Part shown: in pieces, positions 1 through 64,000 of the stretch | Layout: the number at the start of each line of letters is the position of its first letter | Numbering within the stretch: the stretch's first letter is position 1 | From: Bacteroidota bacterium | Lineage (GTDB): Bacteria; Bacteroidota; Bacteroidia; 2-12-FULL-35-15 | Length of the DNA stretch: 64,000 bases | NCBI GenBank assembly: GCA_003151815.1 | Contig: PLYN01000060.1 | Span: 58,180-122,179, forward strand | Reading direction: 5' to 3' | Position numbers and translations under genes: made by a program | Notes under the pieces: generated by a model | What the model saw: only the letters and a program-made list of their open reading frames with translations | Told to the model about the DNA's origin: nothing | Database searches by the model: none

Positions 1-589
1 TTATTTGTAATGAACGATCGAATACAACTACATCTTTTATTTTAATTTCATTTCCCAAAGCAATTCCTGATTTATCCAGATATTGTAAAAATGCAGCAGA
101 GTGGTCAACAACACCAGTCATTATACATACATCACTTTTATTGAACTTAGATAATAATTGTGATTTAGGAATATTTAATTTTCCTTTCGCATCCGGTATC
201 GGATCACCATGGGGATCAACTTTTGGAAAGTTTAAGAACTTGTCGATTTGTTCAATTAATTTATCTGAATTTATATGTTCCAGTTGCTCAGCAACATCAT
301 GTACTTCATCCCATTTAAAATCAAGTTTCTCAACTAAAAACATTTCCCATAAACGATGTTTTCTGATAATATTAAGCGCTACCTTTTCGCCTTTTGCAGT
401 GAGTGTAACACCTTGATATTTTTGATAATTGATAAGTTTTTTGGCGAAAAGTTTTTTGAGCATATCCGTTACCGAAGCTGCTTTTGTGTTCATCTTTTCA
501 GCAATGGCATTGGTGCTGATAGTATCGCCTTCCGATTCTATCAGTTTGTAAATTGCTTTAATATAATTTTCTTCTGTAAATGAATTCAT
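1..589 (-). CDS. Metal-dependent transcriptional regulator, DtxR/MntR family (3' end truncated by window edge)
   Basis: Minus-strand translation from 589: MNSFTEENYIKAIYKLIESEGDTISTNAIAEKMNTKAASVTDMLKKLFAKKLINYQKYQGVTLTAKGEKVALNIIRKHRLWEMFLVEKL..., a typical DtxR winged helix; open to the window edge so absent from the ORF track. Confidence 0.9.
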   Translation of the reverse strand, partial: MNSFTEENYIKAIYKLIESEGDTISTNAIAEKMNTKAASVTDMLKKLFAKKLINYQKYQGVTLTAKGEKVALNIIRKHRLWEMFLVEKLDFKWDEVHDVAEQLEHINSDKLIEQIDKFLNFPKVDPHGDPIPDAKGKLNIPKSQLLSKFNKSDVCIMTGVVDHSAAFLQYLDKSGIALGNEIKIKDVVVFDRSLQI

Positions 590-593
590 TTAA

Positions 594-2021
594 TTAAAAT
601 TCTATGTGCGTGCGGATAGCATAGATATTTACAGGACCTCTATCTTTATTATACCCTGGATTTACTGCAAACTGATAATCGGCAGTTACCCATAAATAGG
701 GCTTTAATTTTACTTTGTAAAAAGTTTCCATAATCTGCTCGCAGCCATAATGCGTTAGTTTTCCATCTCCTATTATAAATCCATATCCTCCCGCATTCAA
801 ATAATCGCGATGATCTGCTGATATGCCATTTACCACGCAGGCAATTCCGAAATTATCAGTAGGTCGTTTAATGATATCTCCACATATACGTATTCCTATT
901 GTTGCTGTTTGGTCTATTTCGGTAAACGCCCAAGTGGCTGTTTGCCCATTATTCCAGCCTATACGTGAAAAAATACCAATATTGTTGGTAAGCTCTTGGT
1001 TAAAACTTATGCCGAAACCATATTTAACACCGTATTGAGCGCCTGTTGCGGTACCATCAATTACATTGATAATCGAGCTATCCCCTTTCTTTATTTCACT
1101 TATGGCTGTTTTATAAGATGGCGCTAACGAATAATTGGCATATCCTAAAAAATGTAAATTTCCCGGATGATTTTTTATTTTAAATTTCCTTTCATACTCC
1201 GCTGTATTGCCATTTGCTTTTTTAATATTAAGGTCATAAACTTGAGAATTCGCGAGTTTCGGAACAAGCACGCTTGATATACGAATAGCATACGTTGGTT
1301 CAATAATTTCTACCACACCTCCCCAAGTATAACCGCGTGTATTCGCCGGATAATCCCAAGCACCATTATCCATTAAAGCCCAGTTCATAAATTCACTACG
1401 AGGGTCGTGAGCATACGCGTTATCATCAAAAAAATCGGCTAAACTAAATTTACCTAATGTTACTGTTATGCGTGATGTTGGAATGTTATCTGCCAATTGA
1501 TTTTCTTCTCCATTACAATGTTCAGTCTTACATTTTTTTCTTAAAGCAAAATGCTGCTCAAAATAGCCGCGAGCCATGTATAAAGCCGGTGCCGGATTTC
1601 CAACCCGAAAGGTTTCTCCGTTTGCAGCGCCTGCAAGTCCAAGTGCGTAGCTCATGCCCTTTCCGCCTGCTATCTCAGGATCCACAAAAATAGCTGCTCC
1701 CTTCCATAATTTTCTGCCTATATATAAAGTTGATGTCACCGACATGGCTATTTCTGAGGTGTCGTGCAAACTATTCCTGCCTGAATACCTGGCATTAAAA
1801 CCCGGATGTCCCTGCACAATATCCGTAAACTGAAAATGACAACTCCATTTCTCCAACGAATCAAAACGGTTTGCTAAAAGCCCTTTATAATGATTATCAA
1901 TATCATTTCCCTGCGCATTTACTTTTTCTGAAAAAGAAAACAACAAGGCAAGAACTATTCCTGTTTTTAATGCTTTTAACAGGTTGTGAATCGTAACAGC
2001 ATTGAATAAATATTTCGTCAT
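594..2021 (-). CDS. Carbohydrate-selective porin OprB-like outer membrane protein
   Basis: Signal peptide (..LALLFSFSEKVNAQ), beta-barrel-like sequence, OprB-like motifs (KFSLADFFDDNAYAHDPRSEFMNWALMDNGAWDYPANTRGYTWG); stop lies 5 bp from the start of the DtxR-like gene. Confidence 0.8.
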   Translation of the reverse strand: MTKYLFNAVTIHNLLKALKTGIVLALLFSFSEKVNAQGNDIDNHYKGLLANRFDSLEKWSCHFQFTDIVQGHPGFNARYSGRNSLHDTSEIAMSVTSTLYIGRKLWKGAAIFVDPEIAGGKGMSYALGLAGAANGETFRVGNPAPALYMARGYFEQHFALRKKCKTEHCNGEENQLADNIPTSRITVTLGKFSLADFFDDNAYAHDPRSEFMNWALMDNGAWDYPANTRGYTWGGVVEIIEPTYAIRISSVLVPKLANSQVYDLNIKKANGNTAEYERKFKIKNHPGNLHFLGYANYSLAPSYKTAISEIKKGDSSIINVIDGTATGAQYGVKYGFGISFNQELTNNIGIFSRIGWNNGQTATWAFTEIDQTATIGIRICGDIIKRPTDNFGIACVVNGISADHRDYLNAGGYGFIIGDGKLTHYGCEQIMETFYKVKLKPYLWVTADYQFAVNPGYNKDRGPVNIYAIRTHIEF

Positions 2022-2102
2022 AATTTCAATTTAACAGATAAAAAAATCAATTTAATATTTAAGACAAATATATGAATATAATTTAATATAGCATTAAATA
2101 TT

Positions 2103-2120
2103 TTTTAGATTAGTCTAAAA
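2103..2120. promoter_or_regulatory. Putative DtxR/MntR-type operator
   Basis: ttttagattagtctaaaa, 18-bp palindrome with one mismatched pair, about 80 bp upstream of the porin start. Confidence 0.55.
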
Positions 2121-2153
2121 TATTATTTATAACATAGCAGATTAAAATAAAAT

Positions 2154-2251
2154 GCCACAGATTACGCAAATTCACACGGATTTTTTTTCACAGATTATAT
2201 TAATGAATCAATCTGTGTATCTAATCCGCGAAAATTAGCGAAATCTGTGGC
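2154..2251. repeat. Inverted intergenic repeat (gccacagattacgcaaatt ... aattagcgaaatctgtggc)
   Basis: 19-bp imperfect inverted arms at 2154-2172 and 2233-2251 between divergent genes. Confidence 0.7.
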
Positions 2252-2296
2252 AAACCTCAATAAATTAATTTAATTTCGTGATTAGATTTTTATCCT

Positions 2297-3331
2297 ATGT
2301 ATAAAACAATCATAAAACCCGTTTTATTTCTTTTTCAGCCCGAAACAATTCATCACATTGTTTTTAAAATCATAAAGTTTTTATCTTCCATTCCCAGCTT
2401 TTCAACGATCATTCGGAGAATCTATATAATAGATGATAAACGTTTGGAGCGTAAATTATTCGGACTTACATTTCCTAATCCGGTGGGACTTGCGGCTGGT
2501 TTTGATAAAGATGCAAAATTGTTTGATGAGTTGGGTAACTTCGGATTTGGTTTTATTGAAATAGGAACCCTTACTCCTAAAGCACAACCGGGAAACGAAA
2601 AACCGAGAATGTTTCGATTGCCCGAGGATGAAGCATTGATAAATCGGATGGGATTCAATAATAGTGGCGTTGATGCTGCTGTTGAGCGTTTGAAAAAACG
2701 TAGATCAAGAATTATTGTTGGTGGCAATATCGGTAAAAATAAAAACACTCCCAATGAAGAAGCTGTAAATGATTACTCAATATGCTTTGAAGCACTTTTT
2801 GATTATGTAGATTATTTTGCTGTCAATGTTAGTTCGCCGAATACTCCAAACCTTCGTGCACTGCAAGATAAGGCACCATTAACACATTTATTAAAGCATT
2901 TAAAAGAGATCAATTCGCAAAAGAAAAACCCAAAACCAATCCTATTAAAAATTGCACCTGATCTGACAAATGCCCAATTGGATGATATTATTGACATAGT
3001 TAAAGAAACAAAAATTGATGGTGTAATAGCAACAAATACAACCATTTCGAGAGAAGGGCTAAAGACTCAAAACTTAAAACTAAAGACTCAAAACGGTGGT
3101 TTAAGTGGAAAACCTTTATCTAAAAGATCTACTGAAGTTGTCAAATATTTGAGTGATAGATCCAATAAAGCATTTCCAATTATTGCTGTTGGTGGGATCC
3201 ATACGGCTGATGATGCAATAGAAAAATTAAATGCAGGAGCGAGTTTAGTGCAAATTTATACAGGTTTCATTTATGAAGGACCGGGTATTGCTAAACGAAT
3301 TAATAAAAAAATATTAGCGAATAGCCAATAA
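2297..3331 (+). CDS. pyrD: Dihydroorotate dehydrogenase (quinone), class 2
   Basis: [83 protein letters not shown]. Confidence 0.97.
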
Positions 3332-3370
3332 GGCAATAGTTATAAGCTATTTAGAAAAACTTATCGTAAG

Positions 3371-4870
3371 ATGAAACTAAACAAATTTATTTGGGACATA
3401 TATAAACAATCCGAGGAAGGACAAAAAATAATTAATTTATTTGAAAATGGTACTTGTGAAGAAATAGTAGAGTTTGCAAAAATAGAAGTCAAGACAAAAT
3501 CGGAAACATTTAATCTTTGTGAATTTATAAACGACATATCTAAATATATTTCAGAACCAATAATTCCCGAACCAAATAAAATTAATTTAGAAACTGCTAA
3601 AATAATTATTGAGGATATTGCAAAAAATGGTTTTAAATTAAAATTTGAAGATGGAGAAATTGAAGAGTGTTCAGCGGAAGGATATGACATTCTTTATTTA
3701 GTTCCAGTTATTTCAATCAGTTTATTTAATATAAATCCTCAATACTTTAAACCATATTTTTTTAGAACTAAATTTAAACTCCTTACTCAAATAGCAGACG
3801 CATTTGAAATTGAATTGCCCGAAGTTCCATTAAAAAGATATAAAGAAGAACGCATAAATTATTATTGGAAACTATGTGAAACCTTTTACTATTTTCAAGA
3901 AGAAAATAAATTAACCCCTTCTGAATTTTGTGCCTTCTTGTATGACTTCGCGCCAAAATTTATTTCTGAAAGTGAACAAGCTCTTTCAGAACTTCCAAAA
4001 CCAACACAAGTATGGATGGTTGGAGGTGACCAAGGAGGACGCGATATGGACTTTTTAGATAGTGATGAAATAGGAAGGACACATTTTTGGCAAGGAAATG
4101 TGGATACAAAACGAGGCGATATAATAATTATGTATTGCCTTACACCAAGAAGTTATATTCATTCAATTTGGAGAGCAATATCAGATGGTATTGCCGACCC
4201 TTTCTTTCATTACTACGGCAGCATTTATATTGGAGAAGGCAAAAAAATTGCGCCAATTTCTCTTAAAGAATTAAAAGCAGACGAATATTTTAGCAAACAT
4301 CCATTAGTAAGAAAAAACTTACAAGGTTTAAATGGTTATCCATTCACTTCTGATGATTATCAACGCTTACAACAAATGATAATTAATAATGGAGGAAATA
4401 TACAAGACCTTCCTCAACCTTATAGTCCTGCTTTTTCAGATAATGAAAATCTAAACAATGAAAGAGAAGTTGAGATAACGCTTATTGAACCATTTTTACA
4501 CGAGCTCGGTTATACTGATAAACATTGGGTAAGACAACTTTCAGTACGAATGGGAAGAGGCGAAAGAAATTTTCCAGATTATGCTTTTCTCACACAAGCA
4601 GAGAAAAATTATGAAGAAGCGTCAATGCTTATTGAGGCAAAATATTGGATAAAAAATAACAAAGAATTAGAAGAAACTTTTAAACAAGTATGGTCATACG
4701 GACAACGGCTAACAGCAAAAGTTTTAGTTATCGCTGACAAGAACGCAATTTGGATTTACGAAAGAAACAATGATAGTTTTGACCGAACTAAATACATAAA
4801 AAAATATTGGAAAGAACTCGAACAACCTGACAACTTTAAAGATATAAAACGAATAATAGGACGAAAATAA
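3371..4870 (+). CDS. EVE-like domain plus C-terminal PD-(D/E)xK (HsdR_N-like) nuclease domain protein; candidate modification-dependent restriction/defence protein
   Basis: Central segment WMVGGDQGG..THFWQGNVDTKRGDIIIMYCLTPRSYIHSIWRAISDGIADPFFHYYGSIYIGEGKKIAPISLKELKAD resembles EVE/PUA-like; C-terminal FPDYAF...SMLIEAKYW...QVWSYGQRL resembles HsdR_N PD-(D/E)xK. Confidence 0.7.
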   Translation: MKLNKFIWDIYKQSEEGQKIINLFENGTCEEIVEFAKIEVKTKSETFNLCEFINDISKYISEPIIPEPNKINLETAKIIIEDIAKNGFKLKFEDGEIEECSAEGYDILYLVPVISISLFNINPQYFKPYFFRTKFKLLTQIADAFEIELPEVPLKRYKEERINYYWKLCETFYYFQEENKLTPSEFCAFLYDFAPKFISESEQALSELPKPTQVWMVGGDQGGRDMDFLDSDEIGRTHFWQGNVDTKRGDIIIMYCLTPRSYIHSIWRAISDGIADPFFHYYGSIYIGEGKKIAPISLKELKADEYFSKHPLVRKNLQGLNGYPFTSDDYQRLQQMIINNGGNIQDLPQPYSPAFSDNENLNNEREVEITLIEPFLHELGYTDKHWVRQLSVRMGRGERNFPDYAFLTQAEKNYEEASMLIEAKYWIKNNKELEETFKQVWSYGQRLTAKVLVIADKNAIWIYERNNDSFDRTKYIKKYWKELEQPDNFKDIKRIIGRK

Positions 4871-4920
4871 AAAAGCACCCGAAACATTAATCGGGAATAG
4901 AATTTAGAATTTTGTAAAAT

Positions 4921-5769
4921 ATGAAAATTATCGAATGTCCGCGTGATGCGATGCAAGGCATACATGAATTTATACCAACTGAAAAAAAAGTTGCCTATAT
5001 CAATTCGTTGCTAAAAGTTGGTTTTGATACCATTGATTTTGGAAGTTTTGTTTCACCCAAAACGATTCCTCAAATGCGTGATACAGCGCAGGTTTTGGAG
5101 CAATTGGATTTAAGCATCTCCAAATCAAAATTGCTTTCAATTATTGCAAATGTAAGAGGAGCACAGGATGCCGTTGAGTTTGAAGAAATTGATTATTTAG
5201 GTTTTCCTTTCTCCATTTCAGAAACATTTCAACAACGCAACACGAATTCATCCATTTCTGAATCACTAACAAGAGTGGAGGAAATACATGATCTATGTGT
5301 CCGAAATAAAAAAGAGCTGGTCGTATATATTTCAATGGCTTTTGGCAATCCTTATGGAGATGAATGGAGCAGTGATGTGGTTATAAAATGGACAAAACGT
5401 TTGGCCCAAATGGGAATTAAAATTATTGCCTTATCCGATACGATAGGCGTTTCCGATCCTCAAAATATTTCATTCCTGTTCTCGAAATTAGTTCCCGAAT
5501 TTCCGGATGTTGAAATTGGAGCGCATTTACATACAACACCGGATACTTGGGAAGAAAAAGTAAATGCTGCATACATTAGCGGTTGCCGCAGGTTTGATAG
5601 CACAATTAAAGGCTATGGAGGTTGCCCGATGGCTGCTGATAAATTAACCGGAAACATGCCTACTGAAAATTTATTATCTTATTTCGAGAAAAGAAATATA
5701 TCCACAGGTATTGATAAGGTAGCTTTTGAAGAAGCAATGATTATTGCTACAAAAACTTTTCCAGTATAG
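4921..5769 (+). CDS. Hydroxymethylglutaryl-CoA lyase
   Basis: ECPRDAMQGI, DFGSFVSPK, IALSDTIGVSDP, GAHLHTTP, DSTIKGYGGCPMA. Confidence 0.9.
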   Translation: MKIIECPRDAMQGIHEFIPTEKKVAYINSLLKVGFDTIDFGSFVSPKTIPQMRDTAQVLEQLDLSISKSKLLSIIANVRGAQDAVEFEEIDYLGFPFSISETFQQRNTNSSISESLTRVEEIHDLCVRNKKELVVYISMAFGNPYGDEWSSDVVIKWTKRLAQMGIKIIALSDTIGVSDPQNISFLFSKLVPEFPDVEIGAHLHTTPDTWEEKVNAAYISGCRRFDSTIKGYGGCPMAADKLTGNMPTENLLSYFEKRNISTGIDKVAFEEAMIIATKTFPV

Positions 5770-5837
5770 TTTGTCCATAACAATGATTTTAATCTTTATT
5801 TTTGAGTATCTTTGTATTAACTATAAATTAAATTAAA

Positions 5838-6902
5838 ATGCAAAAAGTCATTTTTAATAATAAGAATAGTTTGTTTTTTGATACCCTGAAACAAAAAGTT
5901 GACGGTTATTTTAAGTCAAACAATATTCGTGAAACAGGAAATTTTAAATTATATATTAAAACAATATTACTTCTTTTATCCGCCTCTTCACTATATGTCA
6001 TTTTAGTGTTTTTTACACCTTCTTTCGGTCTTTCCGTTTTTTTATGCTGCGTTATGGGCTTCAATCTTGCTGCTATTGGTTTTAACACCATGCACGATGG
6101 CGCTCACGGTAGTTTTTCCCGAAAAACATGGGTAAATGAACTAATGGCTTTTTCGTTGAACGCCATGGGTGGAAATGCATTTTTATGGAAGGCAAAACAC
6201 AATGTATTCCATCATTCATATACGAACATTGAAGGTATGGATGAGGATATTGATATCAAACCTTGGATACGCGTTAATGAAAATCAAAAAAAATATTGGT
6301 ATCATAGATTTCAACATATCTATTGGGTAATATTATATGGGACAACTTATTTTTTGTGGGTTTACATACAAGATTTTCAAAAATATTTTTCCGGAAAAAT
6401 AGGGGATAATAAATTCAAAAAAATGGAACTGTCGGATCATTTTGTTTTTTGGATAAGTAAAATTTTATATGTGTCAGTGTTTCTTGTATTACCTATATTT
6501 GTAGTTGGTGTAAAAGATACGATCATTGGCTATTCGATTATTAGTTTTGTAACGGGTTTTGTGATCTCTGTAGTGTTTCAATTGGCGCATATTGTAGAAG
6601 ATGCTTCATTTCATTTACCGGATAATAAATCTTTTAAAATTGATACGGAATGGGCCGTTCATCAAATTCAAACAACGGCCGATTTTGCAACGAAAAGCAA
6701 ACTGGTTTCTTGGTTTACCGGCGGATTAAATTTTCAGGTAGAGCACCATTTATTTCCGCGTATTAGTCACGTTCATTATCCAAAGATCAGCCAATTGGTG
6801 AAAGAAACATGTGAGCAGTTCGGTATAAATTACATGGAGTTTCCAACGCTTTTAAGCGCTGTCCGTTCGCATGTTGTGCATTTAAAAACAGTTGGTCAAT
6901 AA
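5838..6902 (+). CDS. Fatty acid desaturase (acyl-CoA/lipid desaturase)
   Basis: Histidine boxes HDGAH, HNVFHH, QVEHHLFP and multiple TM segments. Confidence 0.95.
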   Translation: MQKVIFNNKNSLFFDTLKQKVDGYFKSNNIRETGNFKLYIKTILLLLSASSLYVILVFFTPSFGLSVFLCCVMGFNLAAIGFNTMHDGAHGSFSRKTWVNELMAFSLNAMGGNAFLWKAKHNVFHHSYTNIEGMDEDIDIKPWIRVNENQKKYWYHRFQHIYWVILYGTTYFLWVYIQDFQKYFSGKIGDNKFKKMELSDHFVFWISKILYVSVFLVLPIFVVGVKDTIIGYSIISFVTGFVISVVFQLAHIVEDASFHLPDNKSFKIDTEWAVHQIQTTADFATKSKLVSWFTGGLNFQVEHHLFPRISHVHYPKISQLVKETCEQFGINYMEFPTLLSAVRSHVVHLKTVGQ

Positions 6903-6931
6903 AATCGTTACTAAATCACTTTACATTCTAA

Positions 6932-6977
6932 AAAAAAGAAACCCCGTTCCGCAATTGCGGAACGGGGTTTCTTTTTT
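6932..6977. terminator. Bidirectional intrinsic terminator between desaturase and fabI
   Basis: Perfect 46-bp palindrome aaaaaagaaaccccgttccgcaa|ttgcggaacggggtttctttttt between convergent genes. Confidence 0.95.
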
Positions 6978-6995
6978 GTTATACAAGGAATAAAA

Positions 6996-7811
6996 TTATT
7001 CATCCTTAAATTTTAATATCGCTTCCATGCTTGCCCCTGTTGAAGAGTATCCTCCATCATGAAATAAATTCTGCATAGTAACCATTCTTGTTAAGTCAGA
7101 GAATAAAGTGATGCAATAATCAGCGCACGATTCAGCACTTGCATTACCAAGTGGCGCAACAGAATCAGCAAATTTGTAAAACTCGCCAAAACCTTTAATA
7201 CCCGTACCTGCAGTAGTTTTAGTCGGAGATTGTGAAACCGTATTGATCCTTACTTTTTTATCTTTTCCATAATGGTAACCGAAGCTACGTGCTATCGATT
7301 CCAGCATCGCTTTAATATCAGCCATATCCGTATAAAAAGGATAGGTGCGTTGCGCTGCCATATAGGTAAGGGCAACCACACTTCCATATTCGTTGATGGC
7401 ATCCATTTTTTTAGCTACACTTAACATTTTATGCAATGATAAAGCGGATACATCAATTCCTTTCATAAAATAATCGTAGTTGGATTCGGTATAGGCGATG
7501 TTTTTACGAATGTTTACGCTCATCCCGATCGAGTGCAAAACAAAATCAATTTTACCTCCCAATATTTCCTGCGATTGACTAAACAAATTTGTTAACTCAG
7601 GAACACTTGTCGCATCGGCCGGAATGATCTGCGAATTTGTTTTTTCTGCCAACTGTTTTATCTCACCCATTCGCATGGCGATAGGAGCGTTTGTTAAAAC
7701 AAATGTAGCGCCTTCTTCATGAGCTTTTTCAGCTACTTTCCAAGCAATTGAATTCTCATCTAATGCTCCGCTGATAATACCGCGTTTACCTTTTAATAAG
7801 TTGTATGCCAT
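6996..7811 (-). CDS. fabI: Enoyl-[acyl-carrier-protein] reductase (NADH)
   Basis: MAYNLLKGKRGIISGALDENSIAWKVAEKAHEEGA; Y-x6-K type SDR; FHDGGYSSTG. Confidence 0.95.
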   Translation of the reverse strand: MAYNLLKGKRGIISGALDENSIAWKVAEKAHEEGATFVLTNAPIAMRMGEIKQLAEKTNSQIIPADATSVPELTNLFSQSQEILGGKIDFVLHSIGMSVNIRKNIAYTESNYDYFMKGIDVSALSLHKMLSVAKKMDAINEYGSVVALTYMAAQRTYPFYTDMADIKAMLESIARSFGYHYGKDKKVRINTVSQSPTKTTAGTGIKGFGEFYKFADSVAPLGNASAESCADYCITLFSDLTRMVTMQNLFHDGGYSSTGASMEAILKFKDE

Positions 7812-7830
7812 ATTGTTTGATTATAGATTT

Positions 7831-8082
7831 ATTGATGTGCTAATGTGCTGATTATTGATGTGCTGATTTATACAAATGTAATAAACAGCTTTTAAAGTTC
7901 AAATAATAAATTTAAAACATCATTTGAACTAATTACGGTGTGTTGTCAGTTCGAGCGTAGTCGAGAACGTGTGAAGGCTTTAGCAAATCAATTCGTCTCA
8001 TCGTTATTTATCTCCGTCCTTGTTCTCGACTACGCTCGAACTGACAGTGCACATCAGCACATCCCTTAATCAGCACATCAAC
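7831..8082. repeat. Nested inverted-repeat intergenic element
   Basis: Outer arms with gatgtgctgat words (7831-7869) and their complements (8049-8082); inner perfect 25-bp arms tgtcagttcgagcgtagtcgagaac (7944-7968) and complement (8022-8046). Confidence 0.9.
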
Positions 8083-9733
8083 TTTTCAACAACTCTTTTG
8101 CATTTTTTATTGCCGACACTGTCGGTGTTCCTGTACTTAGCATTTTTGCTATCTCTTGAATCCGTTCATCTGCTGAAAGCTTTTTGATATTGCTGAATGT
8201 TTTATTGTTTTTATCTTCCTTGTAAACAAACAAATGAGACTGACCTTTACTGGCTATTTGAGGCAAATGAGTAATGGTGATCACTTGCATTGATTTTGTC
8301 ATCAAATTCATAATACTTCCTACTTTGTCTGCCACATCACCTGAAACTCCTGTATCAATCTCATCAAAAATGATGGTTGGCAAAGCAGTAAGTTGTGCAA
8401 TTAACGATTTAATGCTTAACATCAATCTGGACAATTCTCCTCCTGAAGCTACTTTGTTCAACTCCTTGAAATCACTTCCTTTGTTGGCCGAAAACAGAAA
8501 ATTTACTTTGTCTATTCCTTTCATCGTTAATATTTCAGTTTCAATATGATCAACTTTTAATTGAGCATTGGGCATTGATAATGAGGAAAGGAGGGAAGCA
8601 ATTTCTTTTTCTATTTTCGGAATTACTTTTTTTCTGTTTGCGGCAATCTTTTTTGCAAGTGTCATTAACGACTTTTGTACGGTATCTAATTCCTTTTTAG
8701 TTTTTTTAATCTCGTTTTCAAGTGAACTGAATTCGAGTAATTTATTGCTTAAATCATCTTTAATAGCAATTAAATCTTCAATAACTTTTACCTGATGTTT
8801 TTGTTGTAAACGATAAATTATATCTAAACGGTTTGTTAATTCTTCAATACGAATTGGGTTGTAAATAATATCTTGTTCAAGGTTATCTAGTTCGTTGCCG
8901 ATGTCTTTTAGTTCAATATAAGCACTATTCAGGCGAGTACTTAATTCATTTATTTCGGGTTTGAATTTAGCGAAAGTTGCCAGAATTAATTTGATTTCAT
9001 TCAATGATGAAAGAATATTTTGTTCACCTCCATTCAGTCCATTGGCTGTTTTGGAAAGATTCAGTTTAATTTCTTCAGCATTATTTAGCGTTTCTAATTC
9101 TTGCTCCACTACAGTTTGTTCACCTGCTTTTAAATTAGCTTCTTCCAGCTCATTAAATTGAAATTGAAAATAATCCAATTCTTTTTTTGCCTGTGATTCA
9201 CGAGATAATAATTCATTTAAAATCTTTTCCAGAGATTTAAATAATTTATAATTCTTTGCATATTCAGTTAATGAATCAGTATGTTGAGCGTAGGCATCCA
9301 CCACCGACAATTGAAATTCACTGCCATTGAGAGTTAGTGTCTGATGTTGAGAATGGATATCAATTAATTTTTCAGCCAACTCTTTAAGTTGATTAAGAGT
9401 AACAGGTGTATCATTAACGAATGCACGTGATTTACCTTCCGGATTTATTTCTCTGCGAATATTTGTTGTCGGTTCGTAATCTAATTCATTTGCCCCAAAA
9501 AAATCTTTTAATGAATATTCTTTTATATTAAATGTGGCTTCGACAATGCATTTTTTTGTCTTATCTTGTAATGATTGTGTATCAGCACGATTTCCTGCAA
9601 TTAACCCTAAAGCACCTAATAATATTGATTTCCCTGCACCTGTTTCTCCGGTAATAATGGTTAGTCCATTCGAAAAATCAATTTCGACTTTATCAATAAG
9701 CGCATAATTTTGGATGGATAAATGTTTTAGCAT
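8078..9733 (-). CDS. recN: DNA repair protein RecN
   Basis: MLKHLSIQNYALIDKVEIDFSNGLTIITGETGAGKSILLGAL Walker A; SGGELSRLMLSIK; IIFDEIDTGVSGDVA. Confidence 0.97.
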   Translation of the reverse strand: MLKHLSIQNYALIDKVEIDFSNGLTIITGETGAGKSILLGALGLIAGNRADTQSLQDKTKKCIVEATFNIKEYSLKDFFGANELDYEPTTNIRREINPEGKSRAFVNDTPVTLNQLKELAEKLIDIHSQHQTLTLNGSEFQLSVVDAYAQHTDSLTEYAKNYKLFKSLEKILNELLSRESQAKKELDYFQFQFNELEEANLKAGEQTVVEQELETLNNAEEIKLNLSKTANGLNGGEQNILSSLNEIKLILATFAKFKPEINELSTRLNSAYIELKDIGNELDNLEQDIIYNPIRIEELTNRLDIIYRLQQKHQVKVIEDLIAIKDDLSNKLLEFSSLENEIKKTKKELDTVQKSLMTLAKKIAANRKKVIPKIEKEIASLLSSLSMPNAQLKVDHIETEILTMKGIDKVNFLFSANKGSDFKELNKVASGGELSRLMLSIKSLIAQLTALPTIIFDEIDTGVSGDVADKVGSIMNLMTKSMQVITITHLPQIASKGQSHLFVYKEDKNNKTFSNIKKLSADERIQEIAKMLSTGTPTVSAIKNAKELLKS

Positions 9734-9817
9734 GGAATCAAAAGTAATAATTTGAAATTTGAAGATGTGCTAATTTGAGAATTGCGTGAATTTCATTTTC
9801 AAATTTTCAAATTGTGT

Positions 9818-10714
9818 TTACGGACTTGCTAATATTTTTTGATACTTAATACTATTGGTTGGATCTATTAAGTTTACTATACTCAGCATTTTTGTTTTCT
9901 CATCAGGAGTTGCACCTGAAAAAATATTAACCAGTTCATCCGCCTTTGCATTGAAAAATACCTGAACACTAAAAGACAATGGTTTAATTTCATGTATTTG
10001 TTTCAGTCCTGCTAAACTTTCCAAAATTGCTGCACGTCCGCCTAATTTATCAGTTGTCATTATGTCCAAACCTAAACGGTGGTATTTATACATAGCGTCT
10101 CTTAAAGGTATAAACGTTGCATCTAACATATTGTTAATTATCCAATAACGATTTTTAGTACCATCAAATTCCTTCCAACCAGCTTCATTTGAGCCTTGTG
10201 CATTGTTTACAACAGCGAGAGATTTTTGTAAATATGGAGTTCCTCCTTTTAATGAAAATGAATCGTAATCTAAACCAATAATCAGGTAAGCATAATATGC
10301 TAAAACTGATGTAAGATTCATGGTGTATGTGTTATCGGTAAAATCCAAAGCTTGGTTTTCCAAATAATTGAAATGGAAATCATTATCCATAAAATTCAAA
10401 AGTAAAGAGTTGTAAGATGCATTAAAAACTGGTCTTCTGGATTGTACCTCAATGGTAGCTATAAAATCATCAGCAGTATTCGTAGTTACATTTATTAAAA
10501 TAGTGCAATCGATTCGTTCATTATTTTTAAAAACATCGTTGGTCCATTTTCTATTGTTCATGAAATCAGTAATACTTGTTTTTAGTACATCAAAAACACG
10601 TTTGTTAGTTGCTTGAACCAATGGTGACACTACTTGTACCTGACAGTTTAATTCCTGAGAAATGGAAATATTAACGACACCTATAATAAATATGAAAATA
10701 AGTACCTGACGCAA
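9818..10714 (-). CDS. DUF4835 / PorD-like T9SS-associated protein
   Basis: QELNCQVQVVSPLVQATNKRVFDVLKTSITDFMNNRKWTNDVFKNNERIDCTILINV, typical of this Bacteroidota family; adjacent to coaBC. Confidence 0.8.
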   Translation of the reverse strand: MRQVLIFIFIIGVVNISISQELNCQVQVVSPLVQATNKRVFDVLKTSITDFMNNRKWTNDVFKNNERIDCTILINVTTNTADDFIATIEVQSRRPVFNASYNSLLLNFMDNDFHFNYLENQALDFTDNTYTMNLTSVLAYYAYLIIGLDYDSFSLKGGTPYLQKSLAVVNNAQGSNEAGWKEFDGTKNRYWIINNMLDATFIPLRDAMYKYHRLGLDIMTTDKLGGRAAILESLAGLKQIHEIKPLSFSVQVFFNAKADELVNIFSGATPDEKTKMLSIVNLIDPTNSIKYQKILASP

Positions 10715-10715
10715 T

Positions 10716-11918
10716 TTATTTAGATTTAAAATTTAGAATCATTTTTAGGATATCTTTTGCCACTTCAGACTTTTCTTTTAACTCAAATTTAGAAATTTTA
10801 TTGTATTTGTCGATAATGGTTATTTTGTTGGTATCTGTTTTGAAAGTAGCATTCTTATCGTTCAAAGAATTCAAAATAATCAGATCTAAATTTTTATTTT
10901 TTATTTTTATTTTTGCATTCTCAATTTCGTTCTCAGTTTCAAGCGCAAAGCCGATTAATATCTGATCTGATTTTTTTATTTTTCCTAATTCTGCAAGTGT
11001 GTCAATAGTAGGAACCAATTCAATAGACTTTGAAGCAGTTGTTTTTTTTATTTTTTGATTCGCCACTTTTGCCGGTTTAAAATCTGCCACTGCTGCTGAA
11101 AGTATTGCAATGTTATTTGATTTAAAAGATTTTAAAGATGCATTATATAATTCTTCGGCTGATGTTACATCAATACGATTAATGTTTTTATTAATTGTTG
11201 TTAAGCTGTTGGGACCACAAACTAATGTTACTTCCGCACCTTGATTTGCAAATTCTTCGGCAACAGCAAAGCCCATTTTGCCCGACGAATGATTTCCAAT
11301 AAAACGTACAGGATCTATTGCCTCATATGTGGGACCAGCGGTTACTAAAACTTTTTTACCCAAAAAAGGTAACCCTTCTGATAATGACTTCAATAAATAA
11401 TCAACAATTTCTTCAGGTTCAGCCATACGGCCTTCCCCGTTTAAACCGCTTGCTAATTCGCCTGTTCCAGGCTTAATAATTTTGTTTCCAAATGATTTTA
11501 GCCGTTCTAAATTGTTAATTGTTGATTTATGTTTATACATATCTAAATCCATTGCAGGTGCAATATAAACCTTAGAACGTGCAGATAAATAGATTGCAAG
11601 AAGAAGATTGTCGCACAATCCGTTTGCCATCTTTCCAATAGTATTAGCAGAAGCAGGGGCAATTATAATTGCATCGGCCCAAATTCCCAGTTCGACATGA
11701 TTATTCCATTTTCCTGTTTTATCTTTAACAAAATCAATCAGAATAGGATTTTTGGAAAGCGTTGAAAGCGTGAGAGGAGTAATAAATTCAAGAGAGGAAG
11801 GTGTCATTATTACTTTAACATTTGCTCCTTCTTTTACAAGTAAACGAATTAAAAATGCGGACTTGTAAGCAGCTATACTGCCTGTTACACCAACAATTAT
11901 ATTTTTATTGCGGAGCAT
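10716..11918 (-). CDS. coaBC: Bifunctional phosphopantothenoylcysteine decarboxylase/phosphopantothenate-cysteine ligase
   Basis: GVTGSIAAYKSAFLIRLL, PAMDLDMY, VTAGPTYEAIDPVRFIGNHSSGKMG. Confidence 0.97.
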   Translation of the reverse strand: MLRNKNIIVGVTGSIAAYKSAFLIRLLVKEGANVKVIMTPSSLEFITPLTLSTLSKNPILIDFVKDKTGKWNNHVELGIWADAIIIAPASANTIGKMANGLCDNLLLAIYLSARSKVYIAPAMDLDMYKHKSTINNLERLKSFGNKIIKPGTGELASGLNGEGRMAEPEEIVDYLLKSLSEGLPFLGKKVLVTAGPTYEAIDPVRFIGNHSSGKMGFAVAEEFANQGAEVTLVCGPNSLTTINKNINRIDVTSAEELYNASLKSFKSNNIAILSAAVADFKPAKVANQKIKKTTASKSIELVPTIDTLAELGKIKKSDQILIGFALETENEIENAKIKIKNKNLDLIILNSLNDKNATFKTDTNKITIIDKYNKISKFELKEKSEVAKDILKMILNFKSK

Positions 11919-11933
11919 AGCATGTAGTTAAAA

Positions 11934-12008
11934 AGTTTAAAATTCAAAATTTGAGAGTTTAGCATTAAATATAACTTTCAAACTTTGAACTTTCAAACTT
12001 TAAACTTA
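11934..12008. repeat. Inverted gtttaaa/tttaaac word repeat (family B)
   Basis: aaaagtttaaaattcaaaatttgagagttt versus aactttcaaactttgaactttcaaactttaaactt, ending on the rpoZ stop codon. Confidence 0.75.
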
Positions 12009-12332
12009 TTTATTTTCAGTAGTTGGATTACGATAATAAATTTTATCGTCAAAAAACTCCTGAATGGCAATTAATGAAGGTTTTGGCAAACGTTCATAAA
12101 ATCTGGAGATTTCAATTTGTTCACGATTTTCAAAAATTTCCTCTAAATTATCAGTTGTGGAAGCAAATTCTGCCAATTTATTGGTCAGCTCTTCCTTAAT
12201 TTCTCCGCTAATTTGATTGGCACGTTTAGAGATGATGGCAATACTTTCATAAATATTACCAGTTTTACCATCCAAATCTCTCAAATCACGAGTAGTTGTA
12301 GTTAAATCAGCTGTTGTTTTTTTGTAGTCCAT
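12006..12332 (-). CDS. rpoZ: DNA-directed RNA polymerase omega subunit, Bacteroidota type
   Basis: DLDGKTGNIYESIAIISKRANQISGEIKEELTNKLAEF; between coaBC and bamD. Confidence 0.85.
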   Translation of the reverse strand: MDYKKTTADLTTTTRDLRDLDGKTGNIYESIAIISKRANQISGEIKEELTNKLAEFASTTDNLEEIFENREQIEISRFYERLPKPSLIAIQEFFDDKIYYRNPTTENK

Positions 12333-12335
12333 TTT

Positions 12336-13220
12336 TTATGATGTTGGTTTGTTATATTTTTCTAAATTTTGTAAGGAACTGGAATAAATAATTTCTGCAT
12401 TTTTTAAATATTTGCTCTGAGGATACGTATCTATAAATTTAATATATGAATCCACCGCAGCTTTGAACCGTTCTTGTTTTTTTGATTCAACACTATTTAT
12501 GGCCAATAAATAATAAGATTTAATGGTTAAAAATTTTAGTTCTTCTTCGTGTTTTGTATCTGAAAAATCTTTTATATGATTCGCAAATGCAGCAATAGCA
12601 GATTTGTAATTATTCATGTTATAATACAGCATAGAACTTTCGTAAGATTTACGCTCCAACTTCGCTCTCAACTTGTCTAAAATTTCATTGCATTCAGCTA
12701 TCTTATCACTTTTAGGATACTGATTTGTAAAACGTTGAAATTCTTTAATTGCCAAATATGTATCAACTTGCTCAAGGCTATATTCAGGTGAATTTAAATA
12801 AAAACAATAAGCATTCATATAAGAACAAAATTCAACATGCTTGCTTGTTGGAAAATTTTTTACAAAACTGCGAAAATGATACCCAGCAAGAATATAATCT
12901 TCTAAATTATAGTTACAATATGCATAATAATAATGAACCTCTTCTGCTCTTGCTGTACCGCGATAAAGACTCATTAATTCTTCAAAAAGTGTAAGCGCTT
13001 TCGTGTAATCTTTCGTTTCGAAATAGTTGACAGCGGCATTGTATTTGGCATCAGCATCGCTGCTTTTAACAAGTTTGTTAAACTTGCCTATCGCATAATT
13101 ATTATGCTTGCCTTCTTTTATACTTTTTTCTGATTCATATACTTTTTTTTCACTATTACATGAAGCAAAAGTAATTAGCAAAATTAGTACAAATAATATA
13201 TTAATTATTTTTTTCTCCAT
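12336..13220 (-). CDS. bamD: Outer membrane protein assembly factor BamD
   Basis: Lipoprotein signal (FASCNS); YNAAVNYFETKDYTKALTLFEEL, YYAYCNYNLEDYILAGYHFRSFVKNFP; likely start is the internal M at 13220. Confidence 0.9.
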   Translation of the reverse strand: MEKKIINILFVLILLITFASCNSEKKVYESEKSIKEGKHNNYAIGKFNKLVKSSDADAKYNAAVNYFETKDYTKALTLFEELMSLYRGTARAEEVHYYYAYCNYNLEDYILAGYHFRSFVKNFPTSKHVEFCSYMNAYCFYLNSPEYSLEQVDTYLAIKEFQRFTNQYPKSDKIAECNEILDKLRAKLERKSYESSMLYYNMNNYKSAIAAFANHIKDFSDTKHEEELKFLTIKSYYLLAINSVESKKQERFKAAVDSYIKFIDTYPQSKYLKNAEIIYSSSLQNLEKYNKPTS

Positions 13221-13405
13221 AAAGCGGAAGCGAAGATACATTTTTTTTGTTGAAATACTCGTATATATTGTTTTTTTATGGTGAAGTCAGGAGGTTAAAA
13301 GGTTTAACTGTTTATTTTTAGTTAAAAAATCCTTTGAAAATATGCCATAAATAGATTAATTTCGCGATTGAAAAATCATTAAAAATAAGAGCAATTCCGA
13401 ATACT

Positions 13406-14650
13406 ATGAAAGATTTATTTGAAAAGATTAAAGCAAATCGCGGACCGATAGGAATTCATGCGAAAGAATCACACGGTTATTTTACTTTCCCTAAATTGGA
13501 AGGCGATATAGCCCCACGCATGATGTTTCGCGGTAAAGAACGTTTAAATTGGAGTTTAAATAATTATTTAGGTTTGGCAAATCATCCCGAAGTCAGGAAA
13601 GCTGATGCAGATGCCGCAGCCCAATTTGGTTTTGCTCTACCAATGGGAGCTCGTATGATGAGTGGAAATTCAAATTATCACGAACAATTAGAGGCTGAAC
13701 TATCTGAATTTGTTCAAAAACAAGATGCTATCCTTTGTAATTTTGGTTATCAGGCAATGGTTTCAGCCATCGATTGTTTAGTTGATCGTCATGATGTTAT
13801 TGTATACGATGCTGAATGTCACGCTTGTATTTTAGATGGTGTTCGTTTGCATATGGGGAAACGTTATGTTTTTAAACATAATGATATGGAAGATTGTGCA
13901 AAACAATTACAACGTGCAACAAAATTAGCGGAAGAACAAAATGGTTCCATTTTATTAATTACAGAAGGTGTGTTTGGTATGCGTGGCGACCAAGGTAAAT
14001 TGAAAGAAATTGTGGAGTTAAAGAAAAAATTTAATTTCCGTCTGTTTGTTGACGATGCACATGGCATTGGTACTATGGGCGCAACTGGCGGAGGAACAGG
14101 GCAGGAGCAAAGTTGCCAGAATGGAATAGATATTTATTTCGGCACATTTGCAAAATCGTTTGCCTTGATTGGTGGCTTTATTTCAAGTGATGAGCAAATT
14201 GTTGAATATTTACGTTATAACATGCGTTCTCAAATATTCGCAAAAGCATTACCTATGGCTATTGTATTAGGCGCTTTAAAGCGTTTGGAACTGATGCGCA
14301 AAAATCCTGAATTAAAAAATAAACTTTGGGAAATAACGCATGTTTTACAAAGCGGCCTAAAAACTGCGGGTTTTGAAATTGGTGAAACAAATTCTCCAGT
14401 TACTCCTGTTTATATGAATGGATCCATTCCGGAAGCTACCAATTTGATATTAGATCTACGTGAAAATTTCAATATTTTCTGTTCAATGGTAGTTTATCCA
14501 GTAGTTCCAAAAGGTATGATTATCCTGCGTTTAATACCTACAGCTGTGCATACAATTGAAGATGTAAATTATACGATTGATGCCTTTTCTAAAATTGTAA
14601 ACAAATTAAAAACCGGGCAATATATGTCAGATAAAATTGCAGCGTTTTAA
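13406..14650 (+). CDS. PLP-dependent aminotransferase family protein, serine palmitoyltransferase-like
   Basis: Alpha-oxoamine synthase fold: WSLNNYLGLANHPEV, MGARMMSGN, DDAHGIGTMGATGGG, TFAKSFALIGGF. Confidence 0.88.
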   Translation: MKDLFEKIKANRGPIGIHAKESHGYFTFPKLEGDIAPRMMFRGKERLNWSLNNYLGLANHPEVRKADADAAAQFGFALPMGARMMSGNSNYHEQLEAELSEFVQKQDAILCNFGYQAMVSAIDCLVDRHDVIVYDAECHACILDGVRLHMGKRYVFKHNDMEDCAKQLQRATKLAEEQNGSILLITEGVFGMRGDQGKLKEIVELKKKFNFRLFVDDAHGIGTMGATGGGTGQEQSCQNGIDIYFGTFAKSFALIGGFISSDEQIVEYLRYNMRSQIFAKALPMAIVLGALKRLELMRKNPELKNKLWEITHVLQSGLKTAGFEIGETNSPVTPVYMNGSIPEATNLILDLRENFNIFCSMVVYPVVPKGMIILRLIPTAVHTIEDVNYTIDAFSKIVNKLKTGQYMSDKIAAF

Positions 14651-14701
14651 TAACCTCACCCCCAGCCCCTCTCTTTGAAAAAGGAGAGGGTTAGAAAATT
14701 T

Positions 14702-14740
14702 AAAAAGCCATCTCTCAATAATGAAAGATGGCTTTTTTTT
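14702..14740. terminator. Bidirectional terminator between the SPT-like gene and the cold shock gene
   Basis: aaaaagccatct ctcaataatgaa agatggctttttttt between convergent genes. Confidence 0.85.
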
Positions 14741-14754
14741 AAAGAAAAATTCTA

Positions 14755-14943
14755 TTACGATTTCTTTACATTAACCGCATTTAAACCTTTTTTCCCTTCA
14801 GCAACTTCGAAAGTTACTGTGTCATTTTCTCTGATTTTGTCAGCTAAACCTGTTGCGTGAACAAAAAATTCTTGACCTTGATCGTCTTTAATAAAACCAA
14901 ATCCTTTTGATTCATTAAAAAATTTTACTGTGCCTGTTTTCAT
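14755..14943 (-). CDS. Cold shock domain protein
   Basis: MKTGTVKFFNESKGFGFIKDDQGQEFFVHATGL. Confidence 0.97.
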   Translation of the reverse strand: MKTGTVKFFNESKGFGFIKDDQGQEFFVHATGLADKIRENDTVTFEVAEGKKGLNAVNVKKS

Positions 14944-15086
14944 TGTAATCTAATTTTTGTTTTTAATAATTATTCTGCAAAAGTAAGAAAGCAATTTTTA
15001 AAAAACAAATAAATTTATTTTATATCGCTTTTTTATATGCTATTATCCTTGTTTTTGTTCCGTTGACCGAAAATAGAATACTTAAT

Positions 15087-15749
15087 TTAAGTTCTATTGC
15101 CAAAAATGGAACTTCCTACCCGAATTAGTGTACTACCATTTTTAATAGAAATGAGATAATCAGAACTCATACCCATGCTTAATGTCTCTAATTTTATGTT
15201 TGGCGTCTCCGAATGTTTATGCAAGTCGAAAAATTGTTTTAACGATTGGAATTCTCCCGCAATCTGTTCTTGGTTATCAGTATTGGTAGCCATTCCCATT
15301 AATCCGGTAATTTTAATATTTTTTAATTGTTTTAAAGTATCCGATCTTAAAAGATTTTTAGCTTCTGTAAAATCCAAACCAAATTTTGTTTCTTCTTTAG
15401 CGATGTAGATCTGCAATAAACAATTAATTACACGGTTGTTTTTTTTTGCTTGTTTATCTATTTCCTGCAAAAGTTTTAGACTGTCAACAGAATGTATGAG
15501 TGTAACAAAAGGTGCAATAAATTTTACTTTATTACTTTGCAAATGCCCGATCAAGTGCCATTCAATGTCTTTTGGTAATTGACCATATTTGTCAAGCATT
15601 TCCTGAACCTTGTTCTCCCCAAAAATATGATGCCCTGTTTCATATACATCCATTAATTTTTCAATGGGTTGTGTTTTAGTAACTACCACCAAAGTTACAT
15701 TTGAAGGGATTGAAGATTTTATTTTTATTATATTTTCTGAGATAGACAT
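15087..15749 (-). CDS. YggS family pyridoxal phosphate homeostasis protein
   Basis: LVVVTKTQPIEKL, FGENKVQEMLDKYGQLP, EWHLIGHLQSNKVK, GMSSDYLISIKNGSTLIRVGSSIFG. Confidence 0.96.
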   Translation of the reverse strand: MSISENIIKIKSSIPSNVTLVVVTKTQPIEKLMDVYETGHHIFGENKVQEMLDKYGQLPKDIEWHLIGHLQSNKVKFIAPFVTLIHSVDSLKLLQEIDKQAKKNNRVINCLLQIYIAKEETKFGLDFTEAKNLLRSDTLKQLKNIKITGLMGMATNTDNQEQIAGEFQSLKQFFDLHKHSETPNIKLETLSMGMSSDYLISIKNGSTLIRVGSSIFGNRT

Positions 15750-15750
15750 G

Positions 15751-15880
15751 TATTAGTTGTTAGTGTTTAGTTATTAGTTGTTAGCGAATGGGCAATAAAC
15801 AATGGACAGTAGACAATAGAAAATAAAAGGTAGACAATTAATAGATTTGGTAATAACCACTAAAAACTAACCACTAACAA
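15751..15880. repeat. Family A inverted repeat element (ttagttgttag arms, tagacaa core)
   Basis: tattagttgttagtgtttagttattagttgttag (15751-15784) versus taataaccactaaaaactaaccactaacaa (15851-15880), with ggacagtagacaatag...ggtagacaatta between. Confidence 0.85.
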
Positions 15881-17127
15881 TTCTCTTCCAAACTATATAC
15901 AACCATACCACTTCTCATCTTAGGCTCCACCCATGTAGTTTTGGGAGGCATTATTTTATTGCTGTCAGCAATGTATTTCATTTGTTTCATCGCTATCGGA
16001 TATAAACCAAAGCCTACTTTGAAATGAAAACTATCTACAAGATTTTTTAGTTCCGTCATGCCTTTTATGCCCGAAACAAAACAAATTCGTTTATCTTTTC
16101 TCAGATCATTAATATTTAAAATCGGAGAGAGAATATGCTCCGAAAGGATGGATGCATCAAGATCTTCGAGAGGCTTGTCACTATGAACAATTTCTTTTTT
16201 TGCATCAAGTGAGTACCATTTACCTTCTAGGTACATGCTGTAATTATATTTTTTTATCGGTTTATAAATCGCAGTTCCTTTTTCGGTGAGAATAAATTTT
16301 TCGGATATTTTGGAGATGAACTCGTTTACTGATAAATTATTCAGATCTTTTACAACCCTGTTGAAATCAAAAATTTTCAATTGTGTTTCAGGAAAAAATA
16401 TTCCCAAATAAAAGTTGAAAGGCTCTTTTCCAGAATAGTTTGGATTTTTATTTCTTCTCGATTTGCCAAGTAAAGCAGATGATGCGGAACGGTGGTGGCC
16501 ATCTGCAATATAGACTTGTTTTATTTTTGAGAATTGTTCGTAGATGTGAGAAATAATAATTTCATCACTCACTATCCATAATTTGTGATTTACTTTATCA
16601 TTGGTTGTAAAATTATATTCAGGTTCTGCTAATGTCAATTTTAATGTGATCTCATTAATTACTTCATCATTCGGGTAACTAAATAAAACAGGTTCGGCGT
16701 TAAATTCGCAAACATCTAAATAATGCTTTAACTTTTCTTCTCTTTCAGAAAGCGTTTGTTCATGAATTTTTATGGTTCCGTTAAAATAGTCGTCGATATT
16801 GCTACAGCCAATGATACCGGTATAAGTATTACCATCCTTATTTTGCTGGTAGATATAATAGCATTGTTTAGAATCCTGAATTAAAATTTTTTCTTTTATG
16901 AATTGATGAAACTTTTCTTTCGTTTTAAATAAACGTTCATCAGAGCCGGGTTTAGTTTTTTTATGGCCTTCAAAATCCGGATTTATAATATGTAAAAATG
17001 TAAATGGATTACTCGCTAATTCTATTTGTAATTCAGTTGCCGTGTAGTTATCAATGGAGCGTGAAGGTACCAAATGCGACTTATCATTTGATGGGCGGAT
17101 GCCCTTAAAGGGGATAATGGTTGCCAT
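15874..17127 (-). CDS. DUF1015 family protein
   Basis: MATIIPFKGIRPSNDKSHLVPSRSIDNY, YIADGHHRSASSALLGK. Confidence 0.9.
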   Translation of the reverse strand: MATIIPFKGIRPSNDKSHLVPSRSIDNYTATELQIELASNPFTFLHIINPDFEGHKKTKPGSDERLFKTKEKFHQFIKEKILIQDSKQCYYIYQQNKDGNTYTGIIGCSNIDDYFNGTIKIHEQTLSEREEKLKHYLDVCEFNAEPVLFSYPNDEVINEITLKLTLAEPEYNFTTNDKVNHKLWIVSDEIIISHIYEQFSKIKQVYIADGHHRSASSALLGKSRRNKNPNYSGKEPFNFYLGIFFPETQLKIFDFNRVVKDLNNLSVNEFISKISEKFILTEKGTAIYKPIKKYNYSMYLEGKWYSLDAKKEIVHSDKPLEDLDASILSEHILSPILNINDLRKDKRICFVSGIKGMTELKNLVDSFHFKVGFGLYPIAMKQMKYIADSNKIMPPKTTWVEPKMRSGMVVYSLEENC

Positions 17128-17188
17128 TTTTAGTTTGAGAATGGAGACGAGAATTTTTTCTCACCCCCATTCTCTTAACTATATATTA

Positions 17189-18142
17189 TTAACTAAGCTT
17201 TGCAATAATTAATTCTGCTAATTCAACACCAATACGCTCTTGAGCTTCTTCAGTAGCAGCCCCGATGTGTGGTGTTAATGATATTTTGGGATGTGATAAC
17301 AATTCTTTTTTAGGTGCAGGTTCGTTTTCAAATACATCTAGTGCAGCGTGTGCTACTTTCCCAGAATTTAATGCTTCGATCAAATCGTTTTCATCAATTA
17401 CTCCACCACGTGCAGCATTCACAATGAATACACCATCTTTCATTAAAGCAAATTCTTTTTTCGTAATCACTTTTCCTCCGGGAACGTGAAGCGTAATAAA
17501 GTCGCTTTCCGCTAATAATTTTTCAAGGGAAACAGTTTGTAACTTAATGGATATTTTATCTGGAACACCAAAAATTTCCAGATTAATTGTAGCTTCTTGT
17601 AGGAATGGATCGAAAGCTAAAACTTTCATACCACAACCTAGAGCAATTTTAGCAACGGCTTGTCCGATACGCCCAAAACCAATGATACCAATGGTTTTCC
17701 CTTTTAATTCAATTCCTTTAGCATATTTCTTTTTTAGGGCATCAAATTGCGTGTCTCCGCTAACAGGCATCTGACGATTGCTGTCGTATAAAAAACGTGC
17801 ACTGTTAAATAAATGCGCGAATACCAATTCACCTACCGAATGAGATGATGCTGCAGGAGTGTTTACCACTTCAATTCCTTTGCTTCTTGCATAATCCACA
17901 TCTATATTATCCATTCCAACACCACCGCGGCCAATTAATTTTAAACCCGGACAAGCATCGATAATATCTTTGCGGATCTTCGTTGCACTGCGAACGGTGA
18001 TACCAACATAATTTTGCTCATTGATAGCCTTAGCTACGTTTTCCTGAGCTACTTTTTCGGTAATTACAGTGAAGCCGGCTTTTTCAAGTAATGCTTTTCC
18101 AATTGGGTCAATGCCATCATTGGCTAATATTTTTTTGCTCAT
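17189..18142 (-). CDS. serA: D-3-phosphoglycerate dehydrogenase
   Basis: GVGMDNIDVDYARSKGIEVVNTPAASSHSVGEL, GKTIGIIGFGRIGQAVAKIA, NAARGGVIDENDL, SLTPHIGAAT. Confidence 0.92.
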   Translation of the reverse strand: MSKKILANDGIDPIGKALLEKAGFTVITEKVAQENVAKAINEQNYVGITVRSATKIRKDIIDACPGLKLIGRGGVGMDNIDVDYARSKGIEVVNTPAASSHSVGELVFAHLFNSARFLYDSNRQMPVSGDTQFDALKKKYAKGIELKGKTIGIIGFGRIGQAVAKIALGCGMKVLAFDPFLQEATINLEIFGVPDKISIKLQTVSLEKLLAESDFITLHVPGGKVITKKEFALMKDGVFIVNAARGGVIDENDLIEALNSGKVAHAALDVFENEPAPKKELLSHPKISLTPHIGAATEEAQERIGVELAELIIAKLS

Positions 18143-18174
18143 ACTTTTTTGTTTTTTTATGGATGATAATGTTA

Positions 18175-18210
18175 CATAAAAGGGACTCAGTTTTCACCGA
18201 ATCCCTTTTT
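18175..18210 (-). terminator. Intrinsic terminator of the rplT operon
   Basis: Minus strand GGGATTCGGT-GAAA-ACTGAGTCCC-TTTT: 10-bp stem with two G-U wobbles and a GAAA tetraloop. Confidence 0.85.
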
Positions 18211-18230
18211 ATAATGTTCTGATAATTATT

Positions 18231-18575
18231 CTATTTTACAGACTCAACTACCGCTTTGAAAGCGTCAGGATGGTTCATTGCCAAATCAGCTAATACCTTG
18301 CGGTTTAGATCTACATTTTTAGCGTGAACTTTACCCATGAATTGAGAGTAAGACATTCCGAATGGACGAACACCTGCGTTGATACGTTGGATCCAGATAG
18401 CGCGGAAATTGCGTTTCTTTTGTTTTCTATCGCGGTAAGCGTAAGTTAAACCTTTTTCAAGAACGTTTTTAGCAATTGTAATAACGTTTTTTCTTGCTCC
18501 CCAATAACCTTTTGTTTGTTTAAGGACTTTTTTTCTTCTGGCTCTTGAAGCCACCGAGTTAACCGATCTAGGCAT
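18231..18575 (-). CDS. rplT: 50S ribosomal protein L20
   Basis: [30 protein letters not shown]. Confidence 0.98.
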
Positions 18576-18666
18576 GTTTTTTAGTTTTTTTTGGTTTCAG
18601 CGCTCTTACAGTTTAAAGAGTCTTAATACTGAGTACCTGGTTATTATTTTGTGAACTGTGTTTTTT

Positions 18667-18739
18667 TAGTTGTTAGTTATCAGTTATTAGTTGTTAGTTA
18701 TTTTTTACTTATCACTTACAACTAACCACTAATCACTAT
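18667..18739. repeat. Family A inverted repeat element between rpmI and rplT
   Basis: tagttgttagttatcagttattagttgttagtta versus acttacaactaaccactaatcactat. Confidence 0.85.
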
Positions 18740-18936
18740 TTTCCGATAGTCAACATTGCTTTTACTCTTGGCAAATCTGTAACATCTACTAATCCTGTTT
18801 GCGTTAAAGCACGTTTCGCTTTAGTAGTTTTTTTAGTTAGAATATGGCTTTTGAAAGCATGTTTTCTTTTAACTTTTCCTGTTCCGGTTAAAGAGAATCT
18901 CTTCTTAGCTCCGGAATGCGTTTTCATTTTAGGCAT
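18736..18936 (-). CDS. rpmI: 50S ribosomal protein L35
   Basis: [32 protein letters not shown]. Confidence 0.98.
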
Positions 18937-18974
18937 CTTCTTGTTTATTTATTAAATTGTATTTGTTTTTTCTT

Positions 18975-19053
18975 GTCTACTGTCTACTTATTTTATTCTT
19001 GTCTACTTTTTTATTTTCTTTTGTCTACTTTCCTGTCTGTTCTTTCCCCTCTT
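18975..19053. repeat. Degenerate direct repeats of (ct)tgtctac words between infC and rpmI
   Basis: cttgtctactgtctacttattttattcttgtctacttttttattttcttttgtctactttcctgtctg. Confidence 0.75.
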
Positions 19054-19069
19054 CGCTATTCCCTACTTA

Positions 19070-19678
19070 TTAATTCTTCTTCGGTGCAATTACCATTATC
19101 ATTTTTTTACCTTCTAAAAGAGGCATTTGCTCAGCCTTTCCGTATTCCTCTAACTCACTTACAAAACGTAACAATAAAATTTCGCCTTGTTCTTTAAATA
19201 AGATAGAACGACCTTTAAAAAATACAAAAGCTTTTACTTTACTACCTTCTTGCAAAAACTTTATAGCATGGTTTTTCTTAAAAGTAAAATCATGATCATC
19301 CGTTTGAGGGCCGAAACGAATTTCTTTAATAACTGTTTTTGCAGCCTTTGCTTTAAGTTCTTTTTGTTTTTTCTTTTGATCGTATAAAAACTTTTTGTAA
19401 TCAACAACTCTACAAACAGGTGGTTCAGCATTTGGTGAAATTTCAACCAAGTCTAATCCCAATCCTTTAGCTATTTCCAATGCTTTTTCAATTGGATAAA
19501 CACCAGGTTCGATTCCATCTGCAACAACACGAACTTCTTTGGCTCTGATGCGACCATTAATGTTGTGTAGATCTTCTTTTCTTCTTTGACCACCTTTGCC
19601 AAATCGGCGATCAACGGGTGGTGTACTTGCAGCCGGTTTTACAAATTTTCCGGCATTTGGGTTAAATGGAGCTGCTAT
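19070..19678 (-). CDS. infC: Translation initiation factor IF-3 (AUA start proposed)
   Basis: The track ORF starts internally (TTG at 19480). The frame extends upstream as [ATA][71 protein letters not shown]... behind AGGAGG (19687-19692); in-frame TAG just upstream. Confidence 0.92.
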
Positions 19679-19782
19679 AGCTTGTTCCTCCTATTGTTTT
19701 GTTTATACTTTATTTATCTAATAGGGTATATTTTTACTCCCATTTTTTACAGGACTCAAATGTAATACCTGATTTTCAAAAT

Positions 19783-21741
19783 TTAACTATTTATTAATGC
19801 AATTTCGTCATTAATAAGTTTAGCGAAGTCGTCAATTCCAAAACTTCCTAAATCGCCTTCTCCTTGTTTACGAACAGAAACTGTATTTTCAGCCTCTTCT
19901 TTCTCGCCAACAATCAACATATACGGCACTTTCTGGAGTTCCGTATCTCGTATTTTCTTACCTATTTTCTCATTTCTTTCATCAACGAGGCCGCGAATAT
20001 CGTAATTTTTTAGCAATTCTAAAACTTTTTTTGCGTAATCGTTGTATTTTTCACTTATTGGCAGTATAGCAATTTGTTCAGGATTTAACCAGAGAGGAAA
20101 TTTCCCTGCACAATGTTCGATCAAAACAGCAATAAATCTCTCTAAAGAGCCAAAGGGTGCACGGTGAATCATTACGGGCCGATGCTTCTGGTTATCGCTT
20201 CCGGTATATTCCAATTCAAAACGTTCGGGCAAATTATAATCCACCTGAATGGTACCGAGTTGCCATTTACGGCCGATGGCATCTTTTACCATAAAGTCCA
20301 ACTTGGGTCCATAGAAAGCTGCTTCACCTGTTTCAATAACAGTTTTCAGGTTTTTTTCAGCTGCCGATTCAATGATCGCGCTTTCAGCTAACGCCCAGTT
20401 TTCATCAGAACCAATATACTTGGTTTTATTATCAGGATCACGTAGTGATATCTGTGCGGTGAAGTCATGGAAATCCAATGCTTTAAATACATAAAGAACA
20501 AGGTCAATTACTTTGCAAAATTCTTCTTTTACCTGATCCGGACGGCAAAACAAGTGGGCGTCATCTTGTGTGAATCCTCTAACACGTGTTAAACCGTGCA
20601 ATTCACCTGCCTGTTCGTAACGATAAACGGTTCCGAATTCAGCAAAACGGATGGGCAGATCTTTGTATGATCGTGGTGACGTTTTATATATTTCACAATG
20701 ATGAGGACAGTTCATTGGTTTAAGGAAAAACTCTTCGCCTTCATGGGGAGTTTTTATAGGTTGAAAAGAATCTGCTCCATATTTTTCGTAATGCCCTGAA
20801 GTAATATAAAGATTCTTGTTTCCGATATGTGGCGTTACAACAGGTAAATAACCGCCCTTTATTTGCGCCTTCTGCAAAAATTGAATTAAGCGTTCTCGCA
20901 AAGCAGCACCTTTTGGAAGCCATAAAGGTAAACCCATTCCCACCTTTTCGGAAAAAGCAAATAGTTCCAGTTCCTTCCCTAACTTACGATGGTCGCGCTT
21001 TTTAGCTTCTTCTAATAAAATTAAATAATCCGTAAGATCTTTTTGTTTGGTAAAAGTTATTGCATAAATACGGGTAAGCATTTTGTTTTTTTCATCCCCG
21101 CGCCAATATGCACCGGCAACATTCATGAGCTTCGCCGCTTTAATAAATCCTGTTGCAGGAATATGCGGTCCACGACATAAATCGGTAAAGTTTCCTTGTT
21201 TGTAAAACGTGATACTGCCATCAGTTAAACCTTCTAACAGATCCAATTTATACTCATCTTCTTTTTCTTTGAAGTAGGAGATAGCATCAGCTTTTGAAAC
21301 TTCTGTACGTATGAAAGCATTGTTTTGGCGAGCCAATTCAAGCATTTTGTCTTCAATTTTTTTGAAATCTTCTTGAGTAAATGCTTTTCCGCCCAGATCA
21401 ATATCGTAATAAAAACCATTTTCAATAGGAGGCCCGATACCAAATTTTGTTCCCGGATAAAAGGCTTCAATAGCCTCAGCCATAAGGTGCGCAGATGAAT
21501 GCCAAAGTGCAGATTTTCCTTCGGTATCATTCATTGTTAATAATACCAGATTTGCATCTGTATTGATCGAACGTGTTGCATCCCATACTTCAAAGCTCTT
21601 TTCGGGTGAAGAAGAGAGTTTTACTTTTGCTGCTAAAACGTTGCGGGCTAAACCTTCAGAGATAGATTGCGCAATTTGAAGCGCTGTGGTTCCTTTTTCG
21701 TATTGACGAACAGAACCGTCGGGTAAAGTAATATTAATCAT
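19783..21741 (-). CDS. thrS: Threonyl-tRNA synthetase
   Basis: [28 protein letters not shown] (TGS), [36 protein letters not shown], catalytic core. Confidence 0.98.
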
Positions 21742-21760
21742 AATTTATTTTTTAAGCCAA

Positions 21761-21780
21761 ACACCCATACAAAAGGGTGT
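21761..21780 (-). promoter_or_regulatory. Leader hairpin upstream of thrS, possible operator
   Basis: Minus strand ACACCC-TTTTGTAT-GGGTGT, ending about 19 nt before the ATG. Confidence 0.35.
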
Positions 21781-21867
21781 AGCAAATTTAAGGCGCAAAG
21801 ATAGGTTTATTGATGGAACTCGTGCCATGAATATTCTTTAATGTTAAAAGTTTTAAATTTTAACAAA

Positions 21868-23136
21868 TTATGGATTTAAATGAACTAGCTTTTTGTTAAT
21901 AACTCCAATTATCCTTCCTTTAAATTTTGTTCCGATAAATGGAGTGTTGGATGATTTTGACTGGATATTTTTTTTCTCGAAAGTCCATGTAGCTTCAGGG
22001 TCAAACAAAGTGATATTGGCCGGTTCGCTTTCAGCAATTTTTGGTTGTTGGATGTTTAAAATTTTTCGTGGCTTTGTTGTTAATGTTTCAATAATTGTTT
22101 CCAGACTTATATTTCCTTTGTTGCTGTTAATGAGTCCAAAACAAGTTTCTAAGCCGATCATACCATTTAAAGCATAATCAAATTCTACATTTTTAGATTC
22201 AATATCTTGCGGGCGATGGTCGCTGGTGATGGCATCTATTGTTCCATCAGCAATTCCTTTCAGTAATGCTGCAATATCAGATTTGGTGCGTAAGGGAGGA
22301 TTTAATTTGTAATTGCTATCAAAGTCCATCAAAACGGAGTCGTCTAGAGCAATGTTATAGGCATTTATTGATGCCGTAACTTTTAATCCATTTGCTTTTG
22401 CTTGTTTAATAAGACCTACCGATTTTTGTGTAGATATGTTTGCAAGATGGATAGGAGCATTGGTATATTCTGCTAAATAGATGTTTCGGGCAACCATTAA
22501 TTCTTCAGCAAGAGCAGGGATTCCTTTTAAACCCAGTTGTGTAGAAGTTATACCTTCATTCATTTTCCCATCCTGGGAGATGGATTTTTCATCGCAATGT
22601 GTGATAATCAAACTGCCAAAATTTTGTGCATATAATAAGGCGCGCATCAATAATCCGGCATCGTTGATTGATTTTTTATCATCTGAAAAAGCGATGGCCC
22701 CGGCTTGTTGCATGTCAAACATTTCCGAAAGGTCATTTCCTTCTTGCCTATAAGATATAGCGCCAATCGGGTAAACATCAACAATGGAATTAGCTGTTTT
22801 GTTTTTAATATATTGTACATCGCCCTTCGAATGGATAGGAGGGTTGGTTGATGAAACCACAGCAACACCTGAAAATCCGCCGGCAATTGCCGATTTTATA
22901 CCGCTGTTCAAATCTTCCTTATGCTCAAACCCGGGATCGCAAAAACTGACCTGCATATCCAGCCAGCCAGAAGAAAGATGAAGGTTTTTCCCCTCGATCA
23001 CTTTAACATTTTTGTTAGGTGTTATTTTTGATTTAATGGATTTAATGATTCCATTTTCAATTAACACATCCATAACTTTGCCATTATATGGCGAATCAGG
23101 ATTGATGATGTGAGCCGATTTGATGAGTATATTCAT
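21868..23136 (-). CDS. pyrC: Dihydroorotase
   Basis: LHLSSGWLDMQVSFCDPGFEHKEDLNSGIKSAIAGGFSGVAVVSSTNPP; AITSDHRPQDIESK. Confidence 0.9.
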   Translation of the reverse strand: MNILIKSAHIINPDSPYNGKVMDVLIENGIIKSIKSKITPNKNVKVIEGKNLHLSSGWLDMQVSFCDPGFEHKEDLNSGIKSAIAGGFSGVAVVSSTNPPIHSKGDVQYIKNKTANSIVDVYPIGAISYRQEGNDLSEMFDMQQAGAIAFSDDKKSINDAGLLMRALLYAQNFGSLIITHCDEKSISQDGKMNEGITSTQLGLKGIPALAEELMVARNIYLAEYTNAPIHLANISTQKSVGLIKQAKANGLKVTASINAYNIALDDSVLMDFDSNYKLNPPLRTKSDIAALLKGIADGTIDAITSDHRPQDIESKNVEFDYALNGMIGLETCFGLINSNKGNISLETIIETLTTKPRKILNIQQPKIAESEPANITLFDPEATWTFEKKNIQSKSSNTPFIGTKFKGRIIGVINKKLVHLNP

Positions 23137-23149
23137 GTTTATCTATTTT

Positions 23150-25294
23150 TTATCCTTTCATAAAACGGATTAATAAAACTTCGGCAGCTAAAAAAAATAG
23201 CACTAAAATAATGCAATATTTCCAGAGTTTTTTACCTTGTTCAACTTCAGATATATATTCTTTTAAATTTTTATTATCTATTTTTAATACACTGATATTG
23301 TTTAAGTTATTAATTGCTAATTGTTCTTTTAATTCATCTGATTTAAGGCAGGTCAAATTTGATTCTTTGCGGTTGAAGTTAAATGCAAAACCTGAAAGTA
23401 AATCTTTACCTTCAACTAAATTATAATTACCTGCATCAGTAATTTGATTATGCAAAATGATCTCTGTTTTTGAGTCCACCATTTTATGTTCGGGAATAAT
23501 ATCAAAATTAGTATTTAAACTTCTAATGTGATATATATTTTCTCCTTTTAAAAGAGAGTTTAATTCGATGTTTTCATCGTTGCCTATGGTGTAAAATAAT
23601 GGTTGTGTATTTTGACTGTATATTGCAATTTTATAGAGCGTAGGAACAAAGATAGCATGTTTTGTAAAGTTGCTAAAGTCTGTTTGTAATGGAACGGATG
23701 AAAGATATAATTTTCCTTTCCCCACATCATATTTGCTTAAAAAGACATCTCCGTTTTGTAGTTTGAGTAAATACTCCTCATTGCTCCTTGTCGTTTTTGA
23801 ACGAATATAATGCTTGTTTACAATGGGTAAATTAAGATTGGAAGCACCAAATGTCTTTTTATCAAATACATCTTTATAAATTACATTGTCAAGATTTATT
23901 TTATCGACTTTGGTGTTCAGAGTGTCCAATTGCTCATAATAATTTGTTTTTACAGATACTAAAAAATCTTTGTAAGAATTTAAATCAGCTTTTTCATTAG
24001 GAAAGATCAATAAACTCCCTCCATTACTCATAAATCGTTTTAGCTCTTGCGCTAAGCCGGATGAAATTGTTTTTAATTCATTTAAAATAATCAATTTATC
24101 GTCGGATAGAGTAGAGTAATCGAGATTGTTTTCTTTTGCATTTTTAAAGATGAACAATGAATCTTCACCAAAAAGTTTATTCAAATAAGGGCTTTCAAAT
24201 GTTTTAACACTTGGATCGGAAGCGTTGATACAGAGTATAGGAATATTTTTTGCGACTTCAAAACTGAAATAGAATTTATCATCAAACGTAATGGGGAAAT
24301 CGTTTAACTCAACGCGACAATGCATTAAATTTTTAAATTGCGAATTGCGAATTTTTGATTGCGGATTGGAATCCGAAATAATATCCTTTTCTTTACTAGA
24401 AAATGAAAATACTACTTCAGTGTCCGATTCTTTAGCAATATTAAAACTTCCCGGTGTTTTTTGAACTTCATTGATGAATAATTTAATGGGATTATTTTCA
24501 AGATCTTTATTGGATAAATTTTTAATGCGTACATGTAATTTTTCTATTTGATTAAATTGACGAACAGGTGTTTCGAACCAACAAGTATCAATGTATATAT
24601 TGCTTCTTTCGGCTGCTGTCAGCTGTATTAAATTAAAAATAACACTTGTGTCATTCTTGAATTTATCAATATTGAAATTGCTTTTTTGAAAATCGGAAAT
24701 AATGAATGAGAGTTTGTTTTTACCGGTTTGATTTTCTTTTAAACTTTCTGATTGCTGAAGCAGATCTATTTGTCGGGAAGTAATTTCAGAAAAACTTCGT
24801 GTTGCAGGGCTGATTTTTATCTCATCTAAAAGGGTTGTAAACTCTTCTTTATTTACAAGGCGTTGGTGTCGTCCTTCAAAATCGTTTGTTAATATTTGAA
24901 AACGATCCGTAGGTTTAAAAGAAGAGATAATTTCAAGAGCTCGTTTCTTAGCTTCATCTAGCAAAGTTCCATTTTTATTGATAGCCTCCATACTAAAAGA
25001 ATTATCAATAAATATGCTGATGACCTTATCGCCAACCTGTACCTTGCTGTTTTCAATTGGAATAAATGGTTGGGCGAATGCAAAAACGATAAAGGCAATT
25101 GCCAATATTCGCGCAGCTAAAACTAATAAATGTTTTAGTTTTGATTTGGCTTGAGTTTCCTCTTTTACCTCTTTAAGAAAGCGAACATTGCTAAAATAAA
25201 TAGTTGTGAACTTTCTGAAATTAAACAGATGAATAATGATAGGAATGGCGATTGCCGAAAGTGCAAAAAGAAATGAAGGGTATAAGAAACTCAT
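23150..25294 (-). CDS. BatA N-terminal domain / vWA-like membrane protein
   Basis: MSFLYPSFLFALSAIAIPIIIHLFNFRKFTTIYFSNVRFLKEVKEETQAKSKLKHLLVLAARILAIAFIVFAFAQPFIP; VISIFIDNSFSM; start moved to internal M at 25294. Confidence 0.85.
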   Translation of the reverse strand: MSFLYPSFLFALSAIAIPIIIHLFNFRKFTTIYFSNVRFLKEVKEETQAKSKLKHLLVLAARILAIAFIVFAFAQPFIPIENSKVQVGDKVISIFIDNSFSMEAINKNGTLLDEAKKRALEIISSFKPTDRFQILTNDFEGRHQRLVNKEEFTTLLDEIKISPATRSFSEITSRQIDLLQQSESLKENQTGKNKLSFIISDFQKSNFNIDKFKNDTSVIFNLIQLTAAERSNIYIDTCWFETPVRQFNQIEKLHVRIKNLSNKDLENNPIKLFINEVQKTPGSFNIAKESDTEVVFSFSSKEKDIISDSNPQSKIRNSQFKNLMHCRVELNDFPITFDDKFYFSFEVAKNIPILCINASDPSVKTFESPYLNKLFGEDSLFIFKNAKENNLDYSTLSDDKLIILNELKTISSGLAQELKRFMSNGGSLLIFPNEKADLNSYKDFLVSVKTNYYEQLDTLNTKVDKINLDNVIYKDVFDKKTFGASNLNLPIVNKHYIRSKTTRSNEEYLLKLQNGDVFLSKYDVGKGKLYLSSVPLQTDFSNFTKHAIFVPTLYKIAIYSQNTQPLFYTIGNDENIELNSLLKGENIYHIRSLNTNFDIIPEHKMVDSKTEIILHNQITDAGNYNLVEGKDLLSGFAFNFNRKESNLTCLKSDELKEQLAINNLNNISVLKIDNKNLKEYISEVEQGKKLWKYCIILVLFFLAAEVLLIRFMKG

Positions 25295-25388
25295 CAAAGC
25301 CCAAAGATAATATATTTTGGATTCATCTTGCCATTTTGTTTTAATTAAAATAAACCACCCGTAAGCAGTTATAATGCTAAAAATCAAA

Positions 25389-25419
25389 TTGCAAAATGTG
25401 TTTTATTATTGTAATTTTG
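25389..25419 (+). promoter_or_regulatory. Candidate Bacteroidota-type promoter (TTG-N20-TAATTTTG)
   Basis: TTG at 25389-25391, TAATTTTG at 25412-25419, 44 bp upstream of the CDS at 25463; fits the -33 TTTG / -7 TAnnTTTG pattern. Confidence 0.45.
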
Positions 25420-25462
25420 TAGCTCGGAAACTATACTGCTTACGAGTTTCTCAAATAATCGA

Positions 25463-27091
25463 ATGATGAAGTATTTCATTAAAAAATCCATATTTTTTTT
25501 TATCTTTTGTTTAACTGTATTTAATGTTAGTGCCCTATCAGTTGGAGGCAGTACATCGGGTGGTAAAATTTATTGCGACACAAGCAATTCAGGATTTTTG
25601 TCGCTTACAGGTTTTAATGGGACTGCTTTATACTGGCAATCCTCAACTGATAGCATTGTTTGGATGAATACCACTAATACAATTCCTCAACAAAGTTATT
25701 ACCATCTTAAACAAACTACCTGGTACAGGGCAATTGTTCAGGATGGAGTGTTTCCTCCGGATACATCTACCGTTTCCCTGCTTACCATTTATCCATCTTC
25801 TGTGGGAGGAACTGTTAGTGGAGGAGGCGTGTTTTGCGGAGGGTCCGGCGCCGGAACACTTAATTTAACAGGTAATACCGGCAATGTTCTTAATTGGCAA
25901 TATTCAACAAACAATGGTGGCTCATGGACTTCGGCAGCTAACACAACAACTGTTTTGAACTATACAAATATTACTCAAAATACACTTTATGAAGCGGTAG
26001 TTCAAAGTAATCCTGCTTGTCCGACTGATACATCTTCGAAGGCATCTTTTGTTTTTTCACCAAGTATCGCAGGAACTGTAAGTGGCGGTGGAACATTTTG
26101 TTTAGGATCGGGAGCTGGAACATTAAATTTAACAGGTAATACCGGTACTATTCTTAATTGGCAATATTCTACAAATGGTGGTACTTCATGGACAACTGTT
26201 ATTAATTCAACCACTCAGTTAAATTACACCAACATTACTCAAAATACACTTTATGAAGCAGTAGTACAACTTGGTTCTTGTAAGGCTGATACATCATCAC
26301 GAGCCTCATTTATTTTTAATCCAACTGTTGCTGGAACTTTATCAGGTAGTAATACTGTATGTTATGGAGTCAATAATGGAAGCCTTCATTTAAACAATAA
26401 TGTTGGAGGTGTTTCAGGATGGATTTTTTCAACTAATAATGGTGTAATCTGGACTTCCGTTTTAAATACAACAACTAATTTTTTCTACACCAATTTAACT
26501 CAAACTACTTGGTATGAAGCCATAGTGAAAAATGGCTCTTGTAAAAGTGATACTTGTAATCACGTATCAATAACCGTTTTGCCTTTACCGATTGTAAACG
26601 CAGGAAAAGATACTGTTATTTACCAGGGAGAATCAGCAAAATTAAATGGATCAGGTGTAGGAACTCCTATATGGGCGCCTGTTACAGGATTGGATAGTAC
26701 AAACATATTTAAGCCCGTTGCTTCACCAAACAATTCAATAATATACATACTCACTGTAACAGATGCCAACTCCTGCAAGAATGCGGACAGCGTTAGGATT
26801 ACTGTAAATGTTAAGCAATTCAGTGGTATCGTATCCAATTTGTTTACACCCAATGGCGATGGAATTAATGATAACTGGTACATACAGGATATTCAAAGTT
26901 ATACTGATAATGAGGTTTTTGTTTATAACATTTATGGAAATCTGGTTTATACAAAAAAAGGCTATACCAACGATTGGCAGGGGACATACAATGGTGCAGC
27001 ATTGCCGGATGGCACGTATTATTATGTACTTCGATTTGATAGTTCAGATAAAATATTTAAAGGAAGTTTGGATATTTTTAAAAACCAATAA
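25463..27091 (+). CDS. Secreted repeat protein with gliding motility-associated C-terminal (T9SS type B) domain
   Basis: Signal peptide; four Ig-like repeats (GGGTFCLGSGAGTLNLTGNTG..LNWQYSTNGG); C-term FTPNGDGINDNWYIQDIQSYTDNEVFVYNIYGNLVYTKKGYTNDWQGTYNGAALPDGTYYYVLRF. Confidence 0.92.
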   Translation: MMKYFIKKSIFFFIFCLTVFNVSALSVGGSTSGGKIYCDTSNSGFLSLTGFNGTALYWQSSTDSIVWMNTTNTIPQQSYYHLKQTTWYRAIVQDGVFPPDTSTVSLLTIYPSSVGGTVSGGGVFCGGSGAGTLNLTGNTGNVLNWQYSTNNGGSWTSAANTTTVLNYTNITQNTLYEAVVQSNPACPTDTSSKASFVFSPSIAGTVSGGGTFCLGSGAGTLNLTGNTGTILNWQYSTNGGTSWTTVINSTTQLNYTNITQNTLYEAVVQLGSCKADTSSRASFIFNPTVAGTLSGSNTVCYGVNNGSLHLNNNVGGVSGWIFSTNNGVIWTSVLNTTTNFFYTNLTQTTWYEAIVKNGSCKSDTCNHVSITVLPLPIVNAGKDTVIYQGESAKLNGSGVGTPIWAPVTGLDSTNIFKPVASPNNSIIYILTVTDANSCKNADSVRITVNVKQFSGIVSNLFTPNGDGINDNWYIQDIQSYTDNEVFVYNIYGNLVYTKKGYTNDWQGTYNGAALPDGTYYYVLRFDSSDKIFKGSLDIFKNQ

Positions 27092-27159
27092 TTAACGGAG
27101 ATTGATGAATTACGATTGATGATTGACGAATTTTCATAACCGTAAATATTAAAAGGATA

Positions 27160-28641
27160 ATGAGAAAAACAGTTACTATAATGTTTATTGTTTTGTTTAC
27201 TGTTATCGCAAATGCCCAACAAATTGGAGCATTTAGCCATACTTTTTACAAACCGATGATCGTTAACCCTGCCTATACCGGGTCGAGTGGTTATGGAAAT
27301 GCAATGCTCATCAGTAGGCAGCAATGGACTGGTTTTAAAGGTTCTCCACAATTAAACCTGTTTATGCTGGATGGGAATTTAAAGAATAAAAATATTGGTT
27401 TAGGCATTGGTTTATTAAGTGATAAAAGAGGAATCAGCAATAGGGTGGGAGGTGATATTTATTATTCATACAGGCTTAAAATAAATAATGATATTCATGT
27501 TTTGTTTGGTGTTTCTATCGGTTTGATCAATCAATCGTTTGATTTTTCTAAAGTAGTTGTTGAAACCAATACCGATCCAACTTTATTTACAAATCCGCAG
27601 CATAAAATAACGTTCGATGGAAATGCGGGTTTTGCTTTTGTATGGAAAACACTTGAGTTTGGGGCTTCTGTTCCTCAAATTGCAGGAAACAAATTAAAAT
27701 TTAAAGCTGATTCTACGGCTGGTGCAAGTTATACGCAAGATCGTAATTATATTGGTTATTTAAAATATAGATTTTATTTGGAAAAAGAAAAAGGTATTTC
27801 AATCGTTCCTCAAACCATTGTCCGTATTGTACCCAACACACCATTCCAATTTGATGGGATCATTAATTTTGATTACAATGATAAATTTTGGCTTGGCGCC
27901 ACTTACAAAAGTAATTATGCAGTAGCTGCAAATATTGGCTTTCGTATTCAACAACATTTCTATGTTGGTTATTCTTACGATTTTATTATTGGGAATATTG
28001 GCAAATATTCAGGAATGAGTCATGAAATAATGTTGAACTTTAAATTTGGAAATAATAAAAAAGAGGAGCCTAAGCCGCTTGTTGAAAAGGAGTCTGAGCC
28101 TTTACCTGAGCCTGAAAATAAAGTAGTGGAAAATGTTCCTGCTGAATCAAAAACATTACCGGATCTTAATACGTTGATTTTATTAAATCTAATAAAAGAA
28201 ATTGAAAATCTGTTGGATAATCCAAATGCTACTTCCATCCAGATATTAGATCTTAAAAACAGGATATCTGCATTTAGCAATTCTGAATTTGCTGATGCTG
28301 CAATGAAAGATAAGGTAAATCAATATACTTCAAAACTAAAACTTCCAACAGAATTAACACCAGACATTGTAGTAAAAGGTAGCATCGTATTGGAGGGTAG
28401 CGTTTCTCCGGCAAATTATTCGTCTGTAACAATAACTGTTGTTGATAAAAAAAACGAGGAAACCATCGGGACATATTCGCCCAATTCAAAAACCGGGAAA
28501 TTCCTGCTTATACTCAGGCCGGATGAAAAATATCAGATAACTGTAGAGAATGATGATTATCAAATTCACACAGAAGATTTATCCTACCCGGGAAGTGCTG
28601 AGAACAAAGAAATAATTAAAGAGTTCAGACTAAAAAAATAG
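27160..28641 (+). CDS. Type IX secretion system PorP/SprF family membrane protein with extra C-terminal stalk and beta-sandwich-like domain
   Basis: FSHTFYKPMIVNPAYTGSSGYGNAMLISRQQWTGFKGSPQLNLFMLDG (PorP/SprF); after ~300 aa a P/E-rich linker then VVKGSIVLEGSVSPANYSSVTITVVDKKNEETIGTYSPNSKTGKFLLILRPDEKYQITVE. Confidence 0.9.
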   Translation: MRKTVTIMFIVLFTVIANAQQIGAFSHTFYKPMIVNPAYTGSSGYGNAMLISRQQWTGFKGSPQLNLFMLDGNLKNKNIGLGIGLLSDKRGISNRVGGDIYYSYRLKINNDIHVLFGVSIGLINQSFDFSKVVVETNTDPTLFTNPQHKITFDGNAGFAFVWKTLEFGASVPQIAGNKLKFKADSTAGASYTQDRNYIGYLKYRFYLEKEKGISIVPQTIVRIVPNTPFQFDGIINFDYNDKFWLGATYKSNYAVAANIGFRIQQHFYVGYSYDFIIGNIGKYSGMSHEIMLNFKFGNNKKEEPKPLVEKESEPLPEPENKVVENVPAESKTLPDLNTLILLNLIKEIENLLDNPNATSIQILDLKNRISAFSNSEFADAAMKDKVNQYTSKLKLPTELTPDIVVKGSIVLEGSVSPANYSSVTITVVDKKNEETIGTYSPNSKTGKFLLILRPDEKYQITVENDDYQIHTEDLSYPGSAENKEIIKEFRLKK

Positions 28642-28660
28642 GAACCCGGATAGATTTAAT

Positions 28661-28912
28661 CAATCACTTCTCTTACACAATAAGTCACCTTATTCATCGG
28701 TCAGGTTACACATCTCACAGAGGATGTTACCTTAGTAACCGGGTCTGTCACCTGATTCATTGAGCAGGTTACCTTAGTGATCGGGTCTGTCACTTTATTC
28801 ATTGAACGAGTTACTTTAGTGATCGAGTACATTACCTGATTCATTGAGCAGGTTACCTTAGTGACCGAGTCTGTCACCTGATTCATTGAACAGGTTATAT
28901 CTCTTAAAGAGC
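28661..28912. repeat. 21-bp tandem repeat array, 12 units, 42-bp higher-order period
   Basis: Alternating units ctgtcacctgattcattgagc and aggttaccttagtgatcgggt in exact 21-bp register. Confidence 0.92.
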
Positions 28913-29102
28913 AGATCAATTAATGTTCCCATGATATTGCCTCACCCTTTCTTCAAAGATGTTTCGCAATGAACATTATTGGCTGTCATTTATTTGTTAA
29001 TTTTATAGTAAATGCACTAACAAATAAGTAACTTCACCCCCCTATTCAACGTAAAAAAACGCACGTTGCATTTTTAATATTGTTTATAAAATATAGAGGG
29101 AT

Positions 29103-32100
29103 ATGAAGCGATGGTTGCATATATTGTTGCTATATTTTTTTCTGAGTTTTCACTATATGGCATTTTCTTCCCATATAGTGGGTGGTTCGTTAACGTATGT
29201 TTATAACGGAGGTTCGAGTTATACCATTACCCTCAAACTTTACCGTGATTGTAGTGGAATACCTTTACCAAGTAACGTATCAATTTCAGTTTTAGGTTAT
29301 GATGGAGCAACTTTTTCTCCGAGCAAAGATTTTACAATGAATTTAGGGACAGTTACGCCAGTTCCTTCTGGTCTTCCAGCTTGTTCAACACCTCCCGTTC
29401 CTTTACCATGTACCCAAGAAGGAATTTATACAACAACTGTAAATAATTTTCCTCCAAATGTTGGAGGATACCATTTGTTTTGGCAGTTGATGGCAAGAAA
29501 TTACAGTTTAACGAATGTGAATTCCGGATGTATGTGTGTTGGTGAAAGTTTGGATGCCTTTATTCCCAGTAGTTTAATTGTTTATGGAGAAGATTTCACC
29601 TTAGCAAACGGTACAACAGTTGATAATGGGACTACAGCATGGTCAATAGGGGCAGGTACTATTCCTCCTAATAGTGCCAAGATTAACAACAATATGTTTG
29701 AAATTAAAGGTGCAAATAATGCTCAGGAAACTTTTACATCACAGATCATAAACATTGCCGCATCAACAGGTGGTGTTAATATAAAGGTTGATCTATCCAA
29801 ACAAGGAACCTTAGATCCACATGATTCTATTTTGGTATATTATCGATTGAATGGAGGTTCATTAACCTTGTTTTCCACCAATGGTTCTACCGCCAATAAT
29901 TTTGCAAATAAAATTGCGAGTCAATCTACATTAACAGGCAATACCCTTCAGGTAGTTATACGTGTTCATTTTGATGCGAACTCCCCTAATTCGGAGATTT
30001 ATGATTTCGATAATTTATTGGTATCGCAGAATATCCCAACAGCGAATAGTAGTCCAACTTTCACTTATTTCCCCCCCCTTTTTATTTGTAAAGGACAACC
30101 ATTGTCGTTTGATCATTCTGCAACTGATGCGGATGGTGATTCATTAGTATATTCTTTTTACGATCCTTATGATGGAGATCCTGCTGATCCTTCCAAATAC
30201 CCTACTTTTTCAGGGAACACGGCAACATTTTTACCTGTTACTTTTTTAGGTGGATATTCCTCTATTAATCCTCTTGGTGGTGCTCCCTTAAATATTAGTT
30301 CAACCGGATTGCTAACAGGAACACCGCCGGCTCTTGGTCAGTATGTTGTGGGAATTGCAGTAAAGGAATATCGTAATGGCGTTTATCTCGATGAAACAAT
30401 TCGTGATTTTCAATTCAATGTGGTAACTTGTTCTGCCCCGCTTTCTGTAAACATTACTTCTCCTGTTCCTGTTATTTGCTTTGGATCATCTTCAACAACC
30501 ATTACAGCCCATGGAGTCGGTGGTACTCCGCCTTACCATTATTTATGGAACAATACTAATCCTTCACAAGCCATTAATGTAGGTATAGGTACTTATACTG
30601 TTAAACTTACGGACGTTCAAAATTGTACTCCGGTTTTTGCAACCGTTACTGTTACATCTTATACTGTTCCTGTATCTGCTAATGCGGGTATTGATCAAAA
30701 GCTTTGTAAACAAAGTCCCACAACAACTCTGAATGGTGCTGTTTTTGGTCCAAGTACAGGTGTTTGGACAGGCGGAGCCGGCGTTTTTAGTCCTGATAGT
30801 ATCACACTTTCAGCGCAATATACACCCACCGCTGCCGAAATAGTGAATGGATTTGTTGATTTAACATTAACAACAACAGGTAGCGGAAACTGCCCTATTG
30901 GTACTGACGTTGTTAGAATTAATTATTTAGGATTTTTGGGAGTTCTTTCTGTTGTGGGAACAAACGTGAGTTGTTTCGGGAATAATGATGGTGCTGCAAC
31001 TGTGAGCAATACAGGTGGTTCGTCCCCTTATACTTATTTTTGGACCAATTCGCAAACTGCAGCAACAATAACAACTTTACCCCCATCCACTTATTCGGTA
31101 ACTATTACAGATAGCATCGGTTGTACATCTCAAACATCTGTTACGATTACCCAACCAACACCACTTGCAAGTAATTCGGTAGTTTCAGATGTATCCTGTT
31201 CAGGAGGAAATAATGGATCTATATCCATAACTGCAAGCGATGGTACTCCTCCATACACTTATTTATGGAGTCCCGGTAATCAAACAACGTCATCAATTAC
31301 CGGTCAGGCAAAGGGCACATATACCGTTACAGTTACTGATTCCTTGAATTGTTCATTACAAGAAATCAATACAATTACGGAGCCCACGGCACTTAGCTTA
31401 TCACTCGCGTCTACGGATGTAAGTTGTTTTAATGGTAACAATGGAGTAATAAATTCAACCGTTTCAGGTGGAACAAGTACGTATACTTATAATTGGAGTT
31501 CGGGTGCTACATCACCTAATTTATCAGGCTTACTGGCAGGAACATATTCATTAACAGTTACAGATTTTAAAAGTTGCACCACTACACAATCAGTTGTTAT
31601 AGCACAACCAACTTTGCTTACAGCCGGCACATCATCAACAGATATAACCTGCAACAATTTTAATAATGGAACTGCCACAGCCCTTCCCAATGGAGGAACC
31701 ACCGGTTATTCTTATTTATGGCAATCCGGTTTGCAAACTACAGAAACCATTTCTAATTTGACGGCAGGAACTTACACTTTATCACTCACCGATTCGAAAG
31801 GATGTTTGGCAACGGCGTTTGCTACAGTAACGGAACCTTCTCCATTAGCAATTAATATTGTCAGTCAAACAAATGTACGTTGCTTTGGTGGAAACAATGG
31901 TGCTATATCGACAAGTATTTCCGGTGGAACTCCAAATTATTCCTATTCATGGTCGCCGGGAGCCGGTACTACAAATGCCATTTCTAATTTAACCTCAGGT
32001 ACTTATAGTCTTACAATTACTGATTCTAAAAGTTGTGTATTAAATAAGCCCGTTTCGATAACTCAGCCGCTTGCAGCATTAACAGTATCTGTTTCTGCTA

Positions 32101-35100
32101 CTTCGGTAACCTGTTTTGGAAAATCAAATGGTGCTATATCAGCTTCCATAGCGGGAGGAACAACCCCTTATAGCTATATCTGGATGCCGGGAAATTTAAC
32201 CGTACAAAATATTTCTAACCTAGCGGCAGATACATATTCTTTAACAGTAAATGATGCCAAAGGATGTAACGTTGCCAGTTCTGTAGCCGTAACTCAACCT
32301 TCTCAGATGGTACTTACTACCTCAAGTGTTAATTCAGACTGCGGTCAACCAAATGGACAGACTTCGGTTTCAGCATCCGGTGGAAGTTCACCCTATTCAT
32401 ATAGTTGGTCGCCATCAGGAGGCACAAATGCCGCAGCAACAGGGTTGATTGCCGGTACTTATTCTGTTACTGTTACAGATTTATTAGGGTGTACATCATC
32501 CGCACAGGTAAACGTGAGTGAAAATTTAGCTCCAATAGTAACTATTATTTCCGTTACAAATGTAAGTTGTAATGGAGGACATGATGGCTCTGCTACTCTT
32601 GCTTTAAGTGGAGGTATAGGACCTTTTACATATTTATGGTCTCCTTCCGGTGGAACCGATTCTATTGCATCCGGACTTATTTCGGGTTCTTATACAGCTA
32701 ATGTATTGGCAGCAAATGGCTGTAAATCATCTGTAACTACTAACCCTGCTGTTTTAGAACCTCCTCCAATTATAGCAACTGTTGCTACCGGTATTGTAAG
32801 TTGTTTTGGTGGAAACGATGGAACCGCTTCAGTATCTGCTTCCGGTGGCACACCGGGATATACCTATATTTGGTTGCCCGGAGGAACAACAGGCTCCGTT
32901 ATAAATAACCTTTTAGCAACTACTTATACTGTACAAGTAACCGATTTAAAGGGTTGTGTAAAATTACAACCTTTTACAATTGCCCAACCAAGTCAGCTAA
33001 TGGCGGTTATTTCACCAATTAAAAATGTGAGTTGTTTTCAGGGAAATGATGGAGAGGCTACAGTAACGGTTAGCGGAGGTACCCAGGTTTATAATTATCA
33101 ATGGTTGCCCATAGGTGGTAACGGACCCATAGGCAAAGGTTTTTCAGCAAATACATATACTGTTACAGTAACTGATTTTAAGAGTTGTGTAACGTCTGCT
33201 TCGGTTGCCATAACACAACCGGCCATACCACTTTCAGCAACAGGAACAGGTGGAGCTACCAAATGTTCAGGAGGATCAGATGGAACAGCAATGATAAATC
33301 CAATAGGAGGAACACCTAATTATTCTTATCAATGGAGTCCTTCAGGAGGAACAGCGCAAAATGCTTCCGGACTTTCCGCTCAAAATTATTTTGTAGTAGT
33401 TACTGATAATAATGGCTGCCTAACAAATACCTCTGTGATTATTACAGAGCCTACGGCTGTAAGCGGTGCTCTTGTGTCTGTAAGCCCATCCTGTGGTTTA
33501 CCAAATGGTTCTATCTCATCACAAGTATCCGGCGGTGCCAGTCCTTATACCTATTTATGGAGTTCGGGATCATTAACAAGTTCCGGAATAAACGGAGTAG
33601 GTCCGGGAACATATACATTACAAATAACAGATGCACAAAATTGTACCTTGTCCATATCTGAAAATTTAGTCAATATACCAGGTGCAACAGTAGCCATTTC
33701 ATCTGTAAATCCTGTTTCTTGCTTTGGAGGAAATGATGGTTCCGCTACTATTAATATTACATTAGGTTCGCCACCTTATTCAATAGATTGGCTGCCTTAC
33801 GGAGGCAATAACTTATCGGCCTCTGCATTAATTGCTGCATCTTATACTGTAAATGCAACCGACTCTTTAGGTTGCATCTCCAGTGTTATTGTTCCGGTAG
33901 CTCAACCTACAGCTATCGGTATCTCTATATCTTCATTAACAAATGTTCTGTGTCATGGTGATAGCACCGGTTCAATAACAGTTTCTGCAACAGGAGGTAC
34001 TCCGGCATATTCGTATTTATGGTCTCCAACAGGTTCAAGTACTTCAACAATTAATCATGTTAGTGTAGGTACTTACACCGTTAATGTATCCGATAAAAAT
34101 AATTGTCCGGAATCCATCTCAATAAATATTACTCAACCTCCAGTGCTTTTGTCTTCCATTGCCAATGCTGTTAATCCAACGTGTTATGGTTTACAAGGAA
34201 GTGCTTCTGTAGTGGTAACAGGCGGAACAATTCCTTATAGTTATTCATGGTCTACAAATTCTGTGTTAACAGGAAGTACAGAAAATGTTTTGGCCGGTAG
34301 TTATACTATAACTATAACGGATGCTAATAGTTGCTTAACAAGTAATATGGTTACTTTAACAGAACCATCCCAAGTGATAACAATAGCAGGAGTTAATGAC
34401 ACGGTTTGTGTAGGACAAAATGCTATGCTTTCTGCACACGCAAGTGGAGGTGCAGGTAATTATTATTACGCCTGGCAACCCACAGGTGTAATTAATGCAG
34501 GAACATTAAACCTAACACCTACTGGTGATACAACTTATATTGTTGTTGCGTATGATAAAATAGGTTGCCCCGGAACACCAGATACTACTACCGCTTACGC
34601 CTATTTTTTAGCTAAAGGCAGTGTTAACGCCCAAGGGATTTCTCCAATTTGTCCCGGTCGAAATTCGGTGGTATCTGCAAAGGCAATATCAACAGCCGGT
34701 CCATTAACATATCAGTGGAATAATAATTTAGGTACCGGTCCAGGAGAATTTATTGTTACTCCATTACAACCTACAACATACGTTGTTACTGCTACAAGTA
34801 GTGTATGTGGCACATCTGTTGTTGATTCAGTTCACATTGCATTTAATCCGGAACCCACTCTTGCTTTATCTTCTGATTCAAGCGCATTGTGTGTTCCGGG
34901 GGCATTACAATTCTTTGATCATTCTATTACAGGAAATATAAGCGACCCGATAAATTCGTGGAACTGGAATTTTGGTGATGGGACACATTCAACACAAAAA
35001 AATCCAAAACATACTTTTAATCAGGAAGGGACTTATTTTGTTACTTTAACTATTAACACATCCGGTGGATGTACAACCAATAATTCAGTAGCTCCGCTTA

Positions 35101-35663
35101 CCATAGAGGCACATCAATACCCAATAGCCGCGTTTACAATTAATTCACCCATACTTAATCTCCCAGTTGAAAAATTAATTCCAACTAATAAATCTATTGG
35201 GGCAAGTATCTACAATTGGAATTTTGGTGATGGAGGAAATTCAACTGAATTTAATCCGCAATATAATTATTCAACAGTTGGTGTTTTTCAAATTCAACTC
35301 ATTGCAACATCACAATATGACTGTTCAGATACAGCATACGCAGAGGTGACAACAAGTGCCGATTTTATTTTTCCGAATGTTTTTACTCCAAATACTAATG
35401 GACCTTCAGGGGGAGGGTATGATAAACATAGTCTTACCAATGACGTATTTTTTCCATATACTTCGGGTGTAATTAAATTTAAAATAGAAATTTTTAACCG
35501 TTGGGGCGAACTTATTTTTGTATCTGACGATATAAATGTTGGTTGGGATGGATATTATAAAGGACAATTATGTCAACAAGATGTTTATATTTGGAAAGCA
35601 TTTTTAAAATTGAATAATGGAAAAGAATACAACAAAAGTGGGGATGTAACTCTATTGCGATAA
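29103..35663 (+). CDS. Giant SprB-repeat adhesin-like protein with PKD domains and T9SS type B sorting domain
   Basis: About 16 repeats ending in the (L)xAGTYTVTVTDxxGC motif; PKD-like WNWNFGDGTHSTQKNPKHTF; C-term PNVFTPNTNGPSGGGYD...FKIEIFNRWGELIFVSDDINVGWDGYYKGQLCQQDVYIWKAFLKLNNGKEYNKSGDVTLLR. Confidence 0.93.
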   Translation: MKRWLHILLLYFFLSFHYMAFSSHIVGGSLTYVYNGGSSYTITLKLYRDCSGIPLPSNVSISVLGYDGATFSPSKDFTMNLGTVTPVPSGLPACSTPPVPLPCTQEGIYTTTVNNFPPNVGGYHLFWQLMARNYSLTNVNSGCMCVGESLDAFIPSSLIVYGEDFTLANGTTVDNGTTAWSIGAGTIPPNSAKINNNMFEIKGANNAQETFTSQIINIAASTGGVNIKVDLSKQGTLDPHDSILVYYRLNGGSLTLFSTNGSTANNFANKIASQSTLTGNTLQVVIRVHFDANSPNSEIYDFDNLLVSQNIPTANSSPTFTYFPPLFICKGQPLSFDHSATDADGDSLVYSFYDPYDGDPADPSKYPTFSGNTATFLPVTFLGGYSSINPLGGAPLNISSTGLLTGTPPALGQYVVGIAVKEYRNGVYLDETIRDFQFNVVTCSAPLSVNITSPVPVICFGSSSTTITAHGVGGTPPYHYLWNNTNPSQAINVGIGTYTVKLTDVQNCTPVFATVTVTSYTVPVSANAGIDQKLCKQSPTTTLNGAVFGPSTGVWTGGAGVFSPDSITLSAQYTPTAAEIVNGFVDLTLTTTGSGNCPIGTDVVRINYLGFLGVLSVVGTNVSCFGNNDGAATVSNTGGSSPYTYFWTNSQTAATITTLPPSTYSVTITDSIGCTSQTSVTITQPTPLASNSVVSDVSCSGGNNGSISITASDGTPPYTYLWSPGNQTTSSITGQAKGTYTVTVTDSLNCSLQEINTITEPTALSLSLASTDVSCFNGNNGVINSTVSGGTSTYTYNWSSGATSPNLSGLLAGTYSLTVTDFKSCTTTQSVVIAQPTLLTAGTSSTDITCNNFNNGTATALPNGGTTGYSYLWQSGLQTTETISNLTAGTYTLSLTDSKGCLATAFATVTEPSPLAINIVSQTNVRCFGGNNGAISTSISGGTPNYSYSWSPGAGTTNAISNLTSGTYSLTITDSKSCVLNKPVSITQPLAALTVSVSATSVTCFGKSNGAISASIAGGTTPYSYIWMPGNLTVQNISNLAADTYSLTVNDAKGCNVASSVAVTQPSQMVLTTSSVNSDCGQPNGQTSVSASGGSSPYSYSWSPSGGTNAAATGLIAGTYSVTVTDLLGCTSSAQVNVSENLAPIVTIISVTNVSCNGGHDGSATLALSGGIGPFTYLWSPSGGTDSIASGLISGSYTANVLAANGCKSSVTTNPAVLEPPPIIATVATGIVSCFGGNDGTASVSASGGTPGYTYIWLPGGTTGSVINNLLATTYTVQVTDLKGCVKLQPFTIAQPSQLMAVISPIKNVSCFQGNDGEATVTVSGGTQVYNYQWLPIGGNGPIGKGFSANTYTVTVTDFKSCVTSASVAITQPAIPLSATGTGGATKCSGGSDGTAMINPIGGTPNYSYQWSPSGGTAQNASGLSAQNYFVVVTDNNGCLTNTSVIITEPTAVSGALVSVSPSCGLPNGSISSQVSGGASPYTYLWSSGSLTSSGINGVGPGTYTLQITDAQNCTLSISENLVNIPGATVAISSVNPVSCFGGNDGSATINITLGSPPYSIDWLPYGGNNLSASALIAASYTVNATDSLGCISSVIVPVAQPTAIGISISSLTNVLCHGDSTGSITVSATGGTPAYSYLWSPTGSSTSTINHVSVGTYTVNVSDKNNCPESISINITQPPVLLSSIANAVNPTCYGLQGSASVVVTGGTIPYSYSWSTNSVLTGSTENVLAGSYTITITDANSCLTSNMVTLTEPSQVITIAGVNDTVCVGQNAMLSAHASGGAGNYYYAWQPTGVINAGTLNLTPTGDTTYIVVAYDKIGCPGTPDTTTAYAYFLAKGSVNAQGISPICPGRNSVVSAKAISTAGPLTYQWNNNLGTGPGEFIVTPLQPTTYVVTATSSVCGTSVVDSVHIAFNPEPTLALSSDSSALCVPGALQFFDHSITGNISDPINSWNWNFGDGTHSTQKNPKHTFNQEGTYFVTLTINTSGGCTTNNSVAPLTIEAHQYPIAAFTINSPILNLPVEKLIPTNKSIGASIYNWNFGDGGNSTEFNPQYNYSTVGVFQIQLIATSQYDCSDTAYAEVTTSADFIFPNVFTPNTNGPSGGGYDKHSLTNDVFFPYTSGVIKFKIEIFNRWGELIFVSDDINVGWDGYYKGQLCQQDVYIWKAFLKLNNGKEYNKSGDVTLLR

Positions 35664-35672
35664 ATAAAGAAA

Positions 35673-37256
35673 ATGAAACGATTAATTATAATATTGAATA
35701 AAAATAAATTTATCTACAAAGTATTGTTGATGATAATATTATTTGTTAAGCCATGTATGGCACAGATAAGTTCACGTCAGGATAATAAATTATTATTTAA
35801 AGCCGATAACGCTTTTGACTACGGTGATTTTTTAAGCGCTTTAAAAATCTATGAAAAACTTTATCCGCTTGATAGCAATAATGCTGAATTAAATTTCAAG
35901 CTGGGCGTATGTAATTTCGAAATAAAAAAATTCAGAAGCGTATCAAAAAAATATTTTGAAAAAGTACCTCCAACCCTTTTTCCTGAAGTGAGTTATTATC
36001 TGGGTAAATTAAATCACTTATCGCGAGATTTTGATAAAGCAATTTTTTCTTATAATCAATATAAAAGATTTAAAGGAGAGAAAGAGCATAACGCAAAGGA
36101 GATTGATGATTTAATTGAAAAGTGTAATACTGCTATGTTGTTTGAATCTTCTGCAGATAAAACGATTCAAATTAAAAATATTGGAGAAGCTATAAATACG
36201 GAATATCCTGAGTATGCTCCGTTAATTCCTGCGGAAGAAAATTTTATTCTTTTCACCTCAAGAAGAAAAAATAACACATTCCCAAAACTAGATCCTTTAG
36301 GTGAATATTTTGAAGATATTTATATTTCCAGAAAAGTGGGTGAAGAGTGGCAACCACCAACCATGTTGGATACTAATATTAATACACCTGTTCATGATGC
36401 AAGTACCGGATTATCTGCTGATGGCGAAAGGTTGTTGATCTATCGTACCAGTAAAGATCTTAGAACAGGTGATATTTATGAGAGTCATTATGATGGTGAA
36501 AATTGGGCAAAGCCTGAAATTTTAGGATCCAATGTAAATTCACCTTATCTTGAAACCAGCGCCTGCTTTTCTCCAAAAGGTGACATGATTTACTTTTCAA
36601 GCAATAGACCTGGAGGTTACGGAGGCTTGGATTTATACCGCGCAAAAAAATTACCCAATGGCAATTGGGGAGCGCCTTATAATTTAGGTCCCAATATTAA
36701 TACGGAGTACAATGAAGATTCTCCATTCATTCATCCAATGGGTGATGTATTGTATTTTAGTTCAGAAGGACATAAAAATATGGGTGGCTATGATATTTTC
36801 AAATCAAATTTTGATGAGACAGGTGGATTTAATGAAGTTAAAAATTTAGGGTATCCGATCAATACTGTTGACGATGATATATTTTTTGTAATGAACACCG
36901 ATGGATCTAAAGGGTACTTGTCATCGGGAAGAGAAGGAGGTTTTGGTTCCCAGGATATTTATATTGTTTATTTAACGGGTAACATTGTTCCTTTAGATGT
37001 TTATAATATTTATGTATTAAATGAATCGAATGGAATAGTAAAGAAAGTGGAACTGGAAGTTACCGACATTAAAAAAAAGGAATTGTATGGAACTTATAAA
37101 TCGAATGAATATACAGGTAAAATATTGGTAATATCAGAACCAAAAAAAGAATATCAAATTACTATTAAAGCGGAAGGTTATGAACCATTTATTACCACTG
37201 TTGTTTTCGATTCTAACAAAGAAATGATTTATCAGCTTACAAATAAAATTAAATGA
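35673..37256 (+). CDS. TPR / PD40 (WD40-like) repeat protein, T9SS-associated, with C-terminal regulatory-like domain
   Basis: FSPKGDMIYFSSNRPGGYGGLDLYRAKK, HPMGDVLYFSSEGHKNMGGYDIFKS; N-terminal TPR-like. Confidence 0.85.
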   Translation: MKRLIIILNKNKFIYKVLLMIILFVKPCMAQISSRQDNKLLFKADNAFDYGDFLSALKIYEKLYPLDSNNAELNFKLGVCNFEIKKFRSVSKKYFEKVPPTLFPEVSYYLGKLNHLSRDFDKAIFSYNQYKRFKGEKEHNAKEIDDLIEKCNTAMLFESSADKTIQIKNIGEAINTEYPEYAPLIPAEENFILFTSRRKNNTFPKLDPLGEYFEDIYISRKVGEEWQPPTMLDTNINTPVHDASTGLSADGERLLIYRTSKDLRTGDIYESHYDGENWAKPEILGSNVNSPYLETSACFSPKGDMIYFSSNRPGGYGGLDLYRAKKLPNGNWGAPYNLGPNINTEYNEDSPFIHPMGDVLYFSSEGHKNMGGYDIFKSNFDETGGFNEVKNLGYPINTVDDDIFFVMNTDGSKGYLSSGREGGFGSQDIYIVYLTGNIVPLDVYNIYVLNESNGIVKKVELEVTDIKKKELYGTYKSNEYTGKILVISEPKKEYQITIKAEGYEPFITTVVFDSNKEMIYQLTNKIK

Positions 37257-38260
37257 GAAAAGCATTACAAATCGTTTTTTTTATTTCTATTTTTTACGCG
37301 AATCTCGTGAAGGGACAGGACATGCATTTCACTCAATTTTATGCATCTCCTTTATACCTGAATCCGGCATTTACTGGCGCAAGTGTTTGTTCAAGAGTTT
37401 CTCTAACCTATAGAAATCAATGGCCCGGAATTTCTAAAACATATAAATCTTTTTTATTTTCAGGTGATCATTATCTTCAAAAATATAATTTGGGAGTTGG
37501 TTTATTATTTGGAAGTGATGTTGCCGGAACAGGAGATTTAAAAACAACAATAATAAACCCATTGATTTCTTACGGATTAAAACTCAGCAGAAAATTGGCT
37601 ATGAGAGTTGGGTTTCAACCTGGAATAGGGATAAGAAGTATTAATTTTAATAATTTAATTTTTGGAGATCAAATCGCCCGAGGTGGAAATGTTCCAAGTT
37701 TAGAAGCGCCTACTCAAAACAAGGTGTATGTTGATGTCGGGGCAGGAGCTTTGTTGTTCAGTCAAAAAATTTGGTTGGGTACATCTTTTTACCATCTTAC
37801 CAGACCAAACACTTCATTGGTGGGAGGAGAAGCAATATTGCCTATTAAATATACCGTTCATGGGGGAGCTAAATTACCACTTAATGAAGGAGAAAATGAT
37901 GCTTTTAAAAAGAAATTTATTTCCCCGGCTTTTAATTTTAGCGGACAAAAAAAATTCGGACAGCTTGATATAGGATTTTATTATACACAATATATTTTTA
38001 ATTTAGGATTTTGGTATAGGGGAATTCCGATATTAAATGCTTATAAGTATCAGCCCGGTTATAGCAATAATGATGCTGTAGCAATAATTGTTGGCGTTCA
38101 AGCGGATAGAATGAATATTGGGTATAGTTATGATATTACAATTTCAAATCTAAGCAACCTTTCTAATGGAGCGCATGAAGTAACTTTATCGTATCAGTTA
38201 TGTAAGCTTAAAAAGAAAAGTAGAAAATACGGTTTGGTGATTCCTTGTCCTAAATTTTAA
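37253..38260 (+). CDS. Type IX secretion system PorP/SprF family membrane protein
   Basis: MHFTQFYASPLYLNPAFTGASVCSRVSLTYRNQWPGISKTYKSFLFSGDHYL; ATGA overlap with upstream CDS. Confidence 0.95.
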   Translation: MRKALQIVFFISIFYANLVKGQDMHFTQFYASPLYLNPAFTGASVCSRVSLTYRNQWPGISKTYKSFLFSGDHYLQKYNLGVGLLFGSDVAGTGDLKTTIINPLISYGLKLSRKLAMRVGFQPGIGIRSINFNNLIFGDQIARGGNVPSLEAPTQNKVYVDVGAGALLFSQKIWLGTSFYHLTRPNTSLVGGEAILPIKYTVHGGAKLPLNEGENDAFKKKFISPAFNFSGQKKFGQLDIGFYYTQYIFNLGFWYRGIPILNAYKYQPGYSNNDAVAIIVGVQADRMNIGYSYDITISNLSNLSNGAHEVTLSYQLCKLKKKSRKYGLVIPCPKF

Positions 38261-38312
38261 GATCGAGATTTCTGCCCTCACCCTTTATCCCTTTACCAGA
38301 GGGGCTACTAAA

Positions 38313-39569
38313 TTACTTTATACTATCCAGATTTAATTTCCTCAATTTAGGAGCAATTTTAGCAGTTGCTGCAACAATTAAAATGGTCATCGTTCCTCCA
38401 AATACTACAGAAGCTTTTAAGCCCATTGCGCGTGCAGTAACACCTGATTCGAACGCTCCTATTTCATTCGATGAACCGATAAATATACTGTTTACAGCTG
38501 ATACCCGCCCTCTCATATCATCCGGGGTAGATAGTTGTAAAATAGTTTGACGTAATACAACGCTTACACTATCAAATGCTCCTGTAAGAAAAAGGAAAAA
38601 TAATGACAAATAAAAGTTGGTAGAAATTCCAAATAAAATGGTAGCTATTCCAAATCCTGCAACCGATACTAATAAGTTTCTCCCTGCATTTTTTGTTGGT
38701 GGTATATATGCTATTATCAAAGCCATTATCACGGCACCTATTGCCGGAGCTGCACTTAAAAATCCCAGTTCAATGAATCCAATATGTAAAATTTTATCAG
38801 CAAAGGCTGGTAACATAGCAACAGCCCCGCCAAATAAAACAGCAAACAAATCCAACGAAAGTGCACCTAAAATTAATTGATGTCCGGCAACAAATTTTAT
38901 TCCGGCTGTTAAACTTTCCATCAATGTTTCAATCTTTTCCTTTTTAGGTAAAGGCTTTGATGCAATAAACAAAAGCGATAAAACAGCTATTATTATCAAT
39001 ATAATATTTACCTGATAAGCAGTTGAAAAACTAATAGCACATATAAAACCTGCCATTGGTAAGCCAATAACTGAAGCCGTATGCCAGATAGTACTATTCC
39101 ACGTAGAAGCATTAGTATATAATTCGCGGGGTACAATCTGAGACATAAAGGATGGAAATGCAGCAGCTAAAAACCCTCGAATAACCCCAATGCCTCCTAT
39201 TACAATAAAAATAGGGCCGATACCATATGTTTTTATTATTGTTGAAGTATCCAAAGAAAAATAGAGGAGTGCAGCAGTACAAATAGTAAGTAATGAAGTA
39301 AATAATACAATGATAAATTTGCGGTTAAAGGTATCGGCAACATGTCCGGAAAATAATGAAACGATAATAAAAGGAATGGCTTCTGTTAGCCCAATCAAAC
39401 CAAGTGTCAATACATCTTTGGTATATTTGTAAATTTGCCAACCAACAATTACCCCTTGCATTTGAATGGCAAGCGTTAAAAAAAAACGGGTACTTAAAAA
39501 GAATAAGAACTCTTTGATACGTAAAGCTGCAAAAGGATCATGTTTTATTTGATTATGGGATGAGTTCAT
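38313..39569 (-). CDS. MFS transporter
   Basis: About 12 TM segments; VGWQIYKYTKDVLTLGLIGLTEAIPFIIVSLFSGHVADTFNRK; DDMRGRVSAVNSIFIGSSNEIGAFESG. Confidence 0.92.
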   Translation of the reverse strand: MNSSHNQIKHDPFAALRIKEFLFFLSTRFFLTLAIQMQGVIVGWQIYKYTKDVLTLGLIGLTEAIPFIIVSLFSGHVADTFNRKFIIVLFTSLLTICTAALLYFSLDTSTIIKTYGIGPIFIVIGGIGVIRGFLAAAFPSFMSQIVPRELYTNASTWNSTIWHTASVIGLPMAGFICAISFSTAYQVNIILIIIAVLSLLFIASKPLPKKEKIETLMESLTAGIKFVAGHQLILGALSLDLFAVLFGGAVAMLPAFADKILHIGFIELGFLSAAPAIGAVIMALIIAYIPPTKNAGRNLLVSVAGFGIATILFGISTNFYLSLFFLFLTGAFDSVSVVLRQTILQLSTPDDMRGRVSAVNSIFIGSSNEIGAFESGVTARAMGLKASVVFGGTMTILIVAATAKIAPKLRKLNLDSIK

Positions 39570-39737
39570 ATTTTGTTTTTACGTATTGATTATGATAAAT
39601 ATACTTAAAATAAAGGCTTCTCCAAAAAAGTTATTGCAAGAGTTTTTACTCGAAGTAATCTCTACAGAAATATTTTAGAGATTGCTTGAGCCTTACTGCA
39701 GATAGGCTTCGCAATGACGCTCCGAAGAATTTTACAC

Positions 39738-39775
39738 TAAAAAAATGTCCCACATTTTTTGTGGGACATTTTTTT
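39738..39775. terminator. Intrinsic terminator downstream of clpC
   Basis: aaaaaaatgtcccac attttttg tgggacattttttt. Confidence 0.9.
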
Positions 39776-42311
39776 AGTTTTCTTCTTTTTTAGCTTTTCC
39801 GGATTTTACACTTTTCGGCTTGCTGATTTTTATTTTTATTTCCTGTTTTTCTTTGTCAAAATTAACATCAATCATATCGCCTTCGCTTAAAGGAGATTTG
39901 ATGATTTCCTCTGCCAATGGATCTTCAAGATACTTCTGAATAGCTCGTTTTAAAGGACGTGCTCCAAATTCAACATCGTAACCTTTGTCAGAAATAAAAT
40001 CTTTAGCTTCCTCTGATATTTTAATTGAATATCCTAATCCTTTGATCCTACCATATAAACTATCCAATTCGATATCGATGATCTTATGAATGTCGTCACG
40101 AGTTAATGAATTAAAGATAACCACATCGTCAATACGATTTAAGAATTCAGGAGCAAACGCTTTCTTCAAAGCAGCTTCTATTACACCTTTTGAATGATCT
40201 CCGGATGTTTCCTGTTTAGCTGCTGTAGTAAATCCAACACCTTGTCCAAAATCTTTTAATTGACGAGCGCCAATATTGGAAGTCATGATAATAATGGTAT
40301 TTTTAAAATCAATTTTTCTACCCAAGCTATCCGTCATTTGACCATCATCCAATGCTTGCAACAATAAATTAAAAACATCGGGATGTGCTTTTTCAATCTC
40401 GTCAAGCAAGATAACAGCATATGGACGACGACGGACCTTCTCTGTTAATTGTCCACCTTCCTCATAACCAACATAGCCCGGAGGTGCTCCAATCAAACGG
40501 GATACAGCAAATTTTTCCATGTATTCACTCATGTCGATGCGGATAAGCGCATCATCATTATCAAATAAATATTTTGATAATATTTTTGCTAATTGAGTTT
40601 TACCAACACCTGTAGGACCAAGAAAAATAAATGAACCAATTGGTTTATTCGGATCCTTTAATCCTGCACGGTTACGCTGAATAGCCTTCACCACTTTTTT
40701 TACAGCTTCATCTTGCCCGATAACTTTGCCTTGTAAAAGTTCAGCCATTTTAATCAGTTTGTTACCTTCATTTTGAGCAATACGTTGAACCGGAACACCT
40801 GTCATCATTGCAACAACTTCTGCAACATTATCTTCAGTTACTATTTCACGATGGGTTTTGCTTTCCGCTTCCCATTGTTTTTTAGCAGCTTCTAATTGCT
40901 CTAACAATTGGCGTTCTGTATCACGTAATCTAGCAGCTTCTTCATATTTTTGAGAACGGACAACTTTATTTTTTTCTTCTTTTATTTCTTCTAATTTTTT
41001 CTCGATCTCCAAAATATTTTTTGGAACATTTATATTAATAATGTGAACACGAGAACCTGCTTCATCTAAAGCATCAATTGCTTTGTCGGGCAAGTGACGA
41101 TCAGAAATATAACGAGCCGTTAAATTAACGCAGGCTTTGATCGCTTCATCAGTATATGTTACATTATGATGATCTTCGTATTTTGATTTGATATTATTTA
41201 AAATTTCTATCGTTTCTTCCGTTGTGGTAGGTTCGATAATTACTTTTTGGAAACGTCTTTCCAAGGCTCCATCCTTTTCGATATACTGACGGTATTCGTC
41301 CAATGTGGTCGCACCAATACATTGAATTTCGCCACGGGCAAGGGCAGGTTTAAACATATTTGAAGCATCTAAAGAACCTGATGCTCCACCGGCACCAATA
41401 ATGGTATGTATTTCATCAATAAATAAAATTACATCGGGTGATTTTTCCAGTTCGTTCATCACCGCTTTCATGCGCTCTTCAAATTGTCCGCGGTATTTAG
41501 TACCTGCAACCAATGAAGCTAAATCTAAAGTAACAACACGCTTTCCAAACAATACACGAGAGACTTTACGTTGAACAATGCGCAATGCCAAACCTTCAGC
41601 AATGGCTGACTTACCAACTCCCGGCTCACCGATTAACATTGGATTATTTTTCTTTCTACGGGATAATATTTGTGACACGCGTTCAATTTCTTTTTCACGT
41701 CCAACAATTGGGTCGAGCTTGCCATCCTCTGCAGCTTTGGTTAGATCGCGTCCAAAGTTATCCAACACCGGTGTTTTTGATTTGCTGTCAGCCACTTTTT
41801 TAGTGCTTCCTGCGCTAAACGAATCATCAGCATCATCATCTTCTGGTGGATTACCGGGTAGTTCAGCTCTGGGATCCGATTTCGATAATTCTAATTCTCT
41901 TTTCATAACGTCGTAATCTATTTTAAATTTATGTAATGATTTTGTTGCCACATTGTCTTCGTCTTTTAGGATAGATAAAATTAAATGCTCTGTACCTATA
42001 ATAGCACTTTTATATAATTTTGCTTCCAGATAAGTTATTTTTAAAGCTCTTTCGGCTTGTTTCATCAGGGGGATATTGGCCAGGTTGCTAACTTTGTGAT
42101 TACCTGTTCCAATTGCCTGTTCAACAGTTTTACGTAACTCCTGCAAGTCAACATTTAATGATTTAAGAAGACGAACAGCGGTTCCTTCTCCTTCGCGGAT
42201 GATACCTAATAGTAAATGTTCTGTGCCTATATAGTCGTGACCTAATCGCAAAGCCTCTTCGCGACTGTATGTTATCACATCCTTAACCCTGGGTGAGAAT
42301 TTTGCTTCCAT
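39774..42311 (-). CDS. clpC: ATP-dependent Clp protease ATP-binding subunit ClpC-like
   Basis: Clp N repeats, UVR-like [18 protein letters not shown], two Walker A ([18 protein letters not shown]). Confidence 0.96.
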
Positions 42312-42447
42312 AATAATCTTGAATTAATTAATGTTTAAAACGCTATAAAAGTTTTAAGGGTTACAAATACATCCAAAAATATGGTGTTTATGTTAAAACC
42401 AAAAGTACTTAGTGAATCATATACTGCTTCAACACGAACCTTTATAT

Positions 42448-42480
42448 TTATCAACAAAATAAATGTTAATATGTTGATAA
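42448..42480. promoter_or_regulatory. Inverted repeat in the divergent clpC/gyrA intergenic region
   Basis: TTATCAACA-N15-TGTTGATAA, perfect 9-bp arms. Confidence 0.35.
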
Positions 42481-42650
42481 TTTAAGCATGTAAAACAATA
42501 GTATTTATATTTGATTAAGTACTTTCGAACTCCTTAAACTTATAAGGCTTTTATCAATTAGTATGCTACTATACAATTCATGACAATCCCGCAGGTGTGG
42601 GGCTGAAAAAAAGAAAAAAATAACAATTTTAAATAAAGAAAAACGAAATT

Positions 42651-45203
42651 ATGGCAGACGGAGAAAAAATTATTCAAATCAACATTGAACAAGAAATGAA
42701 ATCAGCTTACATTGATTATTCGATGTCAGTTATTGTTTCACGGGCATTACCTGATGTACGCGATGGTTTAAAACCAGTACACAGAAGAGTATTGTATGGT
42801 ATGCTTGATTTGGGTGTGGCTTCTAATAAACCTCACAAGAAATCTGCCCGTATTGTAGGTGAAGTGTTAGGAAAGTATCACCCACATGGTGATACATCAG
42901 TATATGATGCGATGGTACGTATGGCTCAGGATTGGAGTTTGCGTTATCCTTTGGTTGACGGACAAGGAAATTACGGCTCTGTAGATGGAGATAGTCCGGC
43001 AGCAATGCGATATACCGAAGCACGTTTGAAAAAGATGGCAGAGGAAATGCTTGGTGATATTGAAAAAGATACGGTAGACTTTCGTCCAAATTTTGATGAC
43101 AGTTTAACAGAACCAACGGTTCTTCCAACTCGTATTCCTAATTTATTAATAAACGGAGCTTCCGGAATTGCAGTGGGTATGGCTACCAATATGCCGCCAC
43201 ATAATTTAACTGAAATAGTTAATGCAACTATAGCATATATTGATAATCGTGAAATTGATATTGCAGGATTGATGCAGTTCGTGAAAGCGCCCGACTTCCC
43301 AACAGGTGGAATTATATATGGTTATGAAGGTGTTAAAGATGCATTTGAAACGGGTCGCGGACGTATTGTAATGCGTGCACAAACAAATATTGAAATAACA
43401 GATGCGGGTCGTGAACGGATCATTGTCAACCAGATCCCTTATCAGGTAAATAAGGCTGAAATGATCAGAAAAACGGCTGATCTGATTAACGATAAAAAAA
43501 TTGAAGGTATCTCAGATATCCGTGATGAGTCGGATAGAGATGGTATGCGTATTGTTTATGAAATAAAACGTGATGCGATTACCAATGTGGTTTTAAATAA
43601 TTTATTTAAATATACCGAACTCCAAACATCCTTCAGTGTAAACAATATTGCTTTGGTTGGCGGCAGGCCGATGATGTTGAATCTGAAAGACATGATCGTG
43701 CATTTTGTGGCACATCGCCATGAAGTGGTTACCCGCAGAACCAAATTCGAACTTGCTCAAGCTGAAAAACGTGCACACATTCTGGAAGGATATTTAATCG
43801 CACTCGATCACATGGACGAGGTAATTAAATTGATCAGAGCATCCTTAACGCCAAACGAAGCACAAGAAGGTTTGATGACAAAATTTGGATTGAGTGAAAT
43901 TCAATCCAAAGCAATTCTTGAAATGCGTTTACGCGTATTAACTGGTTTAGAGAGAGATAAGATAAAAGCTGAATACGAAGAGTTAATGAAATTGATTGAT
44001 TATTTAAGATCTATTTTGAATGATGAAGCGTTGAGAATGAAAATTATCAAAGATGAACTGATCGAGATAAAAGAGAAATATGGCGATGAGCGTAAAACTC
44101 AAATAGTGTATGCTTCCGGCGATTTTAAAATAGAAGACATGATTGCCAATGAAGAAGTGGTGGTTACTATTTCTCACATGGGTTATATTAAACGTACGGC
44201 TTTATCGGAATACCGTACTCAAGCCCGTGGAGGTAAAGGTGCAAAAGGCAGTACCACACGAGATGAAGATTTTATAGAACATTTATTCATCGCATCCACA
44301 CATAACTATTTATTGTTGTTTACTGAACAAGGACGTTGTTTCTGGATGCGTGCATTTGAAGTACCTGAAGGAACACGTCAATCAAAAGGACGTGCTATTC
44401 AGAATTTAATTAACATACCGCCTGATGATAAAGTAAAAGCATTCATTAATGTTACGAGTTTGTCTGATGAGGAATACATCAATAATAATTTTATTATTAT
44501 GTGTACCAAAAATGGTATCATTAAAAAAACAACGTTAGAAGCATATTCCCGTCCGCGTCAAAATGGTATCAACGCTATTACAGTTCGTGAAGGCGATGCC
44601 TTGTTAGAAGTATTATTAACGGATGGAAAAAATGAAATAATGTTGGCATCAAAAGCCGGTAAAATAGTTCGTTTCAATGAAGCCAATGTTCGTCCGATGG
44701 GCCGTAACGCTTCAGGTGTAAGAGGTATCAATGTGGGAGATGTAAAAGGTAATGAAGTGATTGGAATGATTGCTATTTCCGATCCATTAACAAATGTAAT
44801 GGTGGTTTCAGAAAAAGGATATGGTAAACGCTCCGACATTGAAGAATACCGCGTAACCAAACGAGGAGGTAAAGGTGTGAAAACCATTAATATTACTGAA
44901 AAAACAGGTAATTTAATTGCCATCAAAGATGTTACAGATAAGGATGGTTTAATGATTATTAATAAATCAGGTATCATTATCCGTTTGGCAGTTTCTGAAT
45001 TACGCATTATTGGGCGTGCTACGCAAGGTGTTCGTTTAATTAACATGAAAGCAACCGACGAAATAGCTGCGGTAAGTAAAGTGGATAAAGAAGAAGTTAT
45101 TGATGAAGAAGCGAATCAGGAAAATGGTTCTGAAAATGGCGCGACTAACGACTCTGAAACAAGTAGTGAAGGAGCTGAACCTATTAATAGTCCTGAAGAA
45201 TAG
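42651..45203 (+). CDS. gyrA: DNA gyrase subunit A
   Basis: [83 protein letters not shown]. Confidence 0.98.
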
Positions 45204-45246
45204 GGTGGTATGTTATTTGAGGATGAAATAGAGAATTACTAAATTG

Positions 45247-45280
45247 AAATTCCATCTGCAATCGGCAGATGGAATTTTTT
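45247..45280 (+). terminator. Intrinsic terminator of gyrA
   Basis: aaattccatctgc-aatcg-gcagatggaattttttt, perfect 13-bp stem. Confidence 0.9.
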
Positions 45281-45298
45281 AAACTAACAACATTTCGA

Positions 45299-46552
45299 AT
45301 GAAAAAAATCGCACTTTTATTATTGGCAATAACGCCTGTTTTTACGGGATACTCTCAAAAAGCAAAAGGTTATAATGCTGTAAATTATTACAAAGATTAT
45401 TTGTCAAGTAAGGATGTTGAATCACTAAAAAAAGCGAAAGAAAATGTTGATTTAGCTTCTGAACATATTGATACCAAAGATAATCCGCAAATACAAGTCA
45501 CCAAAGGTCAAATATATTTTGCATTGTATGAAATTAATAAAAAAGCGAATGAAGACATGTTGGCAACTACCATTTCTGACCCGAACAAGAGAGCTTTTGC
45601 ATCATTTTTAAGCACCCCAACTACAGAACTTGAAATTGCATACACAGCTTTTGAAAAAGGCAAAAAACTGGATGTGAAAGGTGACTATACTAATGAATTA
45701 AAAACTGTTAAGAATATCGGAATTTATTTTGATAATACCGGCAGAGCTAATTTGAACGAGAAAAATTTCAACAAGGCTTTACCTTGCTTCGAACGGGCAT
45801 ATGAAATTAGCGGGTATTCAGATACTACACTGCTGTATTTTTGTGGTGTTTCTGCAGAATTTTCTAATGAATATGCTAAAGCCAAAGAATATTATCAAAA
45901 AATGATTGATACCAAACATGTTCGTGAGAACACTTATGTTTCATTGGTAAATGTTTGTTTTAACATGAAAGATACTATTGCCGGCATAGAGGCTATGAAA
46001 AAGGGAAGAGTGGCTGACCCTAACAATATCAACCTAGTGATAATAGAGGCGAATTATTTTTTAAGAACAAATAATAGCCCAAAAGCTTTGAACAATTTAA
46101 ATATTGCTATCTCAGCCCGACCGGCAGATCCTAATTTATATTTAGTGAGAGGCAATATTTATGATAATCTGGCAAATCCGAAAGATGCGACCGGTAAAGA
46201 ATTGGAAAAACCAACAGATTATGAAAACGATATTAAAAATGCCGAAGCGGATTATAAAAAGGCGATCGAATTAAAACCGGATAATTTTGATGCATTATAT
46301 AATTTAGGAGTGTTATATAACAACCAAGGTGTTGTATATAATAAACAAGCAGACGAAATTATGGATAATGCTAAAAATGCGGCAGCAAATGCTAAAGCTA
46401 CCGCACTGTTTGAAAAAGCAATTCCTGTATTAGAAAACGCCTTGCAAATAAATCCAAATGATAGAAGCACGATGATCGCTCTAAAACAAATTTATGCGCG
46501 TTTGCAACTGTTAGATAAGTTAAAAGTGATTAACGAAAAGTTGAATAAATAG
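45299..46552 (+). CDS. Tetratricopeptide repeat protein, secreted
   Basis: Signal peptide MKKIALLLLAITPVFTGYSQ; TPR motifs; start placed at 45299 because the track start (45269) lies inside the gyrA terminator. Confidence 0.85.
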   Translation: MKKIALLLLAITPVFTGYSQKAKGYNAVNYYKDYLSSKDVESLKKAKENVDLASEHIDTKDNPQIQVTKGQIYFALYEINKKANEDMLATTISDPNKRAFASFLSTPTTELEIAYTAFEKGKKLDVKGDYTNELKTVKNIGIYFDNTGRANLNEKNFNKALPCFERAYEISGYSDTTLLYFCGVSAEFSNEYAKAKEYYQKMIDTKHVRENTYVSLVNVCFNMKDTIAGIEAMKKGRVADPNNINLVIIEANYFLRTNNSPKALNNLNIAISARPADPNLYLVRGNIYDNLANPKDATGKELEKPTDYENDIKNAEADYKKAIELKPDNFDALYNLGVLYNNQGVVYNKQADEIMDNAKNAAANAKATALFEKAIPVLENALQINPNDRSTMIALKQIYARLQLLDKLKVINEKLNK

Positions 46553-46680
46553 TTATTAGTTGTTAGTTATTAGTGATTAGTCAATGCTGGTTATAGGGAG
46601 GGTAGACAAGAAAAAGAAACACGCAACACTAAGTTACTAAGTACACTACTAATAACTAACCACTAATAACTAATAACTAA
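46550..46680. repeat. Family A inverted repeat element
   Basis: tagttattagttgttagttattagtgattag versus cactactaataactaaccactaataactaataactaa, core ggtagacaag. Confidence 0.85.
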
Positions 46681-46683
46681 AAA

Positions 46684-47106
46684 ATGAGCGATCCAATTCA
46701 AGTTCCTAAAAAACTACGTTCTGCGGTTTTGTTTAATGTGGCAAATGATCTGCTATTATCTTTTTCATTGTTTTTTTTTCCTGAAAACTTTATTGAATCT
46801 TCGGGATGGTTTTCGTCTGATCCTTTTGCATTTCGTTTAATTGCAGCCGGGTTAACTGCTGTAGCAATTGAATTTTATCTGATCCGTAATGGAAGTATCG
46901 AAAGATATAAAAGTTTATTAAACATTAAAGTAACTACTTTAGGAATTGGTTTTTTTGGTGTGACTATGTCGATGGTTCAAAGCACTCATCAGCCAATAAT
47001 TGCTGAATGGATACTTTTTGGCGGACTGTTAATACCCTTTATTCAGTTGGGTTATTGGAGAATACATCTTGGTAAATTAGAACAAAATAAAAAAAACAAG
47101 GAATAG
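46684..47106 (+). CDS. Small integral membrane protein, unknown function
   Basis: 140 aa with about four hydrophobic segments. Confidence 0.7.
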   Translation: MSDPIQVPKKLRSAVLFNVANDLLLSFSLFFFPENFIESSGWFSSDPFAFRLIAAGLTAVAIEFYLIRNGSIERYKSLLNIKVTTLGIGFFGVTMSMVQSTHQPIIAEWILFGGLLIPFIQLGYWRIHLGKLEQNKKNKE

Positions 47107-47195
47107 CAGATTGTAAAAAAATGATAATGATTTTGTGTCGATGCTACTTGCTCTTTTGGAAAATATAATTTTGTAAAACAATAATAAAAAAAAAC

Positions 47196-47345
47196 ATGAA
47201 AAAATTTTTAAATTTAATTGTTTTGGCATTGATTGTTTTCTCTTTGATAAACTGCGGAAGTTCGAAGAAATCTAAAGTGGCCAAGCTTGACGAAAAAACA
47301 AAAAAATATTGGAAATGGAACTCTGCAACCGGTGGTGAATGGTAG
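47196..47345 (+). CDS. Small lipoprotein (49 aa)
   Basis: MKKFLNLIVLALIVFSLINCGSSKKSKVAKLDEKTKKYWKWNSATGGEW*, lipobox LINC; below the ORF-track length cutoff. Confidence 0.6.
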   Translation: MKKFLNLIVLALIVFSLINCGSSKKSKVAKLDEKTKKYWKWNSATGGEW

Positions 47346-47365
47346 TTAGGATGAATACAAGCAGT

Positions 47366-47875
47366 TTAGTTTGCACTGAAACTATGAGGATCTTTTTTTT
47401 GGAAAATAGCTCCGGCAAGTAAAGAAATGATAAGTCCAAAGAAAAGAACGGGTGGTATTAATTTGTATGAACTAAAGTTGCTTCTTTCACCATCTAAAAA
47501 TTTTTGAAGATCAGCATCCTTCACGTTATGGGCTATAGCTGCTTTTTTTGCTTCACTTAAAAAATACTCAATGGTGTCGGGAGTAATATAAGTGTAATAA
47601 AAATAATTAAATATAGCGAGAGTAAGCGCCAATATTAAACTAAATACAACTCCTGCTTTTAAAGCATTATTAAATTCTAAAAAACCTTTGTTGTTTTTTC
47701 TGGTCAAAAAAACAGTGATGAATATTCCGGTGAAGAGTAACCCGAGGGTAACAAAATTTCTGATCACATATACTTCAATAGAATAAAAGCCAAGACTTTT
47801 TGCAACTGCGTACCATGCAATGCAATTGATAATTCCGGCAATGATAGCTGATTTTACATTTAAGGAAATCTTCAT
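47366..47875 (-). CDS. DUF4199-like membrane protein
   Basis: MKISLNVKSAIIAGIINCIAWYAVAKSLGFYS...; TM pattern and Bacteroidota-type sequence. Confidence 0.7.
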   Translation of the reverse strand: MKISLNVKSAIIAGIINCIAWYAVAKSLGFYSIEVYVIRNFVTLGLLFTGIFITVFLTRKNNKGFLEFNNALKAGVVFSLILALTLAIFNYFYYTYITPDTIEYFLSEAKKAAIAHNVKDADLQKFLDGERSNFSSYKLIPPVLFFGLIISLLAGAIFQKKDPHSFSAN

Positions 47876-47910
47876 ATTTTTTAATAGTCTTGAGAAGTTA
47901 GTCTATAGTC

Positions 47911-48021
47911 TTTAGTTATTAGTGATTAGTTGTTAGTTATTAGTGGTTAAATTGAAGTGTCGTTTTGTCTATTTTCTTATTCACACTTAACTTATAACTA
48001 ACAACTAATCACTAACAACTA
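47911..48021. repeat. Family A inverted repeat element downstream of rho
   Basis: tttagttattagtgattagttgttagttattagtgg versus cttataactaacaactaatcactaacaact. Confidence 0.85.
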
Positions 48022-48023
48022 TT

Positions 48024-49709
48024 CTAGCCGTTCATGGAAATTAAAAACTCCTCGTTGGTTTGCGTATTTTTTATTCTGTCTCTCATAAATTCCATTGCTT
48101 CAACAGGATTCATATCTGACAAATGTTTACGCAATATCCAAACGCGTTGTTGAGTTTCTTTATCGATCAACAGATCTTCTCTTCGTGTGCTGGATGCGAT
48201 AATATCGATAGCAGGATATACGCGTTTGTTTGCAATTTTACGGTCGAGTTGAATTTCGGAGTTACCCGTACCTTTAAATTCTTCAAAGATAACTTCATCC
48301 ATTTTAGAACCTGTATCGGTAAGCGCTGTAGCAATGATAGTGAGTGAACCACCGCCTTCAATTTTACGGGCAGCACCAAAAAAACGTTTCGGCTTGTGTA
48401 ATGCATTTGCATCCACACCACCGCTTAATACTTTACCTGATGCAGGTTGCACAGTATTGTAAGCTCTTGCCAAACGGGTTATTGAATCTAACAGGATACA
48501 AACATCATGGCCACATTCCACCATACGTTTTGCTTTTTCCAGAACGATGTTAGCGATCTTTACGTGACGGTCGGCAGGCTCATCGAACGTAGAAGCAATG
48601 ACTTCAGCTTTTACGCTGCGAGCCATATCTGTAACCTCTTCAGGGCGCTCGTCTATCAATAATATTATTAAATATGTTTCAGGATGATTATATGCAATAG
48701 CATTGGCGATGTCTTTTAATAAAACGGTTTTACCTGTTTTGGGTTGTGCAACAATTAATGCACGTTGTCCTTTACCAATTGGAGTGATCAGATCTACAAT
48801 ACGTGAGGATAAATTTTGTTGAGGGTGACCGGTAAGGTTAAATTTCTCGTAAGGAAAAAGTGGTGTTAGGTAGTCGAATGGCACACGGTCGCGCACGAAA
48901 GCCGGTTCACGTCCATTTATTTTTTCAACTTTTATAAGTGGGAAATATTTTTCTCCTTCTTTGGGAGGACGAATGCTTCCACGAACAGTATCACCGGTTT
49001 TTAATCCGAATAATTTTATTTGTGATTGAGACACATAAATATCATCGGGGGATGTTAAGTAGTTATAGTCTGAAGAACGTAAAAATCCGTAACCATCAGG
49101 CATTGTTTCCAATACACCTTCGCTGGTAACGATGCCATCAAAATTAAAAAGGTCTTGTTGGCGAGGATTAAAACGATTGCGGTTTTGATTGTCGCGGCGT
49201 TCAATAGAAGTATCCACAATATGTTCAGAAGAACGTTCTGTTGTGCTTTCTGAAGAGTTTTCGTGGTTATTCTCGTTTTCGTTATTGTTTTCGTTTGTAC
49301 TTTCTGTATTATTTACTGTGAAAGTTTCATTATCATTATTTTCTGAAATATTTGATCTTACTTCGGAAGGAGTATTTTCAATTATATTTTCTGTTTTTTG
49401 AGCTTCTGCCGGATGATATTCGTCATGAAAAAATTTCGGAGCTTCAGTTTCTTTTGTTTTTGATTCGGTATCAATATTATCCAGACGCACTTTACGCGGG
49501 CGTAAGGTTTTGTGTTCATCATCATGATGAGTAATTGTTTTTTCAGTAGCAGGAGGTGGAGTAGAAGTGGGGTTAATGGCTTGATGATCGAGGATATTGT
49601 AAATAAGCTCTTGTTTTTTTAGTGCTTCATACTTAGGAATGTTTAAGTTTTTAGCAATTTCTTTAAGCTCACCAACAAGTTTGTTGTTCAATTCAATAAT
49701 GTCGTACAT
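48024..49709 (-). CDS. rho: Transcription termination factor Rho with long disordered N-terminal insertion
   Basis: [60 protein letters not shown]; start proposed at [11 protein letters not shown] (49709). Confidence 0.96.
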
Positions 49710-49913
49710 AGTTTTTTTGTTTGGTTTATACAATCAATTAGTCGCGATAGTTATCGGGATAATCCGGGGAAAGGCTAATTAATAAATTAGTTTTTTTGGG
49801 TTAATTTTTTGAAAGATTTTCGTGGTTTGATTTGTTACAAGAATTCATAACAGCGGAAACGCATTACAATAATACAAATATTTTTTAATATACAAATAAT
49901 ATATTTTTATTAT

Positions 49914-50411
49914 TTACGCCCTTTCCTCAAGTTCAATAACTTCCAGATCTTTTATTTTTTCAGCATCAATGGTAAACCTGACAAGGGTTTTAACTTTATG
50001 AAAGCCATGCATTCCTGCTGCGCCGGGGTTGATATGCAATAAATGATACTTATCATCGAACATCACTTTTAATATATGGGAGTGTCCGCAGATGAATAAT
50101 TTAGGCGGGTCTTTCCTTATTTCAGTGATGGCATCAGGAGAATAATTGTTGGGGTATCCACCAATATGAGTCATAAAAACATCAACACCTTCGCACATGA
50201 ACCGTTGATTTTTCGGGTGTATCTTGCGAACATCCTGCCCGTCGATATTTCCGTAAACAGCTATCACAGGTTTTATCTTCGATAGTTGATCGGTGATTGA
50301 AATGGTACCTATGTCGCCGGCATGCCAGATCTGGTCGCAGGTTTCAAAGTATTTAAAAATCTTGGGATCTAAATAATTATGTGTGTCGGAAAGAAGCGCT
50401 ATCCGTTGCAT
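49914..50411 (-). CDS. YfcE/MJ0936-type metallophosphoesterase
   Basis: IALLSDTHNYLD, WHAGDIG, AVYGNIDGQDVR, MTHIGGYP, ICGHSHILKV, HINPGAAG. Confidence 0.92.
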   Translation of the reverse strand: MQRIALLSDTHNYLDPKIFKYFETCDQIWHAGDIGTISITDQLSKIKPVIAVYGNIDGQDVRKIHPKNQRFMCEGVDVFMTHIGGYPNNYSPDAITEIRKDPPKLFICGHSHILKVMFDDKYHLLHINPGAAGMHGFHKVKTLVRFTIDAEKIKDLEVIELEERA

Positions 50412-50449
50412 AAAAATAGTTTAAAGTTCAAAGTTTGAAGATAGTGGTA

Positions 50450-51226
50450 TTATATTGATGTGAGATTATTACTTTTCACCCAGCCAATATTACCGTTGGC
50501 AATTTTAATTTCAACCCAGTCATCATCTTCCTGGGTGATGTTTACCTTGGTGCCTTCGTGTAAAATAAAAAGCTTGGTGCCTTTTTCATTTGGAGAACCT
50601 GTGGCAGTTACCGATGCTGAAGTTATGATCGCATCGCTGCTGTATTTTGTAAGATCGTATTTATGCCTGGCAATAAAAAACAGGAATACGCTTGCAAGTA
50701 TCAGGATGGTGCCACCGAAAAAGCCCAATTGTTTTATGCTGCGATTGGTTGAGGAAATATATAGTCCGAATAAAATTAATGCAATTACAACAGATAATAT
50801 GCAAGCTACCGACCAGCCTTTTTCAGTAAGCAGATGAACAATATCATCCTTCCATTCTTTTAAAAACAATTGGGGAGCAGCATCAATTTTATCTTCTATT
50901 TTTTGGTTGGCTAATTTCAAATTAACAGCAATATCTTCGTCGTCGGGATTTAATTTTTTTGCACGTTCATAATTTAAGATCGCATGAGCAATGTTGTTGG
51001 ATTTATAATATGCATTACCCAGATTAAAATAAAGTTCAGATGCTTCTTCGCCTTTGTTTATAATACTTTCGTAAAGTTTAATTGCGTTTTCGTAATTACC
51101 TTTTGCGTATTCATGATTGGCACTATCCAGAATATTTTTATTTTCATTTGCTTTTGTAAATGAAATATTAAAAACAAATAAAAAGGTAAAGGTTAATTTT
51201 ATGGCTTTGGCCCATCTCAACCCCAT
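50450..51226 (-). CDS. TPR and SH3-like domain protein BatE
   Basis: ANENKNILDSANHEYAKGNYENAIKLYESIINKGEEASELYFNLGNAYYK; C-terminal SH3 (KLFILHEGTKVNITQEDDDWVEIKIANGNIGWV); Bat operon position. Track ORF starts at 51292 but that extension overlaps a repeat. Confidence 0.85.
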   Translation of the reverse strand: MGLRWAKAIKLTFTFLFVFNISFTKANENKNILDSANHEYAKGNYENAIKLYESIINKGEEASELYFNLGNAYYKSNNIAHAILNYERAKKLNPDDEDIAVNLKLANQKIEDKIDAAPQLFLKEWKDDIVHLLTEKGWSVACILSVVIALILFGLYISSTNRSIKQLGFFGGTILILASVFLFFIARHKYDLTKYSSDAIITSASVTATGSPNEKGTKLFILHEGTKVNITQEDDDWVEIKIANGNIGWVKSNNLTSI

Positions 51227-51278
51227 ACGCCCCTTGGACACCTTCTCCATTTGGAGAGGGAGATTTGAAACAATTTCT

Positions 51279-53090
51279 TTATTTAATTTCATTTTCTATT
51301 TTCATAATTAGTTCAACGGTACCATTGTAAATGCTATTCAGATCGCCTGAAACAGCGCTTGGAGCATAACGTGCATACTCACAATTATCGAGAGTACTTA
51401 TCAATTGTTGAATGGTAGCTTCGTTTACATTTTTTGCTTTAAGCATTTCCGAAATGTGTTCCTTATTGAGATCAGCTGCATTAATGTTTAGCTTGTCGCC
51501 AATATATCCATACAAGGCTTTAAATATCTCGATGTAAAATTGTTCCTTGTTATTTGATTTTAAATGCTGCTCTGCAATGACCAGACGTTTTTTTGCAATT
51601 TTAGTGGCCTTACGGCTTTTAACGGCAACTGCATCTTTGTTTTGTTCGTTGTGTTTTTTTCTGACAACAATAAATCCAATGAAGGCAATAAAAGGACTGA
51701 TCAAGCCTGCATAAAATAAAGGGGAGCCAAAAAAGTAATTGTCTTTTGATTTAAGTATAATGTTGTTTGTTTTAATATAACGAATATCGTTACCCAACAT
51801 TTTTACATCTTCTTTACTTCTTGAATTTACAATATTGGTAGTTGCATCTTCCGGATTTCCTTTATCTACATGAATATTAAATTCCGGTGAAGGCAGTGTA
51901 ATATATTCCTTTTTTTGCGGATCAAAATAACTGAAATTAATCTGATCAATTTTGTAATCACCCTCATGACGTGGAATGATAAGGTAATCAAACGATTTAC
52001 TACCGCTCACTCCGTTAGCACCTGCGGTAATGTTTTCCTTGACCTTAGGATCGTAGGTTTCAAAATCCTCAGGGAAATTAATTGTTGAAGGGGTAACTAG
52101 TTTAATGTTACCACTTCCGGATAGCGTAATGGTTAAGTTAACAGCATCATTGGCTTTTATTTTATCTTTACTTATTTGTGCTTTGAAGGAATAGTTGCCC
52201 ACAGCACCGGAAAATCCGGTAGGTTTTTTTGCTTCAGGTAAAGGAGAAATATCAATAGTTATGGGTTTGCTTTTAACAGCAATAACAATATCTTCATAGC
52301 CACCACCAAAAAACTGCTCAAATACATCACGAGGTTTTCTGTTGGATTGTTTTCTCACTGCACATTCAACTTTCATGGGTTCGATCTCAAGTTTTCCGCT
52401 TCGTTGTGCAAACAAATAAGTGCGTTTCAATTCACCCACCTGATAAACTACTCCATCAATAGTTTCGTTGGTAAGTTGTATTTGTTGATTGCTTGCAACA
52501 TCCTGTGTCCAGAATCCGGTATAGTCAGGAAACTTAACATCCTGAAAACCGCGTAGCTGATACCTTGTATATACTTTTTGGGTAACCGTTATTTGTTCGC
52601 CCTGATACGCTTTTGTTTTGTCGATGGTAGTTCTCACAAAAAGATTATCACTTACATTTTCAGTAGAAGGCGCTGATGGATTTTGTGCTGCCTGATTATT
52701 ACCTTGTTGTTGTTGACTGGGAGCGCCTTTTACAACCTCAATATTGATGGAGTTGGATTGAACATTTGTTCCATTTACATTTACGGTGGCCGGACCTATT
52801 GTAATTTTCCCTTCTTTTTTTGCCGCAAGAATATACGATAGGGAAATGGATTGACTCATGGCTCCATTTACAAATGACATGCTGGTAGATTGGTTGGGAC
52901 CGGAGTACACATCAAAATTTGTTAATGGTGGTGCCTGAAAATTATTACCACTGTTATTTAATGTAAATGAGACCTGAAATTGTTCTCCTACAGCAACTTT
53001 AGTTTTACTTGCCTGAGCAGTAAATTTTTGTGCCAAAGCAATATTCGCTAAGGATACAATAAGTGTTAATATGCAAACGGTTTTTTTCAT
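51279..53090 (-). CDS. BatD family protein
   Basis: QKFTAQASKTKVAVGEQFQVSFTLNNSGNNFQAPPLTNFDVYSGPNQSTSMSFVNG; C-terminal TM; operon context. Confidence 0.92.
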   Translation of the reverse strand: MKKTVCILTLIVSLANIALAQKFTAQASKTKVAVGEQFQVSFTLNNSGNNFQAPPLTNFDVYSGPNQSTSMSFVNGAMSQSISLSYILAAKKEGKITIGPATVNVNGTNVQSNSINIEVVKGAPSQQQQGNNQAAQNPSAPSTENVSDNLFVRTTIDKTKAYQGEQITVTQKVYTRYQLRGFQDVKFPDYTGFWTQDVASNQQIQLTNETIDGVVYQVGELKRTYLFAQRSGKLEIEPMKVECAVRKQSNRKPRDVFEQFFGGGYEDIVIAVKSKPITIDISPLPEAKKPTGFSGAVGNYSFKAQISKDKIKANDAVNLTITLSGSGNIKLVTPSTINFPEDFETYDPKVKENITAGANGVSGSKSFDYLIIPRHEGDYKIDQINFSYFDPQKKEYITLPSPEFNIHVDKGNPEDATTNIVNSRSKEDVKMLGNDIRYIKTNNIILKSKDNYFFGSPLFYAGLISPFIAFIGFIVVRKKHNEQNKDAVAVKSRKATKIAKKRLVIAEQHLKSNNKEQFYIEIFKALYGYIGDKLNINAADLNKEHISEMLKAKNVNEATIQQLISTLDNCEYARYAPSAVSGDLNSIYNGTVELIMKIENEIK

Positions 53091-53098
53091 TTTTAATA

Positions 53099-53249
53099 CA
53101 GTTTAAAGTTCGAAAGTTTAAAGTTTGAAAGTTAAAATACATTTCAAGTTTAATCTTGTTGACCTTAGCTTATTCTTTATCGATTAAAAAAAACATATTA
53201 GTATTATAATATTTAGTTTGTTCAGGAACTTTAAACTTTCGAACTAAAA
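53099..53249. repeat. Family B inverted repeat element between batC-like and batD-like genes
   Basis: agtttaaagttcgaaagtttaaagtttgaaagtt versus ggaactttaaactttcgaactaaaag. Confidence 0.8.
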
Positions 53250-53251
53250 GA

Positions 53252-54001
53252 TCACCAATCTTTTTCAATATCTACCTTCACACCTTGAACTTTCGCTTTC
53301 TTACGTTTGTCCTGCAAATTTTTTTCATCGTTCTGCAAGGCATCTAACAAACGTTTCGCATCTTCTTTTGAGATCTCCTCTTTTTTTGGTTTTTCTTCTT
53401 CTTTATTTTCTTTATCCTTTTTGTCTTCGCACTCTTTTTTATCCTGCTCTTTTTTCTCTTTGTCTTTCTTGTCCTTGTCTTTGCTGTCTTTGTTCTTATC
53501 GTCTTTTTTATCCTTGTCTTCCTTCTTGTCTTTTTTATCTTTATTTTGTTTTTGTTGCTGTTGTTGCTGTTTTAACATTTGCTGTGCATAAGCTAAATTA
53601 TAACGGGTATCTTCATCATTTGGATTGTTTTTCAACGCGTTTTTATATGCATCGGCACCTTCCTGATATTTTTTTGATTTCATTAATGCGTTACCCAAAT
53701 TGTGATAAGCCTTTGATAGTGTATCTTTCGATGAAGCGCGATGAGTCAGTAACTGAAATTGTGCAGCAGCTTCTTCATATTTCCCTTGCTGATAATAGGC
53801 ATCGCCAAGGTTAAAAGCACCTTTGTAAGAATCTTTATTTTGGTTTAAAGAACGTGTGTAATTTTTTTCTGCTTCACTATAATTTTTTTTCTCGTATTGA
53901 CCGTTGCCCTCGCGGATGAATTTTTTTTCTTGCTGAGCGTTTGAAGCAGAAGGTAGAAGGTAGAAGGTAGAAGACAGAAAGACAAAAAGAAGATAATTCA
54001 T
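53252..54001 (-). CDS. TPR protein BatC-like with charged C-terminal low-complexity region
   Basis: MNYLLFVFLSSTFYLLPSASNAQQEKKFIREGNGQYEKKNYSEAEKNYTRSL; K/D/E-rich tail; start proposed at internal M (54001). Confidence 0.85.
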   Translation of the reverse strand: MNYLLFVFLSSTFYLLPSASNAQQEKKFIREGNGQYEKKNYSEAEKNYTRSLNQNKDSYKGAFNLGDAYYQQGKYEEAAAQFQLLTHRASSKDTLSKAYHNLGNALMKSKKYQEGADAYKNALKNNPNDEDTRYNLAYAQQMLKQQQQQQKQNKDKKDKKEDKDKKDDKNKDSKDKDKKDKEKKEQDKKECEDKKDKENKEEEKPKKEEISKEDAKRLLDALQNDEKNLQDKRKKAKVQGVKVDIEKDW

Positions 54002-54063
54002 TCGAATATGTTTCGAATGAACAAGGCAAAGTAGAGTATTGATATGTTTTTCTATTGCAAACA

Positions 54064-55101
54064 TTATTTTTTGTCGTTAAATAAATTCAATTGTTCATAG
54101 AGTTTACTCTTACGTTCAGTTAAAAATGTTTCTATCAGTAAGAGGATAAAAGCAGCGGCAATGAACCATTGAAAACGATCTTCATAATCGCTGTACATCT
54201 TACTTTCAAATTCTTTTTTCTCCAGTTTGTTGATGGCATCCATAACATAATTTAAACCTGAATCAGAGTTAGTAGCGCGAATAAAAATTCCATTTCCGGC
54301 AGTTGCGATCTCTTTTAATGTCTGCTCATTTAATTTAGTCATGATAGTGTTGCCATTTTTATCCTTTCTGAATCCTTCACGAACATTGTTTTTGTAGATA
54401 GGGATTGGAGCTCCATCAACCGAACCCATACCAATGGTATTAATGGTGATACCTTTTTCAGCAGCAGCTTCAGCAGCCTTCACCGCATCATCTTCGTGGT
54501 TTTCTCCATCAGTGATAATGAGGATCGCTTTATTTTTTCCTTCATCTTTACCGAAGGACTCCACCGCTAAATTAATAGCCGCGCCAATGGCTGTTCCTTG
54601 TGTTGGGATCATATCGGTATTGATACTTTCTAAAAATAATTTTGAGGCAGCATAATCTGTGGTGATAGGCAGTTGAACATACGCTTCACCACCAAAAACA
54701 ATAATTCCGATTCTATCACCTTCTAATTTATCTACCAGTTTGGATATTGATTGCTTTGCTTTTTCCAAACGGTTAGGTTGCAGATCTTCGGCTTTCATAC
54801 TGTTTGAAACATCAAGACAGATCATTATATCAGCACCTTTACGCTTCACTTCTTCCAATTTTGTTCCGCTTTGCGGGTTGACAATTCCAATGATCACCAA
54901 TGAAAAGGCAAATAAGAACAATATGAATTTCCAGATCCGTTTCGCTTTGGATACATCCGGAAATAATTGCTGAATGATAGCAATATCACCATAGCTTTCC
55001 AAGGCTTTTTTTCTCCAACGATTCGTCATCCAATATAGTATGATGAAGATCGGTATTAAGCCCAATGCGTATAAAAAATATTTATTTTCTAGTTGAAACA
55101 C
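54064..55101 (-). CDS. VWA domain-containing protein BatB
   Basis: ADIMICLDVSNSMKAEDLQPNRLEKAKQSISKLVDKLEGDRIGIIVFGGEAYVQLPITTDY. Confidence 0.93.
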   Translation of the reverse strand: MFQLENKYFLYALGLIPIFIILYWMTNRWRKKALESYGDIAIIQQLFPDVSKAKRIWKFILFLFAFSLVIIGIVNPQSGTKLEEVKRKGADIMICLDVSNSMKAEDLQPNRLEKAKQSISKLVDKLEGDRIGIIVFGGEAYVQLPITTDYAASKLFLESINTDMIPTQGTAIGAAINLAVESFGKDEGKNKAILIITDGENHEDDAVKAAEAAAEKGITINTIGMGSVDGAPIPIYKNNVREGFRKDKNGNTIMTKLNEQTLKEIATAGNGIFIRATNSDSGLNYVMDAINKLEKKEFESKMYSDYEDRFQWFIAAAFILLLIETFLTERKSKLYEQLNLFNDKK

Positions 55102-55111
55102 CTTTTAAATA

Positions 55112-55276
55112 GTTATCAGTTGTTAGTGATTAGTTGTTAGTTAGAATACTTGCATAATAATTATATTTACTATCAACATATATCTTTTATTTATTTTTTA
55201 TTGTCTACTGTTTTATTGTTGTCTACTTTAAATTATCTGTTTTTCTAACCACTGATAACTAACCTCTAATAACTAT
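55112..55276. repeat. Family A inverted repeat element, copy downstream of batA
   Basis: tagttatcagttgttagtgattagttgttag versus ctaaccactgataactaacctctaataact; core shared with 56291-56465. Confidence 0.88.
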
Positions 55277-56287
55277 CTATGGTATACTTCTAAACACTCT
55301 GTTTTTTAATATAAACTCGATCAATAATAATAAAGCTGCAGCAATTGCAAATGGTAAAAAATGCTCCGCTTTATTTGTGAAATTTTTTTCCTCAAAAATT
55401 GTTTTTTCCAGTCGGTCTATCTCTTTATAAATATCTTTTAGTTTGTCATTATCTGTTGCGCGAAAGTATTTTCCTCCAGTCATGCTTCCAATTTCACCCA
55501 ATGTTTTCTCGTCGATATTTACATCTACATAACCGTATTCATAAGAACCATCAGGATACATTCCCACAGGGGCAAGCGCCTTTCCGATCGTTCCAACGCC
55601 AATGGTATAAACACGTACTCCAAAAGCTTTTGCAATTTCCGCGGCAGTGAGTGGCGCTATCGAACCTTGATTATTTACTCCATCGGTTAATAAGATCACT
55701 ACTTTACTTTTTGCCTTGCTATCTTTTATTCTTGAAACGGAAGTTGCCAATCCGTTTCCAATAGCTGTTCCATCTTTCACCATTCCGGTATGTATTCCGG
55801 CAAATAAATTTTTTATCACGGCATGGTCGGTCGTTAAAGGACATTGCGTAAAACTCTCGCCACTAAAAATTACAAGTCCGATGCGATCGTTAGGCCTGCT
55901 GTCAATAAAATCCTGAGCCACTTCTTTTGCCGCCTCCAGTCTGCTTGGTTTCAAATCTTTCGCCAACATACTTCCGGAAATATCCAAGGCCATAACGATG
56001 TCAATCCCCTCTGTTTTTACGTCTTTCCAGCTTGAGCGTGATTGGGGACGAGCTAAAACAAGAATCAATAAACAAATAGATAATATCCTTAAAACAATTA
56101 AACTATGTCGAAAATAATATTTTAAAGATCTGGGTAAACCTTCAAAGCCTTGTGTTGATGATACTTTTAGCTCAGGAGAATAAATTTTATTTTTCCAGAT
56201 ATACCATGCAATTATCCCTGGAATTACCAGCAACAACCAAAGCATTTCTTTGTTTGCAAATGTTATATCGTTGAAATAGTCGAACAT
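55277..56287 (-). CDS. VWA domain-containing protein BatA
   Basis: GIDIVMALDISGSMLAKDLKPSRLEAAKEVAQDFIDSRPNDRIGLVIFSGESFTQCPLTTDH. Confidence 0.94.
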   Translation of the reverse strand: MFDYFNDITFANKEMLWLLLVIPGIIAWYIWKNKIYSPELKVSSTQGFEGLPRSLKYYFRHSLIVLRILSICLLILVLARPQSRSSWKDVKTEGIDIVMALDISGSMLAKDLKPSRLEAAKEVAQDFIDSRPNDRIGLVIFSGESFTQCPLTTDHAVIKNLFAGIHTGMVKDGTAIGNGLATSVSRIKDSKAKSKVVILLTDGVNNQGSIAPLTAAEIAKAFGVRVYTIGVGTIGKALAPVGMYPDGSYEYGYVDVNIDEKTLGEIGSMTGGKYFRATDNDKLKDIYKEIDRLEKTIFEEKNFTNKAEHFLPFAIAAALLLLIEFILKNRVFRSIP

Positions 56288-56290
56288 AGT

Positions 56291-56465
56291 TTTTAGTTGT
56301 TAGTTATTAGTGGTTAGTTGTAAGCTGTACTTAACCATTATATTTACTATCAACATATATCTTTTTATTTATTGCTTTTTTTATCACCTACTGTTTTGTT
56401 ATTGTCAACTTTCAATTATCAATTTTTCTAACCACTGATAACTAACAACTAACCACTAACAATTA
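56291..56465. repeat. Family A inverted repeat element, copy upstream of batA
   Basis: ttttagttgttagttattagtggttag versus ctaaccactgataactaacaactaaccactaacaa. Confidence 0.88.
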
Positions 56466-57452
56466 ATCTTCCCGCTTGGTTCCATTCACGAAGTCATAAG
56501 CGTTTGTTAAGCTCAATTCATTCTCATTGGGTAATGGTTGCTCTTTTGCAAACTTCACCAGATCGGACAAAATCAATACCTGTTTCAATTTTATTCTGCT
56601 TTCATCATCGATCGCTAAATTGCGAAACCCAAAGAGGATCTCATCTGTTGTTTGTTCGAGTGCTTGAATCTTAAATCTGTTTTCGATATACTCACGCACT
56701 ATTTCAGAAAGTGTAATGTGGTAGAGTTTTAGTTTGCCTTCCTGCCATAATTTTTCATTTCTGAGTTTTTCCAATTTCTCAAAAGCAACAAGGTGAGCCG
56801 GTATTTTCGGTGCTTCAACTTCAACAATTGGCGGTTTTGATCTGTAATATTTTTTAACAAAATAAATAATAAGTATGATAACGAGTATGCCTATTAATGT
56901 TCCGTAAACCACATAAATATTGTCTTTTATCCAGTCCAGCCAGGAATAATTTACATCATAAGGTTGTTTAATATCTTTAATGGCAAGTGTTGTATCCACA
57001 GGAATTGTGTTTACCTGTAATAATAGCGGTTCAGTAAAAATACCAGCAGTATCGCCATTGACGATAAATTTAAATGGAGGCATCGCCCAATAACCGGAAT
57101 CAAAAGAGGTGATGTAGAGTGTTTTTGTTTGAACAAAACGAAACAGGTCAGTAGAATCCGGAATGATGGTATCCACTTTAGATTGACTCACTATCTCTAT
57201 TTCCTTGCGAATGGTATCTATAATTTCAGGCCATTTAATTTTTATGTGTTTGCTGTTATCGACTTTATATTGAATGCTTAATTTTAATTTAACCTGTTGC
57301 CCAATCTGTATACTATTGCTATCTAATGTTGCAGTTGCTTTTATTTCTTGAGCGGATGATGAAAATGAAAATAGCAAAGCCAGCAGAATAGAGAGTGCTA
57401 TTTTGCTGCTCAGACTTTTAACTTTTAACTTTAATTTTTCAACTTTTGTCAT
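56463..57452 (-). CDS. Bat-operon BatD-like membrane protein of unknown function
   Basis: Signal peptide, central TM (YVVYGTLIGILVIILIIYFVKKYY), operon position between batA and the DUF58 gene. Confidence 0.75.
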   Translation of the reverse strand: MTKVEKLKLKVKSLSSKIALSILLALLFSFSSSAQEIKATATLDSNSIQIGQQVKLKLSIQYKVDNSKHIKIKWPEIIDTIRKEIEIVSQSKVDTIIPDSTDLFRFVQTKTLYITSFDSGYWAMPPFKFIVNGDTAGIFTEPLLLQVNTIPVDTTLAIKDIKQPYDVNYSWLDWIKDNIYVVYGTLIGILVIILIIYFVKKYYRSKPPIVEVEAPKIPAHLVAFEKLEKLRNEKLWQEGKLKLYHITLSEIVREYIENRFKIQALEQTTDEILFGFRNLAIDDESRIKLKQVLILSDLVKFAKEQPLPNENELSLTNAYDFVNGTKRED

Positions 57453-58315
57453 TACCTTCTTTTAAATAAGTTCATCAAAGGTTTAATATATGATTCTGCG
57501 GTATTTATTTTTGCTGTATCTACGCCGCACTTATTGAACATTTCTTTTAACATCGCATCTTGTTTTAATGCTGATGCTGCAAAGTGCACTCTTACATTTT
57601 TATCAGAGGTGTCGATCCATTTCAGGATACCTGTTTCAGCATCCATCAGTTTGATAAAGCCTACATCCGGTAATTCATGCTCCCGTTTATCATAAATTTG
57701 CAAGGCAACCAGGTCGTGTTTTTTGTTTGCTATTTTTAAAGCATCCGTAAAATCATCCGACATAAAATCGGATATCACAAAGGCAATACTTCTTTTAGTA
57801 ATTACATTCGTTAAATATTTTAATGCCAGTTTAATATCTGTTTTTTTATGTTCAGGTTTAAATTCAATTAAGTCGCGAATGATACGTAAAACATGACTTT
57901 TACCTTTTTTTGGAGGAATAAATTTTTCAATTTTATCAGTAAAAAAGATCACCCCGATCTTATCATTATTTTGAATAGATGAAAAAGCAAGTACCGCACA
58001 TAGTTCAGTAATTAATTCCTGTTTCAATTGTTTTTGTGTTCCAAACTCACCGGAGGCGCTTACGTCAACCAACAGCATAACAGTCATTTCACGCTCTTCT
58101 TCAAAAACTTTGATATAGGTATTGTTGAAACGTGCGGTTACATTCCAATCGATAGAACGTATATCATCTCCTGGTTGGTACTCGCGGACCTCACTAAAGG
58201 TCATACCTCTACCTTTAAAAGCACTGTGGTATTCTCCGGAAAATATCTGGTTGGAGAGCCCTCGTGTTTTGATCTCGATCTTTCTAACTTTTTTTAGTAG
58301 TTCTGCGGTTTCCAT
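57452..58315 (-). CDS. DUF58 domain-containing protein
   Basis: FSGEYHSAFKGRGMTFSEVREYQPGDDIRSIDWNVTARFNNTYIKVFEEERE. Confidence 0.96.
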   Translation of the reverse strand: METAELLKKVRKIEIKTRGLSNQIFSGEYHSAFKGRGMTFSEVREYQPGDDIRSIDWNVTARFNNTYIKVFEEEREMTVMLLVDVSASGEFGTQKQLKQELITELCAVLAFSSIQNNDKIGVIFFTDKIEKFIPPKKGKSHVLRIIRDLIEFKPEHKKTDIKLALKYLTNVITKRSIAFVISDFMSDDFTDALKIANKKHDLVALQIYDKREHELPDVGFIKLMDAETGILKWIDTSDKNVRVHFAASALKQDAMLKEMFNKCGVDTAKINTAESYIKPLMNLFKRR

Positions 58316-58436
58316 GACCCCTCTCTAATCTCCCCACAGGGGAGAGGATTGCTCCGTTAAATTCTTTTTCGTTAGTAACAATATTTTTAGTTTCTCACCT
58401 ATCGCCCCCCTCTCTTGAGGAGAGGTCTTTAAGGTA
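58316..58436. repeat. Two C/G-rich hairpins of the cccctctcc family between moxR and the DUF58 gene
   Basis: acccctctctaatctccccacaggggagagg and cgcccccctctcttgaggagaggtc. Confidence 0.75.
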
Positions 58437-59415
58437 CTTCAACAACATTTAAAATTTCATTGATGATCATTTCGGTTGTGATGTTTTCAGCTTCTGCTTC
58501 GTATGACAGGCCAATACGGTGACGCAACACATCAGCACATATCGCGCGAACATCCTCAGGGATAACATAACCTCTGCGTTTGATGAAAGCGTAGGCTTTT
58601 GACGCCATAGCCAAATTGATACTGGCACGAGGCGAACCTCCAAAGCTTATCAAACCTTTGAATTTATCTAATTTATAATCGGAAGGAAAACGAGTTGCAA
58701 AAACAATATCGATAATGTATTTCTCGATTTTCTCATCCATGTAAACATCTTTAACCACGGTACGTGCATTTAAAATGTCTTGCGTGCTAAGAATAGGATT
58801 AACAGTAGGATATTCGTTTGCTAAATTCTGACGAATGATCTTACGTTCATCTTCTTTTGTAGGATACCCAATAACTAATTTTAGCATGAAACGGTCAACT
58901 TGCGCTTCAGGCAATGGATAAGTACCTTCTTGTTCAATTGGATTTTGAGTGGCAAGTACTAAAAAAGGATTCGGAAGTTTGAATGTGGTATCGCCAATTG
59001 TTACTTGTTTTTCTTGCATCGCTTCCAGTAAGGCACTTTGAACCTTAGCGGGAGCACGATTGATCTCATCAGCCAAAATAAAATTGGCGAAAATAGGACC
59101 TTGGCGAACAGTAAATTCTTCCTTTTTTTGATTGTATATCATAGTGCCTATAACATCGGCCGGCAATAGATCGGGGGTAAATTGTATACGGCTGAAATTG
59201 GCATGTATGGTGGATGCCAATGATTTAATGGCTAATGTTTTTGCCAAGCCGGGAACACCTTCTAACAAAATATGACCGTTGGATAGCAAGCCGATCAATA
59301 GTCTTTCAACCATGTGTTTTTGTCCAACAATTACTTTGTCCATTTCCATTGTAAGTAGATCAACGAAGGCGCTTTCCTTCTGGATACGCTCGTTTAGTTC
59401 TTTTATGTCAGTCAT
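58429..59415 (-). CDS. MoxR family AAA ATPase
   Basis: GHILLEGVPGLAKTLAIKSLA, FTPDLLPADVIGTMIYNQ, ADEINRAPAKVQSALLEAMQEKQVT, ATQNPIEQEGTYPLPEAQ. Confidence 0.97.
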   Translation of the reverse strand: MTDIKELNERIQKESAFVDLLTMEMDKVIVGQKHMVERLLIGLLSNGHILLEGVPGLAKTLAIKSLASTIHANFSRIQFTPDLLPADVIGTMIYNQKKEEFTVRQGPIFANFILADEINRAPAKVQSALLEAMQEKQVTIGDTTFKLPNPFLVLATQNPIEQEGTYPLPEAQVDRFMLKLVIGYPTKEDERKIIRQNLANEYPTVNPILSTQDILNARTVVKDVYMDEKIEKYIIDIVFATRFPSDYKLDKFKGLISFGGSPRASINLAMASKAYAFIKRRGYVIPEDVRAICADVLRHRIGLSYEAEAENITTEMIINEILNVVEVP

Positions 59416-59634
59416 AGTTTTTTATAAATTGTGTTAGCTGAAAATATTTTTTTGCATCACAAAATTAACAAAAAAGTGATGCTTTTTTTTCTTATTCGTT
59501 GTTAAAAATTGTTAAAGACAATTCAGTTGAACTAATCGTTTGCTCCATTAATTTTCTAACTTTGTTTTTAATTATTTTATTAAATTATTTGCTTATAATT
59601 TATTGGATAAAATATAACCAATTCAATCATTCAC

Positions 59635-60405
59635 TTGCAGCGCTACTTCATTCAACTATCATATAACGGAACAGCGTATCATGGATGGCAGATCCAGGAA
59701 AACACTGTAAAAACAGTGCAGCAAACCTTGAATGAAATGCTATCCAGATTATTGAACGAACCGATCTTTGTTACCGGCTGCGGGCGCACCGATACGGGTG
59801 TTCATGCAACTGAGTTTTATGCACACTTCGATTCCACTATACTTGATCTGGAAGAAAATCAGGATAAATGGATCTTTAAATTTAACCATGCATTACCTGC
59901 GGACATTGCCATTCAAAAAATATTTCCTGTTCATGATAAAGCAAATGCACGGTTTGATGCTGTTTCACGAACCTATCAATATAAGATCAACAAAAATAAA
60001 GATCCTTTTCAAATAAATAGATCGTGCTTTTTATATGGGGAGTATGATATAGATGCGATGAACAAAGTGGCCAAGGAATTATTTAACTATATCGATTTTT
60101 CTTCATTCGCGAAAAGCAATACTCAAAACTTTACCAATAATTGTAAAATTTACAAGGCTGAATGGACAGTGGAAAATGATCTGATCGTTTTCACTATTTC
60201 TGCCGATCGTTTTTTACGCAACATGGTGAGAGCCATTGTTGGAACCCTTTTAGATGTTGGTAAAGGTAAAATGACGATTGATGAATTTAAAGAAATAATT
60301 GAAAGCAAAGTACGTTCAAATGCCGGATTATCAGCACATGCATGCGGTTTGTATCTGACAAAAGTAGAGTATCCTCAAAATTATTTCGATGTCAGAACCA
60401 GCTAA
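59635..60405 (+). CDS. truA: tRNA pseudouridine synthase A (TTG start)
   Basis: YFIQLSYNGTAYHGWQIQ, VTGCGRTDTGVHATEFYAHF, RFLRNMVRAIVGTLLDVGKGK. Confidence 0.97.
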   Translation: MQRYFIQLSYNGTAYHGWQIQENTVKTVQQTLNEMLSRLLNEPIFVTGCGRTDTGVHATEFYAHFDSTILDLEENQDKWIFKFNHALPADIAIQKIFPVHDKANARFDAVSRTYQYKINKNKDPFQINRSCFLYGEYDIDAMNKVAKELFNYIDFSSFAKSNTQNFTNNCKIYKAEWTVENDLIVFTISADRFLRNMVRAIVGTLLDVGKGKMTIDEFKEIIESKVRSNAGLSAHACGLYLTKVEYPQNYFDVRTS

Positions 60406-62167
60406 GAAAAATGTCGCAGGTAAAACTGTTGATGTTGCTATTTTAAAAAGAATTTTTAAATACGTTTTTCCTTATCGGAAGAGTTTTACTCTTGCTGTCT
60501 GCACAACAATTACTCTTGCTCTTCTTTCACCAATTCGCCCGTATATCATACAATATACCTTCGATCATTATGTATCCATTGGTGATGCCGACATGCTGTT
60601 AAACATGACAATGGTATTGATTGGATTATTATTGTTAGAAACCTTTTTTCAATTTGCCGATTCATTTTTAACCAACCGACTCGGACAAAATATTATTAAT
60701 GATCTGCGCATTCAATTGTATAAACACATTATTAATTTACGTTTAAAATATTATGACAATACAGCGATCGGGACTCTCGTAACACGTGCCGTTTCTGATA
60801 TTGAAGTGATCGCTGACATTTTTTCGGAAGGTTTAATAGTTATCATCGGCGACTTATTAAAAATTACTGTGATCTTGGGAGTGATGTTATTCTTAAATTT
60901 TAAGTTAACGCTTATTATACTAACCCCAATTCCTGTTTTATTGATTGCCACTTACATTTTCAAAAGATCGGTACAAGCATCTTTTCAGGATGTACGAACA
61001 CAGGTTGCTCGTCTGAACGCCTTTGTTCAAGAACATATCACCGGAATGAATATTGTCCAAATATTTAACAGAGAAAAAGCGGAACAGAAAAAATTTGAAG
61101 CTATCAACGCAGAACATCGTGATGCGAATATCCGTTCCATTTTAGCGTATTCTATTTTCTTTCCCGTGGTCGAGATACTTTCTTCCGTTTCTCTCGGTTT
61201 GCTTGTTTGGTGGGGTGGGAGAGGGGTCTTGCAAAATATAACAACAGTGGGTGAATTGGTTTCTTTCATCATGTATCTCAATATGTTATTTCGTCCTATC
61301 AGGATGTTAGCTGATCGATTCAATACGTTGCAAATGGGAATGGTTTCATCCGAGCGTGTATTTAAAGTGTTTGATACCAATGATATCATTGAAAGTAATG
61401 GTGAGCTAAAAGCCTCAACCATTAAAGGAAATGTAGAATTTAAAAATGTTTGGTTTGCCTACAATGAAGAGGATTGGATCTTAAAAAATGTTTCATTCTC
61501 TGTAAAGCAAGGTGAGACCATTGCTTTGGTTGGTGCTACAGGAGCGGGAAAATCGTCAATCATCAATTTGTTAAACCGTTTTTACGAATACAATAAAGGT
61601 TCTATTACTATTGATGGTATTGATGTTCGTGATTATGAATTATCATCCTTGCGACAAAATATTGGTGTTGTATTGCAGGATGTTTTTTTGTTTTCAGATT
61701 CTTTGGCAAATAATATTTCTTTAAACAATCCTGATATTTCTCGTGAAAAAATTGTGGAGGCAGCTAAAATGGTTGGCGCCCATGATTTCATCATGAGGCT
61801 TCCAAATAACTATGACTACAATACAATGGAGCGCGGTGCAATGCTTTCTGTTGGACAAAGACAGCTAATATCATTTATTCGTGCTTACGTTTATGATCCT
61901 AAAATTTTGGTATTGGATGAAGCGACTTCTTCCATCGATACCGAATCAGAAAAATTAATTCAGAATGCTATTGATTTGCTTACAAAAGGACGTACATCCA
62001 TTATCATTGCACATCGTTTAGCAACCATTCAAAAGGCGGATAAAATAATTGTAATGGAAAAGGGTGAAATCATTGAAATGGGCAATCATCAGGAATTACT
62101 TAAGCTGAATGGGCAGTATAAAAGGTTGTTTGAATTGCAGTTTAAGGATGAGGCTGTGATGGAATAG
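60389..62167 (+). CDS. ABC transporter, fused permease/ATP-binding protein (exporter type)
   Basis: Six TM helices then VGATGAGKSSIINLLNRFY (Walker A), LSVGQRQLISFIRA, ILVLDEATSSID; 17-bp overlap with truA. Confidence 0.97.
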   Translation: MSEPAKKNVAGKTVDVAILKRIFKYVFPYRKSFTLAVCTTITLALLSPIRPYIIQYTFDHYVSIGDADMLLNMTMVLIGLLLLETFFQFADSFLTNRLGQNIINDLRIQLYKHIINLRLKYYDNTAIGTLVTRAVSDIEVIADIFSEGLIVIIGDLLKITVILGVMLFLNFKLTLIILTPIPVLLIATYIFKRSVQASFQDVRTQVARLNAFVQEHITGMNIVQIFNREKAEQKKFEAINAEHRDANIRSILAYSIFFPVVEILSSVSLGLLVWWGGRGVLQNITTVGELVSFIMYLNMLFRPIRMLADRFNTLQMGMVSSERVFKVFDTNDIIESNGELKASTIKGNVEFKNVWFAYNEEDWILKNVSFSVKQGETIALVGATGAGKSSIINLLNRFYEYNKGSITIDGIDVRDYELSSLRQNIGVVLQDVFLFSDSLANNISLNNPDISREKIVEAAKMVGAHDFIMRLPNNYDYNTMERGAMLSVGQRQLISFIRAYVYDPKILVLDEATSSIDTESEKLIQNAIDLLTKGRTSIIIAHRLATIQKADKIIVMEKGEIIEMGNHQELLKLNGQYKRLFELQFKDEAVME

Positions 62168-62849
62168 AACGCAGATTTTTAAGATTGTTAAGATAAAAAA
62201 GGATAAAAGATTAGATAGACAAATAAAACGTTTTTAAAAAGTGCCATAATATTATGACAACAAAAGTCACCATTGACTCGAATTTATTAAATTTAAAACA
62301 GGAACTGGAATCTGTAAATAAATTGGAAGAACTTCATAAGCTTGGACACATTCAAATCGTTGGTGCAGAAAGACTCTTTGAAGAAATGCGAAAATATAAA
62401 CCAGAAGCATTTGAGAAAGTTAGTAAGTACAAAAATATTGGTGAACCATTTGTTATTGGACGATCAAGGATAGGGCACGCCTATATTTCTAGCGATGAAG
62501 AAGGACTAGTTACTTTTCGTGAACTTTCGGAAATTTTGTTTCCAAATTTTGCTGCCGAAAAGTTGACGGAAAATCAAGTGAATGATGTAATGCATTTAAT
62601 TGCCCATGCCCATTCAGATTCAGAATATTTTATTACGGAGAACTCTAAAGATTTTATTCACGGTAAGAAAAATAATAAAAATAGAAAAAGTGAAATGGAG
62701 AATCTTACGAGAGAAATACTCAAAGAAAAATCAATTATTATACTAACATCAGCAGAAGCAGTTGAATTATTTAGTGCTAAATACAATTAGGAACACAGCC
62801 AAAAAATCCTATTTAATCTTAACGATCATAAAGATCTGCGTTCCATTCC
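62161..62849. repeat. 34-bp imperfect inverted repeats (62161-62194 and 62816-62849) bounding a single-gene cassette
   Basis: ggaatagaacgcagatttttaagattgttaagat versus complement ggaatggaacgcagatctttatgatcgttaagat, 30/34 identical. Confidence 0.85.
62254..62790 (+). CDS. PIN-like domain protein of unknown function
   Basis: TKVTIDSNLL at N-terminus and NDVMHLIAHAHSDSEYFITENSKDFI resemble PIN acidic motifs. Confidence 0.55.
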   Translation: MTTKVTIDSNLLNLKQELESVNKLEELHKLGHIQIVGAERLFEEMRKYKPEAFEKVSKYKNIGEPFVIGRSRIGHAYISSDEEGLVTFRELSEILFPNFAAEKLTENQVNDVMHLIAHAHSDSEYFITENSKDFIHGKKNNKNRKSEMENLTREILKEKSIIILTSAEAVELFSAKYN

Positions 62850-63926
62850 CTAAAACAAATTATCAATTTTATTTTTCTGAATAGCCTGCCAAGCCATGGT
62901 AAACATTAGTTGTGTTTGTTTATCCAATTGTGCAAAGCGTGGGTCGGAAGTGTGTCCTTTGTGATATCTGTAATAAATCTGTTGAACAATAACCGCCAAT
63001 TTAAACAAGCCATTCACGTAATAAAAAACTAAATTGTTAATTGGCCTGCCACTCTTTCTGCTGTACATTTCAACAACTTCCAATCTGTTGGGGTTGCCCT
63101 CAAACACTGTTGGACTGGGCAGTTGAACTTTAAATGCATCTAGGTCAGATTCGGTCAACCAATAAGAAAGAGAAGTTCCAAGGTCCATTAAAGGATCACC
63201 CAATGTGCACATTTCCCAATCTAAAACTGTTGAAATTTCTTTCCAGGAATCATCCTTGAACAACATATTGTTATACTTGAAATCGTTATGTATCAAGCTA
63301 TGTGAATATTCGCGTGGTTGATTTTCAGATAACCATTTCATCACTTTTTCAGATTCAGGAATGTCGTGGGTTTTTGCTTTTTCGTATTGTTGTGACCAGT
63401 TAAAAACTTGTCTTTCTACATAACCTTCCGGCTTACCTAAGTCTTCCAAACCGCAAGCTTTATAATCCACATTGTGTAATTCAACAAAAGTATCTAACCA
63501 GGTGTTGGCAATTGTTTTATAATCTTGAGGTTGAAGATTTTTTACTTTCACAACATCCATGTCAAGTAAAATGCCATTGACTTTTTCCATGACATAAAAT
63601 TGAGCACCTATAACAGATTCATCATCGGTATAAGCATATACTTTTGGAATTTTTGTAAACTCTTTGAATAATTTAGAAAGCACTTTATATTCTCTTCCCA
63701 TGTCATGGCCTCTTTTGGGAGCTCCAAAGGGTGGGCGGCGCAAAACGTATTCTTTATTTTCTACTCGTAATAAATAAGTTAAATTAGAAAAACCACCTGC
63801 AAATCTTCTTGTTTTTATTTCGCTGTTTACATCTTTTATTAAGCCGTGCGTGTGCATAAAAGGGCTGAGCGTATCCAATGGCAGGGCTTCTTCTTTTCTT
63901 ACTTCAGTAGTTTTATCGTTTGACAT
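62850..63926 (-). CDS. Phosphotransferase (APH) family protein, ACAD10/11-like
   Basis: RRFAGGFSNLTYLLRVENKEYVLRRPPFG, SLIHNDFKYNNMLF, VLDWEMCTLGDPLMDLG. Confidence 0.94.
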   Translation of the reverse strand: MSNDKTTEVRKEEALPLDTLSPFMHTHGLIKDVNSEIKTRRFAGGFSNLTYLLRVENKEYVLRRPPFGAPKRGHDMGREYKVLSKLFKEFTKIPKVYAYTDDESVIGAQFYVMEKVNGILLDMDVVKVKNLQPQDYKTIANTWLDTFVELHNVDYKACGLEDLGKPEGYVERQVFNWSQQYEKAKTHDIPESEKVMKWLSENQPREYSHSLIHNDFKYNNMLFKDDSWKEISTVLDWEMCTLGDPLMDLGTSLSYWLTESDLDAFKVQLPSPTVFEGNPNRLEVVEMYSRKSGRPINNLVFYYVNGLFKLAVIVQQIYYRYHKGHTSDPRFAQLDKQTQLMFTMAWQAIQKNKIDNLF

Positions 63927-63975
63927 GTTATTGATTTTTAAAATTTGGATTTTTTATTCTTTAAGCTCTCACACA

Positions 63976-63994
63976 TTCTCGACTCCGCTCGAAC
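63976..63994. repeat. Partial copy of the ttctcgactacgctcgaac repeat
   Basis: ttctcgactccgctcgaac, one substitution from the arm at 8023-8041; partner would lie beyond the window. Confidence 0.7.
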
Positions 63995-64000
63995 AATGTC

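Follow-up and report, generated by a model that had tools for sequence, protein, structure and literature searches.

Introduction

The 64,000-nucleotide stretch of Bacteroidota DNA analysed here (the window) carries, between pyrD and a gene for an HMGL-like lyase, a single reading frame that a first-pass annotation made from the letters alone had read as a solitary restriction or defence enzyme. This raises the questions of whether the gene is real, whether it is native to its site, what its three regions are and which role they may serve together.

A conserved gene without a name

The reading frame proved exact in its coordinates, from ATG to TAA on the forward strand, and the two flanking genes are those named at first pass (Table 1). 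The full-length relatives, which share 48–69% identity in Bacteroidota and 30–35% for the distant members, indicate a conserved gene rather than a chance ORF. Searches of Pfam, NCBIfam, PADLOC and PDB sequences with the 499-residue protein or with the family alignment returned nothing significant, only sub-threshold or chance matches, the best Pfam match of the window protein alone being HSDR_N_2 (E 0.013), under the cut-off. The gene is a member of a rare family that is unnamed in the annotation databases searched (Pfam, NCBIfam and PADLOC), and the family is therefore missed by current defence annotation.

Six loci with relatives at 56–68% identity were recovered from a genome contig collection; their hosts are Rufibacter, a Chitinophagaceae MAG, two near-identical Bacteroidetes MAG copies, Chryseobacterium carnipullorum and a same-genus MAG with a truncated copy. 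Full-length relatives at 30–31% identity are found on two Deinococcus plasmids, and a divergent branch (35% identity) occurs in Bacteroidota, including genomes of a Chryseobacterium sample, and the family set counts ~15 sequences from Bacteroidota and Deinococcota. The distribution is sporadic, at about 0.5–3% of genomes per sample: 2/147 relatives, 2/398 sampled Bacteroidota, 6/176 genomes of a Chryseobacterium genus sample and 1/196 of a Rufibacter order sample, the query genome being part of every count. A search of 50,697 phage records for the family gave no match.

Table 1. Features of the locus, in window coordinates
Feature	Position	Strand	Basis
pyrD neighbour	2297-3331		PF01180 DHO_dh, E 5.5e-91
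Inserted segment, pyrD stop to HMGL start	3332..4920	.	missing in relatives
Complete gene, 499 aa (helical N-domain + EVE + PD-(D/E)xK nuclease)	3371..4870	+	ATG to TAA; full-length relatives
N-terminal helical domain, residues 1-205	3371..3985	+	AF2 helices; no library family
EVE domain, residues 213-336	4007..4378	+	hhalign to EVE profile
PD-(D/E)xK nuclease domain, HsdR_N-like, residues 355-499 + stop	4433..4870	+	profile, fold, invariants
E368, predicted catalytic helix glutamate	4472..4474	+	invariant, 15/15 members
D403 of PD motif	4577..4579	+	invariant, 14/14 members reaching it
E422-x-K424, (D/E)xK motif	4634..4642	+	invariant, 14/14 members reaching it
Q439-x3-Y443, QxxxY-type motif	4685..4699	+	invariant, 14/14 members reaching it
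HMGL-like lyase neighbour	4921-5769		PF00682, E 3.3e-22

Insertion between pyrD and the lyase gene

The lyase gene was recovered together with its flanks from 23 same-genus genomes. In every one of them pyrD precedes it by 2–185 bp (measured between aligned ends) and no gene intervenes, whereas the window interval measures 1589 bp and is occupied by the 499-residue gene. This difference marks the gene as an accessory insertion and not as a component of the pyrD neighbourhood, the outcome that favours the first-pass reading in the synteny comparison proposed there. The gene is horizontally acquired; the pyrD–lyase sequences compared showed neither an insertion sequence nor obvious repeats at the flanks. 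On the far side of the lyase gene, the gap to a fatty acid desaturase gene (5769–5838) is ~70 bp in the window but at least ~570 bp in same-genus relatives, so that this flank, too, has been altered, by rearrangement or by shortening. Immediately ahead of the start codon, positions 3352–3371 of the window and 450–475 of the copy found in a Kiruna MAG (locus L008) are near-identical, AAAAACYTATCGTAAG, in surroundings that differ; this may be a shared leader that moved along with the gene.

These data also bear on a housekeeping or repair nuclease that would apply its EVE domain to damaged or modified bases. PD-(D/E)xK and EVE domains are both known in cellular nucleic-acid metabolism, and one distant relative stands beside a Pyr_excise-family gene. 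However, a gene that is missing in 145/147 relatives and from the 23/23 pyrD–HMGL sites of the genus, and that is plasmid-borne in Deinococcus, makes such a role highly improbable.

An EVE domain in the middle of the chain

Many EVE domains of predicted EVE-PD(D/E)xK enzymes are detectable only by sensitive methods (PMC7641849). Here, the Pfam EVE model matched one member below the cut-off (E 0.042). When residues 208–352 of the family were compared with a profile of 30 EVE proteins from related genomes, hhalign aligned the two near end to end with a probability of 95.6% (E 1.1e-8), and with 96.3% (E 2e-9) once 15 family members were used. The match score of 54.0 was reached in 0/150 column shuffles (maximum 21.9), and the reversed profile scored 14.8. 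By hhalign too, the EVE profile found nothing in the N- and C-domains, and the EVE segment nothing in HsdR_N or SduA_C. The EVE-like segment perceived in the first-pass annotation is thus recovered by profile comparison while being missed by Pfam alone, and the protein possesses the EVE domain expected of an EVE-PD(D/E)xK type IV enzyme.

AlphaFold reached a pLDDT of 33 on the single sequence and 68 on a 7-sequence alignment that leaves out the distant plasmid and genome relatives. Since this latter AF2 model is poor over much of the EVE region (pLDDT blocks of 33–83), it is the profile comparison, rather than the model, that carries the assignment. The domain holds the invariant residues W215, W240, G249-D250, Y255, P277-F278 and Q318-G319. 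In one sub-branch of the alignment, WQG is replaced by WTC or WAC and PFFHY by PFNYY, and the ligand may therefore differ within the family. In the EVE-HNH enzyme VcaM4I, 5mC or 5hmC is flipped into a pocket formed by P24, W82 and Y130 (PMC7897488). The counterparts of these three residues in the window EVE domain can be placed only tentatively, and its putative pocket is represented by candidate residues.

A C-terminal HsdR_N-like nuclease

The nuclease core spans residues ~364–466 and is of the HsdR_N/type IIG-like kind. HSDR_N matched 5/7 members (best E 4.4e-4) and HSDR_N_2 4/7 (best E 2e-4), with printed scores that fall under the curated cut-off. Profile comparison with HsdR N-termini aligned the D...ExK...Q core (hhalign E 4e-4), a score that 0/150 shuffles reached, and the catalytic motif is unchanged down to 30% identity and across two phyla. 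The 7-sequence AF2 model is better here (block pLDDT 66–91 over residues 361–499), and Foldseek placed it among restriction-endonuclease folds, with matches to 9y1l (prob 0.99) and to the DrdV nuclease domain (prob 0.99, TM 0.60 by target). It also matched 6okh (prob 0.98), described only as uncharacterized, and the best match in the viral library was a phage HsdR_N-domain protein (prob 0.98). As none of the Foldseek matches reached E 0.001, this fold evidence is supporting and not decisive by itself. Taken with the weak family matches and the profile alignment, it upholds the HsdR_N-like PD-(D/E)xK module proposed at first pass, and the invariance of E368, D403, E422 and K424 means that a nuclease with intact catalytic residues shares its chain with the EVE domain.

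Three known assignments were considered and set aside. The protein is not a type I R subunit (HsdR), as its chain stops after the nuclease domain at 499 residues and shows no helicase match. It is not a Shedu protein: hhalign of the C-domain against SduA_C/DUF4263 (PF14082, a profile from three proteins only) gave 0.1%, with no Pfam or PADLOC match. An McrBC-type system is equally inapplicable, the protein having no AAA+/GTPase domain and the adjacent genes no McrC-like member.

The N-terminal helical domain

The first-pass annotation had singled out the N-terminus as helical, of no obvious family and least explained, and this description holds. The 7-sequence AF2 model shows residues 1–205 as helical (pLDDT about 47–88), and a comparison of this segment with Pfam, NCBIfam, PADLOC and PDB sequences gave no match. 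Its invariant residues in the family alignment are Y11, F24, S115, L118, P128, P150, K155, R161, A188 and F193. A profile of residues 1–205 run against 398 Bacteroidota genomes found it in no other architecture, only together with the EVE-nuclease. The domain probably serves in dimerisation, autoinhibition or as a second recognition surface. A bolder proposal is that these ~205 residues form an unrecognised second sensor or oligomerisation switch, in which case the proteins would make up a two-input, single-chain restriction family, spread between Bacteroidota and Deinococcota and reading a base modification outside those of the known EVE enzymes; we regard this as unlikely.

Genomic contexts of the relatives

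Several relatives lie in defence loci. That of Deinococcus sp. QL22 is encoded within a BREX locus, with pglZ/brxL on one side and a methylase, brxC and brxB on the other. A type IIG restriction-methyltransferase (PADLOC 1485 bits) is encoded ~2.4 kb away from the D. proteolyticus relative, and one of the two near-identical Bacteroidetes MAG copies (L006) is found directly upstream of hsdM, fic, hsdS and hsdR, while the locus of the other (L005) ends on hsdM-like sequence, by reading. At the other loci whose flanks could be read, the setting is solitary or mixed, and no defence genes adjoin most members in the flanks read. A methyltransferase gene may therefore be dispensable as a partner, although it is not rare as one: none adjoins the window gene or most relatives in the flanks read, and one is nearby in three kinds of relative locus.

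This pattern could be taken to mean that the protein is an accessory subunit of neighbouring methyltransferase-based systems (type I RM, BREX, type IIG) that cuts modified or system-marked DNA and does not act autonomously, given the hsdM/S/R, BREX and type IIG genes found beside or close to relatives. Such dependence is rather improbable, since no methyltransferase gene adjoins the window gene or some nine relatives in the flanks read, the type I operon of L006 already has its own HsdR and the three partner systems are mutually unrelated.

The BREX locus also recalls a toxin-like, abortive-infection nuclease. Its EVE domain would sense a modified RNA or a nucleotide signal of infection and free the nuclease on host DNA, with the N-domain as a Shedu-like regulator. 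Binding of RNA modifications and service in toxin modules are among the other roles of EVE domains (PMC7641849); auxiliary PD-(D/E)xK effectors have been described in BREX loci (PMC12839542), where the QL22 relative resides; and a single-chain sensor joined to a PD-(D/E)xK nuclease resembles Shedu in general form. Nevertheless, the nuclease matches HsdR_N and not SduA_C, and no antitoxin-like partner recurs beside the gene. We consider this toxin-like role unlikely, albeit less so than that of an accessory subunit.

Further observations concern individual loci. In the QL22 BREX locus (L010, 9274–17167), two GTPase genes, one of them IIGP-like, adjoin the nuclease relative; the locus also includes a gene with a DarT-like annotation. 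A divergent relative (L118, 2183–8554) follows TerD-like and vWA-like genes, as read from their translations only, in a possible tellurite-resistance-type stress cluster. Two members of the Chryseobacterium sample (L116, 7001–8485; L117, 6986–8470) carry the gene at one shared site, flanked by a glycosyltransferase-like gene and the gene for a conserved secreted protein, with a 4 bp overlap with the next gene; the acquired gene can therefore be kept stably. Outside the window, its own genome contains several HSDR_N matches, some in frames of ~1000 aa, which suggests that the organism has more than one type I restriction system in other parts of its genome.

Proposed mechanism

Altogether, the window gene most probably encodes a solitary, self-contained, modification-dependent (type IV-like) DNA endonuclease. 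The interpretation of domains and insertion in the first-pass annotation is supported by our results, which went in its favour on both points named there as possible refutations. From these results we infer that the target is DNA, that cleavage depends on base modification, that the protein is self-sufficient and that it acts against phages. The BREX, type I RM and type IIG loci around several relatives add a defence context, and the reader–cutter mechanism is proposed by analogy with VcaM4I, in which base flipping by the EVE domain is coupled to an HNH nuclease. Incoming DNA with a modified base, most likely a cytosine derivative such as 5mC or 5hmC, would have that base flipped into the pocket of the EVE domain. 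Once the base is captured, the C-terminal PD-(D/E)xK domain would be brought into place or set free, and would cut the DNA with metal ions held by E368, D403 and E422, together with K424. An NTPase or methyltransferase partner would not be needed.

If this holds true, a compact, NTP-independent family of reader–cutter enzymes would be gained, and its ~15 sequences offer clear candidates for catalytic and pocket residues. Modified DNA is common among phages, and the mapping of DNA modifications also benefits from new enzymes that read modified bases.

Comparison with known systems

Like the window family, Shedu (SduA, PF14082) is a single protein with a variable N-terminal module and a C-terminal PD-(D/E)xK nuclease. 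The MspJI and PvuRts1I families combine an SRA domain with a PD-(D/E)xK nuclease and are NTP-independent. They share with the window family a reader of the PUA superfamily and a PD-(D/E)xK cutter, but differ by SRA versus EVE, by domain order and by nuclease subfamily. BrxU, a type IV enzyme made of one chain, is encoded within a BREX locus and suffices by itself (PMC8565348). BrxU/GmrSD enzymes resemble the window family as single-chain, modification-dependent proteins (presumably so for the latter) that can be encoded within BREX, whereas they are NTP-dependent and consist of DUF262 and DUF1524 domains, which are unrelated to those of the window protein. VcaM4I is likewise a fusion of an EVE reader to a nuclease in a single gene with no NTPase, although it has an HNH nuclease, an N-terminal EVE domain and no helical N-domain, while the window family has a PD-(D/E)xK nuclease and its EVE domain in the middle (PMC7897488).

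The closest comparison is with the substantial variety of EVE-PD(D/E)xK type IV enzymes predicted by Bell, Wolf and Koonin in 2020, owing to which the window gene belongs to an already predicted kind (PMC7641849); our literature search found no characterised enzyme of this kind. The two core domains, their union in one chain and the predicted role are shared, but the window family has an extra helical N-domain of ~205 residues for which no relative was found. To this prediction, our work adds a particular unnamed family that has an N-domain of its own, along with its occurrence in two phyla, the demonstration of its empty sites and its defence contexts.
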